From: a virus
Virus record (IMG/VR): IMGVR_UViG_3300042904_000243
Span: 1-26,402 of that record
Reading direction: 5' to 3' (one strand)
DNA length: 26,402 nucleotides
Position numbers and translations under genes: made by a program. Of this stretch, positions 1 through 26,402 are shown piece by piece; position 1 is the stretch's first letter; each line of letters opens with the position of its first letter. The notes beneath the pieces are model-generated. The model saw nothing but the letters and a program-made list of their open reading frames with translations. It was not told the origin of the DNA and did not search any database.

Positions 1-2
1 AG

Positions 3-152
3 CACTCCACAAGCTTCTCGCGCGGGCTGGGGTTCCCCGGCTACCGCCCCACGGCGCCCGTGCTCATTCTCCCCCCAACGCGGGCCCACAACATCCAAGG
101 GTTCGCGGATTACCAGGAAGGAATTCGGGCACTCCAGCACGCACGGGGTTAG
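3..152 (+). CDS. C-terminal end of an unidentified phage gene (5' truncated by window edge)
   Basis: The third reading frame is open from the window edge to a TAG at 150-152, giving about 49 residues that end ...RALQHARG. Third codon positions are almost all G or C, as in the sure genes of this window, which supports real coding. The residues are not recognisable. In phages with an XkdF-type protease the preceding gene is usually a portal or a minor head protein, so that is the natural guess, but it rests only on gene order. Frame 1 is also open here and is rejected on composition. Confidence 0.55.
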   Translation, partial: HSTSFSRGLGFPGYRPTAPVLILPPTRAHNIQGFADYQEGIRALQHARG

Positions 153-205
153 GCCAACAGCGGGGGAGGCGCCTATGTTGCGGCCTCCCTCCTCTTGCCC
201 CTGCC

Positions 206-1414
206 ATGTACCCAGCCGCGCAATTCGCCCACGATCTGTTGACGCTGACCGCCGAGGCGGTGGACGCCGGTCGTGCGCCGGAAGAGGTCCAGCCCGAGGT
301 CGAAGCGCTCGTCAAGCGGTTCCTGACCCCGCCCGAGACGGTCCAGAAGTTCGACGACGAGCAGCGCCTCGTGTGGGGCTGGGCGCTCGTGAGTGTGGAG
401 AAGGGCCAACCCGTCACCGACCGGCAGGGCGACGTCGTGGACACGGGCGAGCTTCAGAAAACTGTTCACAAGTTCATGGACGACCGCACCGGAAAGGCCA
501 TGCACAAGGGCCACCGGGTGGGAACCGTGGTGGACAGCATCGTCTTCACCAAGGAGCTCCAGGACGCGCTCGGCGTGGACCTGGGCCGGGAAGGCTGGTT
601 CGTGGGCATGCACGTGCCGGACGACGCCACGTGGATGCGCGTCAAGAAGGGCGAGCTCAAGGCGTTCTCCATTGGCGGCGAGGGCGAGCGCCACGACTAC
701 GTGGAGCTCCTGACCAAGTGGAGCGAGAGCGATCATCCACGTGGCAAGGGCGGGCGCTTCAAGGCCGCGGTCGCAGACATGGCACCCGAGACCCGGCGCG
801 AAGCCACCGTCATCCACCGGGACGCCAACCTCGCCAGCGAAGCAGCGACCAAGCTTCCCTCCGTGGAATCCCACACGGCAGCGGGACGCGCCCACACGGC
901 AGCGGGGCAGCACTTCATGGCGGGCGTGGGTCAGGCCCCCAGCGAGGACTGGGAAATCGCCCGGCTCGACGTCGGACGCGAACACTTCACGCAGGCTCGT
1001 CGCCACCACGAACAGGCTGCCCAGATGATCAACCCCCGTGTCAAGAAAGCCGCGTCTTTTGCTGAGCTCCTCAAGGCCAAACCCACCAAGGCGGAGGAGC
1101 AGGCCACCAAGGCACGCGAGAACAGCGGGCCCATTCCCCACGCGCCGGGCACCGAGAAGCACCGCGCCAAGGCTATCACGGACCACGCCTGCGCCCACTG
1201 CCACCTCACCACGGAGCAAAGCGCCGCACTCCTGAAGCCCCGCAGCAAGATCCCCCTCTCCGCCACCGAGCTCGAGGCGCACATGGCGGCCCACCTCAAG
1301 GCGGGCGGGAAGCGCGACCCCAAGGAAGAGGAGAAGGAGCTCAAGGCCAAGCAGAAGGAAGACGCGGCTCTGGGGCTCGTCGCCAAGACGTTCCGTCAGC
1401 TACTTCCCACCTGA
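206..1414 (+). CDS. XkdF-type prohead serine protease with long C-terminal extension
   Basis: This 402-residue protein probably cleaves scaffold and capsid proteins during prohead maturation. Residues about 50-170 match the XkdF protease family: VWGWALVSVEKGQPV, then TDRQGDVVD, MHKGHRVG around His100, and KAFSIGG with Ser155 as likely nucleophile. A phage-typical DHPRGKGGRF segment follows at 176-185. The remaining ~215 residues are unusual: a histidine-rich heptad pair (SHTAAGR/AHTAAGQ, 222-235), a charged helical stretch, and a CxxC...HxxxH arrangement (Cys329, Cys332, His359, His363) that could bind zinc. The ATG at 206 is the only start in frame after the preceding gene. It has no nearby Shine-Dalgarno sequence; the GGGGGAGG at 163-170 lies about 36 bases upstream. 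The scaffold gene follows 9 bases downstream. Confidence 0.82.
   Translation: MYPAAQFAHDLLTLTAEAVDAGRAPEEVQPEVEALVKRFLTPPETVQKFDDEQRLVWGWALVSVEKGQPVTDRQGDVVDTGELQKTVHKFMDDRTGKAMHKGHRVGTVVDSIVFTKELQDALGVDLGREGWFVGMHVPDDATWMRVKKGELKAFSIGGEGERHDYVELLTKWSESDHPRGKGGRFKAAVADMAPETRREATVIHRDANLASEAATKLPSVESHTAAGRAHTAAGQHFMAGVGQAPSEDWEIARLDVGREHFTQARRHHEQAAQMINPRVKKAASFAELLKAKPTKAEEQATKARENSGPIPHAPGTEKHRAKAITDHACAHCHLTTEQSAALLKPRSKIPLSATELEAHMAAHLKAGGKRDPKEEEKELKAKQKEDAALGLVAKTFRQLLPT
870..906 (+). repeat. 16-bp direct repeat encoding a heptad pair in the protease extension
   Basis: The sequence CCCACACGGCAGCGGG occurs at 870-885 and again at 891-906, a 21-base period. It encodes SHTAAGR followed by AHTAAGQ, so it looks like a recent 21-bp tandem duplication of one heptad. 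Confidence 0.85.
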
Positions 1415-1423
1415 GACCCTCCC

Positions 1424-2323
1424 ATGACCAAGCGCCGCTCCCTCCGCAACATCCTCCTCAAGGAGCTCTCCCTCGTGGACCACCCCGCCAACCAGCATGC
1501 GCGCGTCAGCCTGTTCAAGCGGGAGGCCCCCAAGCCGTCCCTCCTGGACCGGCTGTTCGGCCGCGTCACCAAGAGCGAGGAGCCGCCCCAGCTCCTGGAC
1601 CTGCTCGGCCAGTCGCTCGACAGCATCGTCCTGGCCGACGACCTCACCCCCGAGGGGCGGATTGCCCTCATCAACAAGAGCCTGGACGAGTTTCGAGACA
1701 GCGTGATAGGCGCCGTCACCAAGGGGGAGGAGGACGAGGACGACGACGAGGAGTTGGTGGAGGAGGAGGAAGCCTTTGCCAAGAACGTGCCTGGCGTTAA
1801 CCAGGAGCCCGTCGATTCCACGCCCAACTCGGGCGCCCCCACTTCCATCACCAAGGACCAGGACATGAACACGCCCGAGGAAATCCGCAAGGGCCTGACG
1901 CCTGCCGCGCTGGCCTACATCGAGAGCATCGAGAAGGCGGCCAGCGAGGCCAAGGAGCAGGTCGAGAAGGCGGCCCAGGAAGCCGCGCAGCGCGAGCTCG
2001 TCGCCAAGGCGACCGCGCTCGTGGGCGAGACCGGCCTGCAGACCGAGCCGGTCGTCGCGCTGCTCAAGCAGTTGGACGCGGCGGGTCAGGCGGCACTGGG
2101 CACCATCGTGGGCCAGCTCGCCACGGTCACCAAGTCGGCCAAGCTGACCGAGGAGCTCGGCTCCAACGACACGGACGCGCCGAGCATCAGCGCCACCATC
2201 GAGAAGCGCGCCGAGGAGCTCCGCAAGTCGGACCCCAAGCTCACGCAGGCGCAGGCGATCACCAAGGCGCTCGTGGAAGACCCGGACGCCTACGAGGCCA
2301 GCCTCACCGGCGACGCCCAGTAG
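1424..2323 (+). CDS. Capsid scaffold-type protein, acidic and coiled-coil
   Basis: This 299-residue protein sits between protease and capsid genes, where tailed phages encode their scaffold. The N-terminus carries ELSLVDHPANQHA (14-26), a motif often seen in XkdF-related head proteins. Residues 102-116 are almost all Asp and Glu. Residues about 150-200 form an Ala/Glu/Lys-rich coiled coil, and the C-terminus (LRKSDPKLTQAQAITKALVE, about 268-287) resembles C-termini of phage scaffold proteins. The start lies 9 bases after the protease stop and is preceded by ACCCTCCC with no Shine-Dalgarno. An in-frame ATG at 1865 does have a good one and may start a shorter 152-residue scaffold. The scaffold role is inferred from position and composition; no catalytic motif is visible. 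Confidence 0.7.
   Translation: MTKRRSLRNILLKELSLVDHPANQHARVSLFKREAPKPSLLDRLFGRVTKSEEPPQLLDLLGQSLDSIVLADDLTPEGRIALINKSLDEFRDSVIGAVTKGEEDEDDDEELVEEEEAFAKNVPGVNQEPVDSTPNSGAPTSITKDQDMNTPEEIRKGLTPAALAYIESIEKAASEAKEQVEKAAQEAAQRELVAKATALVGETGLQTEPVVALLKQLDAAGQAALGTIVGQLATVTKSAKLTEELGSNDTDAPSISATIEKRAEELRKSDPKLTQAQAITKALVEDPDAYEASLTGDAQ
1865..2323 (+). CDS. Possible nested in-frame short scaffold product
   Basis: Met148 of the larger scaffold-type gene is encoded at 1865, in the same frame. It is preceded by AAGGA (1853-1857) at a 7-base spacing, a better ribosome site than that of the full-length start. A protein from here (152 residues, starting MNTPEEIRKGLTP) would keep the coiled coil and C-terminal region and lose the DHPAN and acidic segments. 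Lambda Nu3, nested in gene C, is a precedent for nested scaffold starts. Whether this start is used is not shown by the sequence. Confidence 0.4.
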   Translation: MNTPEEIRKGLTPAALAYIESIEKAASEAKEQVEKAAQEAAQRELVAKATALVGETGLQTEPVVALLKQLDAAGQAALGTIVGQLATVTKSAKLTEELGSNDTDAPSISATIEKRAEELRKSDPKLTQAQAITKALVEDPDAYEASLTGDAQ

Positions 2324-2324
2324 T

Positions 2325-2369
2325 CCCGCACAGCCCCACTCCCCCTCCTTCCCCCTCTGGAGCTTTCCC
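2325..2369 (+). other. C/T-rich leader with four C-runs (template-strand G4 potential)
   Basis: The spacer before the decoration protein gene is almost pure pyrimidine. C-runs of 3, 4, 5 and 5 occur at 2325-2327, 2334-2337, 2341-2345 and 2351-2355, with loops of 6, 3 and 5 bases. On the complementary strand this satisfies the simple G-quadruplex pattern. A GGAG at 2359-2362 serves the ATG at 2370 as ribosome-binding site. Confidence 0.4.
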
Positions 2370-2747
2370 ATGGCAACCGAACAGCGCGGGCTGTGCATCG
2401 GCTTTCTGACGGCCTCGGCCGACAACAGCACGAAGCAGCACCGTTTCGTCAAGGTCAGCGGTGACCTCACCATCACCGTCTGCGCCGCCAGCACCGACAA
2501 GCCGATCGGCATCCTGCAGAACAAGCCCGCCTCGGGCGCGGCAGCCGACGTCATGATCACCGGCGTCAGCAAGGTCATTCTCGCGGCCACCCTCTCGGCG
2601 GGTGCCGAAGTCATGAGCGACGCCAACGGCGCCGCTGTGGCAGCGGCGACGGCCACCAACCGCTCCCTGGGCATTCTGCTCAAGGGTGGTGTCTCCGGCG
2701 ACGTCGTCGAAGTGCTCCTGGGCGCGCAGTCGCGCCTCATCCCGTAA
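2370..2747 (+). CDS. DUF2190-like capsid decoration protein
   Basis: This 125-residue protein resembles the DUF2190 family, small beta-rich proteins that trimerise on the capsid surface and stabilise it. Family-like elements are KQHRFVKVSGDLTITVCAAS (22-41), KPIGILQNKPASGAAADVM (44-62), the SKVILAATLSAGAEVM strand pair and a late RSLGILLKGGVSGDVVEVLL. The length fits the family. GGAG 7 bases before the ATG is a reasonable ribosome site. It lies directly upstream of the major capsid gene, a common order for decoration proteins. The role follows from family resemblance plus position. Confidence 0.75.
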   Translation: MATEQRGLCIGFLTASADNSTKQHRFVKVSGDLTITVCAASTDKPIGILQNKPASGAAADVMITGVSKVILAATLSAGAEVMSDANGAAVAAATATNRSLGILLKGGVSGDVVEVLLGAQSRLIP

Positions 2748-2781
2748 GCCCACGTCACCCTCCCCTGAGAGACCCTTCCCC

Positions 2782-3753
2782 ATGGCTCCACGGACTCGCA
2801 TCCAGAAGGCGTCGCCCACTCCGGGTGACGTGCACGTCAACGCGCCGCTGACGAACATCAGCGTCGCCTACGTGCAGGCCGCCTCGTCCTTCATCGCGGA
2901 CAAGGTGTTCCCGAACGTTCCTGTTTCCCAGCAGAGCAATCTGTACTACCTGTTCGACAAGGCGGACTTCCTCCGCGACGAGGCCAAGCCTCGCGCGCCG
3001 GGCACCGAGTCGGCGGGTGGTGGGTTCCAGGTCAGCACGGCCTCGTACTCCTGCCTCGTGGAGGCGTTCCACAAGGACATCGACGACCAGACCCGCGCCA
3101 ACGCGGACTCGGTCCTCAGCCTGGACAAGGCGGCCACGGAGTACGTCACCCAGAAGCTCCTGATTCGTCGGGAGCGCAAGTGGGTCAACTCGTTCTTCAA
3201 GGCGGGCGTCTGGGGGACGGACATCACCCCGGGCACGCTGTGGTCGGTCGCGGCGACGGCCAACCCCAACGCCGACGTGGAGACGGGCAAGCTGACCATC
3301 CAGCGCGCCACGGGCTTCAAGCCCAACACGCTGGTGATCGGCGCCGAGGTTCTGAGCGCGCTGCGCCTGTGCGCGGCCATCAAGGACCAGTTCAAGTACA
3401 CCTCGGCGGACTCCATCAACCTGGCCATGCTGGCCCGGTACTTCGACATCGAGCGCGTCCTGGTGCTCGAGAGCGTGTACGAGACGGCGGTCGAGGGCGC
3501 CGCGAGCTCCATGGCGTTCATCGGGGGCAAGCACGCGCTGCTCTGCTACAGCGCCCCGTCGCCGTCGCTCATGACGCCCACGGCGGGCTACACGTTCAAC
3601 TGGGCGGGCTTCACCGGCGCCCAGAACGGCTTCCGCACCAAGCGGATTCGCGCGGAGCTCCTGAGCTCCGACCGCATCGAGTCCGAGATGGCGTCGGATA
3701 TGAAGATCGTGGCCAGCAGCATGGGCTACTTCTTCGCCAGCGTGGTGGCGTAA
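2782..3753 (+). CDS. Major capsid protein (HK97-fold expected)
   Basis: This 323-residue protein follows protease, scaffold and decoration genes and has the pattern of a major capsid family: an N-terminal arm (VHVNAPLTNISVAYVQ), FIADKVFPNVPVSQQSNLYY, and FLRDEAKPRAPGTESAGGGF. Further on are a helix with VTQKLLIRRERKWVNSFFKAG (the E-loop/spine region is not resolvable by eye), PNTLVIGAEVLSALR, and a late MTPTAGYTFNWAGF. The HK97 fold is expected for all such proteins but is not proven here. ATG at 2782 is chosen because the same frame is open further upstream only through the decoration gene. GAGAG lies 10 bases before the start. A stop at 3751-3753 is followed one base later by the next start. 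Confidence 0.82.
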   Translation: MAPRTRIQKASPTPGDVHVNAPLTNISVAYVQAASSFIADKVFPNVPVSQQSNLYYLFDKADFLRDEAKPRAPGTESAGGGFQVSTASYSCLVEAFHKDIDDQTRANADSVLSLDKAATEYVTQKLLIRRERKWVNSFFKAGVWGTDITPGTLWSVAATANPNADVETGKLTIQRATGFKPNTLVIGAEVLSALRLCAAIKDQFKYTSADSINLAMLARYFDIERVLVLESVYETAVEGAASSMAFIGGKHALLCYSAPSPSLMTPTAGYTFNWAGFTGAQNGFRTKRIRAELLSSDRIESEMASDMKIVASSMGYFFASVVA

Positions 3754-3754
3754 C

Positions 3755-4126
3755 ATGGCCACCACGACGAAGCTCACGGTGACCCTGGCGTTGATCTGCA
3801 TCCATGCGGATGGGTTCAACGTCCAGGGGAAGCAGTACCAGAAGGGAGACGCCATCACGCCCGAGGACCTGGAGCACTGGCCCGAGGGCTCGCTGGAGAC
3901 CCGCCTGGAGAACAAGTTCGTCGCGTACCGGCCCGTCAAACCGGAGCCGGACGCCCCGGCGCCCGTGCTGGACCCAGCGGTCAACGCGCTGGACCTGGAG
4001 AAGATGACCGTCGAGGACCTGGTCACCTACGCCAAGGAGAAGTTCGACATGGACCTGGACCCGGCACAGTCGCACGCCGACCTGGCCCTGGAGGTTCGGA
4101 CGCTCATCAGCATGGCGCAGGAGTAG
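3755..4126 (+). CDS. Small head-module protein with C-terminal HeH/LEM-like domain
   Basis: The 123-residue product begins one base after the capsid stop codon. Residues about 8-58 are a small beta-rich unit (IHADGFNVQGKQYQKGDAIT). A Pro-rich linker follows, then a C-terminal helix-extended-helix pattern (LEKMTVEDLVTYAKEKF, then ALEVRTLISMA), as found in HeH/LEM-like domains of phage head-completion and connector-region proteins. Similar small genes often follow the capsid gene. Its exact place in the virion is not known. Tight spacing suggests co-translation with the capsid protein. Confidence 0.6.
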   Translation: MATTTKLTVTLALICIHADGFNVQGKQYQKGDAITPEDLEHWPEGSLETRLENKFVAYRPVKPEPDAPAPVLDPAVNALDLEKMTVEDLVTYAKEKFDMDLDPAQSHADLALEVRTLISMAQE

Positions 4127-4128
4127 CA

Positions 4129-4142
4129 CTCGGTGCACCGAG
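4129..4142 (+). repeat. 14-bp perfect palindrome after the head module
   Basis: CTCGGTGCACCGAG is a perfect palindrome starting two bases after the TAG of the preceding gene. It overlaps by two bases the larger inverted repeat that follows. It could be a protein-binding site or a competing hairpin. Confidence 0.6.
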
Positions 4143-4175
4143 GATTGGCCCAGACGCACGTTCTGGGCCAATCCT
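4141..4175 (+). terminator. 14-bp-stem hairpin between head and neck modules
   Basis: AGGATTGGCCCAGA (4141-4154) and TCTGGGCCAATCCT (4162-4175) are perfect reverse complements separated by a 7-base loop. The hairpin lies between the capsid operon end and the adaptor gene at 4206. It is followed by GCCCCGTTCCC, not a U-run, so it is not a textbook intrinsic terminator. It may be a partial terminator, an mRNA 3'-end stabiliser or a processing site that lets head genes be expressed above downstream genes. Confidence 0.65.
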
Positions 4176-4205
4176 GCCCCGTTCCCACCCCTCCCCTAGC
4201 TGGTC

Positions 4206-4802
4206 ATGGCAATCATTGTCGAGGACGGAACGCTCCCAACCGGGGCCAATAGCTACCAAACCGCTGCGAACGTGACCACGTTCGCCGCAGCCCGGAACCT
4301 CACCGGCTGGGCCGCGTTGAGCTCCACACAGCAGGAGGCCGCGCTCCACGAGGCCATGCTGTACCTCAACAACGAGCGCCGGTACACCTACCGGGGGACG
4401 CGCCGCACCGCCACCCAGCGGAACGCCTGGCCGCGCGACGACGCCTCCGAGTACCGGGGCCCTGAGCTCGACAACGACTACATCAGTTGGCGCCTGCAGG
4501 ACGCCCAGTGTCTGCTGGCCATTCGCGCGGGCGCGTCGCCCGGGAGCCTGCAGCCTGACCTCGCTCGAGGCGGGGCAGTGCAGACCGAGACCGTGGACGT
4601 CATCAGCACCACCTACTTCGAGGGCGCCTCCCCGGAGACGCTCATGAGCGAGGTGGACGGGCTGTTGGCCCCGCTGTGCCTGACCCCCGGCACCACGCTC
4701 CCGGTCCCGTATCAAGCCACGCCGGACGATGCGGTGGAATTCACGGCAGGGACCTACAGCAACCCCTCGGGCGCTGACGACGGCTCTGCATACGAACCCT
4801 AA
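4206..4802 (+). CDS. Head-tail connector/adaptor (DnaT-like family)
   Basis: The 198-residue protein resembles phage adaptors annotated as DnaT-like ssDNA-binding proteins, which dock on the portal. The N-terminus has the typical MAIIVEDGT..ANSYQTAANV pattern, followed by helical segments with AALHEAMLYLNNERRYTYRGTRRT and QRNAWPRDDA, where the Q..WPR motif is diagnostic. The C-terminal third (after about residue 125) is less conserved and ends in a low-complexity tail. Its position after the capsid module fits an adaptor. There is no obvious Shine-Dalgarno before ATG 4206 (upstream CCCTAGCTGGTC). The DNA-binding label of the family is historical; a structural connector role is more likely. 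Confidence 0.72.
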   Translation: MAIIVEDGTLPTGANSYQTAANVTTFAAARNLTGWAALSSTQQEAALHEAMLYLNNERRYTYRGTRRTATQRNAWPRDDASEYRGPELDNDYISWRLQDAQCLLAIRAGASPGSLQPDLARGGAVQTETVDVISTTYFEGASPETLMSEVDGLLAPLCLTPGTTLPVPYQATPDDAVEFTAGTYSNPSGADDGSAYEP

Positions 4803-4814
4803 CAGGAACCGCTC

Positions 4815-5648
4815 ATGCTCTGGGTCCCTCAAAAGGGTGCGGTCAAGGTCATCACCAACCAAGGCATCGTCGGGAGCAACACCCCCGGCACCGCAGTCCC
4901 ATGTAATGCCTCCACCACGCTCGACGGCGCCGTCACCGAGATCATTTCGGCGGCGAACAACACGCAGAATTCGTGGGGCATCTCCATTTGGATTTCGGAG
5001 ACCGGCGCCTCGGCGACCATCGCCCAAGCCGCCATGGACATCCTCATTGGCGGGGCGACGGATGATGTCCTGATTTCCGCCCTGTTGTGCGGCTACGCTC
5101 GCGCGGCAGGCCAGGGCGGGTATGCGTGGTTCTTCCCGCTCCACATCCCTGCGGGCGTCCGGATTGCCGCCCGATTCGCCAGCGTGCGCACGGGCATCAG
5201 CGCCCGGTGCATCATCAAGCTGTATGGGGGAGGCCCGCCCCCCTTCCGCGTGGGGCGGAAGGTCACCACCTACGGCACGCAAGTGAACAACGTGCGCGGT
5301 CAAACCGTGGTCCCAGCCACGAGCGGCGGCGCCGCCACAGCCACGCAGCTCACTGCCGCCACCAGCGAAGACCACTTCGCCTTCCTGCCGGGGTTCCAGC
5401 CTGAAACGGACAGCACGCTCGGGCAGAGCGGCCTCAGTATTGGGATCGGCATCGGCGCCTCGGTGGAGGAGCGGATTGGCACGTGGGAGTTCATCTCGCT
5501 CGGCAACGAGGATTGCACGGGCCCCTTGGACTTCCCCCTGCCGGCGTTCCGTGACGTCCCTGCTGGTACACGCCTGACCATGCTTGCCTCCAATTCGGCG
5601 GCGTCGAATGACGACGCTTACGGGGGCCTCATCTACGCTGTGAGCTAA
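4815..5648 (+). CDS. Unidentified beta-rich virion protein
   Basis: The 277-residue product is not recognised. It has no signal peptide or membrane helix and is rich in Gly, Ala, Thr and short hydrophobic strands: IHIPAGVRIAARF-type stretches (here FPLHIPAGVRIAARFASVR), a GGGPPPF turn, and a repeated GIGIGASVEER region. The overall look is a beta-sandwich or jelly-roll structural protein. A CAGGAA sequence 6 bases before ATG supports the start. It opens the run of accessory genes between the adaptor and the head-closure gene, so a head- or neck-surface role is plausible. Confidence 0.6.
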   Translation: MLWVPQKGAVKVITNQGIVGSNTPGTAVPCNASTTLDGAVTEIISAANNTQNSWGISIWISETGASATIAQAAMDILIGGATDDVLISALLCGYARAAGQGGYAWFFPLHIPAGVRIAARFASVRTGISARCIIKLYGGGPPPFRVGRKVTTYGTQVNNVRGQTVVPATSGGAATATQLTAATSEDHFAFLPGFQPETDSTLGQSGLSIGIGIGASVEERIGTWEFISLGNEDCTGPLDFPLPAFRDVPAGTRLTMLASNSAASNDDAYGGLIYAVS

Positions 5649-5654
5649 CCTCCC

Positions 5655-6005
5655 ATGGCTATCACGGAGCCGTATGAATTGGACGGCGTGACCGTTGGCT
5701 CCTCGGAGCTGTCGATCGTGTCAGGGACCACCAGCCTTCAAACCATCGCGGTGGCCGGGGTCTATCAGTTGTGGGTGGACGCGAGCGCTATGGTGAAGGG
5801 CGACGAGTTCAAGATCCGCATCTACGAGAAGGTGGAAGCCACCGGCGGCACCAAGCGTGTGTGCTTCTCTCAGACCCTCCTGGGAGTACAATCGGAGCTG
5901 TTTGTCACGCCCACGCTCGTGCTCTTGAACGGATTCGACTTCACCATCCAGAAAATCGCCGGGGCGGATTGCGCGTTCGACGCTAGTGTTCGCAAAATCG
6001 CCTAG
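5655..6005 (+). CDS. Small beta-rich phage structural protein
   Basis: The 116-residue product contains VYQLWVDASAMVKGDEFKIR, then IYEKVEATGGTKRVCF, and ends GFDFTIQKIAGADCAFDASV followed by RKIA. This strand pattern (a 'GDEFKIRIYEKV' core and a 'G.DFTIQKIAG' end) recurs in small phage proteins encoded near fibre-like genes, but I cannot name a characterised function. It starts 6 bases after the previous stop behind ACCTCCC with no Shine-Dalgarno, and ends 2 bases before the next start. It probably belongs to the same surface structure as its neighbours. Confidence 0.6.
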   Translation: MAITEPYELDGVTVGSSELSIVSGTTSLQTIAVAGVYQLWVDASAMVKGDEFKIRIYEKVEATGGTKRVCFSQTLLGVQSELFVTPTLVLLNGFDFTIQKIAGADCAFDASVRKIA

Positions 6006-6007
6006 CC

Positions 6008-7987
6008 ATGTCGGCGTATTTCTGGTTCGGAGGCGCGGCGGAGGCGGGGCTCCTTGCGAGTCCCGCCGTTCCCGCGTTGGTGGTGGACACGCAACCGGCA
6101 TCCACCACGGCGCCAAGCGCTGTGATGTCGCCGGTGGTGGTGCGAATGACCACCGACGGCTCCACCACCGATACCAGTTTCACCGGCGATATCACGCTGG
6201 CGTGGTCTCCCGCGAACGCCTACGGCTCGCTGGGGGGCACCGTGACGGTAGCCGCTGTGGCGGGTATTGCCACGTTCAGTAACCTGATTCCTTCGAACCA
6301 CCAAGGCGGCGCCTTCACGTTGACGGCGTCCGCGTCTGGGGTCGCCGACGTGACCACCACGGAGTTCTACGTGGTGGGCGCGGAACTGCAATCCCTCCAG
6401 GACTTTGTGGACGACAACGGCGGGAACAGCGTCTTCCCTGAAGTGTACGACCTGCGCTTCAACGTTGATGTCGTGGGCGGGGCCGCCTCGGGAGTCCGGG
6501 ACGCGCTGGGCGGGCTTGGGGGGCGCACCCCCGGGCGGACCTTCGCACAGGCCACGTCAGGCAATCGCCCCACCGTCAACGGAACCGTGGGCCAGGACTC
6601 GTCGCTGACCCTGGACGGAACGGACGACTTCATGACCACCACGGGCGCCGCGTTGACCAAACTGATTGGGTCTGCCGCAGCCCCGAACCCCGTCCACGTG
6701 TTTGCGGTGATGAAGGCCACCGGCGACGGTCCGCTCGCGGGCATTGCCGCAGACGAAACCTCGGCCACGACCTACCCGTTCATGATGATCCGCCCGCAAG
6801 GGGGCTTCTGGCAAGGGACCATCGCCAGCGACGGCGCGGGCGTGGGGGGCTCTGGCAATAAATGGGCCGGGGCGTTTACCCCGGCGCCCGGTTATGCGCG
6901 TGACGCGAACCGACGCTTGGTTTGGATTGGGAAGAACGGGTGGCACACGGACGCCACCGACTCTAATGTGGGCGCGGTCTACAAGTTTGGGATTGCTGGG
7001 GTGCCGGTGGCGCGGCATGGGCGGGTGTTCGACGCCACAAACGCCAACACGAAGTTGGTGCTGGGACGACTCGGTGCCACCTACGGCGCGGGCGAAATTT
7101 GTGCGCTCCTGGTCTACACCGGGGAGCCCGACAACACGTTCCTCAACGCACTGACCGCGTGGGCCGAGTCCCAGTTCGGCGCGCTCGCCGAGCAGAGCAC
7201 CAACCCGACTGTGGTATTCAGCGGCAACTCGTTGGTACAGGGCAACTCCGGGTCTGATGACCTGTTAGCAACGCTCGCCACCGGCACCACCACGTGGGCC
7301 TACGTGGCCGCCAACCGGAACACCGGCTCGCGCGGGACGTTGCTCGCGCAGATGCCGCTCATGAAGGAGATTCACCAATACAATGTTGGGCGGAACGGGG
7401 ATCAGTTCCCAAAGATGCTCGACTGGTTCGACCGGGACATCAGCGTGTACAAGGACGCGGCCCGCACGGGCCCGGTCATCGTGGTGGTCAACGAAGTCCT
7501 CAACACGCTGAACACCGTGGGGCTCGGGATTGACACGCTGGCCGAGTTGCTCGATGTGGTGGACGACTACCACGCCGCGTGTCAGGCCGTGGGCATCAAG
7601 TTCGTCATGTGTACGGTGCCGGACGCGAAGATCTGGTATGTCGGCGGAGCCACGGCGTCAACAGGCGGGTTCAGCGCCATCGGACAAATCGCCAGCGACT
7701 TCAATGACGAGCTCCGGGCGAACCCCACCGCGCATTGTGATTACGTGTTGGACCTTGCCGCCGTGGGGGGTCTGTTCGAGGTGGGGGTCCTGGCCGACAA
7801 GCGGTGCTTCAACGCCACCTACTACAACGACCCCGCGACCGATGGCGGCCACCTCACCACCACAGGCTACAACGAGGCGGGGATAGTGATCAAGGATTGG
7901 TTCGACGCGAACGAGGGAGTCCTCTGGCCCACCAACGCTCGAGGCGCTGCTCGGCGCCACTACTCACGCTGGCCGTCTGCCGCATAA
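6008..7987 (+). CDS. Ig / LamG-like / SGNH-hydrolase multidomain virion protein
   Basis: This 659-residue protein looks like an adhesin with an esterase. Residues about 24-123 form an Ig-like beta domain. Residues about 145-390 form a concanavalin/LamG-like lectin domain (SSLTLDGTDDFM, HVFAVMKATGDG, LLVYTGEPDNTFLNALTAW). Residues about 400-635 look like an SGNH/GDSL hydrolase: block I FSGNSLVQG with likely nucleophile Ser408 (Asn in place of the usual Asp), Asn495 in VVVNEVLN, and the catalytic pair Asp612/His615 in TDGGHLTTTGY. Such enzymes deacetylate surface polysaccharides. The C-terminus is a short basic tail. It lies in the neck module, not after the tail genes as most receptor-binding proteins do. 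The domain calls are by eye; the hydrolase assignment is the weakest at the block II and III positions. Confidence 0.65.
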   Translation: MSAYFWFGGAAEAGLLASPAVPALVVDTQPASTTAPSAVMSPVVVRMTTDGSTTDTSFTGDITLAWSPANAYGSLGGTVTVAAVAGIATFSNLIPSNHQGGAFTLTASASGVADVTTTEFYVVGAELQSLQDFVDDNGGNSVFPEVYDLRFNVDVVGGAASGVRDALGGLGGRTPGRTFAQATSGNRPTVNGTVGQDSSLTLDGTDDFMTTTGAALTKLIGSAAAPNPVHVFAVMKATGDGPLAGIAADETSATTYPFMMIRPQGGFWQGTIASDGAGVGGSGNKWAGAFTPAPGYARDANRRLVWIGKNGWHTDATDSNVGAVYKFGIAGVPVARHGRVFDATNANTKLVLGRLGATYGAGEICALLVYTGEPDNTFLNALTAWAESQFGALAEQSTNPTVVFSGNSLVQGNSGSDDLLATLATGTTTWAYVAANRNTGSRGTLLAQMPLMKEIHQYNVGRNGDQFPKMLDWFDRDISVYKDAARTGPVIVVVNEVLNTLNTVGLGIDTLAELLDVVDDYHAACQAVGIKFVMCTVPDAKIWYVGGATASTGGFSAIGQIASDFNDELRANPTAHCDYVLDLAAVGGLFEVGVLADKRCFNATYYNDPATDGGHLTTTGYNEAGIVIKDWFDANEGVLWPTNARGAARRHYSRWPSAA

Positions 7988-8003
7988 CACAGGAGCTTGA
8001 CCG

Positions 8004-9179
8004 ATGTTCAAAAATGTGGCGGGCCAGAAGATTGCGCTGTTCGCCTTCGACACCGCAACCGGCAAGGGCAAGGCGGGCGACGCAGCCAACATCACCGCGT
8101 ATGTCAACAAAGCCTACGCGGGCGCGGTCGCGTTGACGGACACCTCGGCCACCGAGATTGATGCCGTCAACCAGAAAGGGTGGTACTTGTTCGACCTGAC
8201 TCAGGGCGAAACCGACGCCGACGCCCTCCTGTTCTCGGGCAAGAGCGTCACGGCCGACATCGAGGTGGTGGGGGTCCTGGTGTTCACGCTCCCTGCGGCG
8301 TTCACGTCGCATGTGGCCCAGACGGGGGACTCCTACGCCCGTATTGGGGCCAACGGGGCGGGGCTGTCCGCGCTCCCCTGGAATGCCGCGTGGGACGCGG
8401 AAGTTCAGTCGGAAGTGGCGGACGCACTCACCGCCCATAATACCGCCACGGCACCCGACGTGACCGCCATCAAGGCCAAGACCGACAACCTCCCCAGCGA
8501 CCCCGCCGACGCCTCGGACATTGCGGCCAGCTTTGCGACCGTGAACACCAAGCTGGATACGATTGACGACTTCCTGGACACAGAACTGCCGGCGCTCACC
8601 ACGGCAGTAGCAGACTTGCCCACGAACGCCGAGTTGGCCACCGCGCTGGGGACGGCTGACGACGCGGTCCTCGCCGCCATTGCGGCACTGAACAACCTGT
8701 CCAGCGCGGGCGCGCAGGCTGCTGCTGCTGCTGCGCTCGCGGCCTACGGCGCGGCCACAGCGCCCGACGTCACCGCTATCAAGGCCAAGACCGACAACCT
8801 CCCCAGCGACCCGGCGGACGCGTCCGACATTGCGAGCTCGTTCGGAACGGTCAACACCAACCTCGCCACCGTCGCCGGGTACCTGGACACAGAGATCGCG
8901 GCTATCAAGGCCAAGACCGACAACCTCCCGGCGAGCCCCGCCGCCACCGGCGACATCCCCACCGCCGCCCAGAACGCCGACGCGCTCCTGGGGCGGAATC
9001 AGCAGGGCGGGAGCAACACCACGCCCACCGTCAGTCAGGCGCTGGCCGGGGGGCTCATGCGGTTCACCATCGACACGGGCACCGGCGTGCTTACGGTCCT
9101 GCACGGGGACGGTACCACGGCCTACACCAGGACCCTCACGCGCGAAGAGCAGGACGCCATCATCAGCGCCTCGGCCTGA
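8004..9179 (+). CDS. Fibre-like protein with 'IKAKTDNLP' repeats
   Basis: The 391-residue product has an N-terminal domain (1-105) of a type common in phage fibre-like proteins: KNVAGQKIALFAFDTATGKG, GDAANITAYV, GWYLFDLTQGETDADALLF, VVGVLVFTLP. A central helical region carries three copies of IKAKTDNLP (from residues 156, 259 and 301), two of them within a longer DVTAIKAKTDNLPSDPADAS unit. Such repeats usually form trimeric coiled-coil shafts. An Ala-rich stretch lies at about 239-248. The C-terminus (TPTVSQALAGG...TLTREE) is a small beta unit also seen in this family. AGGAG 8 bases before ATG is a strong ribosome site. It is likely a fibre or whisker on the neck or head; its position before the head-closure gene is the only clue to location. 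Confidence 0.7.
   Translation: MFKNVAGQKIALFAFDTATGKGKAGDAANITAYVNKAYAGAVALTDTSATEIDAVNQKGWYLFDLTQGETDADALLFSGKSVTADIEVVGVLVFTLPAAFTSHVAQTGDSYARIGANGAGLSALPWNAAWDAEVQSEVADALTAHNTATAPDVTAIKAKTDNLPSDPADASDIAASFATVNTKLDTIDDFLDTELPALTTAVADLPTNAELATALGTADDAVLAAIAALNNLSSAGAQAAAAAALAAYGAATAPDVTAIKAKTDNLPSDPADASDIASSFGTVNTNLATVAGYLDTEIAAIKAKTDNLPASPAATGDIPTAAQNADALLGRNQQGGSNTTPTVSQALAGGLMRFTIDTGTGVLTVLHGDGTTAYTRTLTREEQDAIISASA
8469..8929 (+). repeat. Three direct DNA repeats inside the fibre-like gene
   Basis: Copies start with ATCAAGGCCAAGACCGACAA at 8469, 8778 and 8904. The first two are identical for 35 bases (8469-8503 and 8778-8812); the third matches for 26 bases (8904-8929). Identity at silent positions implies recent duplication or gene conversion. 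Confidence 0.9.
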
Positions 9180-9181
9180 CC

Positions 9182-10012
9182 GTGTTGAACCTCCTGGCGC
9201 TGCTGTTGTGGTCCGGCTCCCCCACGGGAGCCGCGCCCAGCACGCCGGTCGTTGCCGACCCCGCAGACACCACATACGACCCCCAGCGAGCGCTGGCGCT
9301 CCGCCTCCTCACGGCCAAGGGCTTCGCGGGGACATTGCGCCGTGTTCCTGACACGGCCCCCACCCGAAACCGTCTGACGGATCAGCTCACCGACCCCGGT
9401 CACACCGACTACCCCATCATTGCCGCCGTGTTCCCCGGCACGGGCGACGGCGTGACCAGCGGGCGGCAGGTGTTGATTGCGGGGCTGGACCTGGACGTGA
9501 CCCCAGGACCGGGGGATTGGGTGCTAGGGGTGGAGGGGCGCAATTGGCGCGTGGTGGATACCCGAACCCTGAACCCAGACGACGCCGGGCCCATTCTGCA
9601 CCGCTGCACACTCGAGGGCAGCGCAGGTGAGCCAATCCTGGCCTCGGTGACGTATGCCCCACAAACGGCGCTTGCGTTGCGCCTCGTGCAAGCGAAGGGG
9701 CTCTCCGTCACGCTCCGGCACTACCCAGACGCGGCCCCCGTGCGGACCACCCGCCTCACTGATCAGGTGACCGACCCGCTCTACACCGACTACTCCATCA
9801 AGGGAGTCGTGCTCCCGGGCGCGGAAGCCGGGGACAGTCCGCAAGAGTCCCGGCGCCGGTTGCTGGTGGCGGGCGCCTCTTGCCCGGTCAACATCAAGTA
9901 TGGGGACGAGGTGTTCGGGATTGGCAACGACACGTGGAAGGTGGCCCGGAGCAAGCCGCTGGGCCCAGACAACCGGCGCCCGGTGTTGTTCAGCGTGGAG
10001 CTCGAGAAGTGA
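9182..10012 (+). CDS. Head-closure-like neck protein with internal tandem duplication
   Basis: The 276-residue protein contains two related copies of one domain, at about 36-146 and 161-274. Both open with T(Y)xPQxALALRL, then AKG, TLR, PD.AP.R, RLTDQ.TDP..TDY.I, V..PG, a strand with LIAGLD or LVAGAS, and end with a WRV/WKV strand before a conserved ...GP...L segment. A single domain of about 110 residues between adaptor and gp10-like genes is the usual head-closure or stopper protein, so this looks like a fused doublet. The N-terminus MLNLLALLLW is strongly hydrophobic and followed by a Gly/Pro/Ala linker; it is not a convincing secretion signal. GTG at 9182 lies two bases after the previous stop. 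The end overlaps the next GTG by four bases. The head-closure role is inferred from position and length. Confidence 0.62.
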   Translation: MLNLLALLLWSGSPTGAAPSTPVVADPADTTYDPQRALALRLLTAKGFAGTLRRVPDTAPTRNRLTDQLTDPGHTDYPIIAAVFPGTGDGVTSGRQVLIAGLDLDVTPGPGDWVLGVEGRNWRVVDTRTLNPDDAGPILHRCTLEGSAGEPILASVTYAPQTALALRLVQAKGLSVTLRHYPDAAPVRTTRLTDQVTDPLYTDYSIKGVVLPGAEAGDSPQESRRRLLVAGASCPVNIKYGDEVFGIGNDTWKVARSKPLGPDNRRPVLFSVELEK

Positions 10013-10482
10013 CCCGCGTCCGCAAGGTCCACATCAAAGAGTTCACGGCGGTGCTGGACAAGCAGAAAACGGCCATGCCCCGCGCCATCAAGCGCTTGGT
10101 GCAGGGCATCATCCTCGAGGTGTGTGAAGGGGTGATTGTGGGCAACGAGTTCAGCCCCGGCACGCCGGTGGATACCGGCTACGCCCGAGCCTCCTGGTGG
10201 CTCTCCATTGACGGCAAGGGCCAGGCCCCCGCGCTCCCGGACATTGACCAAAGCAGCCGGGGCAAGGACAAGATTGCCGTCATCGATTTTGACGCGGCGG
10301 CGCTTGCAGAAATCGCCTCCATTGTTCCAGGCCAGGAAGTCCGGCTCAATAACAACGCTGAGCATATCCTCCCGCTCGAGCGCGGCCACAGTAAGCAGGC
10401 CCCCGTGGGAATGGTCGCAGTGGCGGCCAACGCGCTCCCCGCCATCGTCGCCAAAGTCAAGAAGCAACAGGGGTGGAAATGA
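10009..10482 (+). CDS. HK97 gp10-like neck/tail-completion protein
   Basis: The 157-residue product matches the HK97 gp10-like family, which takes part in joining head and tail. The key motif is GTPVDTGYARASWWLSI (51-67), and a second family element is NNAEHILPLERGHSKQAPVG followed by MVAVA near the C-terminus. The length fits the family. The start is the GTG at 10009, which overlaps the preceding TGA as GTGA, implying coupled translation. The frame stays open upstream to 9880, but that extension lies inside the head-closure-like gene and is Arg/Pro-rich shadow sequence. The end overlaps the tail terminator gene as ATGA. Confidence 0.83.
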   Translation: MTRVRKVHIKEFTAVLDKQKTAMPRAIKRLVQGIILEVCEGVIVGNEFSPGTPVDTGYARASWWLSIDGKGQAPALPDIDQSSRGKDKIAVIDFDAAALAEIASIVPGQEVRLNNNAEHILPLERGHSKQAPVGMVAVAANALPAIVAKVKKQQGWK

Positions 10483-11168
10483 GTCTCCAACAGAGCAGTC
10501 GGCTCGCCCTTCGGAACCTGCTGGCCACGGTTATCAAGGCTACCGCTGCCCCGACCGGGGCCACACTGACCGCTGCCGGGCTCCTGACCCGGACCGACGG
10601 GGGCAGCTTCCTCACCGACCGCTTCAGCGCCGGGGACGAGGTGTTGATTGGCGGGTTCACCGGCGACAACAACGGCGTGGCGTACATCACCGCCCTCCCC
10701 GCCAGCACCCAGCTCACGCTCCGCCTCCCCGAAGACACCAGCCGGGTATGGGCCAACCAGACCAGCGCCGGGGCCATCAGCGTGGTGGCAGGCGCTCCAC
10801 TGGGACAGGCCGACGGCAACGTCAAGTACGTGCCGACGGTGGGCCAACCCTGGTGGCGGGAAAGCTACAAGTACGGCCCCGAGACGCGCCAGGGTCTCGG
10901 CCAGCAGCAGTTCCGGCTCCGGCTCCAGGGACTCTACCAGCTTGGCATCTTCTACCCCAAGAACGCGGGCAGCCACGGATTGGACGGTATGACAGATGCC
11001 GTGAGTCGCGTATGCTCTCCCGGCACTGAACTGGTATACAACACCCAGAAGGTCACCATCTACAGTTGCTCCCCAGCCGACGGCGCCCAGGAGACGGAGT
11101 GGGCTTCTACTCTGTTGTCCATCCGCTTCCAGGCGGATATGCTCGTCAACTCCACCGTAACCCCTTGA
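10479..11168 (+). CDS. Tail terminator protein with inserted beta module
   Basis: The 229-residue protein resembles phage tail-terminator proteins of the DUF4128 type, which form a ring capping the tail tube. Family-like parts are an N-terminal helix (1-20), QPWWRESYKYGPETRQGLG (123-141), RLRLQGLYQLGIFYPKNAG (146-164), a helix with GMTDAVSRVCSPGTELVY, and a final WASTLLSIRFQADM strand. Between helix and core, residues about 20-108 hold an extra unit with GDEVLIGGFTGDNNGVAYIT, similar to a unit in the tail tube protein that follows. ATG 10479 is chosen because it overlaps the upstream TGA as ATGA and has GGGGTGG just upstream. A GTG at 10473 is the alternative. Confidence 0.72.
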   Translation: MSLQQSSRLALRNLLATVIKATAAPTGATLTAAGLLTRTDGGSFLTDRFSAGDEVLIGGFTGDNNGVAYITALPASTQLTLRLPEDTSRVWANQTSAGAISVVAGAPLGQADGNVKYVPTVGQPWWRESYKYGPETRQGLGQQQFRLRLQGLYQLGIFYPKNAGSHGLDGMTDAVSRVCSPGTELVYNTQKVTIYSCSPADGAQETEWASTLLSIRFQADMLVNSTVTP

Positions 11169-11178
11169 GGACTGTACC

Positions 11179-12678
11179 ATGAGCGACGCCAACCGCACCG
11201 CCGTAGGGATTGTGGAGGAGGACAGCTATCTGGCTGGCACTCCCGCCACTCCTGCGTTCGAAAACCTCCGCGTGACGGCGGTCAACCTGGCGCACGCCAA
11301 GAAGACCGACGACAGCAAGGAGCTCTCCGCCGACGGCAACGTCAAGGACCTGATCACCCTGGGCTTCGAGGCCGGGGGTGACCTGCCGCAGGAGCAGAGC
11401 TTCGACGCGGATCACACCATCGATCAGGGCGCCCTCCGGAGCACGTGGCTCCGCACGCCCGAGCGCGAGAACACCACCGCCGCGCCCGCGCGCATCACCG
11501 CCGTCAGCGCCACGGAGTACACCGTCGCGGCCAGCAGCGGCGTGAAGGGTCAGACCGGCGCCTACGCGGAGGGCATGCTGGTGCGGGCGAGCGGCTTCGC
11601 GGACGCTGGGAACAACCGGCTGTTCCGGGCGGCAGCCACCTCGAGCGGCACCAACGTCGAAATGACGGGCGGCACGGTGGACGCCTCCCCGGACGTGGGC
11701 GCACGCCTCAAGGTCGTGGGCTTCGAAGGGGCCACGAGCGACCTGGTGGCGGTGGCAGGCGGCGCGGCCACGCAGGGACTCACCTCCACGGCGCTGGACT
11801 TCACCACGCTCGGCCTGTATCAGGGCCAGTGGGTGTACGTGGGCAGCGAAACCGCGGACAACGCCTACGTGACCAACCCGGGCGGGTGGTGCCGGATTGC
11901 CCCCACGGCCAGCCGCGCCATCACGGCCACGTCGCTGCCGTTCGACATCGTGCCTGCGGGCTGGGTGGCGGACGCCGGCACGGGCCAGGAGATTCGGGTC
12001 TACATCGGCGACTCGCTCCGCAACGGTACCACGCGACGCAGCTACAGCCTCGAGGTCCAGTATCAGGACATCGCGGTGCCGGAGTACGACCTGTTCGAGA
12101 GCCACGTCGTGGCGGAGAAGGAGTGGGAGTTCGACCAGCAGAGCATCGCCAGGGGGAAGACCACCTTCCTCGGGCTCAATGCCGAGAACTCCACCACCCG
12201 TACCACGGGCGCCACGGACGTGGCGGCCCCCACGAACGACGTGTTCAACACCTCGGCCAACATCGGCGCGGTGCTGGAGAACGGCACGGCGTTCAGCGGG
12301 GTGAACATCCTCCAGAAGGTGGTGCTCACGGTCAACAACAACCTGCGCCGCAACAACGGGCTCGGGTCGCTGGTGAGCGTGGGTATCGGGATGGGTCGCC
12401 ACGTGATCAAGGCGACCCTCAGCATGTACTACGGGGACAACACCGTCCTCAACAAGATCCGGAGCTCCACGGCGAGCGGGCTGTTCCTCCCCGTGGTGGA
12501 CGCGGTGGCGCGCAAGGCGATGCTGTACGACATCCCGCGCCTGAAGTACGGCGCCGGGAACCCCACCACGCCGGGCATCGACACGGACCGCATGCTGGAC
12601 ACGGAAGCGCAGGGCATCAAGCACCCGCAGTTGGGCTACTCCTTCGCCATCAGCCGGTTCGAGGAGTACGGCACCTGA
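11179..12678 (+). CDS. Major tail tube protein
   Basis: This 499-residue protein forms the tail tube. Its N-terminal part resembles the Phage_tube_2 type: TAVGIVEEDSYLAGTPATPA, FENLRVTAVNLAHAKKTDDS, DLITLGFEAGGDLPQEQSFD, then HTIDQGALRSTW. Residues about 100-290 hold two extra beta units (one with ASGFADAGNNRLF), and residues about 290-460 return to tube-like strands (SYSLEVQYQDIAVPEYDLFE, FSGVNILQKVVLTVNNNLRR). The C-terminus GYSFAISRFEEYGT fits. It is longer than many tube proteins, which the inserted units explain; these may project from the tail surface. GAGGA about 8 bases before ATG is a strong ribosome site, as expected for an abundant protein. A strong hairpin follows. Confidence 0.8.
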   Translation: MSDANRTAVGIVEEDSYLAGTPATPAFENLRVTAVNLAHAKKTDDSKELSADGNVKDLITLGFEAGGDLPQEQSFDADHTIDQGALRSTWLRTPERENTTAAPARITAVSATEYTVAASSGVKGQTGAYAEGMLVRASGFADAGNNRLFRAAATSSGTNVEMTGGTVDASPDVGARLKVVGFEGATSDLVAVAGGAATQGLTSTALDFTTLGLYQGQWVYVGSETADNAYVTNPGGWCRIAPTASRAITATSLPFDIVPAGWVADAGTGQEIRVYIGDSLRNGTTRRSYSLEVQYQDIAVPEYDLFESHVVAEKEWEFDQQSIARGKTTFLGLNAENSTTRTTGATDVAAPTNDVFNTSANIGAVLENGTAFSGVNILQKVVLTVNNNLRRNNGLGSLVSVGIGMGRHVIKATLSMYYGDNTVLNKIRSSTASGLFLPVVDAVARKAMLYDIPRLKYGAGNPTTPGIDTDRMLDTEAQGIKHPQLGYSFAISRFEEYGT

Positions 12679-12726
12679 GCAGGTAGGTCCCGGTACACAA
12701 ACCGGCATCGGGAGGTAGAGTCCCCC

Positions 12727-12758
12727 ACGCCCTGGAGCCCCTCCCGGCTCCAGGGCGT
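12727..12758 (+). terminator. 13-bp-stem hairpin after the tail tube gene
   Basis: ACGCCCTGGAGCC (12727-12739) and GGCTCCAGGGCGT (12746-12758) are perfect reverse complements around a 6-base loop. TTCCCC follows, so there is no U-run. The hairpin separates the abundant tube protein from the chaperone genes needed in small amounts and starts 26 bases before ATG 12785. A partial terminator or mRNA stability element is likely. A weaker pair, CCGGT/ACCGG (12690-12705), lies just upstream. Confidence 0.7.
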
Positions 12759-12784
12759 TCCCCGATTCACCCACGAGGACGGAA

Positions 12785-13225
12785 ATGTCAACCACCCCCA
12801 TCAAAAAGTCGTTCGACGCGCTGTTTGGCACGGACCAGCAGGCGGAGCAGGACGGTGCCTGGGCCATGCTGCGCGGCGGCATGGAAGTCAAGGTCCGCAG
12901 CGACAACGCCCACATCGTGCGGGACTTCGCCCGTGACCTGGACAAAAAGTTCCGCGCCATCATGCTCGCCCACGACGGGCTCCCGCCCAAGTATCAGGAT
13001 GAGTACAACACGGAGCTCGTGATCGGCGTCATCCTCGTGGACTGGCGGAACCATCCCGACGGCACCACGTACAGCAAGGCGGCGGCCAAGGAGTTCGTCA
13101 CCAAGTACCCTCGGTTCCGCCAGGAAGTACAGTTCCTGGCCCGACAGGAAGAGACCTTCAAGCCCGCCGAGCTGGCCGTGATGGAGGGAAACTCACTGCC
13201 GTCCTCCGACACCAGCACAAGCTAA
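12785..13225 (+). CDS. Tail assembly chaperone, gpG-like (zero-frame product)
   Basis: The 146-residue protein lies between tail tube and tape measure genes, where lambda-like phages encode gpG. It is mostly helical and charged (HIVRDFARDLDKKFRAIM, EYNTELVIGVILVDW, FRQEVQFLARQEETFKPAELAVM), consistent with a small cytoplasmic chaperone that binds the tape measure during tail assembly. GAGGACGGAA before ATG supports the start. Near the 3' end, G-GGA-AAC (13186-13192) is a -1 slippery heptamer in the correct register, and the -1 frame continues to 13530. Termination at TAA 13223-13225 gives this short form. Confidence 0.82.
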   Translation: MSTTPIKKSFDALFGTDQQAEQDGAWAMLRGGMEVKVRSDNAHIVRDFARDLDKKFRAIMLAHDGLPPKYQDEYNTELVIGVILVDWRNHPDGTTYSKAAAKEFVTKYPRFRQEVQFLARQEETFKPAELAVMEGNSLPSSDTSTS

Positions 13226-13530
13226 AGGGGAAGCAGAAGGGGCTCCTGGCAGCGGCCCTGGAGCTGAAACAGTCAACTCGGGATCTCGTGGGTCCCGAGT
13301 TGCTCCCCTGCTGTCGCGAGGCATGGAAGTCGTTCCAGGTGCTGAGTAAGCGCCGAGCGTGGGACGTCACCATGGCCGGCACCTTCCCCCGCGCACTGGC
13401 CTACGCGGAAATCAGTCAACGCGCCAAGGACCTGGGCTTGGTCAAACCGGAGGACCTAGACGAGTTTCTCCAGCTACTGGACGTGCTAGACGAGGAATTC
13501 CTCAAGCTCAACACCCCCACCAAAAAGTAG
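12785..13530 (+). CDS. Tail assembly chaperone, gpGT-like fusion made by -1 frameshift
   Basis: If the ribosome slips back one base at GGGAAAC (13186-13192), decoding continues with CTC at 13192 and stays open to TAG at 13528-13530. The product is about 248 residues: the first 136 residues of the gpG-like protein joined to 112 residues of T-domain (KQKGLLAAALELKQSTRDLV, CREAWKSFQVLSKRRAW, ISQRAKDLGLVKPEDLDEFL). This is the arrangement of lambda G/GT, whose slippery site is GGGAAAG. The longer form is made in small amounts and recruits tube subunits to the tape measure-chaperone complex. The T-part alone has a GTG at 13288 but no convincing ribosome site, which favours the fusion. The tape measure gene starts 4 bases later. 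Confidence 0.8.
13186..13192 (+). promoter_or_regulatory. -1 ribosomal frameshift slippery heptamer GGGAAAC
   Basis: The bases read G GGA AAC in the zero frame, so both tRNAs can re-pair after slipping to GGG AAA. The heptamer is 30 bases before the zero-frame stop. AGG immediately precedes the AAAC and could act as a weak internal Shine-Dalgarno stimulator. No strong downstream hairpin was found by eye. Confidence 0.8.
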
Positions 13531-13534
13531 AACC

Positions 13535-16500
13535 ATGGCCGACGAATCAGCCAGCAGCGGTGGTGGGGGTGAGCAGGTCCAACTCAGCCTTGGGTTTGAC
13601 ACGGCTGAAGCCTCCAGTGCGGGCAAGATGTATGTCCGCTCCCTCGAGGAGATTGAGCAGGCGGCCAAGAAGACGGCACGCACGGTCGTGGGGGCCAGTG
13701 ACGAAATCAAGGCGGCCCAGGAGGCCGAGCTCCGGGCCATCCAGGCCAAGATGTCCGCCCAGCGCGACGCCGCGAGCGGGGCTCGAGGCGCGTCCCAGGA
13801 GCAGATGGAAGCCCGGCGCCTCATGGATCAGGCGCTCACCCGCGAGGCCAAGCTGGAGGAGGACCGCCAGAAGGTCCGCGACAAGGCCAAGGCCCAGGAG
13901 GCCGCTGTCCGGGCCGAGCAGGAGAAGACGGCCCAGCTCCAGGAGAAGCTCCTCAAGGGCGACACCGCCAAGAACTACCTCGCCGACCTGAAGGCCCGGG
14001 TCGAGGGGAGCAAGGGCGCGTTGAACAAGGCCCTGCAGGACGGGCTCGTGGATAAGAAGGGCGCCCAAGCGGCAGCCCGCCAGATGGCCGAGTTCTACAA
14101 GGCCGAGCTTCAGAACAAGATCGGTTCCTCCCCCATCTTCACCCGTCCGGCAGGCGCGGGGAACATGGCGCCTATCCAGCAGGCGCGCCAACTGAGCGGA
14201 GAGTTGGACAAGCTCGCCCTCAGCCATGACCGCATGGGGCGCTCCGCGCGGGGCAGCGGCATGCGGCTGGGCGAAATGCGCGAGTCCCTGGTGTCGGCCG
14301 CGTCGTCCATGATTGGCATTCCCCCGCTCGTGGGGCGTATCACCTCCACCGTGGGGCTGCTCGGCATGAGCCTCCCCATGATGTTGGGGATGGTGGCGGT
14401 GGTGGCGGGGCTGGGCATGGTGTGGAAGGGCGTTCAGGGCCCGACCAACGCCGCAGCGGAGGCGCAGTACAAGTACAATGAATCCGCCAAGGCGTCCCTC
14501 CACAATACCACCGAGCTCCATAAGGCGCTGGGCACCCTCAGCACGCTCAAGCTGGACGCGCCCACCAAGGAGATCAAGGAGCTCCGGGAGGAGACCGACA
14601 AAGTCCTGAAGAACTTCAGCACCAAGAAGCCCACCCTGATGAGCTACAAGCCGTCGGACTGGGTGGGCGGGGCAGACTTCCAGGAGATGAAGCGAGTGCT
14701 CCGCCAGTGGGGAGCAGATCTGGCCGAGGCCGTGGATCCCAAGGTGGCCAACTTCCGCATGGCCGAAGTCCGGAAGTTCAATGAAATGCTCCGGGGACTC
14801 AACACCCAGTTCGAGCACGGCAAAATCTCCGTCAAGGAATACAACGCCGAGGTGATCAAGTTCGGGTCCGAGCACCCCATGCTCCAGCGGTTCGCCCAGG
14901 AGGTGCTGCGCACCACCGGCGTGTTGGAGGGGATGCAGAAGAAGCTGAACGACATAAGCATCGAGAACGCCCAGGTCGCCGCCACGGCGGACCGCATGAC
15001 GCGCGCCTATGGCGGACTGGCGGGCGTGGGGCCCGAGCTGGACAACCTGGTTCGTCAGCAGAACAAGACCTACGCCCTACGCACCGGGGGCGCCAAGGCC
15101 GAAAAGCGCGTGGAGGACCGCTACGCCACCGAGGACAAGGCGCAGGACTTCTACGTCAAGCTCCTCAAGGAGCAGGGGCTCGTGGCAGCGGCCTCCCTCA
15201 CCTACGCGGATGCGTTGAAGCAGGAGAAGGGGGCCGCGCACGACGCGGCGGTGGCCGCCAAGTACCTCGCTGAGCAGATTACCGGACAGGCCCGGGCCCA
15301 CGAGGAGGCCAACAAGACGGCCAGCGAGGCGGAGTCTGAGCGCAAGCGCCTCACCGAGGAAATCAAGCAGCAGACCAAGGCGCGGGAGGAAGGGGCCAAG
15401 GCCCGGGCGGACGAGCTCGGGTACGCGGGCCGCCTGCTGGCTGCCGCCAAGCAGGGCGCCGACGCCTACACCAAGGAGACGGAAGCAATCCAGCTCCTGG
15501 TGGCCCGCAAGGCCGCCGAGAAGCAGGCGTTCGACCAGACCCACGATGCCAAGACCAAGGCGCTCACCACCACGCAGGCGTATTATGAGTCCCTGCGGAA
15601 TGAGCTCGTGGCCGTGGCGGAAATGTCCAGCTCGTGGACCAAGCTCACGACCCAGTACAGCAACGTCAACGCCATCACCGCCGCCGCCGAGCGGCAGGAA
15701 GCGCTGACGGCAGCCCGTCGGATAGGCACGCAGGCCACCGAGGATGCTGCCGCTGCTGAGAAATACCTGCAGGCTGTGCGCGGGGCTGAGAAGATCGCGG
15801 ATCCTGCCGCTCGCGCAGCGACGATTGCAGCGGCCAACCGGCTCTACAACGCTGAGATCGGCGACAGCGCCGTCAAGGACCAGAAGGAGAAGGAGAAGCA
15901 GGCCCAGACCCAACTCGAGCGGGCCGAGGAGCAGAAGCGCCGGGAGGCGGTCCAGGAATACAAGCGCATGGCGTCAGAGGTGAAGCAGGAGTTCGTGGCC
16001 ATCTTCACCCAGATTGCGAACGGCGGAGCCGACATCTTCGGTCAGATGCTGGACCGGCTCCGGGGCAAGTTCCTGGATTGGGCTGCCGAGCTCGCGAGCG
16101 ACCAGCTCATGAAGCGGCTGTTCGGCAGCGTGGATTCGCTCCGCCTCCCCAAGGGGGCAATGAACGGCGTACCCACCAAGGACGCGGTGCCCCGGGCGGA
16201 AGACGGGTTCGGCTTCGCCCCAAGCAGCGACCCCAAGCTCGGCGTGTGGGGCGGGCGCATTGGGAGCGGGGTCATGGGACTGGCCGCAGGCTACACCACC
16301 GGCTCGGCGCTGTATAGCCCCAAGCACGGCATGGCGGGCAACTACGTGCGCGGGGCCCTTGGCGGCGCCGCCGCCGGGGCGATGGCGGGCGCCAGCGTGG
16401 GCGGGGTCCCCGGCGCCATCATTGGCGGCGTGGCGGGCTTCATTGGCGGCATCATCGGCGTGGGCAAGGCCGCCAAGGAAGCGGCCAAGCAGATGGCCGA

Positions 16501-17404
16501 AGCGCAGAAGGAGCTCAAGCTCTCCATGGAGGGGCTCCGGTCCTCCGTCAAGGGCGACCAGACGGGCGCCAGCATCGCGCAGATCAACCGCGAGCGCGAG
16601 GAAATGCGGAAGGCCATTGAGAACGCCTATCAGGGCGGGGGCCGGCATAGCCAGCAGGTGGCCAACCGGAACGCCGCACTGAAGGAAATGGGCGAGCTCA
16701 TGGACAAGCGCATCTCCCAGCTCAAGGAGGCGGTCCAGCTTGAACTCAAGCGCACCACGGAGGATTACCGGGTCCGGTACTTGTCGGCCAGCGGGAAGAA
16801 CGTGGACGCGGCCAAGGAGTCGTTCGCCAATAGCCAGCGCCGCGAACTGGAGGACCTCAAGAAGTCCTTTGGCGACGAGGTGGACGCGGACGAGCGCCGA
16901 GCGCAGACCGAGCTCGAGCTCGCGCAGGCCGCCGAGCGCCACAAGTTCGCCATCGACCTGGCGACCGGCGCGCTCACGGGCTTTGCCACCACGGTACGGA
17001 ACGGTCCTGCCGGCTTCAAGGTGCAGGACTACATCGGCATGTTCGGCGTGGCCTATCAGCGTGGGGCCACCCCCGGGAGCGCTGGGTGGTCGCCCGACCA
17101 GCTCACGCCGCCCAGTCGCCCCAGCACCACCTACGCCCCAGCTCCCACCACAGCGGCGCCGCCGCCGATTCAGCAAGTCACCTTCGCCCCACCTGCGGCG
17201 GTTCAGCAAACGCTCGCCCCCGCTCCCAAGGACGAGGACGCCATCAACGTCTTCCATTGGGACGGGGACGCCAACTTCCACTTCCCCACCACGCCGCCGA
17301 ACCCCGAGGCGTTGTTTGACGGGTTCATCACCATCCTCAAGCGCAAGGCGGGCACCCGCACCGGGCGGGCGGTCGAGCTGAGCAAGGTTCTGGACCGGCT
17401 ATGA
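13535..17404 (+). CDS. Tail tape measure protein
   Basis: At 1,289 residues this is the longest gene and sits right after the tail chaperones, as a tape measure should. Residues about 35-190 are Ala/Glu/Lys/Gln-rich coiled coil. A hydrophobic stretch at about 253-300 (PPLVGRITSTVGLLGMSL, MMLGMVAVVAGLGMVW) is of the kind used for membrane passage during DNA ejection. A long helical middle follows, then a Gly/Ala-rich hydrophobic region at about 900-985 (GGAAAGAMAGASVGGVPGAI, IGGVAGFIGGIIGVG). More coiled coil and a Pro-rich segment at about 1185-1235 come before a charged C-terminus. No lysozyme or peptidase domain is recognisable. At the lambda ratio of about 0.15 nm per residue the tail would be near 190 nm. 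The end overlaps the next gene as ATGA. Confidence 0.9.
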   Translation: MADESASSGGGGEQVQLSLGFDTAEASSAGKMYVRSLEEIEQAAKKTARTVVGASDEIKAAQEAELRAIQAKMSAQRDAASGARGASQEQMEARRLMDQALTREAKLEEDRQKVRDKAKAQEAAVRAEQEKTAQLQEKLLKGDTAKNYLADLKARVEGSKGALNKALQDGLVDKKGAQAAARQMAEFYKAELQNKIGSSPIFTRPAGAGNMAPIQQARQLSGELDKLALSHDRMGRSARGSGMRLGEMRESLVSAASSMIGIPPLVGRITSTVGLLGMSLPMMLGMVAVVAGLGMVWKGVQGPTNAAAEAQYKYNESAKASLHNTTELHKALGTLSTLKLDAPTKEIKELREETDKVLKNFSTKKPTLMSYKPSDWVGGADFQEMKRVLRQWGADLAEAVDPKVANFRMAEVRKFNEMLRGLNTQFEHGKISVKEYNAEVIKFGSEHPMLQRFAQEVLRTTGVLEGMQKKLNDISIENAQVAATADRMTRAYGGLAGVGPELDNLVRQQNKTYALRTGGAKAEKRVEDRYATEDKAQDFYVKLLKEQGLVAAASLTYADALKQEKGAAHDAAVAAKYLAEQITGQARAHEEANKTASEAESERKRLTEEIKQQTKAREEGAKARADELGYAGRLLAAAKQGADAYTKETEAIQLLVARKAAEKQAFDQTHDAKTKALTTTQAYYESLRNELVAVAEMSSSWTKLTTQYSNVNAITAAAERQEALTAARRIGTQATEDAAAAEKYLQAVRGAEKIADPAARAATIAAANRLYNAEIGDSAVKDQKEKEKQAQTQLERAEEQKRREAVQEYKRMASEVKQEFVAIFTQIANGGADIFGQMLDRLRGKFLDWAAELASDQLMKRLFGSVDSLRLPKGAMNGVPTKDAVPRAEDGFGFAPSSDPKLGVWGGRIGSGVMGLAAGYTTGSALYSPKHGMAGNYVRGALGGAAAGAMAGASVGGVPGAIIGGVAGFIGGIIGVGKAAKEAAKQMAEAQKELKLSMEGLRSSVKGDQTGASIAQINREREEMRKAIENAYQGGGRHSQQVANRNAALKEMGELMDKRISQLKEAVQLELKRTTEDYRVRYLSASGKNVDAAKESFANSQRRELEDLKKSFGDEVDADERRAQTELELAQAAERHKFAIDLATGALTGFATTVRNGPAGFKVQDYIGMFGVAYQRGATPGSAGWSPDQLTPPSRPSTTYAPAPTTAAPPPIQQVTFAPPAAVQQTLAPAPKDEDAINVFHWDGDANFHFPTTPPNPEALFDGFITILKRKAGTRTGRAVELSKVLDRL

Positions 17405-18360
17405 GCATCCTCACCATCGGGGTAGGGACCCTGGACATTGCGGTAGACTGCCGAGAGGCTGTCAAGCTCGCCCCCATAGAGATTGGCGAAATCGCCCAGT
17501 CCATCCTCGGCAACGAGATCAACGCTGTGGTGGGCGAGCGCATCCGGGCCCGGGTCATCACCACAGAGCTGGACAACACCACGAGCACCCTGATTCGGGC
17601 CACCTTCGCGAACAGGGCCAAGGTGCTATGCTCCAGCGAGGCGTTCGACAACGGGCTCACCCCCATCTACGTGTCGGCCGTCATCGAGGGGAAGATCATG
17701 CAGGGGCTCATCAGTTGGGAGCTCAGTATCGACATGACCGAATGCCCGGACCCCCTGAGCGCCGTGCCGGGCGCCTTTGAGTTCTTGCTCAGCAGTGTGG
17801 CGTCTCCCGATATGGGGGGTGCTTTGGTGTCCACCCCCGATGGTAGCTACCCGGGAGACTCCTCCAGCGGAGTCAGCGTGGGCACGACATTGGTGCCGCC
17901 CACTGCCGCGTGCCCCGGTGTACCGGCGACCGTGTTTTCGGCCACTCCCGAGGCCAAGTGGTTGTCCGTTGAGCTCGCAGCGGGATACGTGGTAGGAACC
18001 CCCTCGATTCGTTTTGAAACGGACAGCGGCGGGGGAACGGCCACCACCTGGGAACTTCAGTCCACCAAAGCCCTGCTGTACCTGCGGCGCGGCGGGGCTA
18101 ACGTATTGGGCCCATGGGAGACGGGGTACTACGGCACCTTGGGAGGCCTGGGTTGGTCCACCGTTGTCATGGAGTTCCCCTCGCCGTTGAACTTCCAATT
18201 GCAAGCTGGGGACCGACTGTACATTGAGTTGTGGTCCCGCCTTGCCTTGAAGTGCGGCCAAACGGACGACGCCACCCGACAGTTTTTCTACCACGGCAGC
18301 GTGCCCGGTCCCCGACAGGATCCGGTGCTGCTCATTTCCGGCGACATAGCCTCGCTCTAA
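17401..18360 (+). CDS. Distal tail/minor tail protein candidate
   Basis: The 319-residue protein follows the tape measure with an ATGA overlap, the usual place of the distal tail protein. Residues 1-120 form one unit (LTIGVGTLDIAVDCREAVKL, IGEIAQSILGNEINAVVGER, AKVLCSSEAFDNGLTPIYVS, IMQGLISWELSIDMTE) that does not match a family I can name. After a flexible Gly/Ser/Pro linker, residues about 170-319 form a beta-rich, carbohydrate-binding-like domain (ELAAGYVVGTPSIRFETDSG, MEFPSPLNFQLQAGDRLYIE). An added sugar-binding domain on a tail-tip protein would help adsorption. The next gene starts immediately after the TAA. Confidence 0.6.
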   Translation: MSILTIGVGTLDIAVDCREAVKLAPIEIGEIAQSILGNEINAVVGERIRARVITTELDNTTSTLIRATFANRAKVLCSSEAFDNGLTPIYVSAVIEGKIMQGLISWELSIDMTECPDPLSAVPGAFEFLLSSVASPDMGGALVSTPDGSYPGDSSSGVSVGTTLVPPTAACPGVPATVFSATPEAKWLSVELAAGYVVGTPSIRFETDSGGGTATTWELQSTKALLYLRRGGANVLGPWETGYYGTLGGLGWSTVVMEFPSPLNFQLQAGDRLYIELWSRLALKCGQTDDATRQFFYHGSVPGPRQDPVLLISGDIASL

Positions 18361-20742
18361 ATGCCGTACACCTTCACCACCGCCGATCGTGAGCTGGTGG
18401 AATCGGGAGTGTTCTCCTGTTTCCAACGGTTGTGGCTCACAGACCCGAACGGGGACTGGGTGTTCGTGGGCATGCTGGCCAGCGACCTGGGGGGACCGCA
18501 CGACTTCCAGATTGCTGCTGAACTCTCCCATCACGTGGACGCGCACACCTACGCCTTCACCGCACTGGTGGCGCGGCAACACGGTACGCTGTCCCTGAGC
18601 CCGTATCGCTTCAACTCCCCGCTCAACGCGGACAGTACGGGCGTATGGGCCCCGTTCCTGGATGTGCGCCGGTACTGGATGGTAGACCAGGTCGTGATGC
18701 TCACAGGAATGGTTCCCGACGACACCAACTACGTGGAAATGGGGCGGGGCATTGTGGACGAGATTCTCGTCAACCTCCCGGCCAACACCATCAACCTCGT
18801 GGGGCGCGGGCTCGAGGGTGAGCTCATGGACGCCACCATCACCGACCCCACGTTCTATGGCAATGATGCGGTCCCCGTCCCGCTGGCGACGGTCCTCCAG
18901 CAGATGCTGGACGACTGGGGCCCGGGCGGGTACACTGTGGTGGAGGACGACCCCGCGCTGTTCGACATGGTGCTCCATCAAGTCGCGCGGGGGAACCTGT
19001 GGCCCGCCATGGCCGCCGCCGCCGACAAAGCCTCGTGCCTCCTCGAGGTGTTGCCCGGGGCCATCGACGGGGAGTTTGACGTCCGTATTACAAAGCCTAA
19101 CCTGACCCCCGTCGGCCCGGACTACACCATTGAGGCGTACACGGTCACCGACCTGCCGACCGTCGCCACCAAGCTGGAAAGCGTCCGCACCGTGGTGCGG
19201 CTCACCTACGAGAGCACCACCGGGGGACGCACGACCATCCAGCGCCCCACGGTGCTCCCCAGCGTGGCGAGCACCCGGTATGGTGTCCGCATTCTGGACA
19301 TTGACCTGTCGGCGGAGACCCAGGTCACGGCAGACACCCCGGCAGGGGACTTTGCGGATCGGGTGCTCAGCGATGTGCAGTTCCCCACGGTGGAGTACGA
19401 ACTCACGGTGCCTGGCCTGTGGTGGGTCAAGCTGCGGGACTATGTCAAGCTGACCCCGGACTATCAGGTCTTCGACGATGACCAGTATGGGGCCATCCAG
19501 ACGTACACCAAGCGTTGGGAAAACCACGTCCTCAAGACCAAGCTCGGGATGCGCGGCCAGCCGTCCCTGCGGTACCAGACGTGGATTGACCTCGGGCGCG
19601 GGGGCTCGGGCTCGGTCGCCTCAATTGTGGACCTGTCGGCGAGCTTCCAGGAACTGAACACGGGGCTGGCCCGGCTTGCGGGCATCCAGTATGCCGGCAC
19701 CGTGAACAAGCAGACGCGCTCCGTGCGGGTCCGCATCTCAGAAGACCCCACCTTCGCCACCAGCATTTCCGACACCACGACCACGCTCCCGTATGGGACG
19801 GTAGATTTTGCGAACCTGGTTCCGCTCTCCACCGCCCAGCGCGACAAGACGTTCTACGTGCAGGCCACGCCGTACAGCGGGCCCGCGCTGGGGGGAGTGA
19901 TGGGAACGCCCCTCGTGCGGGTGGTGTACACGCCCGCGCTGGTCCCGGTGATCACGAGCCCCAACATCACACTCGCCAACGCCGGCACCACGTTCGACCT
20001 CATCGTGACCAAAGGTCCGTTTGCGGAGTCGCTCAAGATTGAAATCTCCGCGGACCCCACGTTCGCCACGAGCAACTACACCCCGTTCCCCACGTACTAC
20101 CAGTTCGTGCTGCCCGCGGATGTCCTCACCTACTCGGACTTTGTCCCTGTGGCGGACTTCGGCCTGAAGCTCTATGCCCGGCTCACGCCCTACACGGGAC
20201 CCTTGGTGGCGGGACTCCCCACGGGGAGCGCCGGGGCGCCGGTGGTCATTGCCACGGTGGACGGGATGGTCAACCCGACCACCCAGCTCCTGCCAGGAGG
20301 CGCAGCGGCGGGGGACATCTTGGTGTTCGACGGGACCAACTGGCTCCCCGAAGCCCCCGTGGCCCCCAGCACCGAACGGAGCCTGGTGTTCCCGTTTGGG
20401 AACGGGGCGACCATGGGCGCGGCGGGGGATTGGTTGGCGCTGATGCCGGGGTTTGACTTCACGGCTGCGCGCTGGAAGGTTCGGGCCCTCAAGGCCGACC
20501 GCTCACAAGCCACGCTCGACGCTACCTTCACGGTCAAGAAGGTGGAGGAGGCAGGTGGGGCGTTGGTGGATCTTGGGGGTGGAACGCTCACCCTGTCTGG
20601 CGTGTCTGAAGCCAGCGGCTGCGCAGCAGCATGGGCGAACAAGGCGTGTCTGGAAAACGACGAAATCGTCGTCACACTGGAGACGTTGACCAACCCCAAC
20701 GCCATCACTTCGCTGGTGTTCACCCTCACGGTAGAGACATAA
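18361..20742 (+). CDS. Tail hub-like protein with Fn3-like repeats
   Basis: This 793-residue protein is probably the central tail-tip hub. Residues 1-435 carry hub-like beta/alpha segments: GVFSCFQRLWLTDPNGDWVF, LLEVLPGAIDGEFDVRITKP, VELTVPGLWW-type strands (VEYELTVPGLWWVKLRDYVK), and IQTYTKRWENHVLKTKLGMR. Two related modules follow at about 450-520 and 550-630, marked by RISEDPTFATS and EISADPTFATS and ending YVQATPYSG and YARLTPYTG; these look like Fn3-type repeats. A linker with GDILVFDGTNWLPEAP (about 650-666) leads to a C-terminal beta domain. The first residues follow the preceding stop with no spacer, implying coupling. The hub assignment rests on order and length; no peptidase motif is visible. 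Confidence 0.66.
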   Translation: MPYTFTTADRELVESGVFSCFQRLWLTDPNGDWVFVGMLASDLGGPHDFQIAAELSHHVDAHTYAFTALVARQHGTLSLSPYRFNSPLNADSTGVWAPFLDVRRYWMVDQVVMLTGMVPDDTNYVEMGRGIVDEILVNLPANTINLVGRGLEGELMDATITDPTFYGNDAVPVPLATVLQQMLDDWGPGGYTVVEDDPALFDMVLHQVARGNLWPAMAAAADKASCLLEVLPGAIDGEFDVRITKPNLTPVGPDYTIEAYTVTDLPTVATKLESVRTVVRLTYESTTGGRTTIQRPTVLPSVASTRYGVRILDIDLSAETQVTADTPAGDFADRVLSDVQFPTVEYELTVPGLWWVKLRDYVKLTPDYQVFDDDQYGAIQTYTKRWENHVLKTKLGMRGQPSLRYQTWIDLGRGGSGSVASIVDLSASFQELNTGLARLAGIQYAGTVNKQTRSVRVRISEDPTFATSISDTTTTLPYGTVDFANLVPLSTAQRDKTFYVQATPYSGPALGGVMGTPLVRVVYTPALVPVITSPNITLANAGTTFDLIVTKGPFAESLKIEISADPTFATSNYTPFPTYYQFVLPADVLTYSDFVPVADFGLKLYARLTPYTGPLVAGLPTGSAGAPVVIATVDGMVNPTTQLLPGGAAAGDILVFDGTNWLPEAPVAPSTERSLVFPFGNGATMGAAGDWLALMPGFDFTAARWKVRALKADRSQATLDATFTVKKVEEAGGALVDLGGGTLTLSGVSEASGCAAAWANKACLENDEIVVTLETLTNPNAITSLVFTLTVET

Positions 20743-20743
20743 C

Positions 20744-21787
20744 ATGGGTATCATCGGCTACGGCAATGACGACATCGACGTCTCGCTGATTGGTGGCACC
20801 GTCGTCACGTCGGGCCATGGTATGGATACGGCGCTGGTAAAGACGGCCATCTACAGCAACGCGGCCTATCTGACACCGAGCCACAGCATCTACTTCACGG
20901 ACCAGAAGTGGGGCGGTGCGGCGTTGGCGTCATTCCGGCTGCAATTCCTGGCCAACTGCGGCGACGTCGGGAGCTTCAACACGCACACGTTGAAGTGGCT
21001 GGTCTTCAAGAACCTCACCTCCGGGCTGGAGGTGTTCCGGATCTGTCACGTGACCGCGACCCGGAACATGACCCTGCAGTACAACACGAGCAGCACGCCG
21101 GGGTCGCCCACGTGGGTGGCGGTGGGCGTCACGCAAACAGAGCCCGCTGGCGTCCACTTCCATACGCTCGAGGTGGACATTCACGACACCACCGGGGTGC
21201 TGAAGTGGTATCGCGACGGCATATTGCTCGCCTCCATGACCGGCGACACGAAGCTCATCGGCGTGAGCACGATTGAGGTCGTGGACTTCTGGGGCTGGAG
21301 CAACGACACCGGCTTCGGGGGTGGTGACTACTACTGGGCCATGCATCTGCTCACGACGGTGGACTATCAACCGTATGGGCTGCAGGTGGTGAACCCGGCG
21401 ATCAACGGGGCAGGCGCCGTGGCTGGGCAGGACTCGGGCGTCTATACGGATGTGAACGAAACGACGCTCAACCGGGCGAACGGGCTCACTCTGGACACAG
21501 CCGGGGACGGGTTCTCCGGCACGGTTGCCGACTTGGCCGGCACGGCGGCCACGGCGCCCATCATGGCGGTGCGGGCCGCCGCAGATGTGCGGTGCGGCTC
21601 GACCGGGCCGAACGATGTGAAGCTATTCGTGCGCGTGAGTGGCACCAATTACTACTCGCCCTCCATCCCTATCAGCGGCATCGGCTTTGTCACGGTCATG
21701 TATATCTGGGAGCTGAATCCGGCGACCGGCCTCCCCTGGACCATTGCCGAGTACAACGCGGCAGAAGTCGGCTGCGAGGCCGCGTAA
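20744..21787 (+). CDS. LamG-like tail adhesin
   Basis: The 347-residue product begins one base after the hub stop codon. Residues about 30-220 have a concanavalin/LamG-like pattern (SHSIYFTDQKWGGAALASFR, HFHTLEVDIHDTTGVLKWYR, DGILLASMTGDTKL), expected to bind glycans. Residues about 225-347 form a second beta domain that ends NPATGLPWTIAEYNAAEVG, a C-terminal module with an 'NP.TG..WT..E.NA.E.G' pattern common in phage tail proteins. It is likely part of the tail tip and a receptor-binding candidate. No chaperone domain or enzyme motif is visible. Confidence 0.65.
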   Translation: MGIIGYGNDDIDVSLIGGTVVTSGHGMDTALVKTAIYSNAAYLTPSHSIYFTDQKWGGAALASFRLQFLANCGDVGSFNTHTLKWLVFKNLTSGLEVFRICHVTATRNMTLQYNTSSTPGSPTWVAVGVTQTEPAGVHFHTLEVDIHDTTGVLKWYRDGILLASMTGDTKLIGVSTIEVVDFWGWSNDTGFGGGDYYWAMHLLTTVDYQPYGLQVVNPAINGAGAVAGQDSGVYTDVNETTLNRANGLTLDTAGDGFSGTVADLAGTAATAPIMAVRAAADVRCGSTGPNDVKLFVRVSGTNYYSPSIPISGIGFVTVMYIWELNPATGLPWTIAEYNAAEVGCEAA

Positions 21788-21790
21788 CCC

Positions 21791-22522
21791 ATGGGGGCAC
21801 GCGCCTACCGCATCTTTGTTCGCTCGGTCAACGGGTCCACGGCTGTGTCGATCGGCGAGCTCGAGCTCCGGGCCACGGCAGGAGGCGCCGCCCAGAACGG
21901 CGGCGTTGCTATCTACTCGGGCCAAGCGGACGCCACAATCGGGACCACCGGGCACGCGGCGTCCAATGCGTTTGATGGGCTGTTGACCACCCGGTGGGCC
22001 GTCCTGATGAACGGCCAAGGCACTATGTATGGTGCGTATGGCGCGTGGCTCGGTCGAGATTACGGTGTTGGTGCCAACGTTGAGGTGGAAGAGTTCTTCT
22101 TGGGGCAGCGGTCAGATTGCTGTACGGATCAGGGACCCAACCGCTTTGTCCTGCAACGGACCACCGACGACCCCGCCGATTTGGGAGCCCGGTGGTACAA
22201 TCACTCGGCGGAATACTCCGGATACACCTGGACGCTCGGCCAGACCCGCGTGTTCACCGGGCCGTTCACCCCCACCACATTCAACGTCTACAAGCTCCAG
22301 TCCACGGCACTAATCGGTGGATGGGACAACGCGATCACCGTCTCCAAGCTCAAACTGGACGCCCTCGTGGGCGGCATCCCGAACGGGCTGATGGTTAGCA
22401 AGCTCAAACTGGACGCCCTCGTGGGGGCCGAACCGGCCCGCGTCACGACGAGCAAACTCACGTTGCAGGCGCTCTTGTATTTCCGCCCCCGGGCGACCAA
22501 CGGCTCTGCGCAAATCATCTAA
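21791..22522 (+). CDS. Discoidin (F5/8C)-like tail adhesin with C-terminal repeats
   Basis: The 243-residue product starts three bases after the previous stop. Residues about 5-75 resemble an F5/8-type C (discoidin-like) carbohydrate-binding domain: YRIFVRSVNGSTAVSIGELE, then ASNAFDG and TRW. The middle is beta-rich. The last ~60 residues contain three copies of a short strand motif (SKLKLDALVG, SKLKLDALVG, SKLTLQALLY) spaced 17-18 residues apart. Such repeats occur at the ends of phage tail proteins and may anchor partner fibres or form a small beta-helix. With the preceding gene it completes the tail-tip adhesin set before the lysis genes. Confidence 0.62.
   Translation: MGARAYRIFVRSVNGSTAVSIGELELRATAGGAAQNGGVAIYSGQADATIGTTGHAASNAFDGLLTTRWAVLMNGQGTMYGAYGAWLGRDYGVGANVEVEEFFLGQRSDCCTDQGPNRFVLQRTTDDPADLGARWYNHSAEYSGYTWTLGQTRVFTGPFTPTTFNVYKLQSTALIGGWDNAITVSKLKLDALVGGIPNGLMVSKLKLDALVGAEPARVTTSKLTLQALLYFRPRATNGSAQII
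22345..22425 (+). repeat. 27-bp direct repeat in the discoidin-like adhesin gene
   Basis: An identical 27-base unit beginning CAAGCTCAAACTGGACGCCC is present at 22345-22371 and 22399-22425, a 54-base period. A third, diverged copy follows near 22452. Exact nucleotide identity points to recent tandem duplication. Confidence 0.9.
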
Positions 22523-22582
22523 CGCTAGGGCAAGTCGAGCGTCCGCGCGACTCTGGGGCTTCCTCCCCGGAACCCCCCGCGT

Positions 22583-23029
22583 ATGCAAGCCACTATCCCT
22601 ATACCCACGGCAGCCCTGTGGCCGCTCCTCTTGGCCGGGGCGCTCACTGCCGCCGCGTTCACCTGGAAGTCCCTGCTCCGGGGCCTGTGGGCCCTCGGCA
22701 TGCGGCTGGCGGAGTCCGACCTCAAGACCCAGGTGGACACCATGTACAAGGACCGCGTGGCCGTGTATGACGCCGCCGTGGAGCAGACCGGCGCCAACAC
22801 AGATTCGCTCATTGCGTTCGAGGCCGCGCTGAAGGAACAGGGCAACGCCTTGGTCCATACGCTCACCAACGGGCTGGAGAAGCAGACCCACGCCGTCGAA
22901 CGAATTGCCGACAACACAGACCGCTCGTTCCGCGAGCTCCAGAAAGAGGCCAGCGCCACCGCCCAATCCGTAGCCCACATAGCCGGGTTCCTCGCGGCGC
23001 AGCGCGGCTACCAACCCCCCATCACATGA
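22583..23029 (+). CDS. Membrane-anchored coiled-coil protein of the lysis cassette
   Basis: The 148-residue protein has one N-terminal membrane segment (about 8-26, LWPLLLAGALTAAAFTW framed by Pro and Lys) and then a long soluble helical part (ESDLKTQVDTMYKDRVAVYD, ALKEQGNALVHTLTNGLEKQ, RSFRELQKEASATAQ), ending in a short Pro tail. It opens the lysis cassette and overlaps the holin candidate by ATGA. Single-span coiled-coil proteins in this position can be holin partners or inner-membrane spanins, but nothing decides between these. GGAA 10 bases before ATG may serve as ribosome site. Confidence 0.6.
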   Translation: MQATIPIPTAALWPLLLAGALTAAAFTWKSLLRGLWALGMRLAESDLKTQVDTMYKDRVAVYDAAVEQTGANTDSLIAFEAALKEQGNALVHTLTNGLEKQTHAVERIADNTDRSFRELQKEASATAQSVAHIAGFLAAQRGYQPPIT

Positions 23030-23310
23030 CGTCCTGGCAGGAGTTCCTCGCCCTCAAGGTGGACCCGGACCGGGTCCTCAAGCTCCTCCTCGACCTGCTC
23101 GTGGGCGGGTTCATCATCTGGTGGGCCCACGGCCACCTGGAGGCCGAGCTCGCCCGCCCCGAGCGGAGCGCCTGGAGCATTGGCATCTGGGCCGCCGTGC
23201 TCGTCACGGGCGTCCTGGCGGTGCCCAGCTTCCGGGGCCGGGTGCTCCCCGCCGCCAAGGAAGGGCTGGCCCTCTTCCGGGAGGGCCGGGACGCGGTCAA
23301 GCCCTCATGA
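23026..23310 (+). CDS. Holin candidate (two membrane segments)
   Basis: The 94-residue product has two membrane segments, about 18-36 (VLKLLLDLLVGGFIIWWAHG) and 49-67 (SAWSIGIWAAVLVTGVLAVP), separated by a short charged loop and followed by a basic C-terminus. Size and topology fit class II holins, which open the inner membrane to release endolysin. It overlaps its upstream and downstream neighbours by ATGA, and the next gene encodes the endolysin candidate. The call rests on topology and context. Confidence 0.65.
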   Translation: MTSWQEFLALKVDPDRVLKLLLDLLVGGFIIWWAHGHLEAELARPERSAWSIGIWAAVLVTGVLAVPSFRGRVLPAAKEGLALFREGRDAVKPS

Positions 23311-23846
23311 GCAAAGGGCCCCGCAGCTACCTCCTCTTGGACGGCTGCCAGAGCGAGCTTCACATTCGCGCCGTGGAGTGCGCGCACGCCGACATTGGCC
23401 AAGGGGAGCTCCTCGACGACAAAGGGCGCGGCACCAACCGCAGTCCCTACGTGGATGGGGTCAACCGGCGGTTCGGCAGCCCGCTCGGCAGCTTCTGGTG
23501 CGGCAACGCGGTGGGCGGCTGGTGGCAGGACGCGGGCGCCGCGCTCCCACCCGTCCCCGGTGACTGTGACTCCTGGCTGGCGTGGGCGTTCAAGACCAAC
23601 CGCTTCCGGACCAAGCCTCACCCCGGCTATGCAGCGCTGTACGGCACCATGAAGGACGCCAGCCACATCGAGCTGGTCAGCCGGACCATGCGCGACCCCA
23701 CCAGCGCCTGGAGCCTCCGGACGCAGGTCATTGGCGGCAACTGCTCGCTGGGCGCGTTCACCCGCGACGGCTGGGTGGTAGCCCAACGGAGCGTCAACAT
23801 GGAACGGCTCATTGGGTTCGTGGCCATGCTGCCGGGGGACCCGTGA
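23307..23846 (+). CDS. CHAP/NlpC-P60-like endolysin candidate
   Basis: The 179-residue protein probably cleaves peptidoglycan. It shows the pattern of compact CHAP-type phage lysins: GTNRSPYVDGVNRRFG (42-57), SFWCGNAVGGWW with likely nucleophile Cys65, ASHIELVSRT with likely His120, then VIGGNCSLGAF with Asn145 and a final VNMERLIGFVAML. The spacing between Cys, His and Asn fits a Cys-His-Asn triad. There is no signal peptide, so export needs the holin just upstream. ATG 23307 overlaps the holin stop as ATGA; the open frame further upstream is shadow sequence. The end overlaps the next GTG. No separate cell-wall-binding domain is present. Confidence 0.68.
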   Translation: MSKGPRSYLLLDGCQSELHIRAVECAHADIGQGELLDDKGRGTNRSPYVDGVNRRFGSPLGSFWCGNAVGGWWQDAGAALPPVPGDCDSWLAWAFKTNRFRTKPHPGYAALYGTMKDASHIELVSRTMRDPTSAWSLRTQVIGGNCSLGAFTRDGWVVAQRSVNMERLIGFVAMLPGDP

Positions 23847-24349
23847 CCGCGGTCTGGATTTTGAAGCATTGGCGCGAGAGCCTGCTCTCGCTGCTGCTGG
23901 TGTGGGCCCTGCTCGAGCGGCAGGGGAGGCAGGCCGCGTTGCGCGAGGTTGCAACCTCGGTGCAGAGCGCCCTCCTCGCGCAGGCCCTTCACCGCGCGTC
24001 CGGCCAGCGGCTGGCCGTTGCGCACGCCCGGGTGGACACCCTGATCAAGGTAGTAACGCGCCGCGTTACGGATACCCTGGCCCTGACCGACACCGTGTAC
24101 CTCCCCGGGGACACGGTCGCCCGGCTGGCCATTCCCCTCCCGCAGGTGCTGGCCACCAACGCCCAGCTCAAGACGTGTGGGGAGCTCGCCGCGAGTTGCG
24201 AGCAGTTCCGCACGGAGGCGGTCCAGCGTTTTGCGCTCGACAGCGTCATCATCGCCTCCATCAAGCCCCGCGCCTGCCACCCCGGGAAGTGGGCCGTGAC
24301 CACGGGCATTCTGGGCGCAGCAGCCGGGTACGCGGCGGGCCGACGGTAG
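23843..24349 (+). CDS. Spanin-like membrane protein
   Basis: Starting at the GTG that overlaps the endolysin stop (GTGA), this 168-residue protein has an N-terminal membrane segment (about 5-24, WILKHWRESLLSLLLVWALL), a helical periplasmic-type region, three cysteines (112, 119, 145), and a second Gly/Ala-rich hydrophobic segment at about 149-166 (WAVTTGILGAAAGYAAG). An N-terminal anchor plus helical body after holin and endolysin is the arrangement of an inner-membrane spanin. The C-terminal glycine-zipper segment could reach the outer membrane as in unimolecular spanins, but no lipobox is visible. The family is not recognised, so the role is inferred from topology and position. Confidence 0.58.
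   Translation: MTAVWILKHWRESLLSLLLVWALLERQGRQAALREVATSVQSALLAQALHRASGQRLAVAHARVDTLIKVVTRRVTDTLALTDTVYLPGDTVARLAIPLPQVLATNAQLKTCGELAASCEQFRTEAVQRFALDSVIIASIKPRACHPGKWAVTTGILGAAAGYAAGRR
24053..24069 (+). repeat. 17-bp inverted repeat inside the spanin-like gene
   Basis: GTAACGCG (24053-24060) and CGCGTTAC (24062-24069) flank one central base. With a 3-base bulge the dyad extends to GGTA (24049-24052) and TACC (24073-24076). It could be an operator-like site or a coincidence of coding sequence. Confidence 0.5.
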
Positions 24350-24363
24350 TTCTTCCTCGGTGA

Positions 24364-24408
24364 CGCGGTGGGTAGAATTTTTTCGGGAAAATCGTTTTCA
24401 CTACCGCG
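24364..24408 (+). promoter_or_regulatory. AT-richer intergenic region with nested inverted repeats
   Basis: Between lysis cassette and helicase module (24350-24533, 184 bases without a convincing gene), GGTAG (24371-24375) pairs with CTACC (24401-24405). Inside lie TTTTC (24380-24384), GAAAA (24387-24391) and TTTTC (24395-24399), so the GAAAA can pair with either neighbour. The block follows the last late gene by 14 bases. It may be a late terminator, an operator or a start-of-module control region. No clear -35/-10 promoter pair was found nearby. Confidence 0.5.
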
Positions 24409-24480
24409 CCACAACCGCTTTTGTTGAACTCTTGCGCTCGCGCGGACTTCACACAGTTGTAGGTCAGTTGTCCTTATGCT

Positions 24481-24507
24481 CCGGAGGGGGACAACCACCC
24501 CCACCGG
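24481..24507 (+). promoter_or_regulatory. GC hairpin containing a Shine-Dalgarno-like GGAGG
   Basis: CCGGAGGGGG (24481-24490) pairs with CCCCCACCGG (24498-24507) with one A-A mismatch and a 7-base loop. The 5' arm contains GGAGG. The GTG at 24507, in frame with the following gene, starts at the last base of the stem, and the ATG at 24534 is 27 bases beyond it. Pairing would hide the GGAGG and could regulate translation. Confidence 0.5.
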
Positions 24508-24533
24508 TGAACAAGTGGACTAGAGTTCCCGGT

Positions 24534-24764
24534 ATGCTGACACCCCACGACGTCAACGACCTGTTGGAGGACTACGGCCAGCGGACCGCCCATGCGGATA
24601 TGCGCGCCTGGGACCACGCGGTGAGCCACCTACCTCCCGACACCCAGTACCAGGAACTGACCAAGTTCCGCATCTGCATGCGGGACCACCACGACGACTG
24701 CTTGTGCTTTCTGGGGGGCGACTACCCCCTGAAGCTCAAGGGCCCGCTCCCCTTCGACCTGTGA
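24534..24764 (+). CDS. Small unknown protein upstream of helicase
   Basis: The 76-residue product (MLTPHDVNDLLEDYGQRTAH...) is not recognised. It has an acidic helical N-terminal half and a Cys/His cluster near the end (ICMRDHHDDCLCFLGGDYP) that could bind metal. ATG 24534 is preferred; an in-frame GTG at 24507, and the frame running back to GTG 24360 through non-coding-looking sequence, are alternatives. The end overlaps the helicase GTG by four bases, so the two are probably co-translated. Confidence 0.6.
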   Translation: MLTPHDVNDLLEDYGQRTAHADMRAWDHAVSHLPPDTQYQELTKFRICMRDHHDDCLCFLGGDYPLKLKGPLPFDL

Positions 24765-26173
24765 CCTACCTCTACGGCACCGAGCCCATGCCGTGGCAGC
24801 GGCGGGGGTTTGACCAAGGGGCCGAGCACATCACCCACGCCGACTTCATGGACCCCGGCATGGGCAAGACGAAGCTCGAGCTGGACGTGGCCGCGAATGC
24901 GTACCTGAAGGGGGAAATCGACCTGCTCATAGCCCTCGCCCCCAACGGAGTCCACCGCGTCTGGCCCCAGGAAGCCGCCATTCACCTGCACCATGTACCG
25001 CACAAGGCAGCGTTCTACCGGGCCGGGACGAGCAACCGAGCCATCAAGGAAGTAATGGCGGCCAAGGACTGCCTCCGCATTGTGAGCTTGAACGTGGAGA
25101 GCATGAGCCACGGGAGCGGGCGGGATGCGCTCAACGAGCTCCTCGGCATGGGCAAGGCCGACCTGGTGGTGGACGAGTCCCAGAAGATTCGCACGCCGGG
25201 CGCCAAGCGGACCCGCTTCTTGTGGAAGGCCGGGGAGCAGGCGGTCATGCGGCGCATCACCACCGGCACGAGCGTCATCAAGGGGCTGCACAACCTCTAC
25301 GCCCAGTACCGCTTCCTCCACCCCGGCATCATCGGCTGTAAGACCTACACGGACTTCAAGGCCAAGTACTGCATCATGGTGGGGCCGTACAACCAGATTG
25401 TCGGCTTCAAGAACCAGGAGGAGCTCATGGCGCTGGTGGGGCGCCGGACGTTCCTGGCCTATGAGTCGGAAATGAACCTGCCCGAGCCCGTGGTCAGCCG
25501 CCGACCCGTGGAGCTCTCCCCTGAACAGAAACGGGTGTACAATGACCTCAAGGAAACGTTCCTGGCGGAACTGGCAAGCGGCGCACTGGTCGAAGCACCC
25601 CTCGCAATCAGCCGCTATCAGAAGTTCCAACAGATACTTGGTGGGCACGTCCGCGTGGAGGACGGAACCTGGGAACCCCTTCCTTGCCCACGCCTCGAGA
25701 GCGCCGTGGATGTGGTGGAAGCGGCGCCTAGCAAGATCCTGGTCTGGGCCGAGTGGCAGCCGGATATTCTGCAACTTGGCGACGCACTCCGCAAAGCGGA
25801 CATCCCGCACGTTACATACTTTGGTGGCAACAGCGAGCGCCAGAACGCCAAGAATCTGGATCATTTCCGGGATTCCACGGACTGCCACGCCTTTGTGGCG
25901 ACCCGTGCGTCCGGCGGGGCAGGCCTGACCATCAACGAGGCCAAGCGGACGCTGAACTACACGCACAGCTACAACACGGAGTACGTGTGGCAGAGCCGCA
26001 AGCGGAACCACCGGCTCGGCCAGGATAAGGTCATCCACGTGACAGACCTGTACGCCCCCGGCACCATCGACAGCAAGATCCTCGCCAGCAACGCCAAGGA
26101 CGAGGACGTGGCCAGCATCATGCGGAACCCGGCGCTGTTTGCCCAGTGGCTCACCGACCAAACCGAGGACTGA
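24761..26173 (+). CDS. SNF2-type superfamily 2 helicase/ATPase
   Basis: The 470-residue protein has the ordered motifs of a compact phage SNF2-like helicase: a Q-like motif PMPWQRRGFD (9-18), Walker A DPGMGKT (31-37), a strand-loop APNGVHRVW, the Walker B box VVDESQ (136-141, DESQ in place of DEAH), motif III TTGTSVIKG (167-175), a second RecA-like lobe with KILVWAEWQ, motif V GGAGLTINEAKRTLNYTHS, and motif VI QSRKRNHRLGQ with the arginine finger. It would hydrolyse ATP to move on or remodel DNA, probably in replication or recombination. The start is GTG 24761, overlapping the previous TGA as GTGA; longer frames upstream overlap that gene. It marks the change from late to DNA-metabolism genes. 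Confidence 0.85.
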   Translation: MTYLYGTEPMPWQRRGFDQGAEHITHADFMDPGMGKTKLELDVAANAYLKGEIDLLIALAPNGVHRVWPQEAAIHLHHVPHKAAFYRAGTSNRAIKEVMAAKDCLRIVSLNVESMSHGSGRDALNELLGMGKADLVVDESQKIRTPGAKRTRFLWKAGEQAVMRRITTGTSVIKGLHNLYAQYRFLHPGIIGCKTYTDFKAKYCIMVGPYNQIVGFKNQEELMALVGRRTFLAYESEMNLPEPVVSRRPVELSPEQKRVYNDLKETFLAELASGALVEAPLAISRYQKFQQILGGHVRVEDGTWEPLPCPRLESAVDVVEAAPSKILVWAEWQPDILQLGDALRKADIPHVTYFGGNSERQNAKNLDHFRDSTDCHAFVATRASGGAGLTINEAKRTLNYTHSYNTEYVWQSRKRNHRLGQDKVIHVTDLYAPGTIDSKILASNAKDEDVASIMRNPALFAQWLTDQTED

Positions 26174-26177
26174 CCCC

Positions 26178-26375
26178 ATGGCGGACTTCTGTCAGCAGTG
26201 CAGCATTGAGCTGTTCGGCGAGGACTTCAAGGATTGCGCCCGCCCGGAGCAGGCCCCGCTCGAGCCGGGGGAGGGCTGGCCGGAAATTTGTGAGGGCTGC
26301 GGACCCACGCTGGTGGACAACGACGGCAAGTGCCTCGCCGACGATTGCCTAAAGCAGCACGCCGCCAGCACTTAG
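26178..26375 (+). CDS. Small zinc-ribbon-like protein
   Basis: The 65-residue product has two CxxC pairs (Cys5/Cys8 in FCQQCSIELFG and Cys38/Cys41 in ICEGCGPTLVD), plus Cys20, Cys52, Cys57 and His61, enough to bind one or two zinc ions. The 'CxxC..LFG.D..D' start and 'CEGCG...VD..G.C' end match small zinc-ribbon proteins seen beside phage DNA-metabolism genes. It begins 4 bases after the helicase stop at ATG 26178 and may be a DNA-binding or helicase-partner protein. The exact function is unknown. The last 27 bases of the window hold no feature I can support. Confidence 0.7.
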   Translation: MADFCQQCSIELFGEDFKDCARPEQAPLEPGEGWPEICEGCGPTLVDNDGKCLADDCLKQHAAST

Positions 26376-26402
26376 CGCAGGGACTAGCGCGGCCCAAGCC
26401 AG

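What the first reader, a model, noticed from the sequence alone, without database searches (positions are those of the whole stretch)
4815..9179. Adhesin/esterase module inserted between the adaptor and head-closure genes
Adaptor (4206), head-closure (9182), gp10-like (10009) and terminator (10479) genes normally sit next to each other. Here four accessory genes (4815, 5655, 6008, 8004) of about 4.4 kb are placed between adaptor and head closure. They encode beta-rich proteins, an Ig-lectin-SGNH hydrolase protein and a repeat-rich fibre-like protein. This suggests a neck- or head-attached appendage (fibres or whiskers) with glycan-binding and esterase activity, separate from the tail-tip adhesins encoded at 20744-22522. 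Two spatially separate adhesion systems on one virion would be notable.
Basis: partly seen in the sequence, partly recalled or inferred. Interest (0 to 1): 0.68.

Follow-up and report, generated by a model that had tools for sequence, protein, structure and literature searches.

The report
Accessory fibre genes in phage neck
A soil phage carries four extra genes for probable sugar-binding, fibre-like proteins wedged between two neck genes that normally touch, and two of them form a previously undescribed protein pair found in many uncultured phages; extra head or neck fibres are known in other phages, so this is a new variant rather than a new kind of machine.

Summary
Profile searches confirm an Ad1 adaptor (4206), Hc1 head closure (9182), Ne1 (10009) and tail terminator (10479). 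The four genes at 4815, 5655, 6008 and 8004 fill the Ad1-Hc1 gap in one tightly packed operon. In four relatives with public records Ad1 and Hc1 abut.

The first two genes (A, B) are an undescribed, nearly obligate pair: B is present in 58 of 61 viral contigs with A. No Pfam, PHROG or cultured-phage match was found for either. A is predicted as two tandem jelly rolls (pLDDT 88). D is an Ig-like sandwich, a coiled coil and a small C-terminal domain, resembling lactococcal collar/whisker proteins. C shows SGNH and lectin motifs only.

Relatives give mixed evidence on location. Among 50 non-redundant A loci, the nearest identified upstream gene is a head or neck gene in 28 and a tail gene in 5; in 6, A lies just before terminase. 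Gene position alone does not prove virion position.

Best reading: an accessory adhesin/fibre module, more likely at the head-neck end than the tail tip. Two adhesion systems per virion are already known. Extra: this phage's Hc1 is a tandem duplication, unique among 65 ORFs with this domain.

The parts
4206..4802 (+). Head-tail adaptor Ad1 (upstream border)
   Evidence: phrog_477 E 5e-41; PF20557 DnaT_2 E 2e-39
4815..5648 (+). A: 277-aa all-beta protein, two tandem homologous jelly rolls; undescribed family
   Evidence: AF2 pLDDT 87.6, pTM 0.88; halves align in profile comparison, single-pair E 1e-10; 61 viral loci; no Pfam/PHROG/cultured-phage/GTDB match
5655..6005 (+). B: 116-aa partner of A
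   Evidence: cluster present in 58 of the 61 A loci; one match in the phage-record collection, metagenome-assembled podovirus ctkAd229
6008..7987 (+). C: 659-aa putative Ig-like + lectin-like + SGNH-hydrolase-like protein (tip/enzyme candidate)
   Evidence: SGNH blocks by eye: GNSLVQG at residue 406, NVGRNGD 459, VVVNEVLN 492, DGGH 612; no family or profile support
8004..9179 (+). D: 391-aa fibre-like protein: Ig-like sandwich 1-98, helices 128-306, small C-terminal domain
   Evidence: AF2 mean pLDDT 76.9, N-terminal domain about 96; helical region repeats IKAKTDNLP three times; N-terminal domain in 95 viral stretches
9182..10012 (+). Head closure Hc1, tandem-duplicated (two ~120-aa copies, 47% identical)
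   Evidence: phrog_161 two stretches; halves E 5e-32; only this phage's ORF has two copies among 65 with the domain, the 65 including overlapping copies of the window
10009..10482 (+). Ne1 / gp10-like neck protein
   Evidence: phrog_169 E 1.6e-21
10479..11168 (+). Tail terminator
   Evidence: phrog_179 E 9e-12; PF13554 E 2e-8

Best explanation
A-B-C-D is an accessory virion module co-expressed with the head and neck genes that makes non-essential adhesion fibres, most likely displayed at the head-neck end of the particle. Proposed working: D anchors through its N-terminal Ig-like domain and projects as a coiled-coil (probably trimeric) shaft. C is the effector at or near the tip, binding glycans and removing acyl groups (SGNH-type). 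A, a double jelly roll, and its obligate partner B form an additional glycan-binding or adaptor unit of the same appendage. The module helps the phage hold on to, or move through, host surface or soil polysaccharide before the tail tip engages. Shown: gene content, order, rarity of the insertion, A-B linkage, predicted folds of A and of the D N-terminus. Inferred: virion incorporation, neck position, oligomeric state, activity of C, contacts between the four proteins.
For: The insertion breaks a normally abutting neck gene pair inside one packed operon. A and B are linked in 58 of 61 loci and travel together between sipho-, podo- and myovirus-like structural gene blocks. The nearest identified upstream gene of A is a head/neck gene in 28 of 50 non-redundant loci, and head/neck genes bracket it on both sides in nine. 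A + B + the D N-terminal family co-occur in three unrelated contigs of 38, 69 and 225 kb, in different orders. D homologues lie directly beside an Ad1 gene (L277), upstream of a neck-type gene cluster (L161, read by eye) and between portal- and MCP-type genes (L146, read by eye). D architecture = beta sandwich + coiled coil + C-terminal domain, as reported for neck passage structures (PMC6669499). In L020 the gene directly upstream of A is a homologue of podophage GP4 fibre-I protein gp80 (PF23140 E 6e-14; PDB 8jou_a E 5e-6). Lectin genes neighbour A-B in L016 (Laminin_G_3 E 3e-8, above cut-off) and, weakly, L008.
Against: No virion proteomics or complex prediction exists. A-B also sits after tail/baseplate genes (five loci) or just before terminase (six). 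The D N-terminus resembles BppU (4v96_AA Z 6.1; 80alpha baseplate 6v8i_AN Z 6.2) no better than unrelated Ig-like domains (top row Z 6.9), and no sequence match to BppU was found. The enzyme and lectin assignments of C failed statistical tests.
Confidence: 0.48

Rival explanations
1. Tail-tip or tail-side fibre module whose genes happen to lie in the head block; the proteins bind the tail or baseplate.
For: A-B homologues follow tail/baseplate genes in L016/L089, L092, L109, L114 and L129. BFVD fold matches of A include 'minor tail protein' and 'tail fiber-like' entries. The D N-terminus is as similar to baseplate BppU-type domains as to anything else.
Against: Most classifiable relatives sit in the head block, including podovirus-type contigs (portal phrog_1216) where A-B is bracketed by portal and scaffold/MCP. 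This phage already encodes proteins at 18361-22522 after the tape measure gene. No tail-binding domain was detected.
Confidence: 0.25
2. Capsid-wide head fibres or decoration proteins (T4 Hoc / phi29 gp8.5 type), not a neck structure.
For: In podovirus-type contigs A-B lies between portal and scaffold/MCP (clusters). Known Ig-like capsid decorations bind glycans, and the phi29 head fibre is a coiled coil (PMC7602432).
Against: In the window the site is between two neck genes, not next to the capsid genes. No capsid-binding motif was identified, and A has no homologue by sequence among solved structures.
Confidence: 0.17
3. Non-virion late 'moron' module: exported or released proteins that modify the host surface or surroundings.
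For: Several D-family homologues start with signal-peptide-like sequences (L244, L247, L264, L270, L277; by eye). SGNH enzymes can act on cell-surface polysaccharide (general knowledge).
Against: The window's own A, B, C and D have no signal-peptide-like start (by eye), and the coiled-coil shaft with a beta-sandwich N-terminus is a virion-fibre layout. A Gp80-type virion fibre gene lies next to A in L020.
Confidence: 0.1

Closest known systems
Lactococcal neck passage structure (NPS; collar/whiskers) of TP901-1 and 936 phages
   Same: Accessory, non-essential; beta-sandwich N-terminus, then coiled coil, then variable C-terminal domain with carbohydrate-binding or carbohydrate-esterase-type folds; coexists with a separate tail-tip RBP (PMC6669499, PMC4493119)
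   Different: NPS is one polypeptide and its gene in TP901-1 follows the baseplate genes. Here shaft (D) and putative effector (C) are separate genes, an A-B pair is added, the genes sit between Ad1 and Hc1, and no sequence homology was found
Podophage GP4 fibre I (gp80, PDB 8JOU)
   Same: Multi-protein accessory fibre; a gp80 homologue lies directly upstream of A in relative L020
   Different: The window has no gp80 homologue among A-D; A and B profiles do not match any PDB chain, 8JOU included
Alishewanella phage LSH1 'extra structural module' gp34-36 (PMC13243795)
   Same: Three-gene accessory virion module: adhesin/lyase-like payload, GP4-like fibril, Ig-fold protein; present in only part of the related IMG/VR genomes
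   Different: Located after lysis genes; payload is beta-helical. LSH1's own sequence was not compared; only a 50-kb part of Slicko01, a phage that shares a gp34-like domain, was fetched, and no profile was run on it
phi29 gp8.5 head fibres, T4 Hoc
   Same: Dispensable surface fibres or Ig-like decorations that aid adhesion (PMC7602432)
   Different: No sequence similarity found; different gene location
SGNH-domain tail fibres of Acinetobacter, Klebsiella and Pectobacterium phages (e.g. PMC11058221, PMC13123978, PMC9569702; seen as search results, not read)
   Same: Putative SGNH-type or deacetylating domain combined with binding domains
   Different: Those are tail fibres; C has only motif-level similarity and lies in the neck block

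Membership tests
Ad1-Hc1-Ne1-TrT siphovirus connector set | Four connector families in order | tested here: met
   phrog_477, 161, 169, 179
Ad1-Hc1-Ne1-TrT siphovirus connector set | Ad1 directly followed by Hc1 | tested here: not met
   4.4-kb insertion in the window; abutting in four relatives with public records
Lactococcal NPS (collar/whisker) | BppU-like N-terminal beta sandwich | tested here: inconclusive
   VIA Z 6.1 to TP901-1 BppU 4v96_AA, tied with unrelated Ig-like folds; no Pfam or PDB sequence match
Lactococcal NPS (collar/whisker) | Coiled-coil shaft after the sandwich | tested here: met
   helices 128-306 in the D model, moderate confidence
Lactococcal NPS (collar/whisker) | C-terminal carbohydrate-binding domain in the same chain | tested here: inconclusive
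   small low-to-moderate-confidence C-terminal domain in D, not searched alone; the putative lectin is in a separate gene, C
Lactococcal NPS (collar/whisker) | Located at the portal vertex | not testable with these tools
   needs EM
GP4 fibre-I gp80 family (PF23140) | Profile match of a window protein of the insertion | tested here: not met
   A-D give no PF23140 match; match only in relative L020
SGNH hydrolase (PF13472) | Profile match | tested here: inconclusive
   no Pfam match for C; profile alignment to a small SGNH set puts DGGHLTTTGY on the DxxH block, score 18.9 against at most 13.9 for shuffles, but E 0.057
SGNH hydrolase (PF13472) | Catalytic Ser block and Asp-x-x-His block in order | tested here: met
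   GNS at 406-408 and D612-H615; a loose two-block pattern, chosen after seeing the sequence, occurs in 0.2% of shuffles of this segment
ConA/LamG-like lectin | Profile match | tested here: inconclusive
   none for C
A-B pair (new family, defined here) | A immediately or closely followed by B | tested here: met
   58 of 61 loci

The most novel reading that the evidence does not exclude
The neck itself has been remodelled to carry the fibres: the tandem-fused Hc1 would close the head with six two-domain subunits instead of twelve, giving a true six-fold platform on which six trimeric fibres (D-C, with A-B) dock, that is, a neck-borne adhesion machine with an Hc1 adapted to it.
Probability: 0.13. 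Interest if true: 0.75.

Novelty: new variant of a known kind. Interest (0 to 1): 0.5.

Why it matters
If right, it describes a widespread, so far unnamed accessory module (A-B plus variable shaft and effector genes) that uncultured phages with different tails share and move between the head and tail ends of their structural genes. It would extend neck and head fibres beyond the few cultured models and give annotators a name for two gene families that now read 'hypothetical'. The duplicated Hc1 makes the symmetry mismatch at the head-tail joint open to test.

Tried and rejected
PDB fold matches of A (peptidylglycine monooxygenase, PNGase F; VIA Z 10.0 and 8.1) reflect a two-jelly-roll layout and I give them no functional weight. 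Hits of D in Pfam (baculovirus P10 and similar) are coiled-coil noise. GTDB genomes gave no relative of A; the D N-terminal family gave four MAG contigs from different phyla, so no host is assigned. Scans of viral contigs with C and with Hc1 returned only the same phage. phrog_644/26662 genes upstream of A in many loci looked gp80-like, but Pfam does not call them Gp80, so only L020 is used. phrog_161 searched over 50 records found only this phage: relatives may use other head-closure families or lack the region. The GP4 genome accession I tried was not in the collection. Recent transfer by composition: GC and codon use of A, C and D are ordinary; B is GC-poorer (0.59) but short, so nothing is claimed.

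Full report
WHAT IS THERE. The window is a virus record of 26,402 b, GC about 66%; an essentially identical 38,480-b contig, IMGVR_UViG_3300045996_001293, holds the same genes in the same order. Profile searches give: head maturation protease (206), capsid-assembly-type protein (1424), phrog_673 (2370), major head protein phrog_1005 (ORF ending 3753), Ad1 (4206), then four unassigned genes A (4815), B (5655), C (6008), D (8004), then Hc1 (9182), Ne1, terminator, tail protein phrog_290, chaperone, tape measure. The genes from Ad1 to Hc1 are separated by 2-16 nt, and promoter- or terminator-like sites are at chance level.

IS THE INSERTION UNUSUAL? Yes. In four relatives with public records the genes abut. 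In a mechanical ORF walk from Ad1 in 38 other loci, 30 have a 98-134-aa ORF abutting it. Only L033 shows an obvious fibre-like gene, collagen-type and repeat-rich, at the same place; its contig is an inverted duplication, so that case is weaker.

A AND B. A has no match in Pfam, PHROGs, the phage collection or GTDB genomes but 61 IMG/VR loci. B clusters with A in 58 of the 61. AlphaFold2 on a 16-row alignment gives A as an all-beta protein, pLDDT 87.6, pTM 0.88; its two halves are homologous by profile comparison (single-pair E 1e-10). Fold matches are to two-jelly-roll and carbohydrate-binding-module-like domains without functional weight. The A-B pair occurs with three kinds of virion: podovirus-type contigs (portal phrog_1216), a contig with a tail-sheath gene (L088), and siphovirus-type contigs such as the window and L018.

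LOCATION IN RELATIVES. After removing near-identical A proteins, 50 loci remain. Nearest identified upstream gene: head/neck in 28, tail in 5 (L089, L092, L109, L114, L129). Of the rest, 6 lie just before terminase, 1 before MCP, 2 before tail genes, 8 are unclassified. Strictly bracketed by head/neck genes on both sides: nine (L002, L006, L020, L021, L094, L098, L103, L104, L122). The labels come from PHROG scans of selected ORFs and from clusters, plus a few labels set by eye (for example TerL, portal, MTP and TMP in L009, L018, L021, L008, L089), so unlabelled genes may hide other markers. The module therefore favours, but is not bound to, the head block.

D. The N-terminal domain family gives 95 confirmed viral stretches. 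AlphaFold2 gives a confident sandwich (1-98), helices 128-306 and a small C-terminal domain. Among 997 PDB chains realigned, TP901-1 BppU (Z 6.1), the 80alpha baseplate (Z 6.2) and the NF5 baseplate (Z 5.9) are in the top 11 but tied with unrelated Ig-like folds. A, B and this domain co-occur in three unrelated contigs: the window's, L012 (68.8 kb) and L197/L268 (224.5 kb). In L277 the D-type gene directly precedes Ad1. In L161 it lies a few genes before a neck-type cluster and in L146 between portal- and MCP-type genes; those neighbour names were read by eye, not scanned.

C. No relatives and no profile match. Residues 406-412 GNSLVQG, 459-465 NVGRNGD, 492-499 VVVNEVLN and 612-617 DGGHLT fit the SGNH blocks in order; I chose these motifs by eye, and the shuffle figure (0.2%) applies to a loose two-block pattern picked after seeing the sequence. 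A profile test with seven SGNH regions, extracted automatically and partly of poor quality, was inconclusive. The lectin assignment is by eye. In L016 and, weakly, L008 a Laminin_G_3 protein is encoded next to or near A-B.

LITERATURE. Neck passage structures of lactococcal phages combine a BppU-like sandwich, a coiled coil and carbohydrate-binding or esterase-like domains, are dispensable, and coexist with tail-tip RBPs (PMC6669499); TP901-1's NPS gene lies after the baseplate genes although the structure is at the portal vertex (PMC4493119). LSH1 carries a three-gene extra structural module with a GP4-like fibril (PMC13243795). The gene directly upstream of A in L020 is a GP4 gp80 homologue. 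My memory of GP4's fibre I being anchored at the tail vertex was not verified from its own paper; PMC10925440 and PMC13243795 mention a 15-fold collar and a fibril connected to a tail nozzle collar.

HC1 DUPLICATION. The window's Hc1 is 276 aa with two copies, 47% identical over 122 aa. Among 65 ORFs with the domain, only this phage's (present in several overlapping loci) has two. A link to the inserted genes is speculation.

CONCLUSION. The gene-order observation is solid; an accessory adhesin/fibre module is likely; a neck position is plausible but unproven; the idea of two adhesion systems is not new.

Noticed in passing
window 9182-10012: Head closure protein Hc1 is an internal tandem duplication (47% identity between halves); the corresponding genes fetched from relatives encode single proteins of 115-131 aa.
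   Followed up: partly
L244, L247, L264, L270, L277 (D-family ORFs): Some D-family proteins begin with signal-peptide-like sequences, which is odd for a virion fibre.
   Followed up: no
L033 after Ad1 (2654-3199): A collagen-like, repeat-rich fibre gene follows Ad1 directly: a possible second, independent fibre insertion at this site (contig is an inverted duplication).
   Followed up: partly
L129 9276-13397; L018 5462-7117; L091; L109; L117: A is duplicated in several contigs; L129 has three A and three B genes in a row.
   Followed up: no
L020 4181-4543: Homologue of podophage GP4 fibre-I gp80 directly upstream of A; the same family is in over 600 mycobacteriophage records, annotated 'head protein', 'minor tail protein' or hypothetical.
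   Followed up: partly
MW202621 47046-49208 (L087): Protein sharing D's helical repeats lies between portal and major capsid genes of a metagenome-assembled siphovirus.
   Followed up: no
window 21791-22522: C-terminus repeats 'SKLKLDALVG' about three times, after a region with a weak match (E 1.7e-5) to phrog_12736 virion structural proteins.
   Followed up: no
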